This document shows, one piece after another, positions 1 through 64,000 of a stretch of 64,000 nucleotides of DNA (its first letter is position 1; every line of letters starts with the position of its first letter). The stretch covers positions 1 to 64,000 of the forward strand of contig CALXAT010000001.1 of the NCBI GenBank assembly GCA_944386365.1, written 5' to 3'. Source of the stretch: an uncultured Clostridia bacterium. Its GTDB lineage: Bacteria > Bacillota > Clostridia > TANB77 > CAG-508. Both the position numbers and the translations under genes were made by a program. The notes under the pieces were generated by a model, which saw nothing but the letters and a program-made list of their open reading frames with translations, made no database searches and was not told where the DNA came from.

Positions 1-1419
1 AGTTTAACAATACCAGATTCAGTAACAGCAATAGGAGAAGGAGCCTTTTCAAACTTAGAAGGATTACGAACAATCATTATACCAAGTACAGTAAAAAGAA
101 TAGAACAAAATGCATTTAAAAATAATACAACATTAGAAAATGTAATAATTCAAGAAAGAAATGGAGAAGGAGTAGAATATATAGGAGCTAATGCTTTTTA
201 TGGATGTAGTAATTTACAAACAATCAATTTACCAGATACGATAACAACAATTGGAGAAAGTTGTTTTAGAAGTTGTGCAAAGTTAGATAATGTAAAATTA
301 CCAAATAATTTAACGACTTTAAATCCGTATACATTTGATGGATGTACAAATTTAAAAAATTTGGAATTATCTAAGGCTTTATTGACTTTGGGTGTACAAA
401 GTTTAATGAATACAGCATTAACAACATTAAAACTTCCATCAAACTTAAATAATATTGGAATTGCAGCAATAAGCATATCAACATTACAAGAAATAGATAC
501 ATCAGAAAATAATTATTTTGAATTTAAAAATGGAGTATTGTATTCAAAAGATATAAAAATATTAATAATGGCACTTTCTAATGTAACAAGTATAAATATG
601 GAAAATTCAGTAGAAACAATACAAGGATTTGCTTTTTCTAATTGTAGTAGATTATTAAATATCAATTTAACAGAAAATGTTAAGAGTATAGGAGAAGGGG
701 TATTTGGTAATTCCAATTTAAAAGGAATAACTGTAGATTCAAATAATCCATATTTTATGGTAGATGAAAATGATAATTTATATAGTATAAATGGAACAAC
801 TTTATATAGAGTGTTTAATGCAGGAAATGTAACAATAAAAGACGGAGTAGAAAATATAGTAAGAGGAACATTTTCTGGAGGTAAAATTACGGGAATTACA
901 TTACCCGAAAGCTTTGTAGGAGATAGAACTACAGGATGGGCTACTTTTCCAACTTTGGATTATTTGTATTTACCTAAAAATGTAAAGAGTTTTAATAAAC
1001 AAACATATTTCAATATAAAAAGTATAGAAGTAAGTAGTGAAAATCCATATTTACAATCAATAAATAATGAATATATACTAAGTAAAGATGGAAAAGAGTT
1101 ATATTGGGTAAAAAGTGATTTAAAAGATGTAGAAATACCTGAAAGTGTAGAGACAATAAAAAAATATGCATTATATTATTCAGAAGCAAGTGAGCTAATA
1201 TTACCCAAAGAAGTAAAAAAAATAGAGGGTAACATATTAAGCGGTTCAAATGTTAAAAAATTAGAAATACAACAAAAAATAAGTGAAATCAATGCAAATG
1301 CATTTGCTTATGCAAATAATCTAACAGAAATAGTCATACACAAGAAAAATGATGGAACACTAACAGGTTCACCATGGGGATGTGTATATGGAGATAGAGC
1401 AATCATATGGGATGAGTAA
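1..1419 (+). CDS. BspA-like leucine-rich-repeat surface protein, 3' part
   Basis: The frame is open from base 1, so the gene starts upstream of the window; an internal TTG at 361 is not needed. The visible 472 codons carry tandem LRR_5 (BspA/TpLRR) repeats with units such as LTIPDSVTAIGEGAFSNLE, NLQTINLPDTITTIGESCF and KLPNNLTTLNPYTFDGC. Family members are usually secreted or wall-attached adhesins. No sorting motif or membrane segment is visible at the C-terminus (VYGDRAIIWDE), so anchoring would have to come from the missing N-terminal part. A terminator follows directly. The family call is secure, the ligand unknown. Confidence 0.85.
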   Translation, partial: SLTIPDSVTAIGEGAFSNLEGLRTIIIPSTVKRIEQNAFKNNTTLENVIIQERNGEGVEYIGANAFYGCSNLQTINLPDTITTIGESCFRSCAKLDNVKLPNNLTTLNPYTFDGCTNLKNLELSKALLTLGVQSLMNTALTTLKLPSNLNNIGIAAISISTLQEIDTSENNYFEFKNGVLYSKDIKILIMALSNVTSINMENSVETIQGFAFSNCSRLLNINLTENVKSIGEGVFGNSNLKGITVDSNNPYFMVDENDNLYSINGTTLYRVFNAGNVTIKDGVENIVRGTFSGGKITGITLPESFVGDRTTGWATFPTLDYLYLPKNVKSFNKQTYFNIKSIEVSSENPYLQSINNEYILSKDGKELYWVKSDLKDVEIPESVETIKKYALYYSEASELILPKEVKKIEGNILSGSNVKKLEIQQKISEINANAFAYANNLTEIVIHKKNDGTLTGSPWGCVYGDRAIIWDE

Positions 1420-1427
1420 AGGAAAAG

Positions 1428-1451
1428 TCCGAGCACTTGCTCGGATTTTTT
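1428..1451 (+). terminator. intrinsic terminator of the LRR gene
   Basis: TCCGAGC (1428-1434) pairs with GCTCGGA (1439-1445) and is followed by six T. It lies 8 nt after the LRR stop codon. Confidence 0.85.
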
Positions 1452-1495
1452 GATGATATAGATAAAAAATATGTCGAATTTTAAATAATACTTGG

Positions 1496-1534
1496 AAAAG
1501 TGATGTAGTATTTCAAATACTATGTCACTTTTTA
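1496..1534. terminator. second, bidirectional-looking terminator hairpin
   Basis: A 14-bp stem (GTGATGTAGTATTT with AAATACTATGTCAC, two G-T wobbles) has an A run on the left and a T run on the right, so it could terminate in both directions. It separates the LRR gene from the small ORF at 1599. Confidence 0.6.
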
Positions 1535-1598
1535 GATTATTCAATAGATAAAGAATAAAAAAGCAAATATAACGAAAACTAAAGAAGAGGTGAAAAAT

Positions 1599-1742
1599 AT
1601 GAATGATTTAAAAGAGAATATAAAAAAAGAGTTGGAAAAATTAGAAAACATGATAAGCTTAAATAAAGAAAAAGAAGAAATAGAAAATCAAAGAAAAAAG
1701 CTAGACAAATTATTAGAGAAATATTTGAAAGACCTTAATTAA
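1599..1742 (+). CDS. Spo0E-family-like small protein (47 aa)
   Basis: A 47-codon ORF starts at ATG 1599 after AAGAGGTG. The peptide is highly charged and helical, with two predicted helices; its second half reads NQRKKLDKLLEKYLKDL. Spo0E-family aspartyl-phosphate phosphatases, which dephosphorylate Spo0A~P, are 45-60-residue helical hairpins with a conserved S-Q-x-L-D-x-L-[IL]-x-x-Y signature. Here L-D-K-L-L-E-K-Y is kept but the SQ pair is not exact (NQ precedes by one residue). A generic coiled coil is the alternative. Presence of spoVS and sleB in the window makes a sporulation phosphatase plausible. Confidence 0.55.
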   Translation: MNDLKENIKKELEKLENMISLNKEKEEIENQRKKLDKLLEKYLKDLN

Positions 1743-1781
1743 TATAGAAATAAGGAAAATAAATAGCTTCAAATAGTAAGA

Positions 1782-1827
1782 ATGGTCTGTCCCTTTTGTT
1801 TCATTTTGAAACGATTTGACACGTCCC
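1782..1827. repeat. 46-bp inverted repeat, left copy
   Basis: The 46 bases from ATGGTCTGTCCC to GACACGTCCC recur in reverse complement at 4417-4462 with two mismatches. The unit contains an internal GTTTCA/TGAAAC stem and resembles the GGGAC...GTTTCA-type intergenic repeats of many Firmicutes. The pair brackets the XRE regulator and fbp. Confidence 0.85.
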
Positions 1828-1916
1828 CAATATTCAAACGTACAATATACGAAAATATTTCATTTATACAGATATAAAAATTTGATAAGATAAATAAAAA
1901 AATAAAGGTGGTAATC

Positions 1917-2246
1917 ATGAGAAAGACAAGCACGATTAAAATTGGAAAAAGATTGCAAGCGATTAGAAAAAGTAATGGATATACACAAGAGCAATTAGCA
2001 GAAAAAGTAGAGGTATCTGTTAGATATATTAGTGATATTGAACAGGATAGAGCAAAACCATCTTATGAAGTGCTTATCAGGATTTGTAATATTTTTGAAA
2101 TTAGTTTAGATCAAATTTTTAGTGATTATTTAAGTGTAACAGGAAATAAAAGTTTAGCATATCCACTAGCTGGATATGAAAAATTGTGTGAAGAAGATAA
2201 AAAAACAATTGAACATTTGATTATGTATTTTAATAAAAAAAAATAA
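1917..2246 (+). CDS. XRE-family HTH transcriptional regulator (109 aa)
   Basis: Residues about 8-62 form a Cro/CI-type helix-turn-helix (IGKRLQAIRKSNGYTQEQLA, then VSVRYISDIEQDRAKPSYE), followed by a short C-terminal helix region. I take ATG 1917 because AAAGGTGG ends 5 nt upstream; GTG 1908 lies inside that ribosome site. No sensor domain is visible, so the ligand and targets are unknown. It sits alone between the 46-bp repeat and the fbp promoter, and could control itself or fbp. Confidence 0.85.
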   Translation: MRKTSTIKIGKRLQAIRKSNGYTQEQLAEKVEVSVRYISDIEQDRAKPSYEVLIRICNIFEISLDQIFSDYLSVTGNKSLAYPLAGYEKLCEEDKKTIEHLIMYFNKKK

Positions 2247-2335
2247 TTAAATAAGAAGAGATAGAACTTATAAAAGGATGAATTTAAAATGTTAAAAAAT
2301 TAACATTTTAGTTCATTTTTTTTGCTTTTTGAGTT

Positions 2336-2364
2336 TTGACACACCAATACATTTAGTATATACT
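2336..2364 (+). promoter_or_regulatory. sigma-A promoter of fbp
   Basis: TTGACA (2336-2341), 17-nt spacer, TATACT (2359-2364). It precedes the fbp ATG by about 50 nt. A long AT-rich inverted repeat (AAAATGTTAAA/TTAACATTTT) lies at 2285-2310. Confidence 0.8.
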
Positions 2365-2412
2365 TGTAACATACCAATATAATAAATATATAAAAATAGA
2401 GGAGTTGTCATT

Positions 2413-3921
2413 ATGAAAGAAAATGAAACTTATGAACAATGTGTAATAAAAGAAAAAGATGAAGAGCAATTTACTAAAGAGAAATATTTAAAGTTATTAA
2501 GTAAAGAATTTAGAAATACAACAGAAGTGGCAGAAGAAATCATTAATCTAAAAGCTATATTAAATTTACCAAAAGGAACAGAAGTTTTTTTAAGTGATAT
2601 TCATGGAGAATATGCACCTTTTACCCATATTTTAAATAATGGTGCAGGGATTATTAAGAGTAAGATAGAGGAAACGTTTGAAAATCGAATTACAGAAAAA
2701 GAAAGAAATACATTGGCAACGTTAATTTATTATCCAAAAGAAAAGCTAAAATTAATCAAGCAAGAAACAGAAAATCTAGAAGAATGGTATGCAATTACTT
2801 TATATAGATTAGTAGAAGTAGCTAGAAAAGTTAGCTCAAAATATACAAGATCAAAAGTAAGAAAAGCGATTAATAGTGGATTTGAATATATTATTGATGA
2901 ATTATTACATTCACAAGTAGATAGTGAAAAAGATAAAGAAAATTATTATAAACAAATCATTAAAACAATTATCGAATTAGAACAAGCAGATAGTTTTATC
3001 ATAGCAATATCAGACTTAATAAAAAGAATGGCAATAGATCATTTACATATTATTGGAGACATTTTTGATAGAGGAAGATATCCAGATTTAGTATTGGATA
3101 AATTAATGAATTTCCATAGTTTAGATATCCAATGGGGAAATCATGATATTTTATGGATGGGAGCAGGTTGTGGAAACAAAGCCAATATCGCAACGGTTGT
3201 TAGGATATGTGCAAGATATAACAATATAGGTATATTAGAAGATTCCTATGGAATTAATATGAGGCCATTATCTACATTTGCTCAAAAAACATATAGAAAT
3301 GATAATTGTATAAACTTTATGCCAAAGGTATTTGATTATAACAAATATGATAATAGTGATAGAAATATTATAGCGAAAATTCATAAAGCTATTACCATTA
3401 TTCAATTCAAAATAGAAGGACAAATGATAAAAAAACATCCAGAATATCATTTGGACAATCGATTGCTATTAGACAAAATGAATATAGAAAAAGGAACAGT
3501 AACCATAGAAGGAAAAGAATATGAACTAAATGATAAAAACTTCCCAACGATTGATAAAAATGATCCATACATATTAACAGAAGAAGAAACGGAAGTAATG
3601 GAAAGACTTACAGAATCTTTTGTACATAGTCCAAGTCTAAAGAAACACTTAAACTATTTATATACAAAAGGAGAAATGTACACAATTTTTAATAATAATT
3701 TATTATTCCATGGATGTATTCCAACAGACGAAAATGGAGAATTAAAAGAAATTCAATTCATGGGAAAACGATTAAAAGGAAAAGCCTATTTTGATGAAAT
3801 CAATGATGTGGTAAATAAAGTATTTGCAAGCAAAGAACCAAAATTGGTAGATGTAATGTGGTATTTATGGATCTCACCAGACTCCCCATTTTTTCGGAAA
3901 AGAAAAAATGGCAACCTTTGA
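2413..3921 (+). CDS. fbp: class III fructose-1,6-bisphosphatase, N-terminal part (frameshifted gene)
   Basis: Gluconeogenic phosphatase hydrolysing fructose-1,6-bisphosphate to fructose-6-phosphate. This is the Firmicutes class III enzyme, unrelated to class I/II, of roughly 650 residues. The calcineurin-like metal motifs are present: LSDIHGE, GDIFDRG and WGNHD. The last residues before the stop (FFRKRKNGNL) are out of frame. Removing one T from the T6 run at 3889-3894 restores a continuous FGKEKMATFE reading into the next ORF. Starts at ATG 2413 after a GAGG site. Either an inactivating frameshift or a homopolymer sequencing error. Confidence 0.9.
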   Translation: MKENETYEQCVIKEKDEEQFTKEKYLKLLSKEFRNTTEVAEEIINLKAILNLPKGTEVFLSDIHGEYAPFTHILNNGAGIIKSKIEETFENRITEKERNTLATLIYYPKEKLKLIKQETENLEEWYAITLYRLVEVARKVSSKYTRSKVRKAINSGFEYIIDELLHSQVDSEKDKENYYKQIIKTIIELEQADSFIIAISDLIKRMAIDHLHIIGDIFDRGRYPDLVLDKLMNFHSLDIQWGNHDILWMGAGCGNKANIATVVRICARYNNIGILEDSYGINMRPLSTFAQKTYRNDNCINFMPKVFDYNKYDNSDRNIIAKIHKAITIIQFKIEGQMIKKHPEYHLDNRLLLDKMNIEKGTVTIEGKEYELNDKNFPTIDKNDPYILTEEETEVMERLTESFVHSPSLKKHLNYLYTKGEMYTIFNNNLLFHGCIPTDENGELKEIQFMGKRLKGKAYFDEINDVVNKVFASKEPKLVDVMWYLWISPDSPFFRKRKNGNL

Positions 3922-4417
3922 AAGCTACTTTGTAAAAGACAAAAACATGAGTAAAGAACCAAAAAGTCCATATTATAAATATTCGGAAAACGAAGATTTT
4001 TGCATAAAAGTATTAAAAGAATTTGGACTAGAAGGAGAAGACTCTCATATCTTAAATGGACACGTACCAGTAAAGGCAAAAGATGGAGAAAGTCCAATAA
4101 AAGCAAACGGAAAATTATTAGTTATTGATGGCGGATTTGCCAAAAGCTTTAGGGAAAAAACAGGAAATGCAGGATATATTCTAACATACAACTCCAATGG
4201 ATTATTATTAAGTCAAAACAAACCATTTGAATCAGTAGAAAAAGCCATTGTAGAAGGAACAGACATTATTAGTGAAATTATTGTAAAGAAAACGGGAATT
4301 GTTAGAAAAAGAGTTAGTGACACAGACATAGGAACAAAACTAAAAGGAGAAATAGCAGATTTACAAGAACTAATGAAAGCATATAAAAACGGAGAAATAA
4401 AAGAAATGGAACGTTAG
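3908..4417 (+). CDS. fbp: class III fructose-1,6-bisphosphatase, C-terminal part (frameshifted gene)
   Basis: These 169 residues continue the same enzyme in the next frame. The start matches the internal MATFESYF segment of intact homologues, and the conserved NGHVPVKAKDGESP and IDGGFAKSF segments (metal and substrate site) are here. It overlaps the upstream ORF by 14 nt and has no ribosome site of its own, so it would not be expected to be made separately. The stop codon runs into the right 46-bp inverted repeat. Confidence 0.85.
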   Translation: MATFESYFVKDKNMSKEPKSPYYKYSENEDFCIKVLKEFGLEGEDSHILNGHVPVKAKDGESPIKANGKLLVIDGGFAKSFREKTGNAGYILTYNSNGLLLSQNKPFESVEKAIVEGTDIISEIIVKKTGIVRKRVSDTDIGTKLKGEIADLQELMKAYKNGEIKEMER

Positions 4418-4462
4418 GGACGTGTCAAATTGTTTCAAAATAAAACAAAAGGGACAGACCAT
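4417..4462. repeat. 46-bp inverted repeat, right copy
   Basis: Reverse complement of 1782-1827 with two mismatches, beginning at the last base of the fbp stop codon. Confidence 0.85.
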
Positions 4463-4578
4463 GCTAAAAATATAAATAAACGTTTGACAAATTTTGTTTA
4501 GCAGTATATAAATAAGGTAAAGATTATTTATATACTGCTATATATTTTTAAATATAAAAAGTAAGGAGGTAATCATTA

Positions 4579-4911
4579 TTGAATCTAGAAATATTAAATG
4601 ATATACAAGAAAAGATATCAGATATAAAAAATGAAATAAAACAAAACAATCACCAATCTGAAGAAATAGAATTGGCAAAAAAATTAGATGTCATAGAAGA
4701 ATATTCTGTTGATAGATTTGAAGGGGATTATGCTATCTTAGAAAATAGGAAAACAAATGAAATCAAAAATGTAAAAAAAGAGATATTACCGAAAAACATA
4801 AAAGAAGGAAGTATTTTACAATATGTAAATGGTAAATATATATATAATGAAGAATTAACAAAAGAAGAAAGGAATAACATTCAAGATAAAATGAATAAAT
4901 TATGGAACTAA
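4579..4911 (+). CDS. DUF3006-family protein (110 aa)
   Basis: TTG start at 4579 is set by AAGGAGG ending about 10 nt upstream. The N-terminal 35 residues are a charged helix. From residue about 40 the sequence reads YSVDRFEGDYAILENR, then ILPKNIKEGSILQYVNGKY, the signature layout of DUF3006: a small beta domain that often sits beside or is fused to ComEC-like metallo-beta-lactamases. Here it is a separate gene 53 bp upstream of exactly such an enzyme, so the two probably work together. Biochemical role unknown. Confidence 0.75.
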   Translation: MNLEILNDIQEKISDIKNEIKQNNHQSEEIELAKKLDVIEEYSVDRFEGDYAILENRKTNEIKNVKKEILPKNIKEGSILQYVNGKYIYNEELTKEERNNIQDKMNKLWN

Positions 4912-4964
4912 AAAATAAAGTCATATAAAGGAATTTAAATAAAAAATGGGGGGAGGAACAAAAG

Positions 4965-5885
4965 ATGGCTAGAAGGAGAAAAACAAGTACTAAAAAAATA
5001 TTATCGACAGCTATTGCATTAATTATCATAGGAATTGCAGGAATATTAGGAACGAATGAAGAATTTGTAAATACAATTTCTAATATGGATGGACAAACAA
5101 ATCAACAAAACAAGCAACAGATAGAGTTTGTAGCACAAGACAATTTATTAATAGATTACATAGATGTTGGACAAGCAGATAGTATTCTAATTAGAAATCA
5201 AGATAAAGTGATGTTGATAGATGCAGGAACAAATGAGGCAGGAGAAACCGTTGTTAACTATTTAAAAAATTTAGGAATAGCCCAAATAGATTACGTAATA
5301 GGAACACATCCTCATGAAGACCATATTGGTGGATTAGATGATGTGATAAACAATTTTGATATTGGACAAGTTTATATGCCAAAAATACAAACAACAACGA
5401 AAACATTTAAAGATGTATTAGAAGCAATAGAAAATAAAAATCTGACAGTAACGGCTCCTAATAAAGGCGATAAAGTTGTGTTAGGACAAGCAACAGGAGA
5501 ATTTATGACAGATCCAATATTAGACGAAGATAACTTAAATTTATCATCACTTGTTCTTAGACTAGAATTTGGTAATAACAGTTTTTTGTTTATGGGAGAT
5601 GCCGAAAAAGAAAATGAAAAAACAATTAATTGGACAAAAACAGATGTATTAAAAGTAGGACACCATGGCTCTAGTACAAGTACTAGTGAAAACTTTTTAA
5701 AACAAGTACAGCCACAATATGCAATTATTATGGTAGGAAAAGATAATACATATGGTTTACCGACAGAAGAAACAATTAATAGATTGAAAAATATAGGAAG
5801 CAAAATATATAGAACAGATGAAAATGGAACAATACAATTGACATCTGATGGAAATACAATAGAAATAAAAACAAGCCTAGAATAA
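4965..5885 (+). CDS. ComEC/Rec2-type metallo-beta-lactamase-fold hydrolase, membrane-anchored (306 aa)
   Basis: A basic N-terminus (MARRRKTSTKK) and one hydrophobic segment (about residues 12-30) form a signal anchor. Residues 60-300 are an MBL domain like the soluble part of ComEC: metal motif THPHEDHIGG (HxHxDH), MLIDAGTN, LFMGDAEKENE and the late GHHGSS motif. Proteins of this type act outside the membrane on DNA or other phosphodiesters. There are no ComEC channel helices, so this is the stand-alone form. A G-rich ribosome site (GGGGGGAGG) precedes ATG 4965. Confidence 0.85.
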   Translation: MARRRKTSTKKILSTAIALIIIGIAGILGTNEEFVNTISNMDGQTNQQNKQQIEFVAQDNLLIDYIDVGQADSILIRNQDKVMLIDAGTNEAGETVVNYLKNLGIAQIDYVIGTHPHEDHIGGLDDVINNFDIGQVYMPKIQTTTKTFKDVLEAIENKNLTVTAPNKGDKVVLGQATGEFMTDPILDEDNLNLSSLVLRLEFGNNSFLFMGDAEKENEKTINWTKTDVLKVGHHGSSTSTSENFLKQVQPQYAIIMVGKDNTYGLPTEETINRLKNIGSKIYRTDENGTIQLTSDGNTIEIKTSLE

Positions 5886-5904
5886 TGCTAGACTTGTTTT
5901 TTTA
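5871..5904 (+). terminator. intrinsic terminator after the MBL gene
   Basis: CAAGCCTAG pairs with CTAGACTTG (one mismatch) and a T7 run follows. The stem overlaps the end of the coding region and sits between two convergent genes. Confidence 0.75.
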
Positions 5905-6903
5905 TCGGTTTATATTTCTAGGAGAAAAAGGTTCTCTATAATCTCTTAAGGAATTTGCTAATTTTGAGAATCCAACGAGTGCTGATTTGGATTTTGACAA
6001 TACTTGTTGATCATATCCACCAAATGTTGCATAAGATGCGTTTTTAAGAATTCCCATATTTTTTATTTCTGGAAATAGATTTGACAATTGTCCATCTTTT
6101 GTATATTCTTGCATAATCTCGTCTACAAAAGAAGATTTTAAAGCTCTTTGAGAAAGAGCATTTAAAGCAGCACTATCATCATTTATACTTCCAATACCTC
6201 TAAGCGTTCTTCCAAACATAGTAGCAGGCATTTGTAGTTCACCATAAAAATCAAAATTCGTTTTATAAGGCGTACCATCAAATAATAATCTATTTTTATA
6301 GTATTCCATAGGTGGTCTTGTCTTTCCTGCAAATGCATAGGCAAAATCTTCCGCTCTATCTTGAGTAGTTGCTTCATCGAGTAAGGAAAAACCATCATAA
6401 AATAATTGAGCATCTTCTCTTGTTTTTATTTTCCCTGAACGGATTTGGTTATTTATATGTGTAATAACAGATTGTAACCAACTTCCATTTATATAATGCC
6501 CCAATTCATGAGCTGTATATAATCTGGTTCTTTCCGCAGAGGTTAAAGTTTTACTTCCTGAAAGTTCAGGATTGATTAATATAGCATGTATGTCATTGAG
6601 TGTTTGACCATAAATCCCCCTTCTGTTTTTAGGTAGCACAGAAATGCTATTAATGCCTGATAGGGAATGTAATATATTATAAAAATTAGGATTATTCCTG
6701 TTAGCATATAAATATTCCTCTGTATAGGAAATGAAGTCTAACATGCTCGTATATTCTGATGTAACATTTTTAATTTCATTATTCTTAAATTGTTTTGCAA
6801 AATAATTTGTACTATTTGTTAATAGTTTATTTAATAAGGTGTCAACAGTTGAAGTATATGCTCCAAAATCATATCGTAATGTATAGGTTTCTATTAAATC
6901 CAT
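5902..6903 (-). CDS. putative zincin metallopeptidase with HELGH motif (333 aa)
   Basis: Not a family I can name. The clear landmark is AHELGHYING at residues 131-140: an HExxH zinc-peptidase signature in a helix, preceded by TSAERTRLY. No signal peptide or membrane segment is seen, so it looks cytosolic or exported by another route. Candidate third ligands (D or E) occur around residues 170-185 (LLDEATTQDRAEDFAYAFAG), giving a gluzincin/ImmA-like arrangement, where the E/D lies 30-60 residues downstream. Phage or toxin-derived metallopeptidases look similar. It is convergent with the MBL gene and has its own promoter. Confidence 0.6.
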   Translation of the reverse strand: MDLIETYTLRYDFGAYTSTVDTLLNKLLTNSTNYFAKQFKNNEIKNVTSEYTSMLDFISYTEEYLYANRNNPNFYNILHSLSGINSISVLPKNRRGIYGQTLNDIHAILINPELSGSKTLTSAERTRLYTAHELGHYINGSWLQSVITHINNQIRSGKIKTREDAQLFYDGFSLLDEATTQDRAEDFAYAFAGKTRPPMEYYKNRLLFDGTPYKTNFDFYGELQMPATMFGRTLRGIGSINDDSAALNALSQRALKSSFVDEIMQEYTKDGQLSNLFPEIKNMGILKNASYATFGGYDQQVLSKSKSALVGFSKLANSLRDYREPFSPRNINR

Positions 6904-6934
6904 TCAATTTACCTCTCACGTATTTGATATATCT

Positions 6935-6963
6935 ATTATAGCATAATTTACATAAATTAGTAA
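6935..6963 (-). promoter_or_regulatory. promoter of the HELGH gene
   Basis: On the minus strand TTACTA (6963-6958), 17-nt spacer, TATAAT (6940-6935), about 30 nt before the start codon. Confidence 0.6.
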
Positions 6964-6988
6964 AGAATATCTTTTTATGTCAAAATGC

Positions 6989-7017
6989 TTGACAGTTTAC
7001 AATAATAAAGATAAAAT
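6989..7017 (+). promoter_or_regulatory. sigma-A promoter of rny
   Basis: TTGACA (6989-6994), 17-nt spacer, TAAAAT (7012-7017). Confidence 0.75.
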
Positions 7018-7104
7018 ATATAGGGTAGGAAAAAATATATTTAATAAAAAACATATATATTTATTTCGAACATTGAAAATTAAATAAGAAAGAGGTGTAT
7101 GATT

Positions 7105-8646
7105 ATGACTATTGTAATCATTGTCGCCGCTGTCTTAATCTCACTTGCAATAGGGTTTCTAGTAGGAATGGTATACAGAAAAAAAGTTGCAGAATCTAAA
7201 ATTCAAGGGGCAGAAAATGAAGCAAAAAGATTAATTGATTTAGCGAAAAAAGAAGGAGAAAATCTAAAGAAAGAAGAGATTTTTAAAGCTAAAGAAGAAA
7301 TTGTGAATAATAGAAAAGAGTTAGATCAAGAGATTAAAGAAAGAAGAGGCGAAATACAAAAACAAGAAGCAAGACTAATTCAGAAAGAAGAAAATTTAGA
7401 AAGGCGTGCAGAAAATTTTGAGAAAAAAGAACAAGAATTAGAAAATGAAAGACAAGATATTGAAAAACAAAAAGAAGAATTAGAAAATTTGCATGAACAA
7501 GAAATGGTTGAACTTCAAAAAATTGCATCTTTAAGTAAGGAGGAAGCTAAAGAAAGATTGCTTGCAGAGATGGATAAAGAACTTACAGCAGAAAAAGCAG
7601 CTTTAATCAGAGAAAAGGAGCAAAAAGCAAAAGAAGATGCAAACAAAAATGCTAAAGAAATTTTATGTTATGCCGTACAAAAATGTGCAGCAGATCATTC
7701 ACAAGAAACAACCGTATCTATCGTACCACTTCCAAATGATGATATGAAAGGAAGAATTATTGGTAGAGAAGGTAGAAACATAAAAGCATTAGAAACATTA
7801 ACAGGAATTGATTTAATAATCGATGATACACCAGAAGCTGTCGTATTATCAGGATTTGATCCATTAAGAAGAGAAGTAGCAAGAATTGCTTTGGAAAAAT
7901 TAATTGATGATGGAAGAATACATCCAGCAAAGATTGAAGAAATGGTTGAAAAGGCAAAAGAAGAATTAGATGCTACCATCAAAGAAGAAGGAGAAAGAGC
8001 TGTATTAGAAACAGGTGTTATTGGATTACATCCAGATATTGTTAAATTGATAGGTAAACTAAAATACAGAACAAGTTATGGACAAAATGTATTAAACCAT
8101 TCAATTGAAGTGTCAAATTTAGCAAGAATTATGGCAGAAGAATTAGGATTAGATGCAAAACGTGCTAGAAGAGCTGGGGTATTACATGATATAGGAAAGG
8201 CATTAGACCATGATATGGAGGGAACACATGTAGAAATTGGTGTGGAAGTATTGAAAAAATACAAAGAAAATCCATTAGTTATTAATGCAGTAGAAGCACA
8301 TCATGGTGATGTTGAACCACAAACATTAGAAGCTGTTTTAGTACAAGCAGCAGATGCAATATCTGCATCAAGGCCAGGTGCTAGAAGAGAAACACTAGAA
8401 GCATATATTAAAAGATTACAAAACCTTGAGGAGATTGCAGATTCATTTGATGGCGTTGAAAAATCTTTTGCTATACAAGCTGGTCGTGAGATTAGAGTAA
8501 TGGTAAAACCAGAAAAAATTAATGATGATCAGATGACAATTTTAGCAAGAGATGTAGCTAAGAAAATTGAAAGTGAAATGGATTATCCAGGACAAATCAA
8601 AGTTAATGTTATTAGAGAAACAAGAACAGTTGATTATGCAAAATAA
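7105..8646 (+). CDS. rny: ribonuclease Y
   Basis: Membrane-anchored endoribonuclease that starts mRNA turnover in Firmicutes. An N-terminal membrane helix ([18 protein letters not shown]) is followed by a long charged coiled coil (to about residue 200), a KH domain ([20 protein letters not shown]) and an HD domain ([17 protein letters not shown]). About 513 residues, the usual length. Two in-frame ATGs exist at 7099 and 7105; AGAGGTG ends 1 nt before the first and 7 nt before the second, so 7105 fits better. rny followed by ymdB and spoVS is a conserved Firmicutes cluster, though here an inverted orphan gene intervenes. Confidence 0.96.
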
Positions 8647-8674
8647 AAATAATCGAATCTATAGAGATTCTAAG

Positions 8675-8712
8675 AAAAAGGAACCCAGTTTTTAAGCTGG
8701 GTTCCTTTTTTT
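8675..8712 (+). terminator. strong terminator after rny
   Basis: AAGGAACCCAG pairs with CTGGGTTCCTT around an 8-nt loop, followed by T7. A smaller hairpin, GAATCT/AGATTC, precedes it at 8654-8670. Confidence 0.9.
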
Positions 8713-8730
8713 ACGCTTGAGGATTTGCGT

Positions 8731-8994
8731 TTAGTCCATGGATAGTAAAAGCTTTAAATTCTTTAAAGAAATGAGCAAATGACTATCCTTTAAGACATGT
8801 GCAATAGCATAGACATTGGATAAGTCTCCGATAATTGGCTTTACAATTAAATTACCGTCGCCGTCATCAGTTTCTTCAATAATGCTATATGGCACTGGTT
8901 CAATTTGGGGAATTAGCTCCCGTAATTTTGTGAATCCGTCTTCGTGAAGAAATAAATCCACTTTCACAAAAACTAACAATTCATTTTCGTTCAT
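8731..8994 (-). CDS. orphan hypothetical protein (87 aa), atypical codon use
   Basis: A single ORF with an excellent ribosome site (ACAGGAGGAAAATCT before ATG). No membrane segment; acidic middle (ETDDGDGN). I do not recognise a family. Its base composition differs from the neighbours: codons such as GCC, GTC, CCG and CTC are frequent, while adjacent genes avoid them. It lies inverted between rny and ymdB, breaking a normally contiguous cluster, which suggests insertion. It shares this style with genes at 22666, 23239, 44144, 57827 and 58688. Confidence 0.65.
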   Translation of the reverse strand: MNENELLVFVKVDLFLHEDGFTKLRELIPQIEPVPYSIIEETDDGDGNLIVKPIIGDLSNVYAIAHVLKDSHLLISLKNLKLLLSMD

Positions 8995-9165
8995 AGATTT
9001 TCCTCCTGTTTATTCTATGACTAGATATGAATACAGTTACATATCTAATATATTAACATAAAATCAATTCAAAAGCAATAGATATATGTTATACATGCTC
9101 TTGCGAATCCTTAAAAAATATAGTATCATATTACTATAGGAATCATAAAGAAAGAAGGAATAGGT

Positions 9166-9936
9166 TTGAAAATTTTAGCGATTGGGGATATTATAGGAGA
9201 GACAGGGATAAAAGAGTTAAAAAATAAGTTATATCAAATACGACAAAAAGAAGAAATAGATTTTGTTATTGTAAATGGAGAAAATGCAGCAGAAGGAATG
9301 GGAATTACAGAAAAAAACTTTAATGATATTATATCGCAAAATGTTGATGTGGTAACAATGGGAAATCATACCTGGGGAAAAAAAGATATATTTAAATTTA
9401 TTGATCATCCAAAATTAATTAGACCAGCTAATTATCCAAAAGGTGTGGTAGGAAAAGGATATGGTATATACACATGCAAAAATAAAAAAATAGCTGTTAT
9501 AAATTTAATAGGAAGAGTATATATAAATATATTATCAGAAAATCCATTTTTAATTGTCAAAGATATTATTAGAAAAATAAAAGATAAAGTGGATATCATT
9601 ATTGTGGATTTTCATGCAGAAGCAACAGGAGAAAAAATAACAATGGGGTATTATTTAGATGGTATGGTTACAGCTGTTTTTGGAACACATACACATGTAC
9701 AAACGGCAGATGAGAGAATATTACCCAAAGGAACAGCATATATTAGTGATATAGGTATGACAGGAACAAAAAATTCGGCACTTGGAATGGATGTATCAGT
9801 TGCCATCAAAAGATTTGAAACAGCGTTACCAGAAAGATATAAAGTAGCATCAGGAGAAGGTATGCTAAATGGCGTTATTTTTGATATAGATGAGAATACC
9901 AATAAAGTAACAAATATACATAGAATCAATATGTGA
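9166..9936 (+). CDS. ymdB: YmdB-family metallophosphoesterase (2',3'-cyclic nucleotide phosphodiesterase)
   Basis: 256 residues, full length for TIGR00282/YmdB. Metal-site motifs run in order: GDIIGETG (1st Asp), NGENAAEGMGI, GNHTW, FHAEATGEK and GTHTHVQTADE. In B. subtilis YmdB hydrolyses cyclic nucleotides, influences biofilm/motility decisions and modulates RNase Y-dependent decay, which fits its place beside rny. The TTG start at 9166 gives MKILAIGDIIG directly, with AAGAAGGAATAGG upstream. It ends in TGA, showing that TGA is a real stop here. Confidence 0.93.
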   Translation: MKILAIGDIIGETGIKELKNKLYQIRQKEEIDFVIVNGENAAEGMGITEKNFNDIISQNVDVVTMGNHTWGKKDIFKFIDHPKLIRPANYPKGVVGKGYGIYTCKNKKIAVINLIGRVYINILSENPFLIVKDIIRKIKDKVDIIIVDFHAEATGEKITMGYYLDGMVTAVFGTHTHVQTADERILPKGTAYISDIGMTGTKNSALGMDVSVAIKRFETALPERYKVASGEGMLNGVIFDIDENTNKVTNIHRINM

Positions 9937-9995
9937 AAAATGTCGAATTAGAAAAATTATTGCGATGAAAACCTATAGATTTTTATAAAAAATAC

Positions 9996-10024
9996 TTTAC
10001 AGAAATTTCCAGATATTGTAAAAT
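9996..10024 (+). promoter_or_regulatory. promoter upstream of spoVS
   Basis: TTTACA (9996-10001), 17-nt spacer, TAAAAT (10019-10024). A sporulation-sigma alternative cannot be ruled out by eye. Confidence 0.6.
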
Positions 10025-10077
10025 ACAAAATGTAAAAGTTGCAACAAAAAAATAAAAATTATAGGAGGCAAAAGAAA

Positions 10078-10341
10078 ATGGAAGTTTTAAAAATTTCATC
10101 AAAATCAAATCCAAATTCAGTAGCAGGAGCTATTGCAGGATTAGTAAAAGAATCAAATAAGGCAGAAATGCAAGCAATTGGAGCGGGAGCATTAAATCAA
10201 GCGGTAAAAGCTGTTGCAATAGCAAGAGGCTTTGTAGCACCATCTGGTGTGGACTTAGTATGTATACCTGCTTTTGCAGAAGTTGAAGTAGAAGGAGAAG
10301 ACAGAACAGGTATAAAGTTGATAGTAGAATCAAGAGGATAA
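10078..10341 (+). CDS. spoVS: stage V sporulation protein S
   Basis: 87 residues, full length for the very conserved SpoVS family (Alba-like nucleic-acid-binding fold). Characteristic segments MEVLKISSKSNPNSVAGAIA, LNQAVKAVAIARGF, and GVDLVCIPAFAEVE are present. SpoVS affects asymmetric septation and coat assembly in B. subtilis. ATG 10078 follows ATAGGAGG by 7 nt; the frame is open further upstream but without a better site. The gene follows ymdB, the order seen across Firmicutes, and has its own terminator. Confidence 0.96.
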   Translation: MEVLKISSKSNPNSVAGAIAGLVKESNKAEMQAIGAGALNQAVKAVAIARGFVAPSGVDLVCIPAFAEVEVEGEDRTGIKLIVESRG

Positions 10342-10351
10342 TAAATAAATA

Positions 10352-10380
10352 ACAGACCGTAAAATAGCGGTCTGTTTTGT
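10352..10380 (+). terminator. terminator after spoVS
   Basis: ACAGACCG pairs with CGGTCTGT, followed by a T-rich tract. Confidence 0.85.
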
Positions 10381-10477
10381 TTTTATTTTTTTCTAAAACG
10401 ATAAAACAGACTTGACATTTATAAAAGAGTATGAAAAAATACAAAAGATAAAATCATAAAATATAAGGAGGAAAAAA

Positions 10478-10939
10478 ATGGAAAGAAAAAGAGGATTTGA
10501 AATAGCAAAAGGATTTGAAGATAAAAATATTCATCTTCCTATTAGAAAAACAAAATATAGTGCGGGATATGATATAGAAGCAGCAGAAGATACAATTATA
10601 CCAAGTTTTAAAAAGGGAATGAATCCAACATTAGTAAAAACAGGATTAAAAGCATATATGCAAGATGATGAAATGTTATTATTATATAATCGTAGTTCTA
10701 ATCCTAAAAAGAAAGGATTAATTATGGCCAATAGTGTAGGTGTAATAGACAAAGATTATTATGGAAATCCTGATAATGACGGACATTTTATGTTTGCATT
10801 TTATAATATAAAAGAAGAAGATGTTGTTATAAAAAAAGGAGAGGCAATTGGACAAGCCATATTCCAAAAATATTTAGTAACAGATGATGATGCAGCAGAA
10901 GGAGAAAGGCTTGGAGGATTTGGTTCAACGACAAAATAA
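10478..10939 (+). CDS. dut: dUTP diphosphatase (dUTPase)
   Basis: Trimeric dUTPase that hydrolyses dUTP to dUMP and keeps uracil out of DNA. All five family motifs are recognisable in 153 residues: SAGYDIEAA (1), RSS (2), ANSVGVIDKDYYG (3), KKGEAIGQAIFQ (4) and ERLGGFGSTTK (5, the P-loop-like tail). ATG 10478 follows AAGGAGG. A weak promoter TTGACA (10412-10417)/AAAAAT (10435-10440) lies just upstream. It stands as a single-gene unit. Confidence 0.93.
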   Translation: MERKRGFEIAKGFEDKNIHLPIRKTKYSAGYDIEAAEDTIIPSFKKGMNPTLVKTGLKAYMQDDEMLLLYNRSSNPKKKGLIMANSVGVIDKDYYGNPDNDGHFMFAFYNIKEEDVVIKKGEAIGQAIFQKYLVTDDDAAEGERLGGFGSTTK

Positions 10940-11022
10940 GTTTTAAAAATATGCAAAAAAAATTACTCTTAGAGCGGTAAGGAATACAGCCAAAATATAC
11001 ATAAAAAATCACGGTAATGGCT

Positions 11023-11051
11023 TTGACTTTTACCGCTTTTTGTTGTATAAT
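11023..11051 (+). promoter_or_regulatory. sigma-A promoter of the carD-like gene
   Basis: TTGACT (11023-11028), 17-nt spacer, TATAAT (11046-11051). The -35 region overlaps the right arm of a long-range repeat, AGCGGTAA (10974-10981) with TTACCGCT (11029-11037 area), which may serve as the dut terminator. Confidence 0.75.
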
Positions 11052-11153
11052 GGATATGGTTAAAAAATCCAATAAAGTTATTTAAAGGTATTTACATAAC
11101 TTTATTATATTTTTTCTGCCAAATAAATTAAAATGCTGAAAGGAGTGACTTAC

Positions 11154-11720
11154 ATGTTCAATGTAGGAGACAAAATTGTATACCCAATGCACGGGGCAGG
11201 AACAATAGATGCAATAGAAGAAAAAGATATTTTAGGACAAAAACAGTCTTATTATATTTTAAAAATGCCAGGTGAGGTTAAAGTAATGATACCAATTGCA
11301 AAAGCAGAAGAAGTTGGGGTTAGAAATATAATTAATAAAGAATCAGCAGATAAGGTATTTGGAGTTTTAGAACAAGACGAAACAGCTATGGATAAAAATT
11401 GGAATAAACGTTATAGAGACAACATGGAAAAAATGAAGAGCGGAGATATTTATGAAATAGCTGATGTTGTTAGAAATTTAAGCTTTAAACAAAAGGAAAA
11501 AGGACTTTCAACAGGGGAGAAAAAAATGTTAAATAATGCTAAACAAATTTTAGTTAGTGAATTAGTTTTAGCAGAACATGCTACACAAGAAGAAGTTGAA
11601 CAATTAGTAGAAAGTAAGATTAATACATCTTTCATGATGTTTAGGGCAGATGATGTTTCAACAGAAAGCGTAGTAAACAAATTTATACCTTTTGAAGGAA
11701 CCGGTACAGATAATAATTAA
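11154..11720 (+). CDS. CarD family transcriptional regulator
   Basis: 188 residues. The N-terminal CarD/TRCF-RID Tudor-like domain (FNVGDKIVYPMHGAGTIDAI) binds the RNA polymerase beta subunit. The helical C-terminal part (KRYRDNMEKMKSGDIYEIAD, VVRNLSFKQKEKGLSTGEKK) contacts DNA near the -10 element. Such proteins stabilise open complexes at rRNA and other promoters. The frame opens at ATG 11133, but that codon lies before the AAAGGAGTG site; ATG 11154 is the start. Promoter and terminator bracket it as a monocistron. Confidence 0.92.
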   Translation: MFNVGDKIVYPMHGAGTIDAIEEKDILGQKQSYYILKMPGEVKVMIPIAKAEEVGVRNIINKESADKVFGVLEQDETAMDKNWNKRYRDNMEKMKSGDIYEIADVVRNLSFKQKEKGLSTGEKKMLNNAKQILVSELVLAEHATQEEVEQLVESKINTSFMMFRADDVSTESVVNKFIPFEGTGTDNN

Positions 11721-11728
11721 GAGATGGA

Positions 11729-11760
11729 GAAGCCTATATTATTCTAGGCTTCTTAAAATT
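11729..11760 (+). terminator. hairpin after the carD-like gene
   Basis: GAAGCCTA pairs with TAGGCTTC; the following tract (TTAAAATTT) is a weak U run. Confidence 0.6.
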
Positions 11761-11857
11761 TGATAAGAAATTTGAAAAAAATTATAAAATCTATTGACAA
11801 AAAATAGAACAAATATTATAATAACTATTGTCGTCAAGTTAAACCAGTTTTAAATAT

Positions 11858-11945
11858 GCAGATGTGGCGGAACTGGTAGACGCACAGGACTTAAAATCCT
11901 GCGGTTGAATAAACCGTGCCGGTTCGATTCCGGCCATCTGCACCA
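11858..11945 (+). tRNA. tRNA-Leu (anticodon UAA)
   Basis: Acceptor GCAGATG pairs with CATCTGC; the anticodon loop CTTAAAA gives UAA; a long class II variable arm and the T-loop GGTTCGATTCC are present; CCA is encoded. Its 3' half is the left attachment site of the integrated element. Confidence 0.97.
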
Positions 11946-11946
11946 T
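11890..11946 (+). repeat. attL (57-bp direct repeat inside tRNA-Leu)
   Basis: Runs from CTTAAAATCC in the anticodon arm through the encoded CCA plus one T. Identical to 22511-22567. Integration leaves the tRNA gene intact at this end. Confidence 0.95.
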
Positions 11947-11949
11947 TAG

Positions 11950-11990
11950 AACACCAAGTGTTTCGGAAGATTCAAACTTGGTGTTTTAAT
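11950..11990 (+). terminator. element-borne terminator after tRNA-Leu
   Basis: AACACCAAGT pairs with ACTTGGTGTT, followed by TTAATTTT. It replaces the original tRNA terminator displaced to 22567-22609. Confidence 0.75.
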
Positions 11991-12003
11991 TTTAAAAATG
12001 CAG

Positions 12004-12027
12004 ATTTTCCTAACATTTTTCCTAACA
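12004..12027. repeat. probable integrase arm sites, left end
   Basis: Two tandem copies of TTTTCCTAACA lie about 60 bp inside attL. The same word recurs at 22345-22382 near attR. This placement is typical of arm-type sites for tyrosine integrases with an AP2/SAM-like N-terminal domain. Confidence 0.6.
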
Positions 12028-12083
12028 CTTTTCAAATTTTGCGGTGCTTAAGAAAATGTTTTGAAATATGTTTCTTTGAACAG

Positions 12084-13337
12084 TTATCTAGTCGCATTAG
12101 GTAATTGTTCTTTTTTATTGTCATTTGATTTAAATGACATATTAAATTTTGTTTCAATCATATTTGCTGGTATTGTTTTATCGTTCTGATCTAAATGAGA
12201 ATATCTTTGAGTAGTGATAATATTTGAATGACCTAGCCATTTTTGAATTTCAGAAAGTGGAACACCATTTCTTAAAAGTAATGTTGCACAAGAATGCCTT
12301 AAATCATGTAACCTAATATGTCTAAATCCATTCGTTTTTAATATGTTACTAAAAGTTCTATCTACATAGTCTGGTTTTACTAACTCTCCATTATCCATTA
12401 AACAAATAAAATTTTTATAATCTTTTATATAAGTATTCCCAAAGATTTTTTCATTTTGTTTATACTTTTCTTTATATTTCTTCAATAAATCAACAATAAA
12501 GTCAAACATAGGTAAAGTTCTATAACTTGATTTGTTTTTAGGAATATCCTTAATAAGAAATTGAGTAACACCATCATACTTTCCTCTACCAACTGTTTTT
12601 CTAATAGTAATACTTTTATTATTAAAGTCTAGTGCTTCCCAAGTTAATCCTAAAATTTCTTCTCTCCTTAGACCATATATAATACCTAAAGTAAGTGGCA
12701 ATTCTAGTTTTTGAGTTTTTACTACCTCAATTAAATCTATAAGCTCCTCATCACTATAGAAATCTGGTATATATTCTTCTTTCTTTACTCTTTCTATTCT
12801 GTCCATAGGATTAGAAGGTATTATTTCAGCAATAACAGCTTCTTTAAATGCAGTATTCATATTTGCAGTATAATGTGCTATTGTTGTTCCTTTTAATTTT
12901 TGACTATATAAATAGTTTATAAAATCTTGTATGTCTTTTGGTCTTAAATCTATTAGTTTTATTCTCTTATTTTTAAAATAAGGATATAATCTTCCTTTAA
13001 TAACTTGTTCATATCCAATATAAGTAGATTGTGCTACTTTAGGTTTTATATTTGCTAACCACTCTAGCATATAATCACAAAAGAGCATATTTGAATATTT
13101 AGATTTTTTAGCAATAGTATTCATTTTATTACTAAAACTATTTTCAGCATTTATCCTTACTAATTCTTCTTTTAGCATTTTTTCTGCTTGTTTTCTATTT
13201 TGATTATTTTTTCTTTCGTTATTATCTACTTTCAAGCCAGTAGAATGCCATTCAGGTTTTCTTTTTCCATATTCATTATACATATTGAATACTAAAAAAT
13301 AGTAACCTTTATTAATTTGTACGCTACCTGTTATCAT
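12084..13337 (-). CDS. site-specific tyrosine recombinase (element integrase)
   Basis: 417 residues in the usual three parts: an N-terminal arm-binding domain (VQINKGYYFLVFNMYNEYGK), a SAM-like core-binding domain (about residues 70-160), and a catalytic domain with GLRREEILGLTWEALD (Arg box I), HDLRHSCATLL (H-x-x-R) and LGHSNIITTQRYSH with the nucleophile Tyr. It resembles Tn916/phage-type integrases of Gram-positive elements. The start is ATG 13337, with GGAAAGGAGTT upstream; the frame opens further but without a ribosome site. The stop lies 138 bp from attL, the expected orientation for a tRNA-targeting element. Confidence 0.95.
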   Translation of the reverse strand: MITGSVQINKGYYFLVFNMYNEYGKRKPEWHSTGLKVDNNERKNNQNRKQAEKMLKEELVRINAENSFSNKMNTIAKKSKYSNMLFCDYMLEWLANIKPKVAQSTYIGYEQVIKGRLYPYFKNKRIKLIDLRPKDIQDFINYLYSQKLKGTTIAHYTANMNTAFKEAVIAEIIPSNPMDRIERVKKEEYIPDFYSDEELIDLIEVVKTQKLELPLTLGIIYGLRREEILGLTWEALDFNNKSITIRKTVGRGKYDGVTQFLIKDIPKNKSSYRTLPMFDFIVDLLKKYKEKYKQNEKIFGNTYIKDYKNFICLMDNGELVKPDYVDRTFSNILKTNGFRHIRLHDLRHSCATLLLRNGVPLSEIQKWLGHSNIITTQRYSHLDQNDKTIPANMIETKFNMSFKSNDNKKEQLPNATR

Positions 13338-13446
13338 ACGCAAACTCCTTTCCAAATAACAGTTTAAATTTAGCTTACCATTGACTTTTTCATCATAGCA
13401 TATAAGCAAATTTAAGACTAGTTACTTTAAATTAATTGATAATAGC

Positions 13447-13653
13447 TTAATTTTGATTTGTTAAATAATAAATAACATTTCTTTTGGGTATTTTATATTC
13501 TCTACCAACTTTAACAGATGGAATAGTTTTATTTCTTACTAATCTATAAGCAAGATTTATACCAATTCCAAGCATTTCTTTTAATTGATTGATATTTACT
13601 AAATCTGGATATGAAGTAAACATTAATCCATGATCTTCTTTGATATTCCCCAT
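13447..13653 (-). CDS. xis: excisionase-type winged-helix DNA-binding protein (68 aa)
   Basis: Short MerR/Xis-like helix-turn-helix: VNINQLKEMLGIGINLAYRL, then NKTIPSVKVGREYKIPKRNV, the excisionase-family DNA-binding pattern (helix-turn-helix plus basic wing). It precedes the integrase in transcription and is separated from it by 109 bp, the standard xis-int order. The start ATG 13653 follows GGAAGGAGGACTATCA. Such proteins bend the att arms and favour excision. Confidence 0.85.
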   Translation of the reverse strand: MGNIKEDHGLMFTSYPDLVNINQLKEMLGIGINLAYRLVRNKTIPSVKVGREYKIPKRNVIYYLTNQN

Positions 13654-13721
13654 ATTGATAGTCCTCCTTCCTTAAAAATTTACAAAATAAAAAAGACCTA
13701 CTATTCAAGTAAATCCTTTTT

Positions 13722-14195
13722 TTACATATTATAACATCTATATTTGTATTTTTGTGTTGGTATATGAATGTTCATATTTATAGTCTTTGGAACATCACTA
13801 CCAACTTTTATACCTTTATTAAGCTTTAGATTTCCGTTTTTATCTCTGTGATAAATACTAGGGTTGTATTTTGCAAAAGCATAATCATTTATATTGCCAC
13901 TAAAATATGATAATTCTAATGAATCTTTGTATTGTAATGCCTTTAGTTGTTCATAATAATTATCCTCTTTCTTTGGTCTATCATAATTTTTAAAATATTC
14001 TTTCAAATAGTCTTGTCGCTTTTTAGCATTATTCTCTTTGCGAGTTTGTTTTTCTTTTTTACTTCTAACATCAGCATTAACTATTTTTGAAACATATTGT
14101 TTACTAACACAAAGCATTGTTGCAATATCTTTTTGTTTCAGATGTTTATTATAGTACAAATCTAAAATGTCTTTTTTATTATCCAACCTTAACAT
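13722..14195 (-). CDS. sigma-70 region 4-like HTH protein (157 aa)
   Basis: Residues about 5-45 (DILDLYYNKHLKQKDIATML, CVSKQYVSKIVNADVR) form a helix-turn-helix like that of sigma region 4 or transposon-encoded HTH proteins. A basic lysine/arginine-rich stretch and a C-terminal half of unknown fold follow. Many integrative elements carry such a gene near xis-int. A strong minus-strand promoter lies at 14367-14395 and a GAAAGGGAGGT site precedes ATG 14195. Likely a regulator of the element; target not known. Confidence 0.65.
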   Translation of the reverse strand: MLRLDNKKDILDLYYNKHLKQKDIATMLCVSKQYVSKIVNADVRSKKEKQTRKENNAKKRQDYLKEYFKNYDRPKKEDNYYEQLKALQYKDSLELSYFSGNINDYAFAKYNPSIYHRDKNGNLKLNKGIKVGSDVPKTINMNIHIPTQKYKYRCYNM

Positions 14196-14297
14196 ACCTC
14201 CCTTTCAATTTGGTTGACTTTTTGTTTGCAAGATTTTAAACATAAAAAGGTTATTAGTCATTCTTAATAACTAAATTTAAGAAACTTTTATTAACGC

Positions 14298-14326
14298 TTG
14301 ACAACATTTATAGTTCGTAGTACAAT
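14298..14326 (+). promoter_or_regulatory. rightward promoter of the element cargo operon
   Basis: TTGACA (14298-14303), 17-nt spacer, TACAAT (14321-14326). It is directed to the gene at 14454. Confidence 0.7.
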
Positions 14327-14366
14327 TATATTGTAAACACATTTTAAAATGTTGTTTGATATTGTT

Positions 14367-14395
14367 ATTATACTATTGTAATTTTTATTTGTCAA
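14367..14395 (-). promoter_or_regulatory. leftward promoter facing the cargo promoter
   Basis: On the minus strand TTGACA (14395-14390), 17-nt spacer, TATAAT (14372-14367). The two promoters point at each other, with start points about 30 bp apart. Two copies of ACACATTTTAAAA (14337 and 14396) flank this promoter and may be operators. Confidence 0.75.
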
Positions 14396-14453
14396 CACAT
14401 TTTAAAAATATTTTTAATATTTTTTACAAAATAAATTTTAGGAGGATATATTT

Positions 14454-15566
14454 ATGAAAGAATTACCTCACGGAGCTATTGAAGATGGCTTCTACTTATG
14501 GTTTAATTTTGAAGAAAAAGAAGAATATTATGCAACGCCATTATACTTATATAATGTAAATAGAAAAAGAATTGATAAAAATGTTGAAACAAGATTATGC
14601 CTAGAATTAGAAAAAGATATATCTAAAACAAAATTAAATAAGAAAAAAGAAATAGCAAGACAACCTTCTACTATATATATTCACTATGTAGAAAATATTG
14701 GAGCTATTTTAATAAATTTTTTAAATGCTGATTTTACTACTTATGAAACAGCATATAATACTTTTTTCTATGCTTATGGATATGAATTAATAAAAGAATA
14801 TGCCCCATATCAATATACTAAAAATAATGAATTTATTGATGATATTGAATTTAGAAAGATTATAAAAGACATATATGACACTAGTAGCGATAAACTTATA
14901 GAATGGCAAGAAAACTTTAAAAAATGTGTAGATTTCGTTTATAATTTAAATGGAAATGAAGATTTGAAAGAAGAAAATAAATTATCAAAGTTTATTGCTT
15001 ATACAATAAAAGATAATGATTTCTATACATATTCACAAGGAATTGATATTATAACAGATAATTATATAGACATACATAATAAATATCATAATGATACTTT
15101 AAATAAATTAATAAAAGAAATAGATAATAAAAATCAAGAACTAGAGTTACACAATGTCTATACAAGTAGTAATTTAACGAGTATATGTTTTATTGTATTA
15201 GATCAGATTGTAAGGCATGAAAACTTACAAATTAAAACTTGCTTAAATTGTGGTAGATATTTTATACCAACATATAGACAAAGTGAAATATATTGTGATT
15301 TAGCAAATGTAGATAAAAGTCCTACTTGTAGAGAAAAAGGTGCAGGAGAACAATACAGAAAGAATTTAGAGAATAACAAAGTACAAGCCCTTTATAGAAG
15401 AATTTATCAACAAAAGTTTATGACTGCATATAGAAACAAGGAAAGTAAAGATATTCAAAAAGAATTTGCACAATGGAAAAAAGAAGCTAAAGATAAAATA
15501 AGCAAAACCAAAAAAGGCAAACTTACTGAAAATGAAGTTTATAATTGGTTAGTTCAAAATAAATAA
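14454..15566 (+). CDS. DUF6076-like protein with C-terminal zinc-binding motif (370 aa)
   Basis: The N-terminal 250 residues are helical and charged, without a recognised fold. Residues about 262-300 hold a zinc-ribbon-like cluster, TCLNCGRYFIP...YC...SPTCREKG (CxxC...C...C), followed by a basic helical tail (YRRIYQQKFMTAYRNKES). This layout matches what I recall of DUF6076, common in Clostridia elements but of unknown role. Start ATG 14454 follows TTAGGAGG. It leads the cargo operon; a 12-bp hairpin separates it from the next gene. Confidence 0.6.
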   Translation: MKELPHGAIEDGFYLWFNFEEKEEYYATPLYLYNVNRKRIDKNVETRLCLELEKDISKTKLNKKKEIARQPSTIYIHYVENIGAILINFLNADFTTYETAYNTFFYAYGYELIKEYAPYQYTKNNEFIDDIEFRKIIKDIYDTSSDKLIEWQENFKKCVDFVYNLNGNEDLKEENKLSKFIAYTIKDNDFYTYSQGIDIITDNYIDIHNKYHNDTLNKLIKEIDNKNQELELHNVYTSSNLTSICFIVLDQIVRHENLQIKTCLNCGRYFIPTYRQSEIYCDLANVDKSPTCREKGAGEQYRKNLENNKVQALYRRIYQQKFMTAYRNKESKDIQKEFAQWKKEAKDKISKTKKGKLTENEVYNWLVQNK

Positions 15567-15570
15567 TACT

Positions 15571-15597
15571 AATTCTGCCACTAATAGTGGCAGAATT
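15571..15597 (+). other. perfect 12-bp mRNA hairpin between cargo genes
   Basis: AATTCTGCCACT pairs with AGTGGCAGAATT across a 3-nt loop. No U run follows; instead the AAGGAGG of the next gene does. More likely an RNA stability or processing element than a terminator. Confidence 0.65.
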
Positions 15598-15619
15598 GAA
15601 AAGGAGGATAGAAATAAAA

Positions 15620-16486
15620 ATGAATGGATTAATAAATTTTGATAAATTTGATTTTACTAATGGATTGGATGGAAAATATAATGAATTTATAACAGAAAAA
15701 TTGATTTTAACACCACTATATAAGAAAATTAAAGATATGCCAAAATCAATATTAACAAGTTTCCCAATTGATAATACAAAAATAGAATTGTATTGTGATG
15801 AATGCAAAAAAAGAAGAATATATACTTTTGCAACAACTGGCATAAATTACTATTATCTGGAAAGTAGTCCTAATTTTTTTAATAATACTTCAGTTTTATA
15901 TTCAAAACTTATGAATGAAAATGAATATTTTTATTTTATTGCTAAAGCTGATTGCGGTCATAATTTAATAATATTGTTTAAAATTATCGATGAAAACACT
16001 ATTATGAAGGTCGGACAATCACCATCAATTTATGATATGAACGAAGAAATAAATAATAAATCCTTTCTTAAGGAATTAGGAAAAGAATATGCATCATATT
16101 ATAAAAAGGCTTGTTCTTTAAATAGTTTTAATAGCAATATTGGTGCAATGACATATTTAAGAAGAATATTTGAGAAATTATTATTAGATTGTTTTGAGCA
16201 AAATCAAGATGAATTAGAAATAACTAAAGATGATTTTAAAAGACTTAAAATGGAAGATAAATTGAATAAACTAAAAGAGTTCTTACCTTCAATAATATTT
16301 GATAATGGATATAATCAAGTATATTCTAAAGTTAGTAATGGAATACACAATTTATCTGAAGATGAATGTGGCCAATTATTTATTCCATTGCGAATGGCGA
16401 TTGAAGAAATTTTAATCGAAAAATTAGAATTAAAGGAAAAAAAGGATAGACAAGAAAAATTAGGAAAAGAATTACAAAAAATATAA
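15620..16486 (+). CDS. hypothetical protein with HEPN-like helical C-terminus (288 aa)
   Basis: The N-terminal half has a possible zinc site (CDECKKRRIYTF near residue 55 and ADCGHN near 115). The C-terminal half is helical (AMTYLRRIFEKLLLDCFEQN) and contains VSNGIHNLSEDECGQLF followed by a long helix, a pattern seen in DUF4145/HEPN-like proteins encoded in defence loci. I take ATG 15620 after AAAGGAGG; an upstream TTG lies before that site. It ends 3 nt before the next gene, so the two are probably co-translated. Function unproven; element-borne abortive-infection roles are plausible. Confidence 0.5.
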   Translation: MNGLINFDKFDFTNGLDGKYNEFITEKLILTPLYKKIKDMPKSILTSFPIDNTKIELYCDECKKRRIYTFATTGINYYYLESSPNFFNNTSVLYSKLMNENEYFYFIAKADCGHNLIILFKIIDENTIMKVGQSPSIYDMNEEINNKSFLKELGKEYASYYKKACSLNSFNSNIGAMTYLRRIFEKLLLDCFEQNQDELEITKDDFKRLKMEDKLNKLKEFLPSIIFDNGYNQVYSKVSNGIHNLSEDECGQLFIPLRMAIEEILIEKLELKEKKDRQEKLGKELQKI

Positions 16487-16489
16487 GAT

Positions 16490-17758
16490 ATGCTAAAAAA
16501 TATAAAGTTTATAGAAAATTTATCAAATGGAGCTAGAACTGTTATGAAAATGGAATATATACTTTTAAAAAAAGAAATAATTAAAAAGAGCAAAAACAAA
16601 GATGAAAGTGTTATTGTAATTCCTTCATCGCCATTAAAGTTAATCAAAAACAATTTTGAAGAAGTTGAAGTAAATAAAACAAGTAATGAGGATGAAGAAA
16701 TTTTAAGAAGTAATTGGGATGGTAGATTTATTTTTAATAAATCAGAAATAATTTTTAGTATAAAACAATATGAAAAGCATGAACTTTCATATTTAAGTAT
16801 ATCTACAAAAAGAAATAATATACCAGCTATGGAATTTGTTGATAAAAAAATCAATAAGATTATGGGAGATAATTATATTGTAATTACTTCGTATGATTGT
16901 ATTTCAGAATTTTATTGCAATAAAATATATAGAAAATTAAATAATTTTGAGCGAAAGTTAAAAGAACTTATATTTGATATCTATACATTTTCGTATGGGA
17001 TAAACTATTACAATAGAAATTTTAGTGATGAATTAAAATTAAAAGTAAAAAGATTAGATAGATCAATAGCAATTGATTCAAAAGATGTTGAGCAACTTAA
17101 ACAATCATTATATGAATTGAGTTATAATGATATAATGGAACTTTTATTTACTCCAAAATGGTTATTAGATGATGAAAAAGATAAAATAGCTTTAATGAGA
17201 AAAATAGATGCTAATAAATTATCCTCAAAGGAATTAATTGATTGTATAGATAATATCAGACCAAAATCTGATTGGGATAGATTATTCTTACCACAAATTG
17301 GAGAAATCCCTAATATTGAAGATTCCATAGATCAACTAAGAAAATTACGAAATAGAGTTGCCCATTGTAAATTTTTTAGAAAAGAACATTATGAAAAATG
17401 TTTAAACTTATTAAAAAATTTAAATAAGCAAATAAATAAAGCTTTAAAAATTGTAATGAATATAAATTTTCAAGAATTAAACGCACAATACGCAAGAGAT
17501 GAATTACATAAAGCATTAGCAACATTACAAGAAAGTTTAACAGCATTTGGTAAGAATATGTTAGATATGATGCATAAAGCTTTTAATCTAATGACATCAA
17601 TGCCAAGCATACCAATAACAGATATGCTTAACAATTTTTCAAAAAATGTATTATCTCCATTAGTTGATAATAGTAATATTAATATCAATTGCAAAAAAAT
17701 AATTGGAATAAAAAAAATAAAAAGTAAAAAACTTACTAAAAAAAGGAATAAATTGTAA
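16490..17758 (+). CDS. HEPN-domain-like protein with RNRVAH motif (422 aa)
   Basis: A predominantly helical protein. Residues 270-320 read IDQLRKLRNRVAHCKFFRKE, in which R287-x4-H292 is the HEPN ribonuclease signature (R-x4-6-H); LRNRVAH is typical of Abi/Swt1-like HEPN domains. The last 100 residues include a weakly hydrophobic segment (MTSMPSIPITDMLN) and a lysine-rich end. The ATG lies 3 nt after the upstream stop with no clear ribosome site, so translational coupling is likely. With the upstream gene it forms a two-gene module placed where elements of this type carry phage-defence cargo. Confidence 0.6.
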   Translation: MLKNIKFIENLSNGARTVMKMEYILLKKEIIKKSKNKDESVIVIPSSPLKLIKNNFEEVEVNKTSNEDEEILRSNWDGRFIFNKSEIIFSIKQYEKHELSYLSISTKRNNIPAMEFVDKKINKIMGDNYIVITSYDCISEFYCNKIYRKLNNFERKLKELIFDIYTFSYGINYYNRNFSDELKLKVKRLDRSIAIDSKDVEQLKQSLYELSYNDIMELLFTPKWLLDDEKDKIALMRKIDANKLSSKELIDCIDNIRPKSDWDRLFLPQIGEIPNIEDSIDQLRKLRNRVAHCKFFRKEHYEKCLNLLKNLNKQINKALKIVMNINFQELNAQYARDELHKALATLQESLTAFGKNMLDMMHKAFNLMTSMPSIPITDMLNNFSKNVLSPLVDNSNININCKKIIGIKKIKSKKLTKKRNKL

Positions 17759-17765
17759 GTTGATA

Positions 17766-17794
17766 TTGTTTTTGAAAGAAAAATAAAGTATAAT
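17766..17794 (+). promoter_or_regulatory. promoter of the small toxin-like ORF
   Basis: TTGTTT (17766-17771), 17-nt spacer, TATAAT (17789-17794). Confidence 0.6.
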
Positions 17795-17802
17795 AAGAGC
17801 AT

Positions 17803-17832
17803 CCTTTTCATAAAGGAAATCTTTATGAAAGG
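17803..17832 (+). other. 5' UTR hairpin overlapping the toxin ribosome site
   Basis: CCTTTTCATAAAG pairs with CTTTATGAAAGG around a 5-nt loop, one bulged T. The right arm includes the first GG of the GGAGG at 17831-17835, so the ribosome site is partly closed, as in Fst-type type I toxin mRNAs. Confidence 0.7.
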
Positions 17833-17843
17833 AGGTGTACATA

Positions 17844-17933
17844 GTGTCATCTTATGAACTAATTTGGCGTCTAATTGTATTATTATTACTTAGTAATGAT
17901 AATCAAGAGGATAGTCAGAACTCTCAGGACTAG
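17844..17933 (+). CDS. small hydrophobic peptide, probable type I toxin (29 aa)
   Basis: GTG start at 17844, six nt after GGAGGTG, reading MSSYELIWRLIVLLLL, then a polar D/N/Q/S-rich tail. One short membrane-seeking helix plus charged tail is the build of Fst/TxpA/Ldr-class type I toxins. No sequence family is claimed. The transcript architecture supports the call: own promoter, 5' hairpin closing the ribosome site, own terminator, and a divergent-sense short RNA running toward its 3' end. Located mid-element, where an addiction module would stabilise it. Confidence 0.6.
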   Translation: MSSYELIWRLIVLLLLSNDNQEDSQNSQD

Positions 17934-17945
17934 CACAATCTAGTC

Positions 17946-17974
17946 AAAGACGGTCTGGTCAACCGTCTTTTTTT
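17946..17974 (+). terminator. terminator of the toxin mRNA
   Basis: AAAGACGGT pairs with ACCGTCTTT around the loop CTGGTCA, followed by T7. The loop sequence TGGTCAA is exactly complementary to the loop of the antisense RNA terminator. Confidence 0.85.
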
Positions 17975-17987
17975 ATGTTTTTTGACA

Positions 17988-18055
17988 TAAAAAAAGATGT
18001 GTGGTCAACACATCTGTGTACAAGTGTCCTTACGAACTCTCTCTTCGCTTAAGCT
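17988..18055 (-). ncRNA. probable antisense antitoxin RNA (type I TA)
   Basis: From the minus-strand promoter at 18062-18090 a transcript of about 65 nt would run toward the toxin gene and stop at the hairpin AGATGTGT/ACACATCT (17995-18015), followed by eight U on that strand. No ORF of note. Its terminator loop TTGACC(A) is complementary to the toxin mRNA terminator loop, offering a kissing contact like that of RNAI/RNAII in the Enterococcus par locus. Readthrough would give full antisense to the toxin. Confidence 0.55.
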
Positions 18056-18061
18056 AATATT

Positions 18062-18090
18062 ATTATAGCACCATTTTTAGTATATGTCAA
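18062..18090 (-). promoter_or_regulatory. perfect consensus promoter of the antisense RNA
   Basis: On the minus strand TTGACA (18090-18085), 17-nt spacer, TATAAT (18067-18062): both hexamers match consensus exactly, consistent with a constitutive antitoxin RNA. Confidence 0.85.
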
Positions 18091-18222
18091 TAATTTTTTT
18101 ATGTTTTGAAAGTCAAAAAAATGCAAAAATGTGAGATTTTTACTAAGAATTACAAATTTTTTATATTCTAAAAGTTATATTCTATTTTATGTGATAATAA
18201 TATTAATAAACCAAAAATAAAT

Positions 18223-18573
18223 TTATTTATTATTTTTATTTATTAAATGTTCAACTAATTTTTCAACTATTTCCCTATCATCATTTGATAAACTTAAAAT
18301 ATTATCCATTAATTTTAAATCTCTATCTTTCATTCTGTAATCAAGTAAACCTTTAAAAATACAATTAACATCCACATCTAATATATTGCATATATCAAGC
18401 ATTGTGGTTACACTCATTCCTGATTTTCCAAGTTCTATTAAACTAACAAAATTGACAGAATGGTCTAATTTTTCTGCCATTTGTTCTTGAGTCATATCTT
18501 TTGATAATCTAAGTGTTTTTATATTATTTCCAATAATTTGTAAAACTTTTCTTTTTTCAACAGTTTCCTTCAT
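18223..18573 (-). CDS. XRE-family HTH regulator of the element (116 aa)
   Basis: Residues about 12-68 are a Cro/CI helix-turn-helix (IGNNIKTLRLSKDMTQEQMA, then HSVNFVSLIELGKSGMSVTT). The C-terminal 45 residues are helical (DNILSLSNDDREIVEKLVEH), probably for dimerisation. It is divergent from the prepilin-headed adhesin at 18743 and the shared 170-bp region contains a GTGAAT-T-ATTCAC palindrome, so it probably represses itself and/or the adhesin. Start ATG 18573 follows AAAGGAGTGC. Confidence 0.85.
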   Translation of the reverse strand: MKETVEKRKVLQIIGNNIKTLRLSKDMTQEQMAEKLDHSVNFVSLIELGKSGMSVTTMLDICNILDVDVNCIFKGLLDYRMKDRDLKLMDNILSLSNDDREIVEKLVEHLINKNNK

Positions 18574-18636
18574 TTTATATGCACTCCTTTAGTGACAGTA
18601 TAACAATGTTACTTGAATTAATTAACAAAGTGATTC

Positions 18637-18686
18637 GTGAATTATTCACCAATTACTTGACAAAAATAAATTCATATTGCTATAAT
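18637..18686 (+). promoter_or_regulatory. promoter and candidate operator of the GLUG adhesin
   Basis: Palindrome GTGAATTATTCAC (18637-18649) lies 7 bp upstream of TTGACA (18657-18662), with an 18-nt spacer to TATAAT (18681-18686). The likely ligand is the divergent XRE protein. Confidence 0.65.
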
Positions 18687-18742
18687 AATTTTGAAATATT
18701 TTTGAAATAAAAATCTAAACACAAAAGAAAGGAATTGATGAA

Positions 18743-20383
18743 ATGAAAAAGTTAGAAGAATGTTTAAAGTATGATAAACGAGGTATCACTCTTATTGCCC
18801 TTGTCATAACTATCATTGTGCTTTTAATATTAGCTGGTGTATCAATTGCCATGCTAACAGGACAAAATGGAATACTAACTCAAGCACAAATAGCAAAGAA
18901 TGAAACAGAGAATGCAGCAAAACAAGAAGAGATGGACTTGGCACGATTGGAAGCAATAATAATGGGAAAAGATGTTCCAATTGTTCAAGTAGATGATAAA
19001 AAACCAGGACAGTTAGAGCAAGAAGATGCTAATACTTTTGTAATAAATAGTATAGAAGATTTAATATTTTTTTCTCATGATGTAACAAGTGGAAATAATT
19101 ATAGTGGGAAAACAGTAAAATTAGGAACAAACTTAGATTTTTCATCAAATAAATCATATGTAGATTCCAATAGTACAGATTATGAAAAATATGGTTATTC
19201 GGGACCATTAAAACAAGCATTGACATCAGGTAGTGGCTTTCAACCAATAGGAGAATTATCAACAACTGGAACAAAATATTTTTATGGTACTTTTGACGGA
19301 AATAATAACGCAATATGCTCAATGTATATAAATATAGATAGTGATGAAAGTGTAAGAGCAGGATTATTTTCAGCTTGCTATGGAGAAGTTAGAAATTTGG
19401 GATTAGTAAATACTAGTATAACAGTACAAGGATTAGGAACAGCTGTTGGAGGAATAGCAGGAAAAAGTTATAATAATATATATAATTGTTATGTTACAGG
19501 AATCATAAATTTAACAGGAAGTTCTTGGATGCCTGTTGGTGGAATATGTGGAGTAATGCAAGAAAAAGCTAATATTGAAAATTGTTACAATTTAGCAAAT
19601 ATAAACGCTACAAATATTCAAGAAGAAGTTGGGGTTGCTAATCTTAATTGTGGAGGAATAGTAGGACAAGGAGAAATAAATATAAATAAATGTTATAATA
19701 AAGGAAATATAGTACTTGAAGGAGGAAATAATGGTGTTTCTGGCGGAGGAATTTGTGGTATGCAATATAATGATGGGACAATAGAGAATTGTTATAATAA
19801 TGCAAAAATAGAAGCAAGCAGTAACATAAAAAGAGATGAAGATAGGGTTTATATAGGAGGAATTATAGGAACTTCATCAACTAATAACTTGCAGTATTGT
19901 TATAATTCTGGTGAAATTGTAGGAAATGCAGAAAGATTATATATGGGTGGAATTACAGGAAACTTAGCACAAGATGCAATAATTAATAATGTATTTAATA
20001 TTGGCAAAATAACAATAGAAAGTGAAAAGAACTTAGAAATTTATGCAGGTGGAATAAACGGTGGAAATCCAAACAGAAATATACAAATAATTAATGCTTA
20101 TAATACAGGAAATATTAATGCAAAATATTTAAATGTTTCTAGTATTCAAGGAATAGGAAGTATAGTTGGTAGTAATTATTCTAACTTAATAAAATTTAAT
20201 AATTGCTATTATTTAGCTGGAACTTATAATGTTGGTGTAGGAAATGGTGATTCTACAGGAGTTATGCAGTTAGATAGTATTGATAAATTTCCAAGTGTGT
20301 TAAGCGTTGTTAATGGACAGGGAGCATTTGAGGAAGATACTAATAATGTAAATAATAGTTTTCCAATATTAAATTGGCAATAA
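18743..20383 (+). CDS. prepilin-headed GLUG-repeat surface protein (546 aa)
   Basis: The N-terminal head DKRGITLIALVITIIVLLIL matches the prepilin-type cleavage/membrane segment shared by other proteins in this window, but has Ala rather than Glu at position 5 after the putative G/I cut. After a spacer, residues 150-530 hold about eight GLUG-type beta-helix units (VGGIAGKSYNNIYNCYVTG, CGGIVGQGEININKCYNKGN, MGGITGNLAQDAIINNVFNI). GLUG repeats occur in large bacterial adhesins. Good AAAGGAATTGATGAA leader, own promoter and terminator. As element cargo it could change surface binding of the host cell. Confidence 0.85.
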   Translation: MKKLEECLKYDKRGITLIALVITIIVLLILAGVSIAMLTGQNGILTQAQIAKNETENAAKQEEMDLARLEAIIMGKDVPIVQVDDKKPGQLEQEDANTFVINSIEDLIFFSHDVTSGNNYSGKTVKLGTNLDFSSNKSYVDSNSTDYEKYGYSGPLKQALTSGSGFQPIGELSTTGTKYFYGTFDGNNNAICSMYINIDSDESVRAGLFSACYGEVRNLGLVNTSITVQGLGTAVGGIAGKSYNNIYNCYVTGIINLTGSSWMPVGGICGVMQEKANIENCYNLANINATNIQEEVGVANLNCGGIVGQGEININKCYNKGNIVLEGGNNGVSGGGICGMQYNDGTIENCYNNAKIEASSNIKRDEDRVYIGGIIGTSSTNNLQYCYNSGEIVGNAERLYMGGITGNLAQDAIINNVFNIGKITIESEKNLEIYAGGINGGNPNRNIQIINAYNTGNINAKYLNVSSIQGIGSIVGSNYSNLIKFNNCYYLAGTYNVGVGNGDSTGVMQLDSIDKFPSVLSVVNGQGAFEEDTNNVNNSFPILNWQ

Positions 20384-20400
20384 ACTTTATACATTTTTAA

Positions 20401-20445
20401 AAATCCTTGTAATTACTTTTTCAAGTTTTACAAGGATTTTTTTAT
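20401..20445 (+). terminator. terminator after the GLUG adhesin
   Basis: AAATCCTTGTAA pairs with TTACAAGGATTT around a 15-nt loop, then T7. Probably also serves the convergent relaxase transcript. Confidence 0.85.
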
Positions 20446-20450
20446 TTCTT

Positions 20451-20840
20451 TTATCTTTCTAACTCCCACTCTTTTTCTCTTTCTTCGTGTTTAATTTGTT
20501 TTTCTGGATCTATAAAAGTATTTGTTTCTTTTTGAAAATCTCTAATTAAATTATCTTCTTCACTAATTGCAAATTTTTTGCTAATCCAAGAAATAAACTT
20601 TTCAAGAGTGTTCCAAAACTTGTCTATTATTTTATATAAATGGTTATTCTCTTTTTCTAACTTATGAATTTTGTTGTGATATTTATACTCTAATTCAAAA
20701 GATTTTTCTTTATACTCTTTTTCTAAATATTTTACTGTATTGTGTAGTCCTTCATTATCTGCAAGTATTTTATCTCTTTCATTTTGGTATTTTTCTGCCT
20801 CATCAACCATTTTAGATTGTTTCGATAATTCTTTATGCAA
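20451..20840 (-). CDS. MobV relaxase, C-terminal coiled-coil part (129 aa)
   Basis: The frame is the same as that of the relaxase domain upstream, separated from it by an in-frame TGA at 20927-20925 and 28 open codons. The content is almost entirely coiled coil (YQNERDKILADNEGLHNTVK, YHNKIHKLEKENNHLYKIID), the usual tail of Pre/Mob proteins. No ribosome site precedes its first ATG (20840). Most likely the untranslated remnant of a broken gene, unless the TGA is read through. Confidence 0.7.
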   Translation of the reverse strand: MHKELSKQSKMVDEAEKYQNERDKILADNEGLHNTVKYLEKEYKEKSFELEYKYHNKIHKLEKENNHLYKIIDKFWNTLEKFISWISKKFAISEEDNLIRDFQKETNTFIDPEKQIKHEEREKEWELER

Positions 20841-20924
20841 TGATAAATTATCTTTGTATAATTCTTTAATTAATTCATCTTTAGGTTTTATGATTTCTTC
20901 AAGTATTCTTTCATCTCTTTTCTT

Positions 20925-21638
20925 TCATAATCTATTTACTTTAATCTCAGTAATATCTGGAGTATCTGGTAATTCTAATTTTATTTCATTTAAAATTTTC
21001 TTGGTATTTTGATAATTTGTAATTTTTTTATATTCTTCTACAGTATAATGCTTTCTATTAGTATCTTCTACAAACATTCCTCTTTCTAAATCAAATCCTT
21101 TTGATTTTATATGATTAAAGTAAGCATCTTGTAATTTTCTATAACTATCTCTACCTTTCCAAAAATCTCTGCTGCATATTTTATCAATATCGTTACCTCC
21201 TTTGTCTTTTGTATGAACAACAGGAACAAACATTAAGTGCATGTGTGGTGCTCCTTCGTCTAAATGTACTACTGCTGATATTATATTCTTTTCTCCAAGA
21301 TTTTTATAATTACAAATAAATTTATAACATTCATTAAAATATCTTTTAGTTTCTTCTTCCCCTATCCTATCAAAAAACTCTTGGTCTGATGTAAATACCA
21401 TTTGGCACATTATTATACTATTACTTCTTAGATGACCTTGTAAATTATTTTCTTTCATATATTTATCAAATTCTTTTGTGTATGTTAATTCATTTTTCTT
21501 AATGTAATAATTTAAATGTGTTTTTGATGGATCAATATCCTTATTAGAATGATTTTTTGCTTTTCTATCATTGTGTGTTCCTTTTCCATTTACTTCTGCT
21601 CGTGTTAATTTTTCATTTCTTACAATAGCGTAACTCAT
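20925..21638 (-). CDS. mob: MobV/Pre-type relaxase, N-terminal catalytic domain
   Basis: Starts MSYAIVRNEKLTRAEV, the canonical Pre/Mob opening, after GAAGGAGGTGC (ATG 21638; the longer frame to 21698 has no such site). The catalytic HLDEGAPHMH motif (HxDExxPHxH, metal-binding) is at about residues 133-142. The enzyme nicks oriT and leads single-strand transfer, mobilised by helper conjugation systems. It ends early at an in-frame TGA after 237 residues, where family members continue about 160-200 residues more; the catalytic part is complete. The oriT-like hairpins lie directly upstream. Confidence 0.9.
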   Translation of the reverse strand: MSYAIVRNEKLTRAEVNGKGTHNDRKAKNHSNKDIDPSKTHLNYYIKKNELTYTKEFDKYMKENNLQGHLRSNSIIMCQMVFTSDQEFFDRIGEEETKRYFNECYKFICNYKNLGEKNIISAVVHLDEGAPHMHLMFVPVVHTKDKGGNDIDKICSRDFWKGRDSYRKLQDAYFNHIKSKGFDLERGMFVEDTNRKHYTVEEYKKITNYQNTKKILNEIKLELPDTPDITEIKVNRL

Positions 21639-21692
21639 ATCTCCATGCACCTCCTTCTTTGCTTTAGATATTGTTTCAATGTCTAACACACT

Positions 21693-21736
21693 AGACAAAC
21701 AAGTTTGTCTGTGTGGCAGGGTTTATAACCCACACC
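21693..21736 (-). other. candidate oriT / nic region
   Basis: Perfect inverted repeat AGACAAAC-AA-GTTTGTCT (21693-21710) is followed directly by GTGTGG and a second hairpin, GGGTT-TAT-AACCC nested in GTGTGG...CCACAC. MobV origins have this build: an inverted repeat, then a TAGTGTG-like nick sequence, just upstream of mob. The nick position is not assigned. Confidence 0.55.
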
Positions 21737-21738
21737 CC

Positions 21739-21901
21739 AAAACCTAAAATTGCTTGACTGCATTTTTAGGTTTTTCATAAAAATTTGCTTATCGCAATTT
21801 TTATGAATTCACTTTAGCAAATATAATTAGAAACCAGAGAGAGTGAGCTAAAGTGAATTAGGTGTAATAATCCCATTGTTAAAAATAGAATTATTACACC
21901 T
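21739..21901. repeat. run of four perfect or near-perfect hairpins
   Basis: Consecutive inverted repeats: AAAACCTAAAA/TTTTAGGTTTT-type (21739-21774), CATAAAAATTTGC/GCAATTTTTATG (21776-21805), AATTCACTTTAGC/GCTAAAGTGAATT (21806-21859) and AGGTGTAATAAT/ATTATTACACCT (21860-21901). Stems are 10-13 bp and abut each other. No ORF. Such structured DNA next to oriT suggests a single-strand or replication origin. The remaining stretch 21902-22344 has no gene; I see only a short GAAAC...GTTTC repeat at 21911-21939. Confidence 0.6.
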
Positions 21902-22344
21902 ATATAAGCTGAAACCGTCGGTCGTTCGCCTCGTTTCATAGGTAGCCTAGTAAGTAGCATTGCTACTATAATTGCTGGTATATATAATACCTTTGTTCAT
22001 ACTTGTCCAAACTTTTTACAATTACAAATCTACACCAAGTTTTGCCACCGAATACTCTTTTATTATTGTGAGTCTGTGTTCTAAAATCTCACTCACGCAC
22101 TTTGTATAATTAGACTGCTTATACAAATGCGAATGAACTTTATAGCATCGGCTCATCACACCAAACACTTTTTAAGAGGTGTTGCATTTCTCTTTTGGAC
22201 AACAAAAAAGACCACTCATAACTTTAAAACTATAAGTAGCCTAATAACTTGTATTATTCCTATTCAATTTTGCCTCAAAATCGATTTTAAGGTATTTTTC
22301 TTATAAAACAAAGTAACTTATCTATTGTCAATGGTAAGCTAAAA

Positions 22345-22382
22345 TTTTTCCTAATGCTTTCCTAACATTTTCCTAACACTTT
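22345..22382. repeat. probable integrase arm sites, right end
   Basis: Three tandem copies of a TTTCCTAA(C/T) word (TTTTTCCTAATG, TTTCCTAACA, TTTTCCTAACA), same orientation and spacing style as the pair at 12004-12027. About 130 bp inside attR. Confidence 0.6.
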
Positions 22383-22510
22383 ATTTTATTTTTAGTAATA
22401 TTTCGTAACTATTTATAATACTAACTTTTAATTTAAAAGTATTAAAAACACTTAAAGTAAAAGCTATTTACTGATGTTAAGTAACAATAACTGTTAAACA
22501 CTCCATTATT

Positions 22511-22567
22511 CTTAAAATCCTGCGGTTGAATAAACCGTGCCGGTTCGATTCCGGCCATCTGCACCAT
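22511..22567 (+). repeat. attR (57-bp direct repeat)
   Basis: Identical to 11890-11946. Contains only the 3' half of tRNA-Leu, so it is not a functional tRNA gene. Confidence 0.95.
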
Positions 22568-22609
22568 AGACTTATCAAAAATTAAATTTTTTGATAAGTC
22601 TATTTTTTT
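22567..22609 (+). terminator. original tRNA-Leu terminator, displaced by the element
   Basis: TAGACTTATCAAAAA pairs with TTTTTGATAAGTCTA, then T7. It would follow the tRNA CCA directly in the empty chromosome. Confidence 0.85.
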
Positions 22610-22621
22610 GCGTTAAAAAAA

Positions 22622-22650
22622 GAGAAAAGCCTGCTTTTTAAGCAGGCATT
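22622..22650 (-). terminator. terminator of the minus-strand gene at 22666
   Basis: GCCTGCT pairs with AGCAGGC; on the minus strand the stem is followed by TTTTCTC and T7. Confidence 0.7.
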
Positions 22651-22665
22651 TTTCCTTAATACGAC

Positions 22666-23097
22666 TTAAAATAAGCATTCTTTGCTTACATAAGCCAATG
22701 AAATCCACTTAAGATAAGATACAATAGTCATTGAAAACCTCACCGTTGAGCACTGAATGGAACTAATTTGCAATGGCGAATAATCACTAGGATATTTTTC
22801 TCTGTGATGTAATGACCAATCATCATGGTACATTCTTATTGACAGATAAGGTTTCTGGGGCTTATATTTTGCAAATCCTCCATATGGTTTATCTCGAAGA
22901 AACTCAAAAGCACGATTAACTTCATCGGCAATTTTGGAAATATCTTCGGGAGTTACCACATCCATGGTGTGCTTAGCAAAATGTTCTTCAAGTTGCTTAA
23001 CAATCTCATCCCTTGTGGGAGGTGTAAGAGAATGATCATCAATGTTGACATTCTCCGGTTCACTGGTTGCTGACCGTGTTTTTGTGTAAATATTCAT
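22666..23097 (-). CDS. orphan hypothetical protein (143 aa), atypical composition
   Basis: Soluble, no family recognised. The N-terminal half is rich in Pro, Glu and Asp (SEPENVNIDDHSLTPPTRDE); the second half contains KPYGGFAKYKPQKPYLSIRM and a hydrophobic C-terminus. GC content is clearly above that of neighbours, with codons (CTC, GCC, CGG, ACC) rare elsewhere here. Promoter at 23130-23158, GGAGGTTCCTTAT site before ATG 23097 and own terminator make it a complete single-gene unit. It directly abuts the right end of the integrated element but is outside attR. Confidence 0.6.
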   Translation of the reverse strand: MNIYTKTRSATSEPENVNIDDHSLTPPTRDEIVKQLEEHFAKHTMDVVTPEDISKIADEVNRAFEFLRDKPYGGFAKYKPQKPYLSIRMYHDDWSLHHREKYPSDYSPLQISSIQCSTVRFSMTIVSYLKWISLAYVSKECLF

Positions 23098-23129
23098 ATA
23101 AGGAACCTCCTATTCATTTTGATAGTATA

Positions 23130-23158
23130 ATTATACCATAAAATTCAGTATTCTTCAA
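23130..23158 (-). promoter_or_regulatory. promoter of the gene at 22666
   Basis: On the minus strand TTGAAG (23158-23153), 17-nt spacer, TATAAT (23135-23130). Confidence 0.7.
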
Positions 23159-23196
23159 TTAATATACAAATATGCAGTTTTAGATTTTGAAAATAA

Positions 23197-23240
23197 AATC
23201 AATAGGGTTCAACCTTAAGCAGGCTGAACCCTATTGATTT
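23197..23240 (-). terminator. terminator of the gene at 23239
   Basis: AATCAATAGGGTTCA pairs with TGAACCCTATTGATT over 15 bp, a very stable stem. It overlaps the stop codon of the minus-strand gene. Confidence 0.75.
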
Positions 23241-23748
23241 AAAACAAGTCTGTTAAAAAAGAGATTAGCTCTCCTCCTAAGTTTCCCATAGCATATAGTA
23301 TAACACATAATACTATGAAGAACGCAATAAAAAAGACTACACAGCCCAAGCAACATTTCCAGTCGTCCTTATTATTGCGATGATTAGATTTAGTGTTAGA
23401 TTGTGAAAAAGAAGTCTGTGAATTAAGTTGATTTCCAAGCTTGAAAAGATCAACATTGCCCATTGGCTGTGGGACGGGAAGGTTACTGTCAAAGATGGTG
23501 TCAAAATCATCTAGTTGTTTATCTAGCTGATCAAGGGATTTATCTAGTTTTTCTAATTCTGCATCAAGATTAATGCTGGCTTTCCGCGTGTATTCTGTAT
23601 AATTGCCAGAATAGATGAGTTTAGAATTGTACCAGTATAATATAGAATTTCCCTTGTATTTTATTATCATTTTTGAGTTTGGTGACTCATGAATAATATT
23701 TGTATACCCATCTTTATCTACAAACCGCTTAGTATGTCCTTTTTCCAT
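23239..23748 (-). CDS. orphan C-terminally anchored membrane protein (169 aa)
   Basis: Start ATG 23748 (MEKGHTKRFVDKDG) after AAAGGAGGATAAGT; the frame opens 14 codons earlier without a site. The N-terminal 60 residues resemble a small beta domain (MIIKYKGNSILYWYNSKLIY). A coiled stretch of K/D/L heptads follows (LEKLDKSLDQLDKQLDDFD), then a polar linker, a CC-x-GC motif (WKCCLGCVVFF) and one membrane helix near the C-terminus. No known family. Its composition again differs from the core genes. It has its own promoter (23779-23808) and terminator. Confidence 0.6.
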   Translation of the reverse strand: MEKGHTKRFVDKDGYTNIIHESPNSKMIIKYKGNSILYWYNSKLIYSGNYTEYTRKASINLDAELEKLDKSLDQLDKQLDDFDTIFDSNLPVPQPMGNVDLFKLGNQLNSQTSFSQSNTKSNHRNNKDDWKCCLGCVVFFIAFFIVLCVILYAMGNLGGELISFLTDLF

Positions 23749-23778
23749 TTTACTTATCCTCCTTTGATTAATATAAAT

Positions 23779-23808
23779 ATTATAACACACAAAAAACCAT
23801 TATGTCAA
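23779..23808 (-). promoter_or_regulatory. promoter of the gene at 23239
   Basis: On the minus strand TTGACA (23808-23803), 18-nt spacer, TATAAT (23784-23779). Confidence 0.75.
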
Positions 23809-23978
23809 CGAACAAGAACTTGTAAGTAGTACATTAAAAACATAGAATTATGCAATACACTTGTAACAAAAATGTAAAAAAAATGTCAAAAAAAAGAAAT
23901 AAAACAATAAAATTGGCGAACCTCTAGAAAACACTGGGATTTAAGAAACAAACAAAAAGTTGTAGAAAATAAAGTGCA

Positions 23979-24006
23979 TTTACAAAAAATATAAATGTGA
24001 TATAAT
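23979..24006 (+). promoter_or_regulatory. promoter of the cohesin-like gene
   Basis: TTTACA (23979-23984), 16-nt spacer, TATAAT (24001-24006). Confidence 0.65.
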
Positions 24007-24068
24007 TTAAAAAAATACACGAGTATACTAAAAGTTGTAAAAATGGAAGACTAAGGAGGAAAAACAAA

Positions 24069-24776
24069 ATGAAATTAAAAACAATATTTGTAATTTTAAT
24101 CGCTATTATGATAATTGGGATGTTACCAACAATGGTAAAAGCAGAATACTCAGCAAGAGTAACAATGACACCTAATAAAACACAAGTAAATCCTGGAGAT
24201 ACAGTGAATATAGTTGTAGCTTTAGCAGATGTAGTAGATGCAGGTACAGGAGCTAATGAAATGCAAGGAACTATCGGATATGATTCTGATTTCTTTGAAA
24301 GTGTTACTGCATCACAAGGTTCATGGACAATGAATGAAGGAAATGGTAAGTTTACTTTAGGTGGTACTTTATTAACAGGAGATGGACAATTTGCAATTTT
24401 GCAATTAAAGGTAAGTGAAAATGCGACAGGAAGCACAACCGTTAAATTTACAGATCTAAAAACGGCAAATGGTTCAAGTGCTGAACCAACAAGCCCAGAT
24501 ATTACTTTAAATTTTAGTGTTGCTGAGAGTGAAGAACCACAAGGTGATACAAATACAGCAGGAAATAGTGCAGCAACCCAAAATACTGCAAATACAACAA
24601 ATAATTCAGGAAATTCAAGTACAAATAGTATCAGAGGAAATACGACAGGTAATGTAACAACAGCAACTAGATTACCAAATGCAGGTGTAAAAACAGGAAT
24701 CATAGTAGCAGCAGTTATCTTAATTGTATTAATAGCAGGTTCATATCTTTTATATAGATATCCAAAAATAAAATAA
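24069..24776 (+). CDS. cohesin-domain-like surface protein with LPNAG tail (235 aa)
   Basis: Signal peptide (LKTIFVILIAIMIIGMLPTM, cut after VKA), then residues 28-155 with the cohesin/Ig-like pattern (MTPNKTQVNPGDTVNIVVAL, GTIGYDSDFFESVTA, TGDGQFAILQLKVS). A Thr/Asn/Ser-rich linker follows, then LPNAG, one membrane helix and a short basic end (YRYPKIK). The C-terminus has the layout of a wall-sorting signal, but LPNAG departs from LPxTG by Ala for Thr. Cohesin modules bind dockerins; here they more likely serve as a generic surface module. Monocistronic. Confidence 0.8.
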   Translation: MKLKTIFVILIAIMIIGMLPTMVKAEYSARVTMTPNKTQVNPGDTVNIVVALADVVDAGTGANEMQGTIGYDSDFFESVTASQGSWTMNEGNGKFTLGGTLLTGDGQFAILQLKVSENATGSTTVKFTDLKTANGSSAEPTSPDITLNFSVAESEEPQGDTNTAGNSAATQNTANTTNNSGNSSTNSIRGNTTGNVTTATRLPNAGVKTGIIVAAVILIVLIAGSYLLYRYPKIK

Positions 24777-24790
24777 TAGAAGATAAAAAT

Positions 24791-24828
24791 AAAAGACAGA
24801 AAAATCAAAATAGATTTCTGTCTTTTTT
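24791..24828 (+). terminator. terminator after the cohesin-like gene
   Basis: AAAGACAGAAA pairs with TTTCTGTCTTT, then a T run. Confidence 0.85.
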
Positions 24829-24937
24829 GTTGCCAGGAATATGTTATATATGATTGTAAATAAAGTTATATAAAGATTGGCATAAAACTTGAAAAAATAT
24901 AGAAAATCTGTTATATTATGACATAAAAGGAGAGAAA

Positions 24938-25294
24938 ATGAAAATGGAAGAACAAAGCCCAGAAAGAAAATATGCAGCGTTAACATCATATATAAAAATT
25001 TTATCCTATAGAGCAACAAATCAAAAAAGTCAAAAAAGTGAAGAAGTGAGTAAACGATTAGGAGAGATAGCTACATATTTGGAAGAAGTTAGAAAACAAA
25101 GACATTTATGTATGATTTCAGAAAAAGATAGAATAGAAAGAACAAGATTTAGAGAAATATTAGAATATATAGATAATAAATATGATGGAACAGAAAGCAG
25201 TGTAAAAGATATTTGTAAAGCACTTAATAAAAGAGAAGATATTGATGAAGTATTAAAATATCATAAAAAAGAAAAAGAAGAAAGTGAAAGATAA
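24938..25294 (+). CDS. hypothetical protein upstream of rdgB (118 aa)
   Basis: Small, charged, helical, no membrane segment (YAALTSYIKILSYRATNQKS, RFREILEYIDNKYDGTESSV). No family recognised. ATG 24938 follows AAAAGGAGAG. It ends only 3 nt before rdgB, so the two form an operon and are probably coupled, which hints at a housekeeping rather than accessory role. Confidence 0.6.
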   Translation: MKMEEQSPERKYAALTSYIKILSYRATNQKSQKSEEVSKRLGEIATYLEEVRKQRHLCMISEKDRIERTRFREILEYIDNKYDGTESSVKDICKALNKREDIDEVLKYHKKEKEESER

Positions 25295-25297
25295 AAG

Positions 25298-25879
25298 ATG
25301 AAAAAAGTTGTTGTAGCTACCAATAATATGGGAAAATTAAAAGAAATAAAAGACATATTAACAGGATATCAACTATTATCTTTAAAAGATATCAATTGCA
25401 AAGTAGAAGTGGAAGAAGATAAAGAGACATTTGAGGGAAATTCTTTAAAAAAAGCACAAGAAATATCAGAAATACTACATATGCCTTGTATAGCAGATGA
25501 TAGTGGTTTATGTATCGATATATATAATGGTTGGCCAGGTGTCCATACAGCTAGATTTCTAGGAGAAAACGCAACAGCAAAAGAAAGAAATACATATATT
25601 TTAGAAAAAATGAAAGGATTACCAACAGACCAAAGAAAGGCAAGTGTTATATCTTGTATCACCTATTATGAAAATGGAATTTATATAGTTGGAAAAGGAG
25701 AGATACGAGGAAGAATTGCAGAAAAGCCTAGAGGAGATAATGGGTTTGGTTTTGATGAAATCTTTGAGCTAGAAGATGGCAGAACATATGCAGAATTATC
25801 CAAAGAAGAAAAGAATAAAATCAGTCATAGAAGATTAGCATTGCAGGATTTAATGACGAAATTAGAAAATCACGTATAA
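25298..25879 (+). CDS. rdgB: XTP/dITP diphosphatase (RdgB/HAM1 family)
   Basis: House-cleaning nucleotidase that removes dITP, XTP and related deaminated purines. 193 residues, full length. Family motifs: VVVATNNMGKLKEI at the N-terminus, IADDSGLCIDIYNGWPGVHTARF (substrate and metal site) and GDNGFGFDEIFE with LSKEEKNKISHR near the C-terminus. It starts 3 nt after the upstream gene and lies 95 bp before addA, which has a separate promoter. Confidence 0.95.
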   Translation: MKKVVVATNNMGKLKEIKDILTGYQLLSLKDINCKVEVEEDKETFEGNSLKKAQEISEILHMPCIADDSGLCIDIYNGWPGVHTARFLGENATAKERNTYILEKMKGLPTDQRKASVISCITYYENGIYIVGKGEIRGRIAEKPRGDNGFGFDEIFELEDGRTYAELSKEEKNKISHRRLALQDLMTKLENHV

Positions 25880-25915
25880 GGTTCCAGATGGTCCTATTAT
25901 ATGTGATTTTTATTA

Positions 25916-25944
25916 TTGTAATTCTATAAAACGAATGATATAAT
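25916..25944 (+). promoter_or_regulatory. promoter of addA
   Basis: TTGTAA (25916-25921), 17-nt spacer, TATAAT (25939-25944). Confidence 0.7.
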
Positions 25945-25973
25945 TTAAAAAAATAATAAATAGGAGAAAAGAT

Positions 25974-28900
25974 ATGGCAGAAGTTAAGTGGACAAAAGAA
26001 CAATTGCAAGCAATTCACGAAAAAGGTTCAAATATTTTAGTTGCAGCCGCAGCAGGAAGTGGTAAAACGGCTGTATTAGTTGAAAGAATTATTAATAAAA
26101 TTATTAATGAAAAGATAGATATTGACAGATTATTAGTCGTTACCTTTACAAATGCGGCCGCGGCAGAAATGAGAGAAAGGGTATTAGAAGCAATTTATAA
26201 AAAATTAGATGAAGATCCAGAAAACGAAAATTTACAAAGACAAATTACATTGCTGAACAAAGCAAGTATTTGTACAATAGATGCTTTTTGTTTAGATGTG
26301 GTAAGAAATCATTTTTATGAATTGGAAAATGTATCTCCTAATTTTAGAATTGCTGATACAACAGAAATAGAATTATTAAAACAAGAAGTATTAGAAGATA
26401 TGTTTGAAGAAAGGTATGAAAGTGAAGAAGAAGATTTTACAGAGTTAATCAATACATATACAAGTTATCGAGATGATACACCATTAAAGGATTTGATATT
26501 AAAAATATATACCTATATCCAAAGCAATCCGTTTCCCAATAAATGGCTAAAAGACAAAATTGATATGTTCAAGATAAAAAACGTAGAAGAAGATTTTGGC
26601 AAAAATCCATGGGGAAAGATATTACTTAAAGAAGTACAAGAAGAAATCATAGACGATATACATACATTAGAAGATCAAGAGAAGATTCTAACCAAGAATC
26701 CAGATCTAGAAAAATATACTCAAACCATATGTGATGATATCGATAAATTAAATCTATTAAAAGATAATTTAGATAGTTGGGATAAAGCTTATGAAATATA
26801 TGTAAATCTTGTATTTGCAACATGGCCAAGACAAAAAATAGATTCAGAAATAAAAGATCAGGCAAAAATGGTGAGAGATGATATAAAAAAGAAATTTTCT
26901 AATAAATTAAATAAAATATTAATCAGTAATTCAAAAGAAGCTAATCAGGATATAGTGGACATGTATCATATCTTACTTAAGTTACAAAATATAATATTAG
27001 AATTTGGAGAAGAATTTTCAAAAAGAAAAAGAAATAAGAATATAGTAGATTTTAATGATATTGAACATTTTGCATTAGATATATTATTAAGAAATGAAAA
27101 TGACGATATTAAAACCACGGAAGTAGCTGAGAAATATAAAGAAAAATTTGTAGAAATTGCCATTGACGAGTATCAAGACAGTAATATGGTACAAGAATAT
27201 ATATTAACAGCCATTTCAAATGGAAATAATATTTTTATGGTAGGAGATGTTAAACAAAGCATATATAAATTTAGACAAGCTATGCCAGAATTGTTTTTGT
27301 CAAAATACAAAACATATAAATTAAAAGAAGAAAAAAGTGAAAAAGACAATTTAAAGATACAGTTATTTAAAAACTTTAGAAGTAGAGAAAATGTATTAGA
27401 TTTTACAAATTTAATATTTCAAGATATTATGAGTGAAAATCTTGGAGAGATAGAATATGATAGAAAAGAATATTTAAATTTAGGTGCAAGCTATGAAGAA
27501 AGTCATCAAGAATTAAAAACAGAAATAGATGTAATTGATTTAAAAGAAAATGAAGAAGAACAGGATGAAAAAAGTATAGAAGAAAATGAAGAGAATGAAG
27601 AAGAAAGAGTAGAAGATATACAAATTGAAGCTAAATTTGTAGCGAATAAAATAAAAGAGTTAATCGATACGAAATTTCAAGTATTTGATAGAAAGATAAA
27701 TGGTTTTAGAGATATTCAATATAAGGATATTGCTGTGTTATTAAGATCTACTAAAGTAAATGCACCAATATTTGAAGAAGAAATGATAAACCTAAATATG
27801 CCTGTATTTTCAGAAAGTTCACAAGAATATTTAGACTCTGTAGAGATTCAAACAATGATGAGTTTATTAAAAATTATTGATAATCCAATTCAAGATATTC
27901 CGTTAGTTACAGTGTTAAGATCACCAATTGGAAATTTTACAGATGATGAATTGGTAGAAATTCGATTATCAGATAAATATGACAATTTTTATACAGCTAT
28001 GCAAAAAGCAAGAGTCAATGTTAGTACAGAATTAAAAGAAAAAATAGATACATTTTTTGAAAATTTAGAAATATGGAGAAAAGAGAAAGACTATTTAGCA
28101 TTAGATGAATTTATATGGAAACTGTATTCAGATACCCATTATTATACCTATGTAGGATTAATGCCTAATGGAGACTTAAGACAAGCAAATTTAAAAATGT
28201 TATTTGAAAGAGCAAAACAATACGAAACAGCCAGCTTTAAAGGCTTGTATAACTTTATCAATTTTATAGAAAAATTACATATAGGAAGTGGGGATTTAGG
28301 TGCGGCAAAACTAATTGGAGAGAATGATGATGTCATTAGAATTATGAGTATTCATAAGAGTAAAGGATTGGAATTCCCAGTAGTGTTTTTAGCAGCAACA
28401 GGAAAACAATTTAATTTAATGGATTTAAACCAAAGTATATTATTACATCAAGAATTAGGGATTGGTGTAAAGTATATTGATTATGAAAGACAAGTACAAT
28501 ATGATACCTTAACAAAAGAAGCTATTAGAAATAAAATTTTAACAGAAACGTTGTCAGAAGAAATGAGAATATTATATGTTGCTTTAACAAGAGCAAAAGA
28601 AAAATTATATATTACCGGTTTAAAAAAAGATTATCAAAAAGAAATGGAAAAGATGCAAGAGCAAGTGAATCGATATAATAAAGTAAATGATAAAATTAAT
28701 TATATTTTAATAAAAAAGTATAAAAAATATTTAGATTGGATATTATTGGTTTACTTATATGAAAAAGAGAATATAGATCAATTAATAAAATGGAATGTAT
28801 TTGGTAAACAAGAAGTATTAAAATCATTTTCTAAGCCAAAAGAAGAAATTATAAATGTAAAAGAAGTTTTAGACAATACCAGTATACAAGAAAAAGAAAC

Positions 28901-29597
28901 AGATAAACTTAACAAAGTTTTAGAATATACATATACATATAAATTAGCAACAACGATTCCAACAATGACTTCAGTTACGAAAATAAAGAAAATGAAAAAA
29001 GAAGGTATATCAGGAGAAGAAAGTCAGCTACCAGAGGAAATAACCTTTCATAAACCAAAATTTTTACGAAAAGACGAAGAAGAAAAATTAACTGGTGCAC
29101 AAAAGGGAACACTAATTCACCTATGCATGCAAAGATTAGACGAAAAAATAGAATATGATTTAGAAAAGGTAAAGGATTTAATACAAGATTTAGTAAAAAG
29201 AGAAATTATAACAGAAATAGAAGCTAAGAATATAAATCCGTATAAAATATTAGCATTTACAAAATCAGCTATTTGGAAAGAATTGAAAACGGCTAAGAAA
29301 GTATATAGAGAAAGACCGTTCTTTATAAATATATCTGCTAAAGAAATTTATGAACAAGATATAGACGAAGAAATACTAGTACAAGGAATCATTGATTTAT
29401 ACTATATTAATCAACAAGATGAAATTGTTTTAGTAGATTATAAAACAGATTATGTAGAAAAAGAAACAGATTTAATTGAAAAGTATAAATTACAATTGGA
29501 TCTATACAAAAAAGCATTACAAGAAAGTTTGAAAAGAAAAGTAGATAAAGTATACATATATTCTGTATATTTGGGAAAAGAAATCAAAATAGGTTGA
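25974..29597 (+). CDS. addA: ATP-dependent helicase/nuclease subunit A
   Basis: UvrD-like helicase plus RecB-type nuclease of the AddAB complex, which resects double-strand breaks for recombination in Firmicutes. 1207 residues, normal length. Walker A AAAAGSGKTAVLVERI near residue 25, FTNAAAAEMRERV (motif Ia), IDEYQDSN (Walker B), VGDVKQSIYKFRQA (motif III), MSIHKSKGLEFPVVFL (motif V), LYVALTRAKEKLYI (motif VI) and, near the C-terminus, the nuclease signature LVDYKTDYV. ATG 25974 follows TAGGAG. addB, normally just upstream, is not next to it. Ends in TGA. Confidence 0.96.
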   Translation: MAEVKWTKEQLQAIHEKGSNILVAAAAGSGKTAVLVERIINKIINEKIDIDRLLVVTFTNAAAAEMRERVLEAIYKKLDEDPENENLQRQITLLNKASICTIDAFCLDVVRNHFYELENVSPNFRIADTTEIELLKQEVLEDMFEERYESEEEDFTELINTYTSYRDDTPLKDLILKIYTYIQSNPFPNKWLKDKIDMFKIKNVEEDFGKNPWGKILLKEVQEEIIDDIHTLEDQEKILTKNPDLEKYTQTICDDIDKLNLLKDNLDSWDKAYEIYVNLVFATWPRQKIDSEIKDQAKMVRDDIKKKFSNKLNKILISNSKEANQDIVDMYHILLKLQNIILEFGEEFSKRKRNKNIVDFNDIEHFALDILLRNENDDIKTTEVAEKYKEKFVEIAIDEYQDSNMVQEYILTAISNGNNIFMVGDVKQSIYKFRQAMPELFLSKYKTYKLKEEKSEKDNLKIQLFKNFRSRENVLDFTNLIFQDIMSENLGEIEYDRKEYLNLGASYEESHQELKTEIDVIDLKENEEEQDEKSIEENEENEEERVEDIQIEAKFVANKIKELIDTKFQVFDRKINGFRDIQYKDIAVLLRSTKVNAPIFEEEMINLNMPVFSESSQEYLDSVEIQTMMSLLKIIDNPIQDIPLVTVLRSPIGNFTDDELVEIRLSDKYDNFYTAMQKARVNVSTELKEKIDTFFENLEIWRKEKDYLALDEFIWKLYSDTHYYTYVGLMPNGDLRQANLKMLFERAKQYETASFKGLYNFINFIEKLHIGSGDLGAAKLIGENDDVIRIMSIHKSKGLEFPVVFLAATGKQFNLMDLNQSILLHQELGIGVKYIDYERQVQYDTLTKEAIRNKILTETLSEEMRILYVALTRAKEKLYITGLKKDYQKEMEKMQEQVNRYNKVNDKINYILIKKYKKYLDWILLVYLYEKENIDQLIKWNVFGKQEVLKSFSKPKEEIINVKEVLDNTSIQEKETDKLNKVLEYTYTYKLATTIPTMTSVTKIKKMKKEGISGEESQLPEEITFHKPKFLRKDEEEKLTGAQKGTLIHLCMQRLDEKIEYDLEKVKDLIQDLVKREIITEIEAKNINPYKILAFTKSAIWKELKTAKKVYRERPFFINISAKEIYEQDIDEEILVQGIIDLYYINQQDEIVLVDYKTDYVEKETDLIEKYKLQLDLYKKALQESLKRKVDKVYIYSVYLGKEIKIG

Positions 29598-29622
29598 AAA
29601 TTATGTTTACTTTTGGTATAAT
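29594..29622 (+). promoter_or_regulatory. promoter after addA
   Basis: TTGAAA (29594-29599, overlapping the addA stop), 17-nt spacer, TATAAT (29617-29622). Confidence 0.65.
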
Positions 29623-29655
29623 AAGTATAGATTGTAAAGAAATGGAGAATAAAAA

Positions 29656-30126
29656 ATGGAAAGAGTAAAAACTTTGTTAATGTATGCTTCATGGGTAATA
29701 TTATTTATTATATTTTCTGATTTTTTGATTAATGTAGGATTAAATTCAACATATAAACCAATAGAAAGAAAAGATAATGTATCACAGGTAAATGTATATC
29801 AAGCAGAAGCTACTTTGGTAAATGGTAGGATCCGAGGATTAATTACCAATTCACAACCAGAGGATTTGAGTGGTAAATATCTAGAATTTGATTTTTACTC
29901 AAAAAGGGATGTCTTCTTAGGAAGAAAATTTATAGATATTAATCAATTACAAGAAAATGAAACACAAAATTTTGAAATTTTATTTAAATTAAAAGATGTT
30001 AATTATTATACAGTAAGTGTATTAGATGAAAAACCAGATGAAGAGGAAATAGAAATTCTTCCAGAAGGATGGACAACTTCTGAAGTTGTAATAGCAACAG
30101 CCCTTACATTATTGATATTCTGGTAA
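29656..30126 (+). CDS. hypothetical membrane protein (156 aa)
   Basis: An N-terminal membrane helix (LLMYASWVILFIIFSDFLIN), an extracytoplasmic beta-rich domain of about 100 residues (LVNGRIRGLITNSQPEDLSG, FDFYSKRDVFLGRKFID) and a second hydrophobic stretch at the very C-terminus (VVIATALTLLIFW). The middle part is reminiscent of FxLYD-type domains in which a polypeptide modulates partner contacts, but this is only a resemblance. ATG 29656 follows ATGGAG. It is a single gene between addA and the convergent rqcH. Confidence 0.6.
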   Translation: MERVKTLLMYASWVILFIIFSDFLINVGLNSTYKPIERKDNVSQVNVYQAEATLVNGRIRGLITNSQPEDLSGKYLEFDFYSKRDVFLGRKFIDINQLQENETQNFEILFKLKDVNYYTVSVLDEKPDEEEIEILPEGWTTSEVVIATALTLLIFW

Positions 30127-30178
30127 TAGAGATGTTCAGTTAAAGATATTTCTATTCGAGGATGAAGTATTGGATATT

Positions 30179-30227
30179 ATAAAAATAGCTATATAGATTA
30201 TAGTTTAATATAATCTATATAGCTATT
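30179..30227 (-). terminator. 19-bp-stem terminator of rqcH
   Basis: AATAGCTATATAGATTATA (30184-30202) pairs perfectly with 30209-30227 across a 6-nt loop. On the minus strand a T5 run follows, so it ends rqcH transcription; it may also stop the plus-strand gene ending at 30126. Confidence 0.75.
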
Positions 30228-30284
30228 AGTAGTTTATCAGAAGATATTTCAAATAAGCTGAAAATGTTCTTAAAAAGAAATCTA

Positions 30285-32045
30285 CTAAATAGGTTTTTTT
30301 GGTGTTACATGAATGGTTTTATTATGTTTATAGATAACCATTCCTGGTTTTGCTCCATTTGGTTTTTTGACATATTTTACTTCACAAATATCCACAGGAA
30401 CATTAGAAGAATTTCTAGCTTTACTATGATAAGCTGCAATTTCTGCACACTTTACTAAAACATCTTGATTTGGCTCAGTAGAATTATCTAATACCAAAAT
30501 ACAATGACTTCCATGAATATCCTTGGTATGAAACCATAAGTCTGTTTTCTTAGCATATTTTAAAGTAAGATAATCATTTTCCATGTTATTTCTTCCCACT
30601 AAAAAGGTATAATTTTCAATTTTATATTTTATAGGATTGAAATGTACATTTTTATTTTTGGTTAATTTAGATTTTTTTATCTTAGAATGTTTTTGTTTCT
30701 TATATTTATCTGTTTTTTCTTTAAAAACAGAACTTTCAGATATTTCTTCAAAAATATTGGTAATATCTTCAATAGAAGAACAAGTTTCTAATTCATAAAT
30801 AACGCTTTGGATATAGTCTAAATCTCTTATGGTTTCTTCTTTTTGTTCACTAACCACCATTAAAGCATTTTTTAATTTATTATATTTTTTAAAAAATAAT
30901 TTAGCATTATGACTAGGAGAGTAACGTTTATCTAGCGAGATGGTAATTAAAGCATTGTTGTCATAATAGTTTTCTAATGTCAAGGTATCTGTATTTACAT
31001 TTTTTATTCTATATAAATTAGCCGTAATTAATTCACCATATAATTTGTAGGTGTCCATATGATCACATTCTTTTAATTTTTCATTAATATGGAATAACCT
31101 TTTATTATATTTTTTTAGAGTATCTAAAATTAATTTTGAAATACTATTTCTATAAATTTTAAAGGTCTCTGATGTTTCTTTATTGAAATAATAATCATCA
31201 ATGAAAAAATTAAGAGAAAATGGTGTTGTTGCTTTTCCGGGTATTAATGCATAATCTTTTATATTTCCTTTATCATCTTTAATCATATCAAAACTTAAGG
31301 TTAAATTATCAGTAGCTATAATAATATCCTGTATATAGTTATAAATATTCTCTAAAATGGCATCATTTATTTTTATAGAAGTATCTATATGTAAAGTATT
31401 TATAATATGTTTTATAAAGCCATTACTAATACCATTAAATGTGTTTGTAATATAGGTAGGTAATGCATGTACAAATGTTGTATCAAAATTTATTGCTAAT
31501 TTAGATTTGAAATCTTTAAAGTCTGTAACTTCTAAAAAGTTTAATTTGTTTGTTGTTGGATAAACATATTTAGCATGTGGAACAATTTCTCTTGTTAAAT
31601 CATTGTCAGAAGAAATATGTCTTAGACTATCAATAATCATGTTATTTTCATCAACTAATATAATATTACAATGTCTTCCCATTAATTCTACAATTAACTT
31701 TTTCGTTATGATATCATCTACATCATCAAAACCTTCAAATTCAATTGTGACAACTCTTTCTAAGTTTGTAGAAATCATGTTTTTAATTCTTAAACCAATT
31801 AGATTCTTTCTAAGTAACATACAAAAATTAAGTGCAGTTTGAGGGTTAGGTTTAGAATGTGTGGTTAAATGTAATCGGTAATTTTGGGAGTCAATGCATA
31901 TATTTAAAGCATAATTTACACCATTTAAATAAAAACCTAAAACAACATTATTTTTATTAGGTTCATAAATTTTATCAATTCTACCTCCGATTAATTGTTG
32001 TAATTCAGAAGTAATTGCTTTTGTAACAATTCCGTCAAATGCCAT
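30285..32045 (-). CDS. rqcH: RqcH / NFACT-family ribosome quality-control protein
   Basis: Binds obstructed 50S subunits and directs C-terminal alanine tailing. About 586 residues. The NFACT-N domain begins MAFDGIVTKAITSELQQL; a central coiled coil spans about residues 270-430; the NFACT-R domain has VGRNNMENDYLTLKYAKKTD, LWFHTKDIHGSHCIL and AAYHSKARNSSNVPVDI. Homologues are often mislabelled fibronectin-binding protein. ATG 32045 is chosen because AAAGGAGTG covers the upstream GTG. It is convergent with 29656 and divergent from the nagZ-like gene. Confidence 0.95.
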   Translation of the reverse strand: MAFDGIVTKAITSELQQLIGGRIDKIYEPNKNNVVLGFYLNGVNYALNICIDSQNYRLHLTTHSKPNPQTALNFCMLLRKNLIGLRIKNMISTNLERVVTIEFEGFDDVDDIITKKLIVELMGRHCNIILVDENNMIIDSLRHISSDNDLTREIVPHAKYVYPTTNKLNFLEVTDFKDFKSKLAINFDTTFVHALPTYITNTFNGISNGFIKHIINTLHIDTSIKINDAILENIYNYIQDIIIATDNLTLSFDMIKDDKGNIKDYALIPGKATTPFSLNFFIDDYYFNKETSETFKIYRNSISKLILDTLKKYNKRLFHINEKLKECDHMDTYKLYGELITANLYRIKNVNTDTLTLENYYDNNALITISLDKRYSPSHNAKLFFKKYNKLKNALMVVSEQKEETIRDLDYIQSVIYELETCSSIEDITNIFEEISESSVFKEKTDKYKKQKHSKIKKSKLTKNKNVHFNPIKYKIENYTFLVGRNNMENDYLTLKYAKKTDLWFHTKDIHGSHCILVLDNSTEPNQDVLVKCAEIAAYHSKARNSSNVPVDICEVKYVKKPNGAKPGMVIYKHNKTIHVTPKKPI

Positions 32046-32157
32046 GATGGTCACTCCTTTATTTTATATAAGTTTTAAAATTAGCTATATATGTAATCGT
32101 TTAAAATATAGCAAATATGCGTAAATCTATCATAGCACATTTCCATGAAAAAATCTA

Positions 32158-32186
32158 TTGCCTAAAAGATATTTTAATTATATAAT
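32158..32186 (+). promoter_or_regulatory. promoter of the nagZ-like gene
   Basis: TTGCCT (32158-32163), 17-nt spacer, TATAAT (32181-32186). Confidence 0.65.
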
Positions 32187-32209
32187 AAAGAAAATATAAA
32201 AAGGGATAG

Positions 32210-33307
32210 ATGCCTATGAAATATGATATAAAAGAATTAAGTTTAGAAGAAAAAATAGGACAAATGATAATTGTGGGGTTAAATACGGATTTTGCAGTAG
32301 ATCATTTGGAAGAAATCATAACAAAATATAAAGTGGGGGGAGTCTTATTATATAAGAAAAATTACAAAAATTATGAAGAAATGATAGATTTAATAAATAG
32401 AATTAAACTATTAAATAAAAAAAATAAGATTCCAATTTTTATAGCCATAGACCAAGAAGGCGGTAGAGTTAACAGAATGCCAAGTGAATTTAAAAATCTC
32501 CCAGCTGCACATAAATTAGCGGTAAAAAGTAAAACAGAAGATTTTGTAAAACTTTCAGGAGAAATAACAGGAAAAATGCTAAATACATTAGGGATAAACA
32601 TGGATTTTGCCCCTGTTTTAGATATAAAGCGATTTAAAGATAATCATGCAATAGGAGATAGAGCCTATAGTGAAGACATTAAAGAAGTAGCTAAATACGG
32701 AATAGAATATATGAAGGCATTACAAGAACATAATGTCATTTCTGTTGCAAAACATTTTCCTGGTCATGGTGCTACAAAAGAAGATTCTCATTTTAGGCTT
32801 CCGAAGATAGATTATGAGATTGAAAAATTAGAAAATGAAGATATGCAACCATTTAAAGAAGCCATGAAAAATAAAGTAGATGGTATCTTAATTGGACATC
32901 TGGAAGTAAAAAAAATAACAGGAAAAGTACCAACATCCATCTCTAAACGTTTTATAACAAAATATATCAGAAAAAAATATAGGTATAATGGACTAGTTAT
33001 GACAGATGACATGAGAATGAAGGGGATTCGTTTACGCTATGGAAAAAATAGAGCCATTAAAAAAGCCTTTTTAGCCTGTAATGACATCATTATATTTAAA
33101 TATGATAATGATATTCGTGTTATAGAGCAAATCATAAAATTAGCAAAAGAAAATAAATTACAAATGAAAAGGATTCATAAAAGTGTAGCAAGAATATTAA
33201 AAGTTAAGGAACAGTATAAATTAGATAATGCACCTATAGAAAAAAATGTTAAATTTATAGAAGATATCAATCAAAAAATAGAAGATATTAGAAATAAAGT
33301 TTTATAA
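32210..33307 (+). CDS. nagZ: glycoside hydrolase family 3, NagZ-type beta-N-acetylhexosaminidase
   Basis: 365 residues forming one GH3 TIM barrel. Signature segments: AIDQEGGRVNRM (substrate Arg), NMDFAPVLDIKRFKDNHAIG, AKHFPGHGATKEDSH (the Asp/His loop typical of NagZ) and LVMTDDMRMKGIRLRY with the nucleophile Asp. NagZ removes N-acetylglucosamine from muropeptides during wall recycling. No signal peptide, so cytoplasmic. ATG 32210 and ATG 32216 are both possible; AAGGGA lies 3 or 9 nt upstream, the second spacing being better. Confidence 0.9.
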   Translation: MPMKYDIKELSLEEKIGQMIIVGLNTDFAVDHLEEIITKYKVGGVLLYKKNYKNYEEMIDLINRIKLLNKKNKIPIFIAIDQEGGRVNRMPSEFKNLPAAHKLAVKSKTEDFVKLSGEITGKMLNTLGINMDFAPVLDIKRFKDNHAIGDRAYSEDIKEVAKYGIEYMKALQEHNVISVAKHFPGHGATKEDSHFRLPKIDYEIEKLENEDMQPFKEAMKNKVDGILIGHLEVKKITGKVPTSISKRFITKYIRKKYRYNGLVMTDDMRMKGIRLRYGKNRAIKKAFLACNDIIIFKYDNDIRVIEQIIKLAKENKLQMKRIHKSVARILKVKEQYKLDNAPIEKNVKFIEDINQKIEDIRNKVL

Positions 33308-33319
33308 GAGATATTTTTC

Positions 33320-33349
33320 TTGTTATTTTTATATGAAGTATGATATACT
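33320..33349 (+). promoter_or_regulatory. promoter of der
   Basis: TTGTTA (33320-33325), 18-nt spacer, TATACT (33344-33349). Confidence 0.65.
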
Positions 33350-33381
33350 ATAACATATATTTAAGAAATGGAGATAAGAAA

Positions 33382-34710
33382 ATGTCAAAACCAATCGTAG
33401 CGATAATCGGAAAGCCTAATGTAGGTAAATCCACTTTTTTTAATTACTTAGTCGGAAGTAGAGTATCTATTGTACAAGATACACCAGGTGTAACAAGAGA
33501 TAGAATTTATGCAGATACAAATTGGAGAGGAAGAAACTTTACATTAATTGATACTGCAGGAATAGAACCAGATTCAGAAGATATTATATTGTCACAGATG
33601 AGAGAACAGGCAAACTTAGCAATTGCTATGGCAGATGTTATCGTATTTTTGACAGATATTAGACAAGGAATTACAGCAGCAGATCAAGAAATTGCAGTAA
33701 TGTTAAAAAAATCTGGTAAGCCAATTGTTTTAGTGTGTAATAAAGCAGATAATTTTGAAAAAGATAAAGATGAAATTTATGAATTTTATAATTTAGGACT
33801 AGGAGAACCATACCCAATATCAGCAAGTAATGCAATTGGTATAGGAGATGTATTAGATAAGATATATGAAAGCTTTCCTGAAAAAAGTCAAGATGAAGAT
33901 GAAGAAGATGTTATAAAAGTGGCTGTTATCGGAAAACCCAACGTAGGAAAATCTTCTCTAATTAATAAAATATTAGGGGAGAATAGAACTATTGTAAGTG
34001 ATATAGCAGGAACCACAAGAGATGCCATTGATTCTAGATTTGAAAATGAAAAAGGAAAATATATTTTTATTGATACAGCTGGAATTAGAAAGAAAAGCAA
34101 AGTAAAAGAATCTATAGAAAAATTTAGTATCATGAGAACATTATTAGCAATTGAAAGAGCAGATGTCTGTTTAATGATGATAGATGCTTTGGAAGGTGTT
34201 ACAGACCAAGATGCGAAAATTGCGGGAGAAGCACATGAGGCTGGAAAAGGAATCATTATTGTTGTGAATAAATGGGATGAATATGAAAAAGAGACAGGTA
34301 CATTAGAAAAATATAAAAAAGAAATTTATCGTAAATTATCCTATTTGTCATATGCACCGATTATATTTATTTCAGCAAAAACAGGACAAAGGATTCCTAA
34401 ATTATTTGATATGATAAATCATGTAAATGAACAAAACAGTATGAGAGTAACAACATCTGTATTAAATCAAGTTATCAATGAAGCAATTGCCATTGTGCAA
34501 CCACCAACAGATAAAGGAAAAAGATTAAAAATATTTTATGGAACACAAGCTTCAACCAAACCACCAACATTTGTCATTTTTGTAAATGATAAACAGTTAT
34601 TTCATTTTTCTTATGAAAGATATTTAATTAATCAATTTAGAAAAGAATTTGGCTTAGAAGGAACACCAGTTAGAATCATTGTAAGAGAAAAAAACGAAAA
34701 GGATATTTAA
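33382..34710 (+). CDS. der: ribosome biogenesis GTPase Der (EngA)
   Basis: Essential double GTPase needed for 50S assembly. 442 residues. Two G domains are visible: GKPNVGKSTFFNYLVGS with DTAGIEPDSED and NKAD, then GKPNVGKSSLINKILGE with DTAGIRKKSKVKE and NKWDEYE. A KH-like C-terminal domain follows (LKIFYGTQASTKPPTFVIFV, FSYERYLINQFRKEFGLEGT). ATG 33382 with GGAG upstream is the start; the frame opens 14 codons earlier. der-plsY-gpsA order is a conserved Firmicutes arrangement. Confidence 0.97.
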   Translation: MSKPIVAIIGKPNVGKSTFFNYLVGSRVSIVQDTPGVTRDRIYADTNWRGRNFTLIDTAGIEPDSEDIILSQMREQANLAIAMADVIVFLTDIRQGITAADQEIAVMLKKSGKPIVLVCNKADNFEKDKDEIYEFYNLGLGEPYPISASNAIGIGDVLDKIYESFPEKSQDEDEEDVIKVAVIGKPNVGKSSLINKILGENRTIVSDIAGTTRDAIDSRFENEKGKYIFIDTAGIRKKSKVKESIEKFSIMRTLLAIERADVCLMMIDALEGVTDQDAKIAGEAHEAGKGIIIVVNKWDEYEKETGTLEKYKKEIYRKLSYLSYAPIIFISAKTGQRIPKLFDMINHVNEQNSMRVTTSVLNQVINEAIAIVQPPTDKGKRLKIFYGTQASTKPPTFVIFVNDKQLFHFSYERYLINQFRKEFGLEGTPVRIIVREKNEKDI

Positions 34711-34787
34711 TTTGTTAATATGAAATTTTATGATTTTATTTTATAAGAAATACATGTAAAATAAAAAAGAATAAAAGGAGGTAAAAT

Positions 34788-35417
34788 ATGGTATTAGATG
34801 TAATAACAGCAATTATTGCGTATTTAATAGGAAGTGTTAATTTTTCGGTTATATTAAGTAAAAAAATGGCTGGATTTGATGTAAGAGAAAAAGGAAGTGG
34901 AAATGCAGGAACGACAAACATGCTTCGTTCAGTTGGAAAAAAGGCGGCAGCATTAACATTAATTTGTGATGTATTAAAAGGTGTTGTAGCTATATTAATT
35001 GCCATGTTTATAGGATGGGCATTTAAAGTAGAAAATCAATCATTACTTGTTCAAATTGCAGGAATAGCCGTTGTCATTGGACATACATTTCCCATATTTT
35101 TTGGATTTAAAGGTGGAAAAGGCGTAGCAACATCATTAGGAATTTTAATTATGACTAATTGGCAAATTGGACTAATTTGCTTGGTATTTGGTGTAGTTTT
35201 AATTGCTTTGACAAGAATGGTATCATTAGGTTCTTGTGCAGCAGCCGTATTATTTCCAGTATTAACATTATTTATAACAGACCATTATATTGTTTCACAA
35301 GGGAGTGGATATTTAGTATATAGTATTATACTAGCAGTTATTGTATTATTCAATCATAGAAGTAATATTAAAAGAATCTTAAGCGGAACAGAAAATAAAA
35401 TTAGTTTTAAAAAATAA
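34788..35417 (+). CDS. plsY: acyl-phosphate glycerol-3-phosphate acyltransferase PlsY
   Basis: Membrane enzyme that transfers acyl groups from acyl-phosphate to glycerol-3-phosphate, the first step of phospholipid synthesis. 209 residues with about five membrane helices. The three cytoplasmic motifs are present: GSGNAGTTNMLR, VIGHTFPIFFGFKGGKGVAT and the late FNHRSNIKR. AAAAGGAGG precedes ATG 34788. It lies beside gpsA, which makes its substrate. Confidence 0.95.
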   Translation: MVLDVITAIIAYLIGSVNFSVILSKKMAGFDVREKGSGNAGTTNMLRSVGKKAAALTLICDVLKGVVAILIAMFIGWAFKVENQSLLVQIAGIAVVIGHTFPIFFGFKGGKGVATSLGILIMTNWQIGLICLVFGVVLIALTRMVSLGSCAAAVLFPVLTLFITDHYIVSQGSGYLVYSIILAVIVLFNHRSNIKRILSGTENKISFKK

Positions 35418-35439
35418 AGAAAATAAAAGGAGAAAACAA

Positions 35440-36045
35440 ATGAAAAAATTAATGAATCATATTTTTATAGTTATATGTATAATGGTTATGATAATAGGTA
35501 TATGCTTACCAGTTGTTAAAGCTAATAGCACATATACAATTAAACTAGAAGTGACCAAAAATAAAGAGCAAAAAACATTTGAAATATATATGTTGTTACC
35601 ACAAAATTATATCACATATGCAATCCATAAGGCAGGATTGGATGTAGAATATGAAGGTGCAGAAACATTAAAAAAATATGATATTCCATTAATAAGTATT
35701 GATAAAAGTAAAATACAAGACAAGATCTATAATGAAAATGGAATAGAATATGTTCAAATATTATTAGAACCAAATGAACAAGGCATATATACATTTGAAA
35801 TCATAGCAGATTATCCAGAAATGGATATGAAACTTAGAGTAAAAAATGATGAAAAAGATAATATTATGCATATAAATAATTTCAAAGTACAAAATAATGT
35901 GTGTGAAATTGAATATAATTACGATGAGAATACAATAAAACAACCAACCAAAATTGTAATTGATTTTGGAACAGTAATATTAATTATCTTATTAATTGTA
36001 ATCATTATTATTGCGATTATATCCAAAATAAAAACGAAAAAATAA
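35440..36045 (+). CDS. hypothetical exported protein with C-terminal anchor (201 aa)
   Basis: A signal peptide (FIVICIMVMIIGICLPVVKA), then an extracytoplasmic domain of about 140 residues that I cannot assign (LEVTKNKEQKTFEIYMLLPQ, KYDIPLISIDKSKIQDKIYN). One membrane helix at residues 175-197 ends in the basic tail KIKTKK. It lies between plsY and gpsA, 22 bp after the former, so it is co-transcribed with phospholipid genes. There is no sorting motif. Confidence 0.7.
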   Translation: MKKLMNHIFIVICIMVMIIGICLPVVKANSTYTIKLEVTKNKEQKTFEIYMLLPQNYITYAIHKAGLDVEYEGAETLKKYDIPLISIDKSKIQDKIYNENGIEYVQILLEPNEQGIYTFEIIADYPEMDMKLRVKNDEKDNIMHINNFKVQNNVCEIEYNYDENTIKQPTKIVIDFGTVILIILLIVIIIIAIISKIKTKK

Positions 36046-36093
36046 TTATAAAATAAAAATAAGAATTTAGACTTAGGAGGAAAAAAGTAAGAA

Positions 36094-37077
36094 ATGAAAA
36101 ATATAGCAATTATAGGAAGCGGTAGTTGGGGAGTCGCATTAGCGATTCATCTTGCAAGATGTGGAAATCATATAAAAATATGGTCTTTTTCAGAAGAAGA
36201 AAAAGATTTAATTAATAAAGAAAGAAAATGTAAATTTTTGCCTAATGTAGAATTGCCAGACAATATAGAATGTTTTACAGAATTTGAGGAAGTGATTAAA
36301 GATGCAGAATTTATTTTACATGTAACACCATCTAAATTTACAAGAGATGTATTTAAACAATATAAACAATATGTAGGACAAAAACCAGTCATTATATGTT
36401 CAAAGGGATTTGAAAAGGATTCATTAAAAACTTTAGATGAGGTGATGGAAGAAGAATTACCAGGTGTTAGAATTGGTGTATTATCAGGACCAAGTCATGC
36501 GGAAGAAGTCTCAATTGCTATTCCAACAGTATTAGTAATTGCCTCTAAAGATGAAGAGATTTTAAAGGTAATTCAAGATACGTTTATGTGTCCAGAAATG
36601 AGAATTTATACTTCTAGTGACGTAAAAGGTGTAGAATTAGGAGGTGCCCTAAAAAATATTATTGCATTTTGCGCAGGTGTCGCAAGTGGAATTGGATTAG
36701 GTGACAATACATTTGCAGCTTTAATTACAAGAGGATTAGGAGAATTAACAAGATTAGGGGTTGCATTAGGTGGAGAAAAAGATACATTTTATGGATTAAG
36801 CGGATTAGGAGATTTGATTGTTACTTGTCTAAGCGAACATAGTAGAAATCGTAAAGCAGGAAAATTAATTGGACAAGGAAAAACATTAGAAGAAGCCAAA
36901 AAAGAAGTTGGCATGGTTATTGAAAGTATAGATAACATAGAAGTGGCTTATGAATTAGGAAAAATACATAATGTATATATGCCAATTGTAGAAACTGTAT
37001 ATCAAGTGATTTATGAAAAGCTTGATCCAAAAGAAGCGGTTAACAATTTAATGACAAGAGAGAAAAAAAGTGAATAA
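36094..37077 (+). CDS. gpsA: NAD(P)H-dependent glycerol-3-phosphate dehydrogenase
   Basis: Reduces dihydroxyacetone phosphate to sn-glycerol-3-phosphate for lipid synthesis. 327 residues. Rossmann motif IAIIGSGSWGVALAIHLARCG at the N-terminus; LSGPSHAEEV; KGVELGGALKNIIAFCAG with the catalytic Lys; GLSGLGDLIVTC; and SRNRKAGKLIGQG. All are family hallmarks. TTAGGAGG precedes ATG 36094. It supplies the substrate of PlsY encoded two genes upstream. Confidence 0.97.
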   Translation: MKNIAIIGSGSWGVALAIHLARCGNHIKIWSFSEEEKDLINKERKCKFLPNVELPDNIECFTEFEEVIKDAEFILHVTPSKFTRDVFKQYKQYVGQKPVIICSKGFEKDSLKTLDEVMEEELPGVRIGVLSGPSHAEEVSIAIPTVLVIASKDEEILKVIQDTFMCPEMRIYTSSDVKGVELGGALKNIIAFCAGVASGIGLGDNTFAALITRGLGELTRLGVALGGEKDTFYGLSGLGDLIVTCLSEHSRNRKAGKLIGQGKTLEEAKKEVGMVIESIDNIEVAYELGKIHNVYMPIVETVYQVIYEKLDPKEAVNNLMTREKKSE

Positions 37078-37135
37078 TATAGTTATATAAAGGAAATAAT
37101 AAAATGTAATAGAGAATGTGAAAGGAATGTTGTAA

Positions 37136-37726
37136 ATGGATTTTTTTGATAAATTAGGAAAGAAGGCAACAGAAGCATATAGAGTTACAGCAGATAAAAC
37201 AGGAAAAATTGCAAAAGAAACAAAACTAAAATTAAAAATAGGTGACTTAAAATCAAAGATAGAAGATATATATGAAGAAATAGGAAAAAAAGTGTATGAA
37301 AAACATGTAGCAAAAGAAGAAATTTCAATTGAAAAGGATTTAGCCGAACAATGTGCAAAAATTGATGATATGAGTAAAGAAATAGAAAAATTGTTACAAG
37401 AATGTTTAGATTTAAAAGATAAAAAACAATGTCCAAAATGCTTTAAAGAAATTGATAAAAATATGAAGTTTTGTCCAGAATGTGGTGCTAAACAAGAAGA
37501 AAAAGAGGAAGCAAAAGAAGAAGTAAAAGAAGTGGAAATTTTAGAAACGTCTGAAATTTCAGAAGATACACCTATTTATGAAAATGCTGATGAGGAAGAA
37601 GAAAAAGAAGATACAGAAGAAACCAATAATAGCCAAACAAATTTAGAAAAAACAACAGAAGTAGAAATTAATCCAGATGCACAAAATATTACAGAAGATG
37701 AAATGAAAAATATAGGAAAAGAATAA
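37136..37726 (+). CDS. zinc-ribbon protein with coiled coil and acidic tail (196 aa)
   Basis: Residues 1-95 are a lysine-rich coiled coil ([40 protein letters not shown]). Residues 100-122 form a zinc ribbon, [19 protein letters not shown] (two CxxC knuckles). The remainder is a Glu-rich disordered tail. Such proteins are common in Clostridia without a defined role. ATG 37136 follows GAAAGGAATG, a modest site. It lies after gpsA and before dtd. Confidence 0.7.
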
Positions 37727-37805
37727 TTTGTTAAATAAATGTATTATTTCAAATTTTAATAATACATTTATTTTAAAATCTAGTGAACAAGTAGTAGGTG
37801 GTAAA

Positions 37806-38243
37806 ATGAAAATCGTCGTACAAAGAGTGAAAGAAGCAGAAGTAAAAGTAGAAGGAAAAACAGTTGGTAAAATAGGAAAAGGTTTTTTAGTTTTACTAGG
37901 TGTTACACATACGGATACGAAAGAAAATGCAGATTATTTAGTAAAAAAATTATGCAAGTTAAGAATTTTTACAGATGAAAATGACAAAATGAACTTAGCG
38001 TTAAAAGATGTAAATGGGGAATTATTAATTGTATCGCAATTTACTTTATATGCAGATTGTTCACAAGGAAATAGACCATCTTTTATAGAAGCTGCAAAAC
38101 CAGAAAAAGCAAATGCATTATATGAATATTTCTGTGAAGAATGTGCTAAAAATGGTATTAAAGTGGAAAAAGGAATATTTGGAGCAGATATGAAAGTAGG
38201 CCTATTAAATGATGGACCAGTCACCATTATTATAGAGAAATAA
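37806..38243 (+). CDS. dtd: D-aminoacyl-tRNA deacylase
   Basis: Removes D-amino acids wrongly attached to tRNA. 145 residues, full length. Hallmarks: [18 protein letters not shown] at the start, [20 protein letters not shown] (active-site SQxTLYA/G) and the C-terminal [13 protein letters not shown] (the NxGPxT/V motif). The frame opens at TTG 37728, but ATG 37806 fits the family start exactly and follows AGGTGG. Confidence 0.95.
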
Positions 38244-38260
38244 AAGATAAAGAAAATATA

Positions 38261-38298
38261 AAAGTCAGATTTATTCTAAACATAAATCTGGCTTTTTA
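38261..38298 (+). terminator. terminator after dtd
   Basis: AAAGTCAGATTTAT pairs with ATAAATCTGGCTTT (one wobble), then T run. Confidence 0.8.
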
Positions 38299-38577
38299 AT
38301 AGGGAAATCGTTCATATAAATATTTTATAATCTCATTACCGTTTTTTTCATTAACATGAATATACATATTTTTATCAAGACAAATCCACATAGTAATAGA
38401 ATAATCATCTATATTATCAATAAAAACACCAATAATTTCTGCAAGTTCAATAGGATTAGCATATTGCTTTTCCCAACTTGCACTTTCATATATTTCAAGA
38501 TTTGTATTATAGAATTTACTTAAAAATGAATTTAATTCTCCTTGTTTTTTACTATATAAATTAACAGTTACATACAT
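38296..38577 (-). CDS. hypothetical protein (93 aa)
   Basis: A small soluble alpha/beta protein (MYVTVNLYSKKQGELNSFLS, IIGVFIDNIDDYSITMWICL). No family I recognise; similar short ORFs recur in related low-GC Clostridia. ATG 38577 is the start because TTTGGAG lies 6 nt upstream; the longer frame includes that site. It is convergent with dtd and shares the terminator hairpin. Confidence 0.6.
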   Translation of the reverse strand: MYVTVNLYSKKQGELNSFLSKFYNTNLEIYESASWEKQYANPIELAEIIGVFIDNIDDYSITMWICLDKNMYIHVNEKNGNEIIKYLYERFPY

Positions 38578-38710
38578 AATAGTCTCCAAAAAAATCTTTA
38601 TATAAATAGTATGAAGAAATATTTCATTTTTATACGAGAATAAACGAGTAAAAAAATGTCAATACTAAGAAAAGTATAAAAACAAAGATAAAGATGATGG
38701 AGGGATTTTT

Positions 38711-39628
38711 TTGAAAAAATTTAAAATTATTGCATATATCATTTTATTTATTGTGTTAGTAGTATTAGCTTTAACTGTGTATACAAGTGCAACACAAAAT
38801 AATGAAGAAGATGGAAAAGAAAAAATTACATCAGAGATCCAATATTTAGATACAAAACTAGTAGATTTATTTAATCATATGAATAATATTGAAACAAGAA
38901 ATTATAAAATATATACAACTAAAATAGAAGAATCTGAATCATCTGAAAATTCAGGAGGAGATAGCAGTTCTTCAGAAGGTGAAGAAGGAGGAAATACGAG
39001 TTCGGGTTCAAGCAATTCTTCTACAATACAAAGCTCCAATAATAATACAGAAACACAAAATGCAGGTGATAATTATGAGATGGTAGAATCAGGTATATTG
39101 ACAAGTGATAGAAGTGTAATTGATTGGGCGTCTTGCAAAAATGAATTAGAACGTATATACACGTCTATATCTACAATAACTTTAGATTTATATAGCCTAA
39201 ATGTTGCACAAGATGATATATTAAATTTTAATAAAGAAATAGATAATTTAGCAATGAATATAGAAGCAGAAGATAAACAGGCAACTTTGGATAATTTAGT
39301 AAAAGTATATGAATATATACCCAGATTTGCACAAACTACAATAAGTGATACACTATATAAAACTGTATTAGAAACAAAATTAAATGTTTTTAGGGCATAT
39401 TCCAAAATAGATAATAAAGATTGGGAAGGAATGAATACAAACATTACAGATGCAATAAATGTATATGCTTCGTTGTTAACAAATGTAGAAATTGAAGCAA
39501 ATAAACAAGCAAGTGTTAATAAAGGATATGTTATGTTAAACGAATTAAAAAATGCAGTTACTATACAAAATGATTCTGTATTTTTAATAAAATATAAAAA
39601 CTTACTAGAAGAAATCAATAATTTATGA
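38711..39628 (+). CDS. hypothetical membrane-anchored extracytoplasmic protein (305 aa)
   Basis: TTG start at 38711 after GGAGGG. A single N-terminal membrane helix (IIAYIILFIVLVVLALTVYT), a helical segment, then a Ser/Gly/Glu-rich disordered linker (residues 80-115). A helical domain of about 180 residues follows (CKNELERIYTSISTITLDLY, YIPRFAQTTISDTLYKTVLE) with no recognised family. Likely outside the membrane. It ends 13 bp before the RNase P RNA gene. Confidence 0.65.
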   Translation: MKKFKIIAYIILFIVLVVLALTVYTSATQNNEEDGKEKITSEIQYLDTKLVDLFNHMNNIETRNYKIYTTKIEESESSENSGGDSSSSEGEEGGNTSSGSSNSSTIQSSNNNTETQNAGDNYEMVESGILTSDRSVIDWASCKNELERIYTSISTITLDLYSLNVAQDDILNFNKEIDNLAMNIEAEDKQATLDNLVKVYEYIPRFAQTTISDTLYKTVLETKLNVFRAYSKIDNKDWEGMNTNITDAINVYASLLTNVEIEANKQASVNKGYVMLNELKNAVTIQNDSVFLIKYKNLLEEINNL

Positions 39629-39641
39629 TATAATAATCAAT

Positions 39642-39991
39642 AGAGTAAATTGAATAGTCGCTGGTAAATTTCCGAAAGGAATTACGAGAGGAAAGTCCGG
39701 GCTCCATAAGAGCAATGATGCTAGATAACGTCTAGTGGGGGTGACCCTAAGGAAAGTGCAACAGAAAATAACCGCCAATTATTTGGTAAGGGTGAAAAGG
39801 TGAGGTAAGAGCTCACCAGCAATGTGGTGACACATTGTGTTTGTGTAAACCCCATCTGGAGCAACACCTAATAAAGAAGATTAAGCCAGCTCTGGCGCCT
39901 TCTTGACCTGCGTGGCTTGAGGTATATAGTGATATATATCCTAGATAAATGACTATTTTAAACGACAGAACCCGGCTTACAGATTTACTCT
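39642..39991 (+). ncRNA. rnpB: RNase P RNA
   Basis: Catalytic RNA of RNase P, which removes tRNA 5' leaders. Conserved core segments are in order: GAGGAAAGTCCGGGCTCC (CR I), GGAAAGTGCAACAGAAA, ACCGCC, GGTAAGGGTGAAAAGGTG and the terminal ACGACAGAACCCGGCTTAC (CR V). Helix P1 forms between AGAGTAAAT (39642) and ATTTACTCT (39991), and a T7 run follows. TATAAT just upstream (about 39629) suggests its promoter overlaps the end of the preceding gene. Confidence 0.95.
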
Positions 39992-39995
39992 TTTT

Positions 39996-40457
39996 TTATT
40001 TTTCTATTAAACTTTTCATATCATTTGGTAAAGGACAAGTAAAACACTGTTCTTTTTTTGTAATTGGATGAGTAAAAGACACCATATAACTATGTAAAGC
40101 TTGCCTAGAAATTAGCGTAGAAGGTTTCCCATATAAAGTATCACCAAGCAAAGGGTGACCAATATAACTAAAATGAACACGAATTTGATGTGTTCTCCCA
40201 GTTTCTAAAATACATTTAACCAAACTATAATTCTCAAATTCTTTTACAACTTCATAAATTGTTCTAGAAGGTTGACCTGCAGAATTTACATGTCTTTCAA
40301 TAATGCTACCAGGTTTTCTAGCGATAGGTAAGTCAATGATTCCAGATTTTTCATCCAATATTCCTTCAACAATGCAAAGGTATTCTTTTTGAAAAAGATT
40401 TTCACTCATTTGTTGGCTAAGTACTTCTTGGATATATTCGCATTTTGCAAATATCAC
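39996..40457 (-). CDS. RluA-family pseudouridine synthase, C-terminal part (frameshifted gene)
   Basis: Begins MIFAKCEYIQEVLSQQM and carries the second half of the catalytic domain: YLCIVEGILDEKSGIIDLPI, LVKCILETGRTHQIRVHFSY and GHPLLGDTLYG, all family hallmarks. The reading continues the upstream ORF if one base near 40464 is removed. No ribosome site precedes its ATG, so separate translation is unlikely. Confidence 0.85.
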   Translation of the reverse strand: MIFAKCEYIQEVLSQQMSENLFQKEYLCIVEGILDEKSGIIDLPIARKPGSIIERHVNSAGQPSRTIYEVVKEFENYSLVKCILETGRTHQIRVHFSYIGHPLLGDTLYGKPSTLISRQALHSYMVSFTHPITKKEQCFTCPLPNDMKSLIEK

Positions 40458-40884
40458 TAATCCGAGAAGTGTTAAAATCTAATCGATTAATAGGTCTAAT
40501 TTTTTTCTGTAAGCCAATAGAATCAAAATAAAATTTTACACCATTTGATAAAGAATCTGCATAATGCAATATAGATGGATGAATGGCAACACCTGCAGGT
40601 TTATTTATAATTAATAGCCATTTATCTTCATAAAGAATATCTAAATCCATTTTTGTAGGAACGACATTTGCATTATCTTCAGGATAGTCAAAATTAACAA
40701 GTAAAATATCATTTATTTCAAATGCATTTCTAGTATCACAAACAGAACCATTTAAAGAAATGCATTTTTTTTCTATTAATTTTGTTAATAAACGATTAGA
40801 AAAGTGTAGCTCACTTTTTAGAATAGAATGTATATTTTCATATTTTTCTTTATCCTCTTTTTTTATTATATAGTTAAGTTCCAT
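40417..40884 (-). CDS. RluA-family pseudouridine synthase, N-terminal part (frameshifted gene)
   Basis: An S4-like RNA-binding region (RLLTKLIEKKCISLNGSVCD), then the start of the catalytic domain with LYEDKWLLIINKPAGVAIHP and the catalytic motif NRLDFNTS (HRLDxxTSG in the family; His is replaced by Asn). Right after TS the frame is lost. TS-G-LVIFAK would follow with one base fewer at about 40464, which is not in a homopolymer. An RluD-like substrate (23S rRNA) is likely but not certain. ATG 40884 follows AAGGAG. Confidence 0.85.
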   Translation of the reverse strand: MELNYIIKKEDKEKYENIHSILKSELHFSNRLLTKLIEKKCISLNGSVCDTRNAFEINDILLVNFDYPEDNANVVPTKMDLDILYEDKWLLIINKPAGVAIHPSILHYADSLSNGVKFYFDSIGLQKKIRPINRLDFNTSRISDICKMRIYPRST

Positions 40885-40994
40885 AAAATTCTCCTTTTTA
40901 AAAGTATATACTATATTATTTTTAAAATCAATATTGATAAGTATCGCCTTATCAGTTATAATACTAATTAAATAAAAATGAAGAGGAGAAAAAA

Positions 40995-41219
40995 TTGAAA
41001 AAGGAAAAAGGTTCTATTACGTTATTTATATTAATAGCCATACTTATATTTTTAATTATTGTTTTTGCAGTGTTTTTTAACATTAACAGTAAAAAAATAA
41101 ATCAAAATGCTGAAATCGAAAAAATACAAGAAGATTATAGTGAAGATGTAAACCATATAGATGAAATATATGAAAATGAAGTACAAAACTTAAATAATCA
41201 TATAGAAAGTAATGAATAA
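40995..41219 (+). CDS. small membrane protein with prepilin-like N-terminus (74 aa)
   Basis: TTG start at 40995 after GAGGAG. EKGSITLFILIAILIFLIIV is a hydrophobic helix preceded by K-G, reminiscent of class III signal or TadE/pilin-like heads. The remaining 45 residues are acidic and helical (EIEKIQEDYSEDVNHIDEIY). No known family. It may be a minor pseudopilin or a simple bitopic protein. Confidence 0.55.
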   Translation: MKKEKGSITLFILIAILIFLIIVFAVFFNINSKKINQNAEIEKIQEDYSEDVNHIDEIYENEVQNLNNHIESNE

Positions 41220-41264
41220 AAAGATAAATAAAAAATATGATATTTAAAAGGCAGAAAATAAATA

Positions 41265-41642
41265 TTGACAGAAGACTTAGAATTACATATAATTGGGATA
41301 CAAAAAAATAAAAAAGCTAAAAGGAAAAGAAAGAGAAGAAGAATTGACAAAATGGATAAATTTCATAGAAAATCCAGAAAGTGAGAAGGTGGAAGAATAT
41401 ATGAAAGAGAATAAAGAGATAAAAGAAGCGAAAGAAAAATCAGAAGAGATGAGTGAAGATGAAAGAATGCAAAGGTTAGCAGAGCTAAGAGAAAAAGCAT
41501 AATGGATGAGAAAGCAATAAAGAGATTTGCGATGAGAGAAGCATGAGAACTAGGTATAAAGGAAGGCATGAAAGAAGGAAAAAAAGAAGGAATTAAAAAA
41601 AGAAATACAGAATATGATAAAAATATAGAAAAGGAAGGTAGT
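41265..41642 (+). pseudogene. remnant of an Rpn-family PD-(D/E)XK nuclease / transposase-like gene
   Basis: Pieces in several frames match the conserved C-terminal half of Rpn (PD-(D/E)XK transposase-family) proteins of Clostridia: LTEDLELHIIGI (41265), then after a frameshift ELTKWINFIENPESEKVEEY with the MSEDERMQRLAELREKA stretch, then GIKEGMKEGKKEGIKK (about 41557-41607). Stops and shifts separate them. The catalytic N-terminus is absent. Rpn proteins promote RecA-independent recombination. Confidence 0.7.
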
Positions 41643-41643
41643 C

Positions 41644-42309
41644 ATGAGAATTCGATACAAAAAATGGGCAAGACCAGAATTAGAAGCGAGTCCTTTTTAT
41701 ATAGACAATCCAGAAGAAATGAAAGGAAAATGGAAAGAGTATTTTGGAAATAACCATCCAATTCATTTAGAACTAGGTTGCGGAAAAGGACATTTTATAT
41801 CACAATTAGCTTCTGAAAATCTAGATATCAATTATATAGCCATTGATTTAATAGATGCCATGCTAGGATTGGCTAAAAGAAATGTAGAAGCTATTTATAA
41901 AGAAAAGAATATAGAACCTAAAAACATTGTTTTAACAAGATTTGATATAGAAAGAATCTTATTAATTTTAGATGCACAAGATGAGATTGAAAGAATATAT
42001 ATTAACTTTTGTAATCCTTGGCCAAAAGGAAAACATAGAAAAAAGAGATTAACCCATACAAGACAATTAGAAAAATATAGAGTATTCTTAAAGGAAAATG
42101 GGGAAATCTATTTTAAGACAGATGATGATGGGTTGTTTCATTCTACTCTATTGTATTTGGAAGAAGCAGGTTTTGAAGTACTAAAGAAAACTTATGATTT
42201 GCATGCAGAACCTATATTTGAAAAAAACATAGAGACAGAGCATGAAAAGATGTTTTCAGAACAGGGAATTAAGATTAAAGCATTAATTGCAAGAAAAATT
42301 GAAAAATAG
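41644..42309 (+). CDS. trmB: tRNA (guanine-N7-)-methyltransferase
   Basis: Forms m7G46 in tRNA with S-adenosylmethionine. 221 residues. SAM motif LELGCGKGHFISQLA, AIDLIDAMLGLAKRN (acidic loop), IYINFCNPWPKGKHRKKRLT (the TrmB signature NFxxPWPKxxHxKxR) and YFKTDDDGLFHSTL. ATG 41644 follows GAAGGTAGTC. It directly follows the Rpn remnant and is followed by pyrG with its own promoter. Confidence 0.95.
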   Translation: MRIRYKKWARPELEASPFYIDNPEEMKGKWKEYFGNNHPIHLELGCGKGHFISQLASENLDINYIAIDLIDAMLGLAKRNVEAIYKEKNIEPKNIVLTRFDIERILLILDAQDEIERIYINFCNPWPKGKHRKKRLTHTRQLEKYRVFLKENGEIYFKTDDDGLFHSTLLYLEEAGFEVLKKTYDLHAEPIFEKNIETEHEKMFSEQGIKIKALIARKIEK

Positions 42310-42310
42310 C

Positions 42311-42400
42311 TTGTAATTTATATAAATACGTGCTAAAATAGAAATAGATTAAAAAAAAACCGATTTTTGAAGGGGGAATTTTTTTAATCTTTTTTTAATT
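42311..42400 (+). promoter_or_regulatory. pyrG promoter and terminator-like leader
   Basis: TTGTAA (42311-42316), 17-nt spacer, TAAAAT (42334-42339). The leader then has GATTAAAAAAA (from 42347) complementary to TTTTTTTAATC (ending near 42390), with CC/GGGGG inside the loop side, followed by T7. This looks like an attenuator-type hairpin ahead of the pyrG ribosome site. The classical B. subtilis pyrG start (GGGC reiteration) is not seen. Confidence 0.5.
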
Positions 42401-42462
42401 TTAAAAAACAGATTTCCTATAAATTAAAATTCAGTTGTTTTTTATTTGGAAAGGAGTATTAA

Positions 42463-44067
42463 ATGAACACAAAGTATATTTTTGTAACAGGTGGGGTAGT
42501 ATCAGGACTAGGAAAGGGAATAACAGCAGCTTCGTTAGGTAGGTTATTAAAAAACAGAGGATATAAAGTAACGATTCAAAAATTTGACCCATATATCAAT
42601 GTAGACCCTGGAACGATGAATCCATATGAACATGGAGAAGTTTTTGTAACAGATGATGGTGCAGAAACAGATTTAGATCTAGGACATTATGAAAGATTTA
42701 TAGATGAGAATTTAACGAAAAATTCAAGTGTCACGATGGGACAAATTTATCAACATGTTATCGAAAAGGAAAGAAGAGGAGATTATCTAGGAAAAACTGT
42801 ACAAGTGATTCCACATATTACAAATGAAATCAAAGAAAAAATTTATGGATTTGAAGATACAGACACAGATATTGTGATAACAGAAGTAGGTGGAACGGTA
42901 GGAGATATTGAAGGGCTTTCTATTATAGAAGCAATTAGACAAGTGGGATTGGAGAAAAATAAAGAAGATGTTGTCTATATTCATGTAACTTTATTACCAT
43001 ATATATTTGGTTCTAATGAAATTAAATCAAAACCAACACAACATTCTGTAAAGGAATTACAAAGTTTAGGAATTAAACCAGATATTTTAGTTTGTAGAAC
43101 AGAGCAAGATATTCCAGATACCATAAGAGAAAAATTATCTCTATTCTGCAATGTAAGAAAATCAAGTGTTATTCAAAACAAGACAGCAGATTGTCTTTAT
43201 GCAGTACCATTAATGCTAGAAGAAGAAGGATTAGCAAGAGAAGTTTGTAATCATTTGCATTTAGAAAAATATATACCAGATAATACAAAATGGGAAGAAA
43301 TGATTGAAAATATCAGAAAGATAGATGAAAATAACATTGTTACGATTGGATTGGTTGGAAAATATGTAAAATTGGAAGATTCTTATATCTCTGTTATTGA
43401 AAGTTTATATCATGCAGGATTTGCCAATAATGTAAAAGTAAAAGTAAAATTAATAGATTCTGAAAAAATCACAAGAGAAAACGCAGAAGAACAATTAAAA
43501 GGCATAGATGGTGTCGTTATTCCAGGTGGATTTGGAGACAGAGGAATTAATGGAATGATAGAAACGGTAAGATATGTAAGAGAAAATCATATTCCATTTT
43601 TAGGCATCTGTCTAGGAATGCAAATGGCTGTTGTGGAATTTGCAAGAGATGTTTTAGGAATTAAAGATGCAGATTCAGAAGAATTTAATAAAGAAACGAA
43701 AAATCAAGTTATTCATATTATGGAAGAACAGAAGAAAGTACATAAAAAAGGTGGAACAATGAGATTAGGTGCATATCCATGCGTTATAAAAGAGGGAACA
43801 TTGGCAGAAAAACTTTATGGAACAACAGAAATCTCAGAAAGACATAGACATAGATTTGAATATAATAATGATTATAGAGAAAGATTAGAAAAAGCAGGAT
43901 TAAAAATATCTGGAACTTCACCAGATGGTTTGTTAGTAGAAATGGTAGAAATACCAGAACATCCATATTTTATTGGAGGACAATTCCATCCAGAGTTAAA
44001 ATCAAGACCGAATAGACCAGCACCATTATTTGTAGGATTAGTGGAAGCAGCCAAAAAGAGAATATAA
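42463..44067 (+). CDS. pyrG: CTP synthase
   Basis: Amidates UTP to CTP using glutamine. 534 residues. The N-terminal synthetase domain has [40 protein letters not shown] and [10 protein letters not shown]. The glutamine amidotransferase domain has the nucleophile Cys in [19 protein letters not shown] and the His/Glu pair in [12 protein letters not shown]. The gene is complete; AAAGGAG precedes ATG 42463. A terminator follows. Confidence 0.98.
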
Positions 44068-44080
44068 AAAATAAAAAGAG

Positions 44081-44121
44081 AAAGAGGAAGAGCTCTTATA
44101 ACGAGAACTCTTCCTCTTTTT
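44081..44121 (+). terminator. terminator after pyrG
   Basis: AAAGAGGAAGAG pairs with CTCTTCCTCTTT around a 15-nt loop, then T run. Confidence 0.88.
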
Positions 44122-44143
44122 AGAGGTTTGGTTGCTTAACACA

Positions 44144-44491
44144 TCAGCCTTTTTTCAGAATGGACTTAAGGTGATCTATCAGCACATCAACAGAATAGAA
44201 GAAAACACTTTTTTCACCTTCTCGGTTAAGAAAGCGGATAACGGCGATTCCTCTTTCTGATTTCTCCATATTTTTGACCAATGAAAGGTCATAAGGCTTT
44301 TGCCCTAAAATAAATGGAGATTCACAGTAAATCCGATCCTTTTTAACAGTTGTAATGACTGTCAAAGGGAAGATACGTTTGTCTTTTTTGACAAAGTTCA
44401 ATAAAATCTTGCAGGATGTTTTGTTATTTAAGACGCTATCCCGCACTGCAAAAAAGCTAATGTCATCAATGTCATTTTCGTAGTTGTCCAT
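44144..44491 (-). CDS. orphan hypothetical protein (115 aa), atypical composition
   Basis: Soluble alpha/beta protein (DISFFAVRDSVLNNKTSCKI, FPLTVITTVKKDRIYCESPF, RGIAVIRFLNREGEKSVFFY). The second part looks like repeated short strands, but no family is recognised. It is richer in GC and in codons such as CTG, CGG and GTC than pyrG next door. It has its own promoter (44570-44598), a GAAAGGGGTTG site and convergent position relative to pyrG. Confidence 0.6.
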   Translation of the reverse strand: MDNYENDIDDISFFAVRDSVLNNKTSCKILLNFVKKDKRIFPLTVITTVKKDRIYCESPFILGQKPYDLSLVKNMEKSERGIAVIRFLNREGEKSVFFYSVDVLIDHLKSILKKG

Positions 44492-44569
44492 CTCTACAAC
44501 CCCTTTCGCAAGATAAATCCTGCGTCCTTTCTTATATATTTTTGTAGCTATATATAAGCCACTATTTTA

Positions 44570-44598
44570 ATTATACCACATTTTAACTATAATATCAA
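44570..44598 (-). promoter_or_regulatory. promoter of the gene at 44144
   Basis: On the minus strand TTGATA (44598-44593), 17-nt spacer, TATAAT (44575-44570). Confidence 0.7.
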
Positions 44599-44642
44599 TG
44601 GATACAGGTAAGAGAGGATATCACGCAATAAATAAGAAAGTA

Positions 44643-44672
44643 TTTACAAAAGTATTTTATATATGATATAAT
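44643..44672 (+). promoter_or_regulatory. promoter of the gene at 44712
   Basis: TTTACA (44643-44648), 18-nt spacer, TATAAT (44667-44672). Confidence 0.65.
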
Positions 44673-44711
44673 AATTAAGTACGAAAGCAAATCAAAAGGT
44701 GGGAATTAAAT

Positions 44712-45047
44712 ATGACAGTACTTATTGCAGTAATATATATATTAATACTCGTAATTTTTGCACTTGTGGCATATGCTGTTATGCAAATAAAAATGTTTGG
44801 AATGAAAGTGAAAGATTTCTGGGGATTTATTGAAGCAAATCAAATGTTAGATAGGCTATATATGTTTGCAAAACAATATGAAAAAATGACGCCACAAGAA
44901 CAGGTTATCTATTTATCAGAAGCAGAGAAAATTTTTAAAGCATTTGATAAAGTACCAGATGAATTATGGGAAGAAGAATATGATAAATATAAAGAAGTTC
45001 TAAATAAATATAATGATATTAGAATGTTACGTTGGACATCTAATTAA
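44712..45047 (+). CDS. small bitopic membrane protein (111 aa)
   Basis: One N-terminal membrane helix (VLIAVIYILILVIFALVAYA), then a cytosolic helical region (FWGFIEANQMLDRLYMFAKQ, EQVIYLSEAEKIFKAFDKVP, ELWEEEYDKYKEVLNKYNDI). No family known to me; typical of small Clostridia-specific proteins. AAAGGTGGG precedes ATG 44712. Monocistronic with promoter and terminator. Confidence 0.65.
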   Translation: MTVLIAVIYILILVIFALVAYAVMQIKMFGMKVKDFWGFIEANQMLDRLYMFAKQYEKMTPQEQVIYLSEAEKIFKAFDKVPDELWEEEYDKYKEVLNKYNDIRMLRWTSN

Positions 45048-45062
45048 AGTCATAAAGTATAT

Positions 45063-45095
45063 AAAAAAATCCAGTTTAAAAAACTGGATTTTTAA
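45063..45095. terminator. terminator between convergent genes
   Basis: AAATCCAGTTT pairs with AAACTGGATTT, A run on the left and T run on the right; serves both directions. Confidence 0.85.
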
Positions 45096-45121
45096 TATAT
45101 TTAAATATTATGTAAGATAAA

Positions 45122-46060
45122 TTATTCTTCTACTTTTTCAGTCTTTTTGGTTGTTTTTGTTTTTTTATCATCAGTCATAACTTCTTTAATAGCACCTAAA
45201 CTACTTAATGCACTGGTTGCTTCAAATGGAATAAATACTTTATTAGCTTCACCATCAGCAACTTTTTCTAATGCCTCTAGAGATTTTAATTGAACTAATT
45301 TTTCATCAGGATTAGATTTTTTAATAGCGTCATATACCATTTGAATTTCTTTAGCTTTTGCATCAGCGACTTCTTTTATAGCTTGTGCTTCACCGACAGC
45401 TCTTCTTATTTGAGATTCTTTGTCAGCTTCTGCTTCTAAGATAGCTGCTTGTTTTTTACCTTCTGCAATGGTGATAGCAGATTGTCTTTGTGCTTCAGCT
45501 TCCAAAATTAAAGCTCTTTTATTTCTTTCAGCATTCATTTCTTTTTCCATGGCATCTCGAACATCAGCTGGTGGCTCAATATCTTTGATTTCTACTCTGT
45601 CGATTTTACATCCCCATCTATCAGTAGCTTCATCAAGAACAGCTCTTAATTTTGTATTAATGCCATCTCTTGAACTAAAGGTTTCATCTAAATCCATTTT
45701 ACCAATAATATCACGGATTGTTGTAATTGCTAAATATTCAATACCTTTTTTCAAACTTTGAATTTCATAAACTGCTTTTGCAGGGTCTGTTATTTGATAG
45801 AAAACAACTGTATCAATTGTAATTGTAACATTATCTTTTGTAATAACACTTTGAGGTGGAATATCCATTGTTTGTTGTTTTAAACTTACGACACTTCTTA
45901 CATGATCAAAAAATGGAATGATAATGGTAAGACCAGCGTCAGCTACTTTATAAAATTTACCTAATCTTTCAATGATATATACCTCAGATTGTTTAACGAT
46001 TTTTATTGACATAAATGCTATCACTAATATGATAACAAGTAATATTACTAAAAAAATCAT
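45122..46060 (-). CDS. SPFH/stomatin-family membrane protein (QmcA-like)
   Basis: 312 residues. An N-terminal membrane hairpin (FLVILLVIILVIAFMSIKIV), then the band 7 domain (SEVYIIERLGKFYKVADAGL, KQQTMDIPPQSVITKDNVTI, AVYEIQSLKKGIEYLAITTI). A long Ala/Glu-rich coiled coil follows (EAEAQRQSAITIAEGKKQAA), with a Lys-rich tail. Such proteins build ring scaffolds in membrane microdomains and are regularly paired with NfeD, as here. The order on the minus strand is nfeD, micro-ORF, SPFH, in one operon. Confidence 0.92.
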   Translation of the reverse strand: MIFLVILLVIILVIAFMSIKIVKQSEVYIIERLGKFYKVADAGLTIIIPFFDHVRSVVSLKQQTMDIPPQSVITKDNVTITIDTVVFYQITDPAKAVYEIQSLKKGIEYLAITTIRDIIGKMDLDETFSSRDGINTKLRAVLDEATDRWGCKIDRVEIKDIEPPADVRDAMEKEMNAERNKRALILEAEAQRQSAITIAEGKKQAAILEAEADKESQIRRAVGEAQAIKEVADAKAKEIQMVYDAIKKSNPDEKLVQLKSLEALEKVADGEANKVFIPFEATSALSSLGAIKEVMTDDKKTKTTKKTEKVEE

Positions 46061-46127
46061 AAAACTTCCTCCTTTTAAACATCCTTATTTTATATAAATA
46101 ATAAAAAATTATAAACTATATTATAAA

Positions 46128-46199
46128 CTATTTTTTTGACGAAAAGTAAATTATTAAAACGATAATTAGTATTAATAATAGCAATATTCCAAAAAGCAT
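46128..46199 (-). CDS. 23-residue membrane micropeptide between nfeD and SPFH genes
   Basis: ATG 46199 with AAAGGGGTG ending 5 nt upstream, stop TAG at 46128. The product MLFGILLLLILIIVLIIYF then SSKK is a single hydrophobic helix with a basic end. It sits alone in the 169-bp gap of the nfeD-SPFH operon, with an SPFH ribosome site further downstream. Size, composition and a strong ribosome site favour real translation; homology is untested. Confidence 0.55.
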   Translation of the reverse strand: MLFGILLLLILIIVLIIYFSSKK

Positions 46200-46229
46200 A
46201 AACACACCCCTTTAAATTAATATATAGAT

Positions 46230-46664
46230 TTATTTAGAAATAGGTGAAACAATCGCTTTAACACCATCTATTTTAGTTACTTCTACTTCAGTGCCTTTTT
46301 CAATGTTAGAACCATCAATGCCTTCAGCAGACCATACTTCACCATCAACTTTAATTTGTCCTACGCCGTTAATAGAGTCTATATCTTTAATAACAATTGC
46401 TTTTTTTCCAATAATAGAAAAAGCATTTGTTTTTTCAGTACTTGTATTTTTGTTTACGAATTTTTTTACAAAAGGTTTAGTCGCTAAAATTAAAACCGCA
46501 GATAAAATAACAAATACAGTTCCTTGAATCATTAAGTTATCTGTAAAAAAACTAACACACATTGTAATTAAACCTGCAACGCCTAACCAAAATACTAAAA
46601 AACCAGTTGTTATAATTTCTGCTATAAAAAATATTCCTGAAGCAACTAGCCAAAATTGCCACAT
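46230..46664 (-). CDS. NfeD family membrane protein
   Basis: 144 residues: three to four membrane helices (FWLVASGIFFIAEIITTGFL, VAGLITMCVSFFTDNLMIQG, VILSAVLILATKPFVKKFVN), then a C-terminal OB-fold domain (GKKAIVIKDIDSINGVGQIK, EVEVTKIDGVKAIVSPI). This is the short NfeD form without the protease domain. It partners SPFH proteins in many bacteria. AAAGGAGG precedes ATG 46664; first gene of the minus-strand operon. Confidence 0.9.
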   Translation of the reverse strand: MWQFWLVASGIFFIAEIITTGFLVFWLGVAGLITMCVSFFTDNLMIQGTVFVILSAVLILATKPFVKKFVNKNTSTEKTNAFSIIGKKAIVIKDIDSINGVGQIKVDGEVWSAEGIDGSNIEKGTEVEVTKIDGVKAIVSPISK

Positions 46665-46808
46665 AAATAAATCCTCCTTTTTAAACTCACACTATATATA
46701 TTATACTATAAAAAATGGAAAAAATAAAGGGTTTTGGGAAAAATAGTCATAAGAATTATACCTATAAGAACATTTCTATTTTGCTAATAAAATAATTATG
46801 TATAAAAC

Positions 46809-46837
46809 TTGTAATTAAACTGAAAAAATGATATAGT
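46809..46837 (+). promoter_or_regulatory. promoter of the gene at 46867
   Basis: TTGTAA (46809-46814), 17-nt spacer, TATAGT (46832-46837). Confidence 0.65.
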
Positions 46838-46866
46838 AATAAAGAATTTAACAAAGGAGAAATAGT

Positions 46867-47373
46867 ATGGAAATTTTAGATAATAAATATAGAAAAAATC
46901 AAAAAGGTATAACATTAATTGCTTTAGTTATAACCATTATAGTGTTACTAATATTAGCAGGTATAACGATCAATATGGGAAAAGAAGGCATTAGTGAGTC
47001 AAAGGAAGATGCATTATTAAGTGAATTAGGAATCGTTCAAAATGCAGTTTTACAAAGAAAAACAAAAGTGGATTTAACAAATGAAAAATATCCAGGGCAA
47101 ACAATTACGGAAGCTGGTATAAATTTAAATAATGTTATCTCTAATATGAATGCCAATAAAGCTTCAGGAGAAGATACGGTAGAAAAAAAAGATACAAATG
47201 ACCAGGATTATTATATATTAACCAATTCTAATAATGGATTAAGTGATTTAGGTATTACAAATTCAGAAGATGAATATATTGTAAATTATGAAACAGGAGA
47301 AGTTTTCAATTATACAACAAATGTAACGAAAACGGGAAAACCATTATATGTATATGCAAGAGAATTAGAATAA
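46867..47373 (+). CDS. prepilin-headed small surface protein (168 aa)
   Basis: Head NQKGITLIALVITIIVLLIL as in the proteins at 18743, 60080 and 62229, followed by a compact domain (SKEDALLSELGIVQNAVLQR, ISNMNANKASGEDTVEKKDT, DEYIVNYETGEVFNYTTNVT). It resembles a pseudopilin: N-terminal helix, then a small beta domain. Lacks Glu5. AAAGGAG precedes ATG 46867. It ends 16 bp before murB and is probably co-transcribed with it. Confidence 0.75.
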   Translation: MEILDNKYRKNQKGITLIALVITIIVLLILAGITINMGKEGISESKEDALLSELGIVQNAVLQRKTKVDLTNEKYPGQTITEAGINLNNVISNMNANKASGEDTVEKKDTNDQDYYILTNSNNGLSDLGITNSEDEYIVNYETGEVFNYTTNVTKTGKPLYVYARELE

Positions 47374-47389
47374 ATGGAGGAGAGTTGTT

Positions 47390-48310
47390 ATGACAGAAGA
47401 ATTAAAAAAACAAATACTAGAATTAGGAATACCAGAAGAAAAAATACAATTTGATGAACTAATGTCAAAACATACTACCTTTAAAGTTGGAGGACTAGCA
47501 GAATGTTACATAAAAATAGATAACATAAAGGATTTAAGAACTATATTAAAATTTGCGAAAGAAAATCAAATACCAATAACGGTATTAGGAAATGGCAGTA
47601 ATGTATTAGTTTTGGATAAAGGTATAAAAGGGATTGTGCTAAATATTCGATTTAATAAAATTGAAATCATGAATTTTGGAGATAAAATTTATGCCAATAT
47701 TGGAGCAGGTGTCAAAATTTCTATTTTTGCACATCTACTTCTAAAAAATGAAATAACAGGATTTGAAGAATTATCTGGAATACCAGGAACAATTGGTGGT
47801 GCTGTTAGGATGAATGCCGGAGCACATGGCAAAGAGTTTAAAGATATTGTTAATACAGTGACTTGTATGGATTATGATGGAAATATCAAACAATTTGAAA
47901 ATAAAGATATGCAATTTGCCTATAGAAGCAGTATGTTAAAAAAAGAGAATTATATTGTTTTAGAAGTGGGAATGCAATTCCAAAAAGGAATAGAAAAAGA
48001 GATAAAAGAAAAAATGGAGGAATATGCAACTTATAGGAAAGAAAAACAGCCAATAGAATATCCTAGTGCAGGAAGCACATTTAAAAGAGGTGCTGATTTT
48101 ATAACAGCAAAATTAATTGATGAAGCTGGATTAAAAGGATATAGTATAGGAGGTGCTGAAGTTTCTAGTAAGCATGCTGGATTTATTATAAATAAAGGAG
48201 ATGCAACAGCTAAAGACATATTAGATTTAATTGAATATGTAAAAAATACAATATACGAAAAATTTAATAAGAAAATAGAATTAGAAATAGAGATTATGGG
48301 AGAGAATTAA
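47390..48310 (+). CDS. murB: UDP-N-acetylenolpyruvoylglucosamine reductase
   Basis: FAD enzyme making UDP-N-acetylmuramate. 306 residues, type II MurB (short form of Gram-positives). Motifs: FKVGGLAECYIKIDN, TVLGNGSNVLVLDKGIKGIV (FAD), ELSGIPGTIGGAVRMNAGAHG and YPSAGSTFKRGADFITAKLI (active-site Ser) with VSSKHAGFIINKG. GGAGGAG precedes ATG 47390. It is followed 1 nt later by yvcK. Confidence 0.96.
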   Translation: MTEELKKQILELGIPEEKIQFDELMSKHTTFKVGGLAECYIKIDNIKDLRTILKFAKENQIPITVLGNGSNVLVLDKGIKGIVLNIRFNKIEIMNFGDKIYANIGAGVKISIFAHLLLKNEITGFEELSGIPGTIGGAVRMNAGAHGKEFKDIVNTVTCMDYDGNIKQFENKDMQFAYRSSMLKKENYIVLEVGMQFQKGIEKEIKEKMEEYATYRKEKQPIEYPSAGSTFKRGADFITAKLIDEAGLKGYSIGGAEVSSKHAGFIINKGDATAKDILDLIEYVKNTIYEKFNKKIELEIEIMGEN

Positions 48311-48311
48311 G

Positions 48312-49961
48312 ATGAGTGGTTTTATGCAATGGTTTAAGTCAAGTACAAAAATGAAAAGATGGGTATTTTTAATTTTAATAGGCATTGTATTATGTTGTTA
48401 TGGAATAGCAGAAATATTGGTATTAAAAGAGATATCTTTTCAACAAGTGGGAAAGGTTGTTGCTATTTTTGTGGTAGGATTTGTAGCAATCGTTGTAGGT
48501 TTGGTATATATTAATAAAAGAACATTAGAAGTATTAATAGAATCTACAGATGACAGGATGGAAAATAAAAAGAATATAAATATAAATTCCTTAATATTTA
48601 ATAGGAAAATATATGATAAAGGACCCAATATTGTTGTCATAGGTGGAGGAACAGGATTAAACACAGTTCTTTCGGGATTAAAAAAATATACAAGTAACTT
48701 AACAGCAATTGTAACTGTATCTGACTATGGAGAGGAGATAACCAATTCCAGAAAAGAATTACAAACATTACCACTTAATGATATAAAAGATAGTATTGTT
48801 GCATTATCTAAAAAGGATGAACAGGTAGAAAAATTATTTAATTATGAATTTAAAACAGGAAAATTAAGAGGCTTAGATTTTTCCGATATATACTTTTTAG
48901 CCATGAAAGAGATAAATGGGAATTTTGAAGATTCTATTATCAAAAGTAATGAAGTCATTAATATGGTAGGAAAAGTTATACCAGTTACACTAGATGAAAT
49001 GAAAATTGTTGCAGAACTTGCAAATGGTTATATTGTAGAAGAAAAATCAAGAATACCAGAAGTGGTTTCCGAAAAATTGACGAAAATTAATAGAATTATG
49101 ATAAGCCCACCAAATTGTAAACCAGCACCAGGAGTTGTAGAAGCAATAAAAGCCGCTGATTGTATTATTATCGGTCCAGGTAGCTTATACACAAATGTCA
49201 TACCAAATCTTTTAGTAAATGGTGTAAACAAAGCGGTAAAAGAAAGTACAGCCATAAAAGTATATATTAGCAATATTATGACAGAACCAGGGCAAACAGA
49301 CAATTATAGTGTAGCAGATCATTTAAATGCAATTATAGAACATTGTGGACAAGGGATTATTGATTATTGTATTTATGATACAGGAGAAATTATACCAGAA
49401 TTTATAAAGAAATATAATTTAGAAGGACAAGATATTGTAGAACAAGATGTTGATAAAATAAAAGGCATTAAATTCTTACAAAGAAATTTATCTATGATAG
49501 ATGGTGAATTTATTAGACATGATCCAAACTTAGTAGCTGCTTCTATCATTGAGTTAATCTGTGATGATTTAAAATATCAGGATAAACAAAATGATCCACA
49601 ATATTTAATGTTAAATACAAAATTACAAGAGGAAAAAAGAATTAATAAAAAGAAAAAAGCATTTGCTAAGAAAAATAGAAAAGGAAAGAAAATAGAAGAA
49701 AAACCGAGAAGAGGAAAAAGTAAATTTAGCAATAAATATAGTGAAAGAATTGCTTCAATAAGAGAAGCAGATGAAAAAGCAAGAAGAAAAATTGAAAAGG
49801 AAAGTGCAAGAAGAAAAAGCACAAAAGTAACCAAAAATGAAAATAGAAATACAGGAAGTTCAAAACCAAAAAGTGCAAGAGGAAAAAGAACAAAAAGTAA
49901 AACAGAGATAAGAGAAGAAATGTTAAAAACACTGAATGATAGTATATATAAAAATAAATAA
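48312..49961 (+). CDS. yvcK: YvcK/GlmR-family protein with membrane head and basic tail (549 aa)
   Basis: The core (about residues 105-440) is the UDP-sugar-binding YvcK/CofD-like fold: VVIGGGTGLNTVLSGLKKYT, TVSDYGEEITNSRKELQTLP, IIGPGSLYTNVIPNLLVNG and AVKESTAIKVYISNIMTEPG. YvcK proteins adjust carbon flow toward wall precursors. Unlike B. subtilis YvcK (about 320 residues) this one has two N-terminal membrane helices (VFLILIGIVLCCYGIAEILV, AIFVVGFVAIVVGLVYI) and a strongly basic tail of about 90 residues. It is coupled to murB, but rapZ and whiA, frequent neighbours, are missing. Confidence 0.9.
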   Translation: MSGFMQWFKSSTKMKRWVFLILIGIVLCCYGIAEILVLKEISFQQVGKVVAIFVVGFVAIVVGLVYINKRTLEVLIESTDDRMENKKNININSLIFNRKIYDKGPNIVVIGGGTGLNTVLSGLKKYTSNLTAIVTVSDYGEEITNSRKELQTLPLNDIKDSIVALSKKDEQVEKLFNYEFKTGKLRGLDFSDIYFLAMKEINGNFEDSIIKSNEVINMVGKVIPVTLDEMKIVAELANGYIVEEKSRIPEVVSEKLTKINRIMISPPNCKPAPGVVEAIKAADCIIIGPGSLYTNVIPNLLVNGVNKAVKESTAIKVYISNIMTEPGQTDNYSVADHLNAIIEHCGQGIIDYCIYDTGEIIPEFIKKYNLEGQDIVEQDVDKIKGIKFLQRNLSMIDGEFIRHDPNLVAASIIELICDDLKYQDKQNDPQYLMLNTKLQEEKRINKKKKAFAKKNRKGKKIEEKPRRGKSKFSNKYSERIASIREADEKARRKIEKESARRKSTKVTKNENRNTGSSKPKSARGKRTKSKTEIREEMLKTLNDSIYKNK

Positions 49962-49976
49962 GATACGGAGGATATT

Positions 49977-52010
49977 ATGAAATTTACAAAGGAAGATTTA
50001 AATTTAGAGACAGGAATCCAAAAAGAATGGATCATTACAAATGGAATAGGTGGTTTTGCATCTTCTACCATTATAGGTGCTAATACAAGAAAGTATCATG
50101 GATTATTAATAGCACCTTTAAATCCACCAGCTAGTAGATATCTAATTTTATCTAAATTGGATGAATCTATTGAGGCAAATGGAAAAAAATATGATTTATA
50201 TACAAACATATGTGAATCTTATATTTCTCATGGATACAAATATCAAGAAGAATTTGAAAAAGATTATTTTCCTACTTTTCGATATAAAGTAGCAGGAATA
50301 GAAATAGAAAAGAGCATATGTATGGAATATAATGAAAATACGGTAGGTGTTTATTATAAAATAAAGAATGGAAGATATAAAACAAAATTAACACTAGCAC
50401 CAATTGTTAATTTTAGAGATTTTCATACAATGAGCACAGGACATAATTTCCATATTAGACAACAAGTAAATGGTACTAAAGTAAAATTAATAATAGATGA
50501 TAAATCACAAACACCAGTCTATATGCATTTGTCAGAAGGAACTTATACACCTCATGAAAATGATGATTTTCATAAGATGTTTTATGTTGAAGAAGAAAAA
50601 CGAGGATTTTATCCTGAAGAAAACCATGCAGTTCCAGGTGTGTATAAAGTAGAATTAAAATCTAACGAAGAAAAAGAAATTTCCTTTATTTGTTCATTAC
50701 AAGAAAATATAGAAGAAAAAGATGTAAAAATGCTAATGAATAGAGAAATGGAAAGAATTGATAAAGATATAGAAAATACAGGTTTAATAGCTGAAAAAGA
50801 AAACAAAACAAAAAAAGAATTAAATAGAGATGAATTAATCAAAACCTATTTAAAAGCAGTTGATAATTTTATTGTATATAGACCAAATTTTAGATTACAT
50901 ACGATTATTGCAGGCTATCCATGGTTTTTAGATTGGGGAAGAGATACATTAATTGCTTTTGAAGGTCTATTACTTGTTACAAAGAAGTTTGATATTGCAA
51001 GAGAGGTATTATTAACGATGGTAAGAGATATCAAATATGGATTAGTTCCTAATGGATATTCTGGATATGATAATCGACCATTATATAATAGTGTGGATGC
51101 TTCCTTATTGCTATTTGAACAAGTACAAAAATACTTGGAATATACAAGAGATTATAGATTTGTCAAAGAAAATATTTATTCTAAATTAGAGGATATTATT
51201 AAAAACTATGTTGAAGGAAATAATGTAGATGGAAATAATATTTATTTAGACAGAGATGGATTGATCGTTTCTGGTACGGATGATACACAAAATACTTGGA
51301 TGGATGCAAAAGTAGGAAATATGGCTGTTACACCAAGAAATGGAAAAGCAGTTGAAATAAATAGTTTGTGGTATAATGCCAATATGATAATGGCAAATTT
51401 AACATTGCGAATTGGTGATTTATTACAGATAAAGAAATATAAAGATTTAGCAAAAAAATGCAAAAAAGCATTTGAAGAAAAATTTTATAATCCAAAAACA
51501 AAATGTCTATATGATGTTTTAGGGGATGATAAAATAAGACCAAACCAATTATTTGCTTTAAGTTTAACATATCCTGTCATTGATGTAGACTCAGAAATCG
51601 CTAAAAATATAATAAATGTTGTAGAAAAGAAATTGTTAAATAGCTATGGACTAAAAACACTAGCAAAAGGTGAAGAAAATTATGTAGAAGTTTATGAAGG
51701 CGACAGTTTTAAAAGAGACACGAGTTATCATCAAGGAATTACTTGGCCATGGTTATTAGGATTATATTATAATGCACTTGTCAATATGAAGGCTAAAGCA
51801 AAAGATGAAGAAAAAGAAGCATTAGAAACGAAAATAGAAAAATTTGTAGAGAAAACCAATAAAACTTTTAAGAAAGAAATTAATGAAAATGGTTGTATTG
51901 GAAGTATTTCAGAATTATATGATTCTGTAAAACCACAATTACCAAAAGGTGCTATTGCACAAGCTTGGAGTGTGGCAGAAGTATTTAGAATTATTATGCA
52001 TCATAAATAA
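49977..52010 (+). CDS. glycogen debranching enzyme (amylo-alpha-1,6-glucosidase)
   Basis: 677 residues. The N-terminal GDE_N_bis beta domain begins EWIITNGIGGFASSTIIGAN and contains RKYHGLLIAPLNPPASRYL. The C-terminal (alpha/alpha)6 barrel has AGYPWFLDWGRDTLIAFEGL (catalytic region), DASLLLFEQVQKYLEYTRDY, DGLIVSGTDDTQNTWMDAKV and YHQGITWPWLLGLYYNALVN. It hydrolyses alpha-1,6 branch points of glycogen. Starts 15 bp after yvcK with CGGAGG, so it may share that operon. Confidence 0.93.
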   Translation: MKFTKEDLNLETGIQKEWIITNGIGGFASSTIIGANTRKYHGLLIAPLNPPASRYLILSKLDESIEANGKKYDLYTNICESYISHGYKYQEEFEKDYFPTFRYKVAGIEIEKSICMEYNENTVGVYYKIKNGRYKTKLTLAPIVNFRDFHTMSTGHNFHIRQQVNGTKVKLIIDDKSQTPVYMHLSEGTYTPHENDDFHKMFYVEEEKRGFYPEENHAVPGVYKVELKSNEEKEISFICSLQENIEEKDVKMLMNREMERIDKDIENTGLIAEKENKTKKELNRDELIKTYLKAVDNFIVYRPNFRLHTIIAGYPWFLDWGRDTLIAFEGLLLVTKKFDIAREVLLTMVRDIKYGLVPNGYSGYDNRPLYNSVDASLLLFEQVQKYLEYTRDYRFVKENIYSKLEDIIKNYVEGNNVDGNNIYLDRDGLIVSGTDDTQNTWMDAKVGNMAVTPRNGKAVEINSLWYNANMIMANLTLRIGDLLQIKKYKDLAKKCKKAFEEKFYNPKTKCLYDVLGDDKIRPNQLFALSLTYPVIDVDSEIAKNIINVVEKKLLNSYGLKTLAKGEENYVEVYEGDSFKRDTSYHQGITWPWLLGLYYNALVNMKAKAKDEEKEALETKIEKFVEKTNKTFKKEINENGCIGSISELYDSVKPQLPKGAIAQAWSVAEVFRIIMHHK

Positions 52011-52014
52011 AAAA

Positions 52015-52048
52015 TAGGGAATTAGATATATTTCTAATTCCCATTTTA
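52015..52048 (+). terminator. terminator after the debranching enzyme gene
   Basis: GGGAATTAGA pairs with TCTAATTCCC around a 6-nt loop, then ATTTTA. Confidence 0.75.
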
Positions 52049-52064
52049 AATGTAAAAAGAATAG

Positions 52065-52092
52065 TTGAAATTTAAGAATTTTATGATATAAT
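52065..52092 (+). promoter_or_regulatory. promoter of ruvC
   Basis: TTGAAA (52065-52070), 16-nt spacer, TATAAT (52087-52092). Confidence 0.65.
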
Positions 52093-52125
52093 GTGAACAG
52101 AAATTCGAAAGAAAAGGAGAAAAAT

Positions 52126-52611
52126 ATGAGAATATTAGGCGTTGACCCTGGATTTGCCATAACAGGATATAGTATAATCGATTATATAGGAAATAAGTTT
52201 CATTTAGAAACTTCTGGTGCTATATTAACAGAAGCACATACATCTTTTCCATTAAGATTAGAAAAAATTAACAAAGAACTAGATAATATTATCAAAACAT
52301 ATAAACCAGATGCAATGGCGATAGAAGAACTATTTTTCAATAATAATGCCAAAACGGCAATCAATGTTGCACAAGCAAGAGGTGTTATATTAATAACTGC
52401 AAGGCAAAATAATTTAAATATATATGAATATACACCTTTACAGGTAAAACAAGCTGTTACAGGATATGGAAGAGCAGATAAAATACAAGTACAAAGAATG
52501 GTAAAAATGATTTTAAATGAGGAAAAATTACCTAAATTAGACGATATTACAGATAGTATGGCAATGGCAATTTGTCATGCACATTCCTCTAAATTTGCGC
52601 AAAAGTTATAG
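52126..52611 (+). CDS. ruvC: crossover junction endodeoxyribonuclease RuvC
   Basis: Holliday-junction resolvase. 161 residues. The four acidic catalytic positions are visible: MRILGVDPGFAITGYS (Asp7), MAIEELFFNNNAKTAINVAQ (Glu), and DDITDSMAMAICHAH (two Asp). ATG 52126 is chosen because AAAGGAG lies just upstream; the frame opens 11 codons earlier. ruvA and ruvB do not follow; holA does. Confidence 0.96.
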   Translation: MRILGVDPGFAITGYSIIDYIGNKFHLETSGAILTEAHTSFPLRLEKINKELDNIIKTYKPDAMAIEELFFNNNAKTAINVAQARGVILITARQNNLNIYEYTPLQVKQAVTGYGRADKIQVQRMVKMILNEEKLPKLDDITDSMAMAICHAHSSKFAQKL

Positions 52612-52640
52612 TAATAAAAAGAACTTTATGGGAGGCCTTT

Positions 52641-53666
52641 ATGATAAAAATAGAAGAGCTAGAAAAAGAATTAAATCAAGGAATATTAAGAAATCTCTAT
52701 GTTTTATATGGAGAAGAATTATTCTTATTAGAAAATGCATTAAAAAAAATAAAGCATCTATTTGGTGAATGTATTAAAGGCATTAATTATATTCCAATAG
52801 ATGATACAAATATTGGAGAAATTATATCAGATATCGAAACACCAGCATTTGGCTATGAAAAAAAATTAATTATTGTTAGGAATTCTGGAATACTAAAAAA
52901 AGAAGGAAAAAGAAAAAATGCAGAACTTGAAAAAGTAAGAAATAGATTGACAGTATATTTAGAAGAAAATAGTAAACTAGTAGCCCAAAGTGTTGTTTTA
53001 GTTTTTATAGAAGCAGATATAGATAATAAAAGTAAGTTATATAAAACAATAGAAAAGTTAGGTGTTGTTTGCAATTTTGAATATCAAAAACCGATCCAAA
53101 TAGAAAAAAGAATGAAAGCAATTTGCCATGGATACAAAGTAAATATAACAGATGCAAATTTAAGATATTTTATAGAATCTTGTGGTACCAATATGCAAGA
53201 ACTAATAAATGAAATTAGAAAACTCATTGAATATGCTGGAGAAAATGGAACCATTCAAAAAGAAGATATTGATAGTTTATGTATAAAAAAATTAGAAAGT
53301 GTTATATTTGATTTAACCGATAATTTAGGAAAAAAACAAATAGATAAAGCTCTACAAGTATTAAATAACTTATTATATGCAAAAGAACCAATACAAAAAA
53401 TATTAATTACGTTATATAACCATTTTAAAAAGTTGTATTTGACGAAAATAGCCATAAAGTATAATAAAGATATTATAACCAGCTTAAATTTAAGACCAAA
53501 CCAAACATTTTTAGTAAATAAATATAAGATGCAAGCAAAATATTTTGCGGAAAAAGAACTAAAAGCCATATTACAAAATTTAAGAGATTTAGATTATCAT
53601 TATAAAATTGGTCTAATTGATTTACAAGTAGGATTAGAGTCAATACTTTGTCGATATTGTTCTTAA
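52641..53666 (+). CDS. holA: DNA polymerase III subunit delta
   Basis: Clamp-loader subunit that opens the beta clamp. 341 residues, normal length. N-terminal YVLYGEELFLLENALKKIKH (the family LYGeE.flleeal pattern), YEKKLIIVRNSGILKK, then SCGTNMQELINEIRKLIEYA and a helical collar domain with AKEPIQKILITLYNHFKKLY. It starts 29 bp after ruvC with GGGAGG. Confidence 0.92.
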   Translation: MIKIEELEKELNQGILRNLYVLYGEELFLLENALKKIKHLFGECIKGINYIPIDDTNIGEIISDIETPAFGYEKKLIIVRNSGILKKEGKRKNAELEKVRNRLTVYLEENSKLVAQSVVLVFIEADIDNKSKLYKTIEKLGVVCNFEYQKPIQIEKRMKAICHGYKVNITDANLRYFIESCGTNMQELINEIRKLIEYAGENGTIQKEDIDSLCIKKLESVIFDLTDNLGKKQIDKALQVLNNLLYAKEPIQKILITLYNHFKKLYLTKIAIKYNKDIITSLNLRPNQTFLVNKYKMQAKYFAEKELKAILQNLRDLDYHYKIGLIDLQVGLESILCRYCS

Positions 53667-53690
53667 ATATAAGATAAAGAGGATAAAAGA

Positions 53691-54800
53691 ATGAATCAAT
53701 ATGAAAGAGAAAATGTAGAACAAATAAAAAGTGAAATAAAAGCATATGAAGAAAAGAATGGGAAAATGTCAAAAGAAAAAAAGGCATATTATATTTATCA
53801 CAGAATGGGACAAATTTATTCCTATAAAGAAGCATGGTTATTGTATCCAAAAGAAAATAAGACTTTACAAGACTACAAAAATAGAATTCAATTATATAGA
53901 GAAGGAACAACAAAAGAAGGAGATGCTTTATGTGTAGACATGAATAGAGGCTGTGTTGATTTTATGAGGGAAGAAGGGATTCATGCGTTTTTATATTTTA
54001 TAGACGAAAGAGATCCTTTATCACATGCTGATGGTAGCTTTGAAGTAGATGGAAAATATTATTTTTTTAATCTGACAAGTGATGTTATGAAAATACAAAC
54101 AGGTATGAGAACACGAAATTTTGGAATTCCTCAGGAAAGACTAGAACAAAATTTTTTTAATCATGATCCACATCAAGATATAAGATTCCATTTATATAGA
54201 ATGAATGAACAGAATAATGGAGAAAAATTTTCAGAAATTCCAGAAGAAACCATACAAGAATGGGATAAAGAATTTGGTTTTTCATATAAAGGGTTATACA
54301 CCAATGATATATTAGACATGATGAAAAAGGAAAGTTTTGATAAAAAATTTATGGAAGCATTTTTTGAAACAAAACAACCAGATGAATTAGTACAAAGAAA
54401 ATTTGAATTTGTTATGAAATATGTGGGCATTATTGGAGCAAGACAAAAAAGGAGAGTAGGAAATATAGAATCATTACAATATTATTTAAAACTTTCAGAT
54501 AATATTTTAACCAAAGAAGAAATGGAAAATTATATAGAAATGTGTAAGGGATTTGTAGAAGAAGAAACAAGAAAAGCAAAAAATATAGTGGTTATCAAAA
54601 AGAAAAATGAAAATATATATTATTTATATAATTCAGAAAAACAAATTTATGAAAAAATAGAAAAAGAAACATTAATAAAACAAGGAATTCAATATATGGA
54701 TAGAGGAACCAGAACGACAAAACCAATTGAGACATATATAAAAGAAAAGGAAGAAAGATTGCATAAAAATAAAATAAATTCAGGAGAAATAGAAATATAA
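53691..54800 (+). CDS. transglutaminase-like cysteine-protease-fold protein (369 aa)
   Basis: Not a named family, but residues 76-131 follow the transglutaminase/cysteine-protease core: EGDALCVDMNRGCVDFMREE, GIHAFLYFID, then HADGSFEVDGKYYFFNLTSD. By pattern Cys81 is the nucleophile and His112 the base; the usual Asp of the LDPT segment is Asn127. The rest is helical, with a lysine-rich end. No signal peptide. It begins 24 bp after holA and is followed by sleB, so a wall or spore role is possible, but that is inference. Confidence 0.55.
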   Translation: MNQYERENVEQIKSEIKAYEEKNGKMSKEKKAYYIYHRMGQIYSYKEAWLLYPKENKTLQDYKNRIQLYREGTTKEGDALCVDMNRGCVDFMREEGIHAFLYFIDERDPLSHADGSFEVDGKYYFFNLTSDVMKIQTGMRTRNFGIPQERLEQNFFNHDPHQDIRFHLYRMNEQNNGEKFSEIPEETIQEWDKEFGFSYKGLYTNDILDMMKKESFDKKFMEAFFETKQPDELVQRKFEFVMKYVGIIGARQKRRVGNIESLQYYLKLSDNILTKEEMENYIEMCKGFVEEETRKAKNIVVIKKKNENIYYLYNSEKQIYEKIEKETLIKQGIQYMDRGTRTTKPIETYIKEKEERLHKNKINSGEIEI

Positions 54801-54867
54801 AATGTATAATAAATCCTAAATATGCTAAAAATAACTGTAAGATATTTTTAGTAATAGGTGATTTATA

Positions 54868-55560
54868 ATGAGAATAAAAAATAAAAGAAAAGTATTATTG
54901 ATTTTAATAATGTCTTTAACTATGATAGGAATTATGTTTTATATATTTTCTAGAAATGATGAAGTAGAAGCTTTATCCAAATATGGTTCCAGAGGAGACG
55001 AAGTAACGCAAATCCAAACAAAGCTAAAACGATGGGGATATTATAATGGAAATATAGATGGCATATATGGAAGTCAAACACAAGAAGCAGTTAGATATTT
55101 TCAAAGAAAAAATGGACTAACAGTAGATGGAATTGCAGGACCGAAAACATTGGCAGCAATGGGAATAACTAGTTCATCATCAGGTTCATCATCATCTTCT
55201 TCAAGCAATTCCAGTAATGTTAACTTGTTAGCAAAATTAATATATGGAGAAGCGAGGGGAGAACCCTATACAGGACAAGTTGCAGTAGGTGCAGTGGTTA
55301 TGAATCGAGTAAAAAGTAGTTCATTTCCCAATAGTATTTCCGGTGTCATCTATCAATCAGGAGCATTTGATGCTGTAAGAGATGGACAAATTAATTTAAC
55401 ACCAGATTCGACTGCTAAAAAGGCAGCGCAAGATGCCATTAATGGATGGGATCCTAGCTATGGAGCGATTTATTACTTTAATCCTTCAACAGCAACCAAT
55501 AAATGGATATGGTCAAGACCAATGACAGTAACGATTGGAAGACATAGATTTTGTAAATAA
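54868..55560 (+). CDS. sleB: spore cortex-lytic enzyme-type cell wall hydrolase (SleB-like)
   Basis: 230 residues: an N-terminal signal/anchor helix (VLLILIMSLTMIGIMFYIFS), a PG_binding_1 domain (GSRGDEVTQIQTKLKRWGYY, GIYGSQTQEAVRYFQRKNG), a Ser-rich linker, then the Hydrolase_2 (SleB/CwlJ) domain. That domain starts LLAKLIYGEARGEPYTGQVA (catalytic Glu) with VGAVVMNRVKSSSFPNSISG. In spore formers SleB is a lytic transglycosylase that opens the cortex at germination. Domain order matches SleB rather than CwlJ. Confidence 0.9.
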   Translation: MRIKNKRKVLLILIMSLTMIGIMFYIFSRNDEVEALSKYGSRGDEVTQIQTKLKRWGYYNGNIDGIYGSQTQEAVRYFQRKNGLTVDGIAGPKTLAAMGITSSSSGSSSSSSSNSSNVNLLAKLIYGEARGEPYTGQVAVGAVVMNRVKSSSFPNSISGVIYQSGAFDAVRDGQINLTPDSTAKKAAQDAINGWDPSYGAIYYFNPSTATNKWIWSRPMTVTIGRHRFCK

Positions 55561-55563
55561 GAA

Positions 55564-55598
55564 AGAGACGGCAATACTTTTTAAGGTATGCCGTCTTT
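55564..55598 (+). terminator. terminator after sleB
   Basis: AGACGGCA(A)TAC pairs with GTATGCCGTCT with one bulge, then TTTAAAAAT. Confidence 0.7.
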
Positions 55599-55615
55599 AA
55601 AAATATAAAAAGAAT

Positions 55616-55644
55616 TTGAATATGTAGGAACAGTATGTTAGAAT
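55616..55644 (+). promoter_or_regulatory. promoter of recG
   Basis: TTGAAT (55616-55621), 17-nt spacer, TAGAAT (55639-55644). Confidence 0.6.
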
Positions 55645-55667
55645 GAAGAAAAAAGAGAGGAAGAACC

Positions 55668-57713
55668 ATGATAGATTTAGAAAAAGATGTAAAATATATA
55701 AAAGGTGTTGGACCTAATAGAGTAAAATTATTAAATAAATTAGGGATATTTACATTAAAAGATTTAATTACATATTATCCTAGAACATATGAAGATAGAA
55801 GTAAGCCAAAAAATATTGCAGAATGTATAGATGGGGAAGAAGTATTAATTGAAGCATATGCTAGTGGCAGAGTCAGTGATATACGACTTAGAGGAAAAAC
55901 TATGCAAAAATTAGTGATTAGAGATGAAACAGGTGTAGCAACCGCTGTATGGTTTAATCAAAGTTATTTGAAAAATAAATTTAAACAAGGGGAAAAATAC
56001 ACTTTTTATGGAAAAGTAAATAATTGTTTTGGAAAAATTACAATCAATTCGCCTGTTTTTGATGAAGAAGGCAAAACATCTAATACAGGTAAAATTATAC
56101 CTATATATCCATTAACTTTTAGTTTATCACAAAATACCATTAGAAGAATTATGGAAAATGCTATAAAAGAAGTGGAAAATAACTTAGAAGAAACTTTGCC
56201 AGAATACATATTAAAAGAATATAAACTAGAAGGAATGAATGAAGCAACAAAAAATATACATTTTCCAAAAGATTTTAAAGATTTTAATAAGGCAAGAAAT
56301 CGATTAGTTTTTGAAGAATTATTAACCATGCAGTTAGCTTTATTAGAATTAAAAAACAGTTATATTAATGAAGAAAAAGGAGTAGAGTTTAGTAAAGATG
56401 TACATATGTCAGATATTATTAACAAATTACCTTTCCGCTTAACCAATGCACAAAGAAGAGTACTAGAGGAAATTGATCATGATATGGAATCCGATAAACC
56501 AATGAATCGATTATTACAAGGAGATGTGGGCTCAGGAAAAACGGTTATTGCTATGTGTGCAGCATATAAGGCAGTAAAATGTGGTTATCAAGCAGCTATT
56601 ATGGCTCCTACAGCCATTCTTGCTACACAACATTTAGAGAATTTTAAAAAGATATTTGATCAATTTGACATTAAATGTGAATTATTAATTTCAGCAATGA
56701 CCAAGAAGAAAAAGACAGAATTGTTAGAAAGATTGGCAAATGGAGAAATTGATATTGTTATTGGAACACATGCTTTATTACAAGAAAATGTAACATTTAA
56801 AAATTTAGGATTAGTCGTAACAGATGAACAACACCGTTTTGGTGTAAAGCAAAGAACCACCATCGTAGAAAAAGGACAAAATCCAGATGTATTGGTTATG
56901 ACGGCAACACCAATACCTAGAACATTGGCTTTAATATTATATGGAGATTTGGATATCTCTATTATTGACGAATTACCACCAAATAGGAAAAAGATAGATA
57001 CATTTGCAGTTACAAAAGGAATGGAAGATAGAATTAATAACTTTATAAAAGTACAATTAAAAGAAGGCAGACAAGCATATATTGTATGCCCATTAGTAGA
57101 AGAAAATGAAGAACTGGATTTAAAATCTGTAGAAAAATTATATGAAAAATGTAAAACAGAAATCTTTCCAGAATATAGAGTAGAATACATACATGGAAAA
57201 ATGAAAGCAAAAGATAAAGATGATATCATGATGAAATTTAAAAATAAAGAAATTGATATACTAATTTCAACAACGGTTATTGAAGTAGGTGTAGATGTAC
57301 CAAATGCGAATATCATGGTGATAGAAGATGCACAAAGATTTGGATTGGCACAATTACACCAATTAAGGGGAAGAGTCGGAAGAGGAGAATATAAATCCTA
57401 TTGTATTTTAAAATATGAAGGAAAAAGTGAAACCGTTAGAAAAAGAATGAAAGTTATGTGTGATACTAATGATGGATTTATTATTTCAGAAAAGGATTTG
57501 GAATTAAGAGGTTCTGGAGATTTCTTTGGAACCATGCAACATGGACTTCCTGAATTTAAGATTGCGAATTTATTTGAAGATATGAATATATTAAAAATAG
57601 CACAAGAAGCAGCTATTAAAATTATTGATAAAGATCCTAAGTTAGAAAAAGAGGAAAATGTAAGATTAAAGAGATTAATTAGAGATAAGTTTACAAAGAG
57701 GATAGAGATATAA
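55668..57713 (+). CDS. recG: ATP-dependent DNA helicase RecG
   Basis: Branch-migration helicase for stalled forks. 681 residues, full length. Wedge/OB domain: YIKGVGPNRVKLLNKLGIFT and VIRDETGVATAVWFNQSYLK. Helicase core: LLQGDVGSGKTVIAMCAAYK (Walker A), VVTDEQHRFGVKQR (DEQH), VMTATPIPRTLALILYGDLD, ISTTVIEVGVDVPNANIMVI and HQLRGRVGRGEYKSYCIL. GAGAGGAAGAACC precedes ATG 55668. Confidence 0.97.
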   Translation: MIDLEKDVKYIKGVGPNRVKLLNKLGIFTLKDLITYYPRTYEDRSKPKNIAECIDGEEVLIEAYASGRVSDIRLRGKTMQKLVIRDETGVATAVWFNQSYLKNKFKQGEKYTFYGKVNNCFGKITINSPVFDEEGKTSNTGKIIPIYPLTFSLSQNTIRRIMENAIKEVENNLEETLPEYILKEYKLEGMNEATKNIHFPKDFKDFNKARNRLVFEELLTMQLALLELKNSYINEEKGVEFSKDVHMSDIINKLPFRLTNAQRRVLEEIDHDMESDKPMNRLLQGDVGSGKTVIAMCAAYKAVKCGYQAAIMAPTAILATQHLENFKKIFDQFDIKCELLISAMTKKKKTELLERLANGEIDIVIGTHALLQENVTFKNLGLVVTDEQHRFGVKQRTTIVEKGQNPDVLVMTATPIPRTLALILYGDLDISIIDELPPNRKKIDTFAVTKGMEDRINNFIKVQLKEGRQAYIVCPLVEENEELDLKSVEKLYEKCKTEIFPEYRVEYIHGKMKAKDKDDIMMKFKNKEIDILISTTVIEVGVDVPNANIMVIEDAQRFGLAQLHQLRGRVGRGEYKSYCILKYEGKSETVRKRMKVMCDTNDGFIISEKDLELRGSGDFFGTMQHGLPEFKIANLFEDMNILKIAQEAAIKIIDKDPKLEKEENVRLKRLIRDKFTKRIEI

Positions 57714-57716
57714 CAG

Positions 57717-57745
57717 TTGAGAAATTATGTAAATTATGATATAAT
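57717..57745 (+). promoter_or_regulatory. promoter of the gene at 57827
   Basis: TTGAGA (57717-57722), 17-nt spacer, TATAAT (57740-57745). Confidence 0.7.
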
Positions 57746-57826
57746 AAACTTATGTCTTATGACATGTGTAGGTATTAAAGGGAATTTATTTCCCAGTTTC
57801 AAACAAAAGAAAAAGGAGGGCACATT

Positions 57827-58453
57827 ATGTGCAAAAAAAATTTTTTTATGGAAATGAAACAGCGGAGAGGATATGCAGAAATGCGATTACTTCTTCGGAG
57901 GAGCAATGTAACCTTCAATTGTATGGGAGAACCACTTCTCGAGATTGCTATTATGAGTTACCTGGAAAATCCGACATTAACAGAAAAACAACTTATGCGG
58001 ATTGTAGAGGATAATGCACCAATGCAGATTGCAATTGGTTTACCGGTTTATGGGTTAATTGCAGATTCTTTGCAGAATGTCTATACGCATAAAAGTAAAA
58101 AGCTGGAAAAAGAAGGCGTTGTCATGTTCTATATTTCAAGTATAGCTAATGAAGTTAGAATAAATGCGATGCTTGAAACAAAAGAAGCAGAAGATGAATT
58201 TTTAGCATCGGTAGATGAAAGAGATTTGATGACTGCTGTATGTAAGCGGAGATTATTTAAACCAGACGATAAGTTTAAAGAAATACTTAACCATGTAGCA
58301 GGAAGATATAGATATGATGACATCGATGTTATGATTAGAAATCTGAAAAGATATCTGAAAATCGATGAAAAAATAAGCATAAAAACATCAATAACGAAAA
58401 TCTCTGATTTTGTAGATGAAATATTAAAAGAAAAAGATAATTTGGTTTTCTGA
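57827..58453 (+). CDS. orphan hypothetical protein (208 aa), atypical composition
   Basis: Soluble, helical (MSYLENPTLTEKQLMRIVED, GLPVYGLIADSLQNVYTHKS, ILNHVAGRYRYDDIDVMIRN). No family recognised. The first half has codons such as CGG, CTG, CCG and CTC unusual for this genome, while the last third looks more native. Promoter, AAGGAGG site and terminator are all its own. It belongs to the same style class as the genes at 8731, 22666, 23239, 44144 and 58688. Confidence 0.6.
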   Translation: MCKKNFFMEMKQRRGYAEMRLLLRRSNVTFNCMGEPLLEIAIMSYLENPTLTEKQLMRIVEDNAPMQIAIGLPVYGLIADSLQNVYTHKSKKLEKEGVVMFYISSIANEVRINAMLETKEAEDEFLASVDERDLMTAVCKRRLFKPDDKFKEILNHVAGRYRYDDIDVMIRNLKRYLKIDEKISIKTSITKISDFVDEILKEKDNLVF

Positions 58454-58502
58454 TGTTTCTCATATAATAGATTTCAACTCTTAAGTTTCATTTCTGTAAG
58501 GA

Positions 58503-58537
58503 GAAGGTGTTGCGAGACACCTTTTTCTTTTTGTATA
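58503..58537 (+). terminator. terminator after the gene at 57827
   Basis: AAGGTGT-TGCG-AGACACCTT stem-loop followed by TTTCTTTTT. Confidence 0.85.
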
Positions 58538-58687
58538 ATAGAAAAGAACAAATGTAAAAAAATGTAAATGCAATATATATAAAAAAAAGATTTTCATAAA
58601 AAATAAAAAGAAACAGATGTTAAATATTGTAAAATAAAAAAATAGTCAAGTAAGTAACTTTAGAAACAATCAAAGCTAAGGAGGAAA

Positions 58688-59035
58688 ATGATGACAAAAG
58701 AAGCAGGAGTAATCGCATTAAAAGAAGAAAGTGAAGCTCGGTCAATAACAGCACAATTGGGATTGTGCAGAGAGTTAAAAGGAACGCACATTATTCAAGA
58801 ATTCGTCATTGGAAAAAGGAAAACAGAAAATTTAAGTGATGTAGAAATAGAAATGGTTCTCAACGCCTGGGAAAGTAGACATTATGTACCAAGAGCATTA
58901 TTAACACCAGGTGAGGAAATACAAATATTGGTAGATAATTTAAAATTAACAAAAGAAGAAAAAGAAACAGATGAAGAATTCGACAGAAGAAAAGTGAAAC
59001 ATATTGAAAGATATGTAAGAACAATTCTTGCTTAA
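58688..59035 (+). CDS. orphan hypothetical protein (115 aa)
   Basis: Acidic, soluble (MMTKEAGVIALKEESEARSI, HIIQEFVIGKRKTENLSDVE, RHYVPRALLTPGEEIQILVD). No known family. AAGGAGGAAA precedes ATG 58688. It follows the gene at 57827 after 234 bp that contain its terminator and no other feature I can see. Composition is mildly shifted (CTC, CGC, GCC codons near the start). Confidence 0.6.
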   Translation: MMTKEAGVIALKEESEARSITAQLGLCRELKGTHIIQEFVIGKRKTENLSDVEIEMVLNAWESRHYVPRALLTPGEEIQILVDNLKLTKEEKETDEEFDRRKVKHIERYVRTILA

Positions 59036-59044
59036 AAAGGAAAT

Positions 59045-59095
59045 AAGTCATAGTCTTAGGCGTTAGGGTTATCTTGACGCCTATTGACTTTTTAT
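59045..59095 (+). terminator. terminator after the gene at 58688
   Basis: TAGGCGT pairs with ACGCCTA, extended by AAGTCA/TTGACTT, then T5. Confidence 0.75.
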
Positions 59096-59145
59096 AAAAA
59101 ACATATTAATATATATCTATAAAATAAAAAAGGATGTCGATATAT

Positions 59146-59337
59146 ATGTTTCAACTTATATTAAAATTGATAGGAGTATTGATGGTTTTGGCAGGTGTCA
59201 TTTTAATATATGATGCAAGAATTATCACAAAAAGATTTTTTGGATTTGGAGACCAAAATGAAGGTTCTAGTGGATTAAAAATCTTAGGATTTCTATTAGC
59301 CATTGCTGGTGCTTTGATAATTTATTTTTCCATGTAA
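59146..59337 (+). CDS. small two-helix membrane protein (63 aa)
   Basis: Two membrane helices (LILKLIGVLMVLAGVILIYD and LKILGFLLAIAGALIIYFSM) joined by a short polar loop (RIITKRFFGFGDQNEGSSG). Small proteins of this kind are common in Clostridia; function unknown. ATG 59134 falls inside the AAAAGGATG site, so I use ATG 59146. No terminator is seen before tRNA-Leu. Confidence 0.65.
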   Translation: MFQLILKLIGVLMVLAGVILIYDARIITKRFFGFGDQNEGSSGLKILGFLLAIAGALIIYFSM

Positions 59338-59403
59338 AATTATTAAAAACTATTGACAATAAAAATGCTTTTGTGCTAAGATAATTATTGTTAGTTTAAA
59401 TAT

Positions 59404-59487
59404 GCGGATGTGGCGGAACTGGTAGACGCGCTGGTCTTAGGAACCAGTGCCAACGGCGTGGGGGTTCGAGTCCCTTCATCCGCACCA
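59404..59487 (+). tRNA. tRNA-Leu (anticodon UAG)
   Basis: Acceptor GCGGATG pairs with CATCCGC; anticodon loop CTTAGGA gives UAG; class II variable arm; GGTTCGAGTCC T-arm; CCA encoded. No att-like duplication of its 3' end is seen in the window. Confidence 0.97.
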
Positions 59488-59570
59488 ATAAAGGTTTCAA
59501 GCCTTTATGAGAGATTAAATATACAGGAAATTTTATAAATTTTCTAACACTTTTTAGAATTTTAGAAATT

Positions 59571-59615
59571 AGTTGTTGTTAATTTTGGACGGTTGCAACA
59601 ACTTTTTCTTTTTTT
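59571..59615 (+). terminator. terminator downstream of tRNA-Leu(UAG)
   Basis: AGTTGTTG pairs with CAACAACT, followed by TTTTCTTTTTTT. Its T-rich end is also where leader copy A begins. Confidence 0.7.
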
Positions 59616-59745
59616 ATTGACTTTTTAATATAATATGTAGCTGCTTATCAACCCAATTCTTATATAGAACTGTTGCTAAGGTAACGTTTAATGTTAAAGA
59701 TAACATAAAGGATATTATAAAAAAGTTTTAAAATATTGACAAACT

Positions 59746-59774
59746 TTCACAATTAGTGATATATATAGTATAAT
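59746..59774 (+). promoter_or_regulatory. promoter of leader copy A
   Basis: TTCACA (59746-59751), 17-nt spacer, TATAAT (59769-59774). A TTGACA lies at 59736 but with poorer spacing. Confidence 0.65.
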
Positions 59775-59803
59775 AAAAGAAAACAAAAGAGGAGTAGAAA
59801 AGT

Positions 59804-59875
59804 ATGAAAATAAGAGCTGTAAGCCTTGAGGCTGTACACACACACACACACACACACGATATGTTTAGTAAATAA
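59804..59875 (+). CDS. leader peptide with His-Thr repeat, copy A (23 aa)
   Basis: ATG 59804 follows AGAGGAG by 9 nt. The peptide reads MKIRAVSLEAV, HTHTHTHD, MFSK. The His-Thr run is the in-frame translation of the (AC)11 microsatellite. Copy B encodes the identical peptide; the one substitution between them in this ORF (AGT/AGC Ser) is silent, which favours translation. Alternating His and Thr codons also recall amino-acid attenuator leaders. Function unknown. Confidence 0.55.
   Translation: MKIRAVSLEAVHTHTHTHDMFSK
59836..59857 (+). repeat. (AC)11 microsatellite, copy A
   Basis: Eleven uninterrupted AC units inside the leader ORF; such tracts slip readily during replication. Confidence 0.95.
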
Positions 59876-59918
59876 AAAAGGACAAGGAAAGTTAAATAAA
59901 AAAATAGATATAAATAGT

Positions 59919-59973
59919 AAAAAAGATAGTGATATAAACCTATGAAGAATAGGATTATATTGCTGTCTTTTTT
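59919..59973 (+). terminator. leader terminator / candidate attenuator, copy A
   Basis: AAAAGATAGTGATATAAACC (left arm) pairs with the right arm GGATTATATTGCTGTCTTTT, with wobbles, capped by CCTAT/ATAGG, then T run. It stands between the leader ORF and the antigen gene at 60080. Confidence 0.7.
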
Positions 59974-60079
59974 GCGTTCTTTAAAAAAGAAATTTTAAAA
60001 TTCAAGTCAATTGTTTTTTATATTATAAAGTTATTAAATTTAAAAATATAAGTAAAGAAAAAAGAAGGGAGAAAAACAA

Positions 60080-61225
60080 ATGAAAGAAAAATTTAAAAAT
60101 GTAAAAGGAATTACACTGATTGCATTAGTTATCACAATCATTGTTTTGCTAATACTTGCTGCTGTAACGATTGCAACATTAACAGGAGAGAATGGAATAT
60201 TAACAAGAGCAAGTGATGCAAGTCGAGAAAATGAAATTGCATCAGTAAAAGAACAGGCACAGTTAAATATAGCAAGTTATGTAGCAGACAAACTGAAAAA
60301 TGGAGAAGATTCAACAGTAAATACACCAGAAAAAGTACAAGAAATCTTAAATAATGCAAATACAGAAGGAAATAAATACTATAGTGGTTTTACAGAAACA
60401 GGAGTAACAACACCAAATGGATATGAGGTACCATATGAAGAATTATATACAACTGGTACAAGTGGAGAAGAAACAGCATCAAAGACAATAGAAGATTTAG
60501 TAGCAGGAGATAAAGTATATTATGATACGGGAGACCCAAGTGTAGGAAATCAGGGAATAATAGAATGTACAGTATTATATGATAAAGCATATAATGAAGC
60601 AAATGGAACAAATTACGGAGTACAGATAATATCATCAGATGTTATAAAAACTACAGATGGAACAGTAGCTACTCTTACATTAGGTGATAATAATTTTGAA
60701 GCATCAAGAGAGTCATATAATAATGCATTAAAAACATTATATGATGAGGCGCAAAAATATTTAAATTCAACATATGCAAGTGGAGCAAGATGTGTAGGAA
60801 GCGATCCAGCAGATCCAGATTGGGATACTACGACAAATGAGGCCGGATATGTTACAAAAAATGAAGGTGAAGATGATTATTATGCATACATGAAAGATTA
60901 TTATGGGACATTAAAAAATAAAGATGAAAATTATAGTACAGATTGGATGCAAATGGGGATAATAGCGGAGGTAAAGTCATCGAGTGCTAAGTATTGGTTA
61001 GCTTCGCGCATTGTTTCCTTTAATTCTCAATACAACAATTTCCTTGTGCGTTCTGTTGGTACTACCGGTGCCTTTCGTATCGATAACTTGTGCTATGTTT
61101 GGTCTTTCGGAGGTACCTCTGGCATTGGTGTTTCGTGCGGTTTACGACCTGTGCTTACTCTGAGATCTGGTATCAAGATAGCAAAAGGAGATGGAGTTGA
61201 TACACCATACACATTAGCACCATAA
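60080..61225 (+). CDS. prepilin-headed surface protein with DGR-like variable C-terminus (381 aa)
   Basis: Head VKGITLIALVITIIVLLILA (residues 9-28), a helical spacer, then an extracellular region with KTIEDLVAGDKVYYDTG. Residues 305-363 form the conserved-frame/variable-core module: YWLASR, FLVRSVG, LRPVLTLRSG. This fits the C-type-lectin-like fold of DGR targets and FGE-sulfatase-related domains. Upstream DNA is A-rich, whereas this segment is A-poor. GGGAG precedes ATG 60080. It follows leader copy A. The protein is probably displayed on the cell surface, binding an unknown ligand. Confidence 0.75.
   Translation: MKEKFKNVKGITLIALVITIIVLLILAAVTIATLTGENGILTRASDASRENEIASVKEQAQLNIASYVADKLKNGEDSTVNTPEKVQEILNNANTEGNKYYSGFTETGVTTPNGYEVPYEELYTTGTSGEETASKTIEDLVAGDKVYYDTGDPSVGNQGIIECTVLYDKAYNEANGTNYGVQIISSDVIKTTDGTVATLTLGDNNFEASRESYNNALKTLYDEAQKYLNSTYASGARCVGSDPADPDWDTTTNEAGYVTKNEGEDDYYAYMKDYYGTLKNKDENYSTDWMQMGIIAEVKSSSAKYWLASRIVSFNSQYNNFLVRSVGTTGAFRIDNLCYVWSFGGTSGIGVSCGLRPVLTLRSGIKIAKGDGVDTPYTLAP
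60992..61168 (+). other. candidate DGR variable repeat 1
   Basis: Codes for YWLASRIVSFNSQYNNF through RPVLTLRS. In 61021-61140 only 19 of 120 bases are A, against 27 of 60 at 60901-60960 in the same gene. The borders coincide with the conserved YWLASR and RPVLTLRS ends. Confidence 0.55.
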
Positions 61226-61305
61226 AAGAAGAAAGCTGTGCTTTGAAGTTTTTCTGTATACTCATGAAGGAATATGGAAAATTAGATGAACAGAATAATA
61301 GCTAA

Positions 61306-61341
61306 TAAAAAGGAGAAAATCAATATTTTAGATTTTCTCCT
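61306..61341 (-). terminator. minus-strand terminator between the antigen genes
   Basis: AGGAGAAAATC pairs with GATTTTCTCCT; read on the minus strand a T5 run follows. It implies leftward transcription of the 61.34-61.75 kb spacer. The rest of 61226-61767 holds only the doubtful small ORF at 61527. Confidence 0.55.
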
Positions 61342-61526
61342 ATATTAATGACTAACATAGCATAGAAGCTATGGGCACTAATGTAGTAATAGTATATGAA
61401 AATTATAAAATTTTATGCATTAAAAACGATAGCCTTTTGAGCTACAGGATTATAATGATTACGTTCTCTTCAGAACGGACATTAATGTTTTATTAATTTA
61501 AATATAAACTATCCTATGGCAGAAAG

Positions 61527-61685
61527 TTAAGAAAAATTCAGAATTTTATTCATATTTTTTAGTGGTCTTAACCTATATAAACTTTCAAGTTGTGAATTAA
61601 TCTTGTTCCAGTCATTTTGTGAAATAGTAACTAATTTTCCTTTTTTTCTATATGGATTTGTAATTCTTATTTTGCTCACTTTCAA
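61527..61685 (-). CDS. doubtful small ORF or gene fragment (52 aa)
   Basis: From TTG 61685 the frame reads MKVSKIRITNPYRKKGKLVT, ISQNDWNKINSQLESLYRLR and ends at 61527. The sequence looks protein-like (basic, then amphipathic helix), but the ribosome site is poor and no family is recognised. It could be the tail of a lost gene. A minus-strand terminator lies downstream. Confidence 0.3.
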   Translation of the reverse strand: MKVSKIRITNPYRKKGKLVTISQNDWNKINSQLESLYRLRPLKNMNKILNFS

Positions 61686-61910
61686 TATTTATTTCAAGAT
61701 TAACACCAGTAAATAAAATTATTATATATTGGAAATTTAGAAAGTTTTCCATTATATCTTAAATTAGCTTTTTCTTTTTTATTGACTTTTTAATATAATA
61801 TGTAGTTGCTTATCAACCCAGTTCTTATATAGAACTGTTGCTAAGGTAACGTTTAATGTTAAAGATAACATAAAGGATATTATAAAAAAGTTTTAAAATA
61901 TTGACAAACT

Positions 61911-61939
61911 TTCACAATTAGTGATATATATAGTATAAT
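61911..61939 (+). promoter_or_regulatory. promoter of leader copy B
   Basis: TTCACA (61911-61916), 17-nt spacer, TATAAT (61934-61939), identical to copy A. Confidence 0.65.
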
Positions 61940-61968
61940 AAAAGAAAACAAAAGAGGAGTAGAAAAGT

Positions 61969-62040
61969 ATGAAAATAAGAGCTGTAAGCCTTGAGGCTGT
62001 ACACACACACACACACACACACGATATGTTTAGCAAATAA
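61969..62040 (+). CDS. leader peptide with His-Thr repeat, copy B (23 aa)
   Basis: Same peptide as at 59804-59875, same ribosome site, same (AC)11 tract. The only difference inside the ORF is a silent AGT to AGC change. Confidence 0.55.
   Translation: MKIRAVSLEAVHTHTHTHDMFSK
62001..62022 (+). repeat. (AC)11 microsatellite, copy B
   Basis: Eleven AC units, same length as copy A. Confidence 0.95.
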
Positions 62041-62088
62041 AAAAGGACAAGGAAAGTTAAATTTAAATAAAAAAATAGATATAAATAG

Positions 62089-62144
62089 TAAAAAAGATAG
62101 TGATATAAACCTATGAAAGATAGGATTATATTGCTGTCTTTTTT
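62089..62144 (+). terminator. leader terminator / candidate attenuator, copy B
   Basis: Same stem as copy A with loop GAAAG instead of GAAG-type; T run at the end. It separates leader ORF B from the gene at 62229. Confidence 0.7.
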
Positions 62145-62228
62145 GTGTTTTATACATATGTAAATTTAAAAAAAGTTTTTAATGTTAAAAGGCATATAAA
62201 TAAAAGAAAAATGGAAGGGAGAAAAAAG

Positions 62229-63509
62229 ATGAAGGAAAAATTAAAAAATAAGCAAGGTATTACTTTGATTGCACTTGTTATTACAATCATAGTTTTGCTA
62301 ATATTAGTAGGAGTAAGTATTGCGACACTAACAGGCGAGAATGGAATATTAACAAGAGCAAGTGATGCAAGAACACAAACAGAAATAGGAGATGAAATGG
62401 AAAAGGTAAAGTTATCAGCAACAGGAGCTAAAGCAGAGAATAATGGAGGAGAAATAAAAAGAAACTATTTAAATGATGAACTTACAAGTTATATAGGAAC
62501 AGAAGGAACAGATTATACATTATCAGAATCAGAAACAGCACCGTTTGTAGTAACATATTCAGATAGTGGGAGAAGCTATGTAATAGATGAGAATGGAAAT
62601 GTAAGTGAATATGTAGACATAGCGGAATCTGTCGAAGTTGGGGATTATGTAGATTATAATCCAACAGTATTGGATAAAAGCGGAACACCAGTAGAAGAAA
62701 ATAAATTAACATATACATCTCCAACAGGAAGTGGGACACAGCATGGAAACGGAAGTAGAGATCAAATATTTACAGCTACAGCAAATACAAAATGGAGAGT
62801 ATTAGATGTAGGAAATGAAACAGTAACATTAATATCCGAAAATCCTATAACAATAGATGCAGGTGGAAACTTTAGAATGTATGGTGCAATAGGATACTTA
62901 TATGCAGAACGAGAATTAAATGAGATATGTAAAATATATGGCTATGGGTATGGGGCAGATACATCACAAGTAACGAAATATAGTTATGGAGGGCCAATAG
63001 ATGGAGAATTGACAGGAGAAATAACAGGTTCAGGAGCAAGAAGTATAACCATAGAAGATATAAATAAACAAGCAGGAATTACAGAAGCAGAATATACAAC
63101 ATTAAATAGTGATTATGGAAGTACAACGAATCCAACAGTTAATGTATATTATCCAACAATAACTACATCAAATGGAAAATCAAGATCAGCAGGAGTAAAA
63201 AATTTGGAATATACTTCTTATTATTACAGCAAGACAAAAATAGAAAATCCAAATGCAAAAAATATGCTATTTAATGGAAACTACTGGTTAGCCTCTCGCT
63301 GTATCAGTCCTAGTTCAAGCTCCAGCAGCTTCATTGTGAGCGTTGTGTATGATGACAGCACGAACGCGGGCAGCTTGTGCAGTGGTGGATCGAGCTTAGG
63401 AGAGACTGCGTACAGCCATTTTGCGGTTCGCCCCGTAGTGATTCTAAAATCTAATGTCATAGATACAAATACAAATTATGAAACAGAAGGACATTGGAAT
63501 TTAAAGTAA
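62229..63509 (+). CDS. prepilin-headed surface protein with DGR-like variable C-terminus (426 aa)
   Basis: Head NKQGITLIALVITIIVLLIL, then ATLTGENGILTRASDAR as in the protein at 60080, and a different middle region (EVGDYVDYNPTVLDKSGTPV, ANTKWRVLDVGNETVTLISE). Residues 352-408 are the variable module: YWLASR, FIVSVVYDD, AVRPVVILKS. Start ATG 62229 after GGGAG; the frame opens from 62145, which lacks a site. Both proteins share head and tail frame but differ in the middle, as expected from duplication with divergence or domain exchange. Confidence 0.75.
   Translation: MKEKLKNKQGITLIALVITIIVLLILVGVSIATLTGENGILTRASDARTQTEIGDEMEKVKLSATGAKAENNGGEIKRNYLNDELTSYIGTEGTDYTLSESETAPFVVTYSDSGRSYVIDENGNVSEYVDIAESVEVGDYVDYNPTVLDKSGTPVEENKLTYTSPTGSGTQHGNGSRDQIFTATANTKWRVLDVGNETVTLISENPITIDAGGNFRMYGAIGYLYAERELNEICKIYGYGYGADTSQVTKYSYGGPIDGELTGEITGSGARSITIEDINKQAGITEAEYTTLNSDYGSTTNPTVNVYYPTITTSNGKSRSAGVKNLEYTSYYYSKTKIENPNAKNMLFNGNYWLASRCISPSSSSSSFIVSVVYDDSTNAGSLCSGGSSLGETAYSHFAVRPVVILKSNVIDTNTNYETEGHWNLK
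63282..63452 (+). other. candidate DGR variable repeat 2
   Basis: Codes for YWLASRCISPSSSSSSF through RPVVILKS. 27 of 120 bases (63301-63420) are A against 28 of 60 at 63181-63240; GC at 63361-63420 is 35 of 60. Codons are unlike the rest of the gene. Confidence 0.6.
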
Positions 63510-63541
63510 CTCCCCCAATAATTAGATGAATTGCCAAGCGG

Positions 63542-63559
63542 GCCTTGTGTCCACAAGGC
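63542..63559 (+). other. GC-rich short hairpin downstream of variable repeat 2
   Basis: GCCTTGT-GTCC-ACAAGGC, a 7-bp stem with 4-nt loop, about 90 bp after the variable segment. DGR targets in phage BPP-1 have a similar-size cruciform after VR, but much closer. Confidence 0.4.
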
Positions 63560-63583
63560 AAAGAAATTAGGAGAATAATATTA

Positions 63584-63831
63584 ATGCGTATATTAAATAT
63601 AGTAAAAACAGCTAAAGAAGTACATAAAAATGATATTATACTTGTAAAAATAGGAAAGTTTTATCAAGTTTATGGAAAAGATGCATATATAATTTCATAT
63701 TTTTTTGAGTACAAACTAAAAAAGTAGAAAAAATATATATGTGTGGATTTCTACAAAGTAGCTATAATAAAGTAATTGCAAAATTAGAAGAAAAGAAAAT
63801 AAATGACGTTTCTGTTCGAACTAATAGATAG
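63584..63831 (+). pseudogene. MutS domain I-like (MSL-type) small gene, frameshifted
   Basis: ATG 63584 after TAGGAGAA reads ILNIVKTAKEVHKNDIILVK, IGKFYQVYGKDAYIISYFF, resembling the mismatch-recognition domain start of MutS (the FYxxYGxDA region), and stops at 63727. In the next frame from 63724 it continues EKIYMCGFLQSSYNKVIAKL up to a stop at 63831, so one frameshift splits it. It is far too short for MutS. MutS-like small proteins have been described as accessory genes of diversity-generating retroelements. Confidence 0.6.
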
Positions 63832-63836
63832 ATATG

Positions 63837-63867
63837 AAAATCAATCAGTAAAATGATTGATTTTTTT
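63837..63867 (+). terminator. terminator after the MutS-like remnant
   Basis: AATCAATCA pairs with TGATTGATT around a 6-nt loop, then T run. From 63868 to the window end I see no gene. Confidence 0.8.
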
Positions 63868-64000
63868 CACTTAGGTAGTGATAAAAATAAAAGTAAATTG
63901 ACAAACAAGCGTTTAAAGCTAAGGAAAATGTATTATGATATTTATATTGTAATTTAAGCTCCGATTTGATATACTTTAATAAAGTTTAAGTTGAAAGTAT

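Follow-up and report, generated by a model that had tools for sequence, protein, structure and literature searches.

A probable phase-variable, translation-coupled transcription attenuator ahead of pilin-like genes in gut Clostridia

Introduction

What does a pure run of AC dinucleotides do in a very short reading frame that is followed by a terminator-like hairpin and then by a gene for a pilin-like protein? The question arises from a stretch of 64,000 nucleotides of DNA from an uncultured Clostridia bacterium (the window), in which this arrangement occurs twice. An earlier interpretation of the letters alone (the sequence-only reading) had suggested that slippage in the repeat could switch the travel of ribosomes into the hairpin, and had offered attenuation in response to histidine or threonine as an alternative.

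Simple-repeat phase variation is well described in Proteobacteria. A repeat-switched attenuator would be recognized by a simple repeat, its unit length indivisible by 3, that lies within a short open reading frame (ORF) with a ribosome-binding site and an ATG; by an intrinsic-terminator-like hairpin between this leader and the gene; by a shift of the leader stop from well upstream into the hairpin when the repeat number changes; and by natural variation of the repeat number at one locus. A coding-repeat contingency locus has its repeat inside the ORF of the switched gene.

Results

Anatomy of the Two Copies in the Window

An upstream region of about 400 bases is present twice in the window, as copy A from about position 59610 and as copy B from about 61775, and each copy precedes a gene whose product has a type-IV-pilin-like N-terminus and a variable-looking C-terminus (YWLASR...GLRPVL in the protein of gene A). 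The elements follow one another in the same order in both: first a promoter-like site and a ribosome-binding site, then a short ORF that contains an uninterrupted (AC)11 run, and last a hairpin whose 24-bp stem is accompanied by a T-run (Table 1). The promoter-like site of copy A is a match to the consensus and nothing more, and its function is not proven thereby. Hairpin A folds with −25.3 kcal/mol (z −9.5), and none of 200 shuffled sequences was equally stable. Copy A thus has the repeat in its short ORF with ribosome-binding site and ATG, and by its structure it also has the terminator-like hairpin between leader and gene, with termination itself inferred. In both window copies the repeat and the switched gene lie in separate ORFs, so that the mark of a coding-repeat contingency locus is missing. 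The proteins of genes A and B had no Pfam match, and an Rfam search gave, apart from the neighbouring tRNA, only sub-threshold matches of unrelated families.

Table 1. Positions of the leader, hairpin and gene elements in copies A and B
Feature	Position in window	Strand	Basis
Promoter-like site TTCACA-17-TATAAT, leader A	59746..59774	+	Consensus scan, 11/12 matches; same sequence in copy B
Ribosome-binding site AGAGGAG, leader A	59788..59794	+	Sequence
Leader ORF A as assembled, (AC)11, 23 codons and stop, MKIRAVSLEAVHTHTHTHDMFSK; predicted OFF state	59804..59875	+	Translation
(AC)11 simple sequence repeat, copy A, proposed switch	59836..59857	+	TRF
Extended leader frame at (AC)12 or any n divisible by 3, 47 codons	59804..59945	+	Translation
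Terminator-like hairpin A: 24-bp stem, 5-nt loop, T6 at 3′ end	59919..59973	+	RNA fold
Gene A, 381 aa, pilin-like N-terminus GITLIALVITIIVLLILA	60080..61225	+	ORF
Promoter-like site, copy B	61911..61939	+	Consensus scan
Leader ORF B, (AC)11 as assembled	61969..62040	+	Alignment with A, frames
(AC)11 repeat, copy B	62001..62022	+	TRF
Terminator-like hairpin B	62083..62150	+	RNA fold, −27.6 kcal/mol, z −9.5
Gene B, 426 aa pilin-like protein, variable-looking C-terminus	62229..63509	+	ORF

The Repeat Number Decides Where the Leader Frame Ends

Let n be the number of AC units. At n = 11 leader A stops at 59873–59875 after 23 codons, just as the sequence-only reading had placed it, and translation bears out that one more unit opens a long frame: at n = 12 there are 47 codons and a stop, TGA at 59943–59945, at the tip of hairpin A, where the 5′ arm ends with the T and GA lies in the five-nucleotide loop. 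One unit fewer had been said to give an immediate stop. The stop is indeed early, but the word slightly overstates the case, since TAG at 59866–59868, which closes the frame at (AC)10 or (AC)13, stands three codons past the repeat. The stops for n = 11 and n = 10 are 43–50 nt upstream of the hairpin, and that for n = 12 is at its loop. The 6-bp insertion in copy B does leave the long frame open, as had also been claimed, and this frame too stops at the hairpin loop (its stop ends at 62116, or +94, with the loop at +92 to +97). A change in repeat number accordingly moves the leader stop from well upstream into the hairpin, a behaviour that recurs in relatives, where the frame opened by (AC)12 in leader A is kept.

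To see what would follow, consider a promoter that yields an RNA on which the AC-containing short ORF is followed by an intrinsic terminator and, behind it, by a pilin-like gene that has a ribosome-binding site to itself. When n is divisible by 3, the leader ribosome would trail RNA polymerase into the hairpin and halt in the loop, and with the ribosome there the 5′ arm would be left unpaired and transcription would enter the gene (ON). At any other n the ribosome would halt 3–5 codons past the repeat, in this locus 43–50 nt upstream of the hairpin, and from this early stop it would follow that the terminator forms and the gene remains mostly silent (OFF). Replication slippage would alter the AC count at random, so that the cells of one population would differ. 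A phase-variable, translation-coupled transcription attenuator of this kind is, in our view, very probably what the feature represents. Leader translation, antitermination and switching are inferred, as is the dependence of gene transcription on the leader frame. The earlier proposal that slippage switches ribosome travel into the hairpin fits all the comparative evidence, and an analogous arrangement in Streptococcus gallolyticus has been proven; for the present organism, slippage-driven switching is supported and not proven, there being no transcript or translation data.

Occurrence in the Genome, the Order and Phages

The bacterium's own genome has five such leaders, two in the window, two just beyond it on the same contig and one on contig 8. 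They are the only AC arrays of at least 7 units in the 1.78-Mb genome, with n = 11, 11, 11, 11 and, for the copy on contig 8, 14, and as assembled all five are predicted to be in the OFF frame. Among 191 genomes from the same order, 34 matched the leader-repeat pattern; they belong to 16 of 39 sampled genera, with up to about 36 copies per genome; the reversed control pattern had no match in these 191 genomes. From a class-wide draw the pattern was recovered only in the window's own genome and in one other of the same order, and it was absent from all 142 genomes outside the order. When genomes of named species were scanned, the matches listed were Clostridia MAGs, nearly all labelled either with the class alone or as Clostridium, and many bearing gut-type sample names; below class, taxonomy is mostly unnamed in the records. 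The leader is also found on 20 viral contigs, and the annotated phage records gave no DNA match. All copy numbers are minimum values, because assemblies often break at these repeats.

Some observations on individual contigs may be added. Many metagenome contigs end less than 100 bases from a leader (L070, L084, L086, L108, L125, L129, L131), and repeated leaders seem to break assemblies. One 3-kb contig labelled Enterocloster (L171) has the leader and is possibly misbinned, because within the sampled class the pattern is not otherwise seen outside one order. Among IMG/VR phage contigs, L181, L198, L184, L191, L193, L194, L195 and L196 bear the leader, and several of the IMG/VR copies directly precede a small gene, the start codon of which overlaps the leader stop.

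One Frame Is Open into the Hairpin Far More Often than in Shuffled Spacers

Hairpin-bearing copies, 108 of them distinct at a threshold of −12 kcal/mol or better, were compared with a null model in which the spacer from repeat to hairpin was shuffled with its dinucleotides preserved (300 trials). At least one frame reaches the hairpin in 107 of the 108 copies (shuffles: mean 45.8, maximum 57). Exactly one frame does so, while the other two end 15 nt or more ahead of it, in 92 of 108 (mean 31.2, maximum 42), and a stop lies at the loop ±8 nt in 64 of 108 (mean 12.4, maximum 28); in about 10 of 108 the hairpin is reached by more than one frame or by none. The tails of these copies are homologous, so that their independence is incomplete. 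When a single copy is retained from each 75%-identity cluster, the hairpin is reached in 39 of 40 (mean 16.7, maximum 24), and with 65%-identity clusters in 16 of 17 (mean 7.5, maximum 13); clustering at 55% identity leaves only 5 clusters, and significance is then lost for want of power.

In the copies where a single frame reaches the hairpin, this is the frame of n = 0 modulo 3 in 88 of 99 and another frame in 11; if frame 0 closes early, the loop is often reached in a different frame (e.g., L063, L138, L118). By the median, open-frame (ON) stops end 3.5 nt downstream of the loop centre, and those of the other (OFF) frames lie 34 nt upstream of the hairpin. Stops per spacer codon amount to 0.2% in the open frame and 16–19% in the others, which in part reflects the selection of single-reach copies. 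Substitutions in the spacer fall on the three codon positions as 71/92/62, without third-position excess, from which it appears that the openness of the frame, rather than the peptide it would encode, is kept; a conserved extended peptide was rejected on this ground. The arrangement of leader and hairpin is not due to chance, because the hairpin has a z value of −9.5, AC arrays are limited to leaders and the layout of frames and hairpin is recurrent.

Repeat Numbers Vary in Nature

Across 144 distinct copies from relatives and phages, taken among the matches listed and each with at least 150 bases downstream, the repeat ranges from 7 to 28 units and covers all three frames. Variation is also seen at single loci. 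Two phage contigs from different metagenomes (L181 and L198) are matched at every position over 9,836 bp, except that one has (AC)17 and the other (AC)16; two others (L193 and L195) have 6,148 bp in common and differ only by (AC)14 and (AC)11; and three contigs with near-identical flanks (L184, L194 and L191) have n = 15, 12 and 13, where the 13 against 12 and 15 is predicted to span the line between ON and OFF. A one-unit difference between assemblies could be an error of assembly or PCR stutter; for a three-unit difference this is unlikely. Natural repeat variation at one locus is hence seen in the phage relatives; it does not rest on reads from the bacterium itself. The ten near-copies examined in a single bacterial genome (G033) have n = 9, 10, 11 and 12, and the genome is predicted to hold both states, with 4 copies ON and 6 OFF. 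Among the single-reach copies, 17 of 99 are predicted ON and 82 OFF, which is below one third (binomial p 0.0004, with copies that are not independent).

These numbers bear on the idea that the small peptide SL(E/G)AV-(HT)n is itself the product, made constitutively, that the hairpin merely ends its small gene and that the downstream gene has another promoter. The leader N-terminus is conserved and the terminator-like hairpin is strong, as this idea would have it, and the copies of the own genome all share one residue modulo 3, a fact that counts against a switch and, taken alone, could also fit a conserved short leader. In relatives, however, n takes all residues modulo 3, hence the C-terminus is not conserved, and a conserved small peptide is unlikely because its C-terminus changes frame freely. 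Moreover, the best same-strand promoter-like site for gene A (11/12) precedes the leader, and the interval from leader to gene A holds only a 9/12 match. We regard a constitutive peptide as very unlikely.

Three Output Forms

The leader appears, as judged from the sequences, to deliver its frame in three forms: through a terminator, by direct fusion and by coupling to a start codon. The window copies are of the terminator form, which elsewhere has among its targets glycosyltransferases (L139, L145) and a MucBP-domain protein (L138). Direct fusion, found in 16 copies, has one frame that continues out of the leader into a large ORF. Fused in this manner are, for example, two paralogous pilin-like genes (L036, with n = 9 and predicted ON, and L058, with n = 17 and predicted OFF), an acyltransferase (L060; PF01757), a glycosyltransferase GT87 (L088) and two type I restriction specificity subunits (L074, L112; HsdS, PF01420); in L115 and L167 the frame crosses the hairpin and continues into a pilin-like gene. 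In the start-codon coupling, hairpin-less phage tail-type genes follow a leader of which one frame ends on, or just past, the start codon of the gene, with TAATG, TGATG or ATGA overlaps or a short overrun (examples are L079, L097, L170, L184 and L196); for the targets of L079, L137 and L097, PHROGs gives matches to tail fibre or tail families. Once fused to the gene, an open frame can only mean ON, and this supports the same reading of the open frame for the other two forms.

The two restriction specificity genes, L074:3146–3703 and L112:2986–3558, are predicted to be one ON and one OFF. Switching of the methylome by these fusions is possible.

The fused copies, in which one of the three frames joins the repeat to a large gene downstream, invite the proposal that the repeat is nothing but the 5′ end of a phase-variable coding sequence, and that the terminator-bearing form is a by-product or has decayed from it. 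Against this, a hairpin intervenes in the 108 distinct copies analysed above, and the downstream genes usually start separately. Decay would also not yield one frame open into the hairpin, nor stops at the loop far above the level of the shuffles. Coding-repeat variation as the whole explanation is, in our judgment, still less credible than the constitutive peptide.

Starvation Control and Recombination

The leader encodes HTHTHTH ahead of a terminator-like hairpin, and the leaders of the his and thr operons likewise have a short His/Thr-rich peptide before a terminator. The locus might accordingly be an attenuator in which ribosomes stall on His or Thr codons when the charged tRNAs are scarce, and so alter the folding of the terminator. 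This was the alternative offered by the sequence-only reading, and it has become disfavoured. A pattern that tolerates synonyms (CAY, ACN) found 94 leaders in 55 genomes, and all 94 repeats are pure CACACA without synonymous codons, a purity to which homogenisation by slippage could contribute. There is no competing antiterminator, the leader folding no better than its shuffles (z +1.3). The targets, unrelated to those of the amino acid operons, are surface, glycosyltransferase, HsdS and phage tail genes, none of them an amino-acid gene; the repeat number ranges over all frames; and some copies are fused to their gene and have no terminator. By its codon purity, lack of antiterminator and target genes, starvation control was rejected, with even less left in its favour than for the coding repeat alone.

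Least plausible of all is that the AC repeat serves as a site of recombination or gene conversion that shuffles pilin cassettes, with incidental frame effects: near-identical leaders ahead of several tandem pilin-like genes and the many metagenome contigs that break at leaders speak for it, but it leaves frame-specific stops relative to the hairpin and the start-codon overlaps unexplained, and such a role could coexist with the switch.

Retroelements in the Same Genome

The bacterium's genome has on contig C2 (L044:3788–7277) a diversity-generating retroelement with a reverse transcriptase, a four-helix-type accessory gene, a template at 5346–5495 (−) and a pilin-like target with an FGE-type variable end; 25 of the 30 mismatches between template and variable region are at template adenines. 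On contig C16 (L045:3692–7213) a second reverse transcriptase adjoins a pilin-like target, with a 72-nt template-like stretch in which 6 of 6 mismatches are at adenines. The C-terminal ends of genes A and B (60985–61225 and 63280–63509 in the window) are richer in G+C and resemble the variable regions of retroelements. A template for the window genes was not found in the genome, and control of these genes by a retroelement is not claimed.

Discussion

The attenuator reading has its footing in the anatomy of the leaders, their recurrence in relatives and the natural variation of their repeat number, all of which are observed. Beyond the single locus, we are inclined, with some reserve, to see a portable repeat-leader module that provides a genome-wide, random repertoire of expression in an order of uncultured gut Clostridia, with three interchangeable outputs and with a place also on the tail genes of phages that belong to these bacteria. 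Its targets would be pilin-like proteins, glycosyltransferases, an acyltransferase and restriction-specificity genes. If this is true, the set of surface proteins on display differs from cell to cell, and phages make use of a switch of the same sort. The state of a gene can be read from the length of its repeat, and antigen switching in uncultured gut commensals would therefore be measurable from existing metagenomes. The conserved geometry of a stop at the loop is, in addition, natural evidence that ribosome entry into the terminator is a selected control point.

In the pyrBI operon of Escherichia coli, a ribosome that follows RNA polymerase into the terminator prevents termination, and there too the leader frame enters the hairpin. 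The present locus would share with it this translation-coupled attenuation, but the signal in pyrBI is the UTP-dependent pausing of the polymerase, whereas here it would be the reading frame as encoded by the repeat.

In the contingency loci of Neisseria, Haemophilus and Campylobacter, repeat slippage toggles surface proteins, glycosyltransferases and restriction specificity genes. The fused copies of the AC leader belong to this type; the window repeats differ from it in that they sit in a separate leader and would act by way of a terminator. Contingency loci with coding repeats are described in two papers (PMC5084427, PMC4965091).

The nearest likeness is to the pil1 and pil3 operons of S. 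gallolyticus, in which GCAGA repeats in a leader gene displace its stop codon so that it falls within a terminator hairpin (Danne et al. 2014, PMC3894217), as was proven there by repeat variants, deletion of the terminator, mutation of the start codon, chloramphenicol and expression tests. In Gram-positive bacteria, attenuation driven by repeats is on record for these two pilus operons of a single Streptococcus (PMC3894217), and a second case was not found in the open-access literature, subscription papers being outside the scope of the search. Both systems have a short leader ORF with a repeat unit that is not a multiple of 3, a change of frame that lengthens the leader until its stop falls in or near a premature terminator hairpin, short leaders that stop some 30–50 nt upstream of it, and a surface appendage as the target; the OFF stops in S. 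gallolyticus lie 39–49 nt upstream, and its ON stops within the hairpin or 4 bp before it (PMC3894217). They differ in the unit, which is AC here and GCAGA there, and in the targets, type-IV-pilin-like proteins in one case and sortase pili in the other. They differ also in number, with up to about 36 loci per genome across an order, and in phages as well, in the present case, and in that the Clostridia leader may also be fused in frame or end on the start codon of a phage tail gene. By analogy, the AC module would work like the switch in Streptococcus; common descent is not claimed. Of the 39 genera sampled in a gut-bacterial order, at least 16 have the same logic in the form of a multi-copy module, as do phages. 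The mechanism as such is already known (PMC3894217), and what is new is a module that is specific to one order, present in many copies, provided with three modes of output and common to phages.

Follow-up and report, generated by a model that had tools for sequence, protein, structure and literature searches.

Positions 63584-63804 of the window, the whole stretch of 64,000 nucleotides of DNA analysed here, hold the 5' half of a gene for MSLa, a small accessory protein of diversity-generating retroelements (DGRs) that consists of MutS domain I. MSLa has no intact open frame in the window, where the gene carries one frame break and its C-terminal half is gone. This stump is very probably the relic of a DGR cassette that sat in a tRNA-Leu(tag) integrative element, and from which a deletion took the machinery and left orphaned targets (Table 1). 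The element context and the pairing of MSL proteins reported below are new, in that they go beyond the family and the gene context called in the initial annotation.

Table 1. Features of the tRNA-Leu(tag) locus in the window.
Feature	Position	Strand	Remarks
tRNA-Leu, anticodon tag, integration site	59404..59487	+	ARAGORN; corresponds to L009 405-488
Left end of integrated element with scrap of integrase 3' end	59488..59615	+	blastn to G027 L071 1072-1210, 78%, E 2.4e-27
Variable gene v1	60080..61225	+	381 aa; prepilin-like N-terminus, C-terminal variable region; frame intact
Variable gene v2	62229..63509	+	426 aa; frame intact
Variable repeat of v2	63287..63438	+	From comparison to the G004 template repeat
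MSLa stump, first frame	63584..63727	+	47 aa; start of MutS domain I; above PF01624 cut-off; 96% to intact MSLa of G004
MSLa stump, continuation in neighbouring frame to deletion point	63721..63804	+	31.5 bits to MSLa profile; alignment to G004 stops at 63804
Trailer with terminator, which in relatives comes directly after tRNAs, tRNA-Leu(tag) among them	63802..63867	+	Chromosomal flank of the right end, which is lost

The first frame of the stump opens with ATG, contains GKFYQVYGKDAYIIS and reaches its stop at 63727. The MutS domain I features that the initial annotation had read in this frame were borne out by profile search: the stump scored 26.9 bits (E 6.7e-6) against PF01624 in a six-frame search of its own genome, and the 47-aa piece by itself scored 29.1 bits, the curated cut-off being 20.6 bits. 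With the genus MSLa profile, the first and second pieces reached 72.2 and 31.5 bits, and the best of 1000 shuffled sequences per piece 9.6 and 11.6 bits, respectively. The gene does lie immediately after the variable gene, as had been claimed, since its start is found 75 bp past the stop of v2. Gene homology breaks off abruptly at 63804 in the alignment to the relative G004. Because it stops there, the last 27 bases of the interval 63584-63831, which had been given to the gene in full, fall outside it; they are tRNA-trailer sequence and provide the tail and the stop of the -1 frame.

Similarity to the MSLa family resumes in the neighbouring frame from 63721, so that there is one frame break, in agreement with the single frameshift initially described, and the relatives are open across this position. 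The break falls in an A-run that reads A_AAA_AAG just ahead of the stop, a heptamer that is slippery, and frames of ~76-102 aa have stayed open in several of the stumps found in other genomes. The split gene might thus still be made, by -1 slippage at the A-run, into a short domain-I protein. We consider this extremely improbable: intact relatives read through in a single frame, hence there is no conserved frameshift, and the product would still be without its C-terminal half. Moreover, the stump has Leu where CGFP has its almost invariant Pro, and replacements account for five of eight base changes in the 27 codons after the break versus two of four in the 45 codons before it, although these numbers are small. 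On the preferred reading, a relic of a deleted cassette, the frame break would be a further lesion in a gene that was no longer needed.

To place the stump in its family, the 47-aa piece was used as a query against 194 genomes of the genus (E up to 0.01), of which 55 matched; 40 of the MSL places from this search were fetched for context. The closest intact MSLa, that of G004, is identical at 96% of the 47 aa, and the second-best, in G074, at 85%; both have open frames of 172 aa. In G004 the variable gene, MSLa, Avd and the template repeat follow each other on one strand, and on the other lie an RT, which is damaged, and a second gene of MutS-like type. The third gene of this cassette was recognised with PHROGs as the Avd of a DGR (2e-17), its Pfam bAvd match being below the cut-off of that family. 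The template and variable repeats of G004 differ at 22 adenines and at no other base over 100 bp. The intact MSLa of G074 likewise lies with Avd, a template repeat and an RT. Decay is common, as the RTs of both G004 and G074 are damaged, the former missing an internal stretch and the latter being split.

MSLa and the second protein, MSLb, separate cleanly by profile. The stump scored 72.2 bits with the MSLa profile and 16.0 with that of MSLb, and an MSL protein encoded on contig C16 of the same genome scored 33.8 and 191.1 bits, respectively (the latter protein being itself in the MSLb training set). The stump as a copy of this C16 protein was rejected, as BLASTP gave a 2-residue match only (E 26) and the C16 protein is MSLb-type. 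It was likewise rejected as a piece of full-length mutS, which has an open 875-aa frame at C1:270733. A phage origin was rejected as far as tested, since none of nine pattern stretches in the viral contigs of IMG/VR was a relative.

Intact MSLa relatives are ~145-153 aa long, and the two that were scanned show MutS_I alone over the cut-off. AlphaFold2 models of MSLa and MSLb were confident, with mean pLDDT values of 91.9 and 92.2, respectively, and for both models MutS structures ranked at the top in Foldseek. Compared with full-length MutS, the MSLs thus have the domain I fold, but with ~140-150 aa they have no ATPase, and the Glu of the F-x-E motif, which we take to act in mismatch recognition in MutS, is nearly always gone: in the alignments the Phe is invariant, and the Glu is found in 1 of 24 MSLa sequences and in none of the 13 of MSLb. 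With the Phe retained, the Glu mostly lost and models resembling MutS, the fold of the mismatch domain has therefore been kept and the full recognition pair has not. The last 40 residues of MSLb include a C-terminal LSxxEAFxxIExL, which presumably resembles the extreme C-terminus of full-length MutS. For intact MSLa, the cDNA/target heteroduplex or the RT complex is the probable binding partner.

An MSLa alignment scan of named genomes gave 60 loci, which overlap in genomes with the 40 fetched ones and whose titles are uncultured Clostridia, Clostridium, Clostridiaceae or Clostridiales MAGs, plus one Bacilli. Within the fetched stretch, the 51 loci with a full-length MSLa have Avd following it in 47 cases, an RT in 42, MSLb in 16 and an adenine-biased pair of template and variable repeats in 32, which agrees with the initial proposal that such proteins are DGR accessories. 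Among full loci, Avd, RT and repeat pair are all absent at three (L146, L165 and L171), two of which, L165 and L171, are less than 500 bases from a contig end; full loci without RT that have fewer than 900 bases downstream are L125, L144, L165 and L171. The nine shortened MSLa loci have an RT in two cases, both fragments, and no repeat pair; the difference between full and shortened loci (Fisher, p 0.0008 for RT and 0.0005 for repeats) comes from counts that take in contig-end loci, such as the shortened L172 and L167, with 1 and 223 bases downstream. Two observations had been named as speaking against the DGR reading, namely a lack of similarity to MSL sequences and wide occurrence of the gene without a DGR; both were looked at and neither was found.

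These findings fit what has been described for DGRs. Passages of a survey that cites Wu et al. 2018 (PMC10053308) name MSL (PF01624) among the known DGR accessories, and the protein presented there is the same in being a small MutS domain I-only protein near Avd, template repeat, RT and variable gene; the window differs in holding a broken stump minus the rest of the cassette, and intact relatives may carry two MSLs. Moreover, passages of Schillinger et al. 2012 (PMC3521204) describe inverted DGRs, with the RT on the strand opposite to template repeat, variable repeat and target, in three cases from Shewanella, Vibrio and Photobacterium. This RT orientation is shared by 19 of the 42 RT-bearing loci with full MSLa, several of them with MSLb adjoining the RT, while the other 23 have the RT on the same strand. 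A term search of the main text of Roux et al. 2021 (PMC8144416) gave no mention of MutS, accessory or pilin. A literature search limited to freely available papers gave no description of paired MSLs at one locus; the pairing may be novel.

The variable genes bear the trace of a DGR. Two further ones, v3 and v4, lie past 64000, at C1:66170 and C1:68397; v1-v2 and v3-v4 are diverged copies of each other, and v4 has its own MSLa stub. The prepilin-like N-terminus of v1 gave an N_methyl match below the cut-off only. Relative to the G004 template repeat, v2 is changed at 29 of 57 adenines and at 17 of 120 other bases (p 4.5e-7), v4 at 24 of 59 and 16 of 121 (p 5.3e-5), and v1 at 40 of 59 and 39 of 122 (p 5.1e-6); for v3 the difference was not significant (25 of 55 and 38 of 114, p 0.088). 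Judging by these adenines, the DGR that diversified v2 and v4 had a template near that of G004. The DGR reading of the locus is thus supported by the very gene that neighbours the stump. Runs of CA dinucleotides were noted at ~62004-62022 and, upstream of v1, at ~59835-59855, inside near-identical segments upstream of the variable genes, and could act as a phase-variable expression switch. The genus searches behind the trailer and v2 comparisons took in 188 genomes. The fetched stretches of G081, G185, G127 and G074:C13 hold v2-type variable genes without MSLa or any DGR part; the variable gene can therefore occur without the cassette.

Nothing in the assembly is able to diversify v2 and v4 at present. 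RT, Avd and template repeat are absent at the locus and present in relatives, and the sequence beyond 64000, where the initial annotation had advised looking for an RT, has none of DGR kind on the rest of the contig: the machinery is gone. In the whole genome, an RVT_1 search found RTs on contigs C2 and C16 only, and Avd was likewise detected only at the DGRs of these two contigs. That of C2 (L011, C2:40000-50000) comprises Avd, RT, template and a prepilin-like variable gene, and that of C16 (L018/L019) follows the order MSLb, Avd, RT, with a template/variable pair that has 13 adenine mismatches and no others in 100 bp; both have other templates and do not serve the variable genes of this locus. 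Pattern and DNA searches for a template repeat of v1-v4 recovered the variable genes alone in this genome: the conserved edge of the variable repeat occurs four times, once in each of them, and the G004 template as a query found only v4, v2 and v3 below E 0.9. An adenine-tolerant sliding search for template repeats in the window and 16 fetched loci gave nothing useful, and a PADLOC scan returned one weak Csm2 match along with generic RT matches. Since the genome consists of 29 contigs, a cassette could be hidden in an assembly gap, though the stated completeness is 100. As neither a template nor a matching RT was found for them, the variable genes would stay frozen in the state that diversification last gave them.

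Complete elements in relatives indicate how the cassette would have arrived. Those with a tyrosine integrase measure 10.7-12.7 kb and carry copies of the 3' end of tRNA-Leu at their borders. In G027 (12.7 kb), the tRNA-Leu at L071 988-1071 has its end repeated perfectly over 45 bp at 13746-13790, and between these repeats lie the tyrosine integrase, regulators, variable gene, MSLa, Avd, template, RT, MSLb and a Mob_Pre relaxase. G152 follows the same plan, with an integrase and a 45-bp tRNA copy and no relaxase match; G004 has a relaxase and a 52-bp tRNA copy. An integrase of this type was found at five of the 40 fetched loci (L071, L083, L086, L097 and L098), all five with tRNA-Leu, and the fetched loci lacking it may have other contexts. 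The G027 element shares the tyrosine integrase, MobV/Pre relaxase and tRNA 3'-end repeats with integrative and mobilisable elements as presented in passages of PMC5704250, and differs in its cargo, a complete DGR; the copy in the window is in addition minus integrase, relaxase and right end. A literature search for DGRs on mobile elements found no tRNA-Leu element of the G027 type. A Legionella DGR is located on a mobile island.

In the window, the first ~62 bases after the tRNA are near-identical to the left end of the G027 element, and the bases past the stump are the same as the trailer after the right repeat of G152 and as the trailer after the tRNA at an element-free site in G047, where the gene upstream of the tRNA is also the same as in the window. 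The left end after the tRNA and the stump joined to the trailer lead us to conclude that the stump marks the deletion of the DGR machinery of a tRNA-Leu element. Neither an integrase, except for the scrap in the left-end alignment, nor a relaxase was matched in L009. No direct repeat of the tRNA 3' end is present at 63804, so that the trailer and the left end are what the element is deduced from here; past v4 there is a 17-bp copy (C1:69806-69822), into which the MSLa stub behind that gene continues. The following course would account for these data. A DGR cassette of variable gene, MSLa, Avd, template repeat and RT would have been carried by an integrative element inserted into the tRNA-Leu(tag) 3' end. 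One deletion, running from the right part of the element into the tRNA trailer, would then have removed the rest of MSLa, Avd, the template repeat, the RT, the mobilisation gene and the right att site, and another most of the integrase, leaving the left end, two targets and the MSLa stump.

The same remains could have another source, with v1/v2 and the 5' part of MSLa being a copied unit, by which extra targets were seeded away from a complete cassette and diversified in trans. The diverged copies v1-v2 and v3-v4, with the stub behind v4, would suit such copying, as would G019, where the cassette is complete on C7 and C3 has a variable gene together with an MSLa stump of 81 aa. The two variable-gene copies of G019 (L073 7820-9266 and L074 8542-9995) are 92% identical overall with identical variable repeats; the identical tract of ~250 bp spans the variable repeat of both and looks as if it had been copied from one gene to the other. 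We nevertheless hold a copied unit to be unlikely for the window, given that its genome is without a template or a matching RT, that the left end of the element is kept at tRNA-Leu, and that the stump abuts the tRNA trailer, a junction that would not arise from a copy set down at another site. An error in the assembly of the draft contig, for which the position of the break in a homopolymer might speak, is a very unlikely source of the break or the shortening: stumps of the same plan are found in other genomes, where their junctions differ, and what adjoins the stump on the right is authentic tRNA-trailer sequence. The preferred reading remains the deletion of an element-borne cassette.

This locus illustrates the death of a DGR in place, where template, Avd and RT are lost, the diversified targets stay, and the stump of an accessory gene is the mark. 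Stumps of MSLa thus offer a handle for finding DGR targets that have been orphaned in genomes where no reverse transcriptase matches them, and the intact relatives, complete elements of which one has two MutS-like proteins, offer material for probing the putative role of MSL in retrohoming. It is a tentative and somewhat doubtful extension that the DGRs of this genus travel on small tRNA-Leu elements, with the MSLa/MSLb pair recognising or shielding the mutated cDNA/target heteroduplex, and that the machinery is later shed while fixed variable surface proteins and MSLa stumps remain, a course of diversifying and then freezing. In such a scheme MSLa would go with target, Avd and template, and MSLb would often adjoin the RT.

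Up to E 1 the sequence at 63802-63867 matched nothing in Rfam and was rejected as a known RNA family; it was likewise rejected as a repeat within the genome (best non-self match E 0.019). The conserved trailer, a hairpin and terminator, was observed behind different tRNAs (Leu, Cys and Thr) and tmRNA across the genus. Right after it, at C1:64027-65781 (L009 5028-6782), lies an operon of three genes, the first of which encodes a Fic-domain protein. The same Fic operon, with 92% identity, follows tRNA-Leu(caa) and the same trailer in G031, and is succeeded there by a different variable gene.
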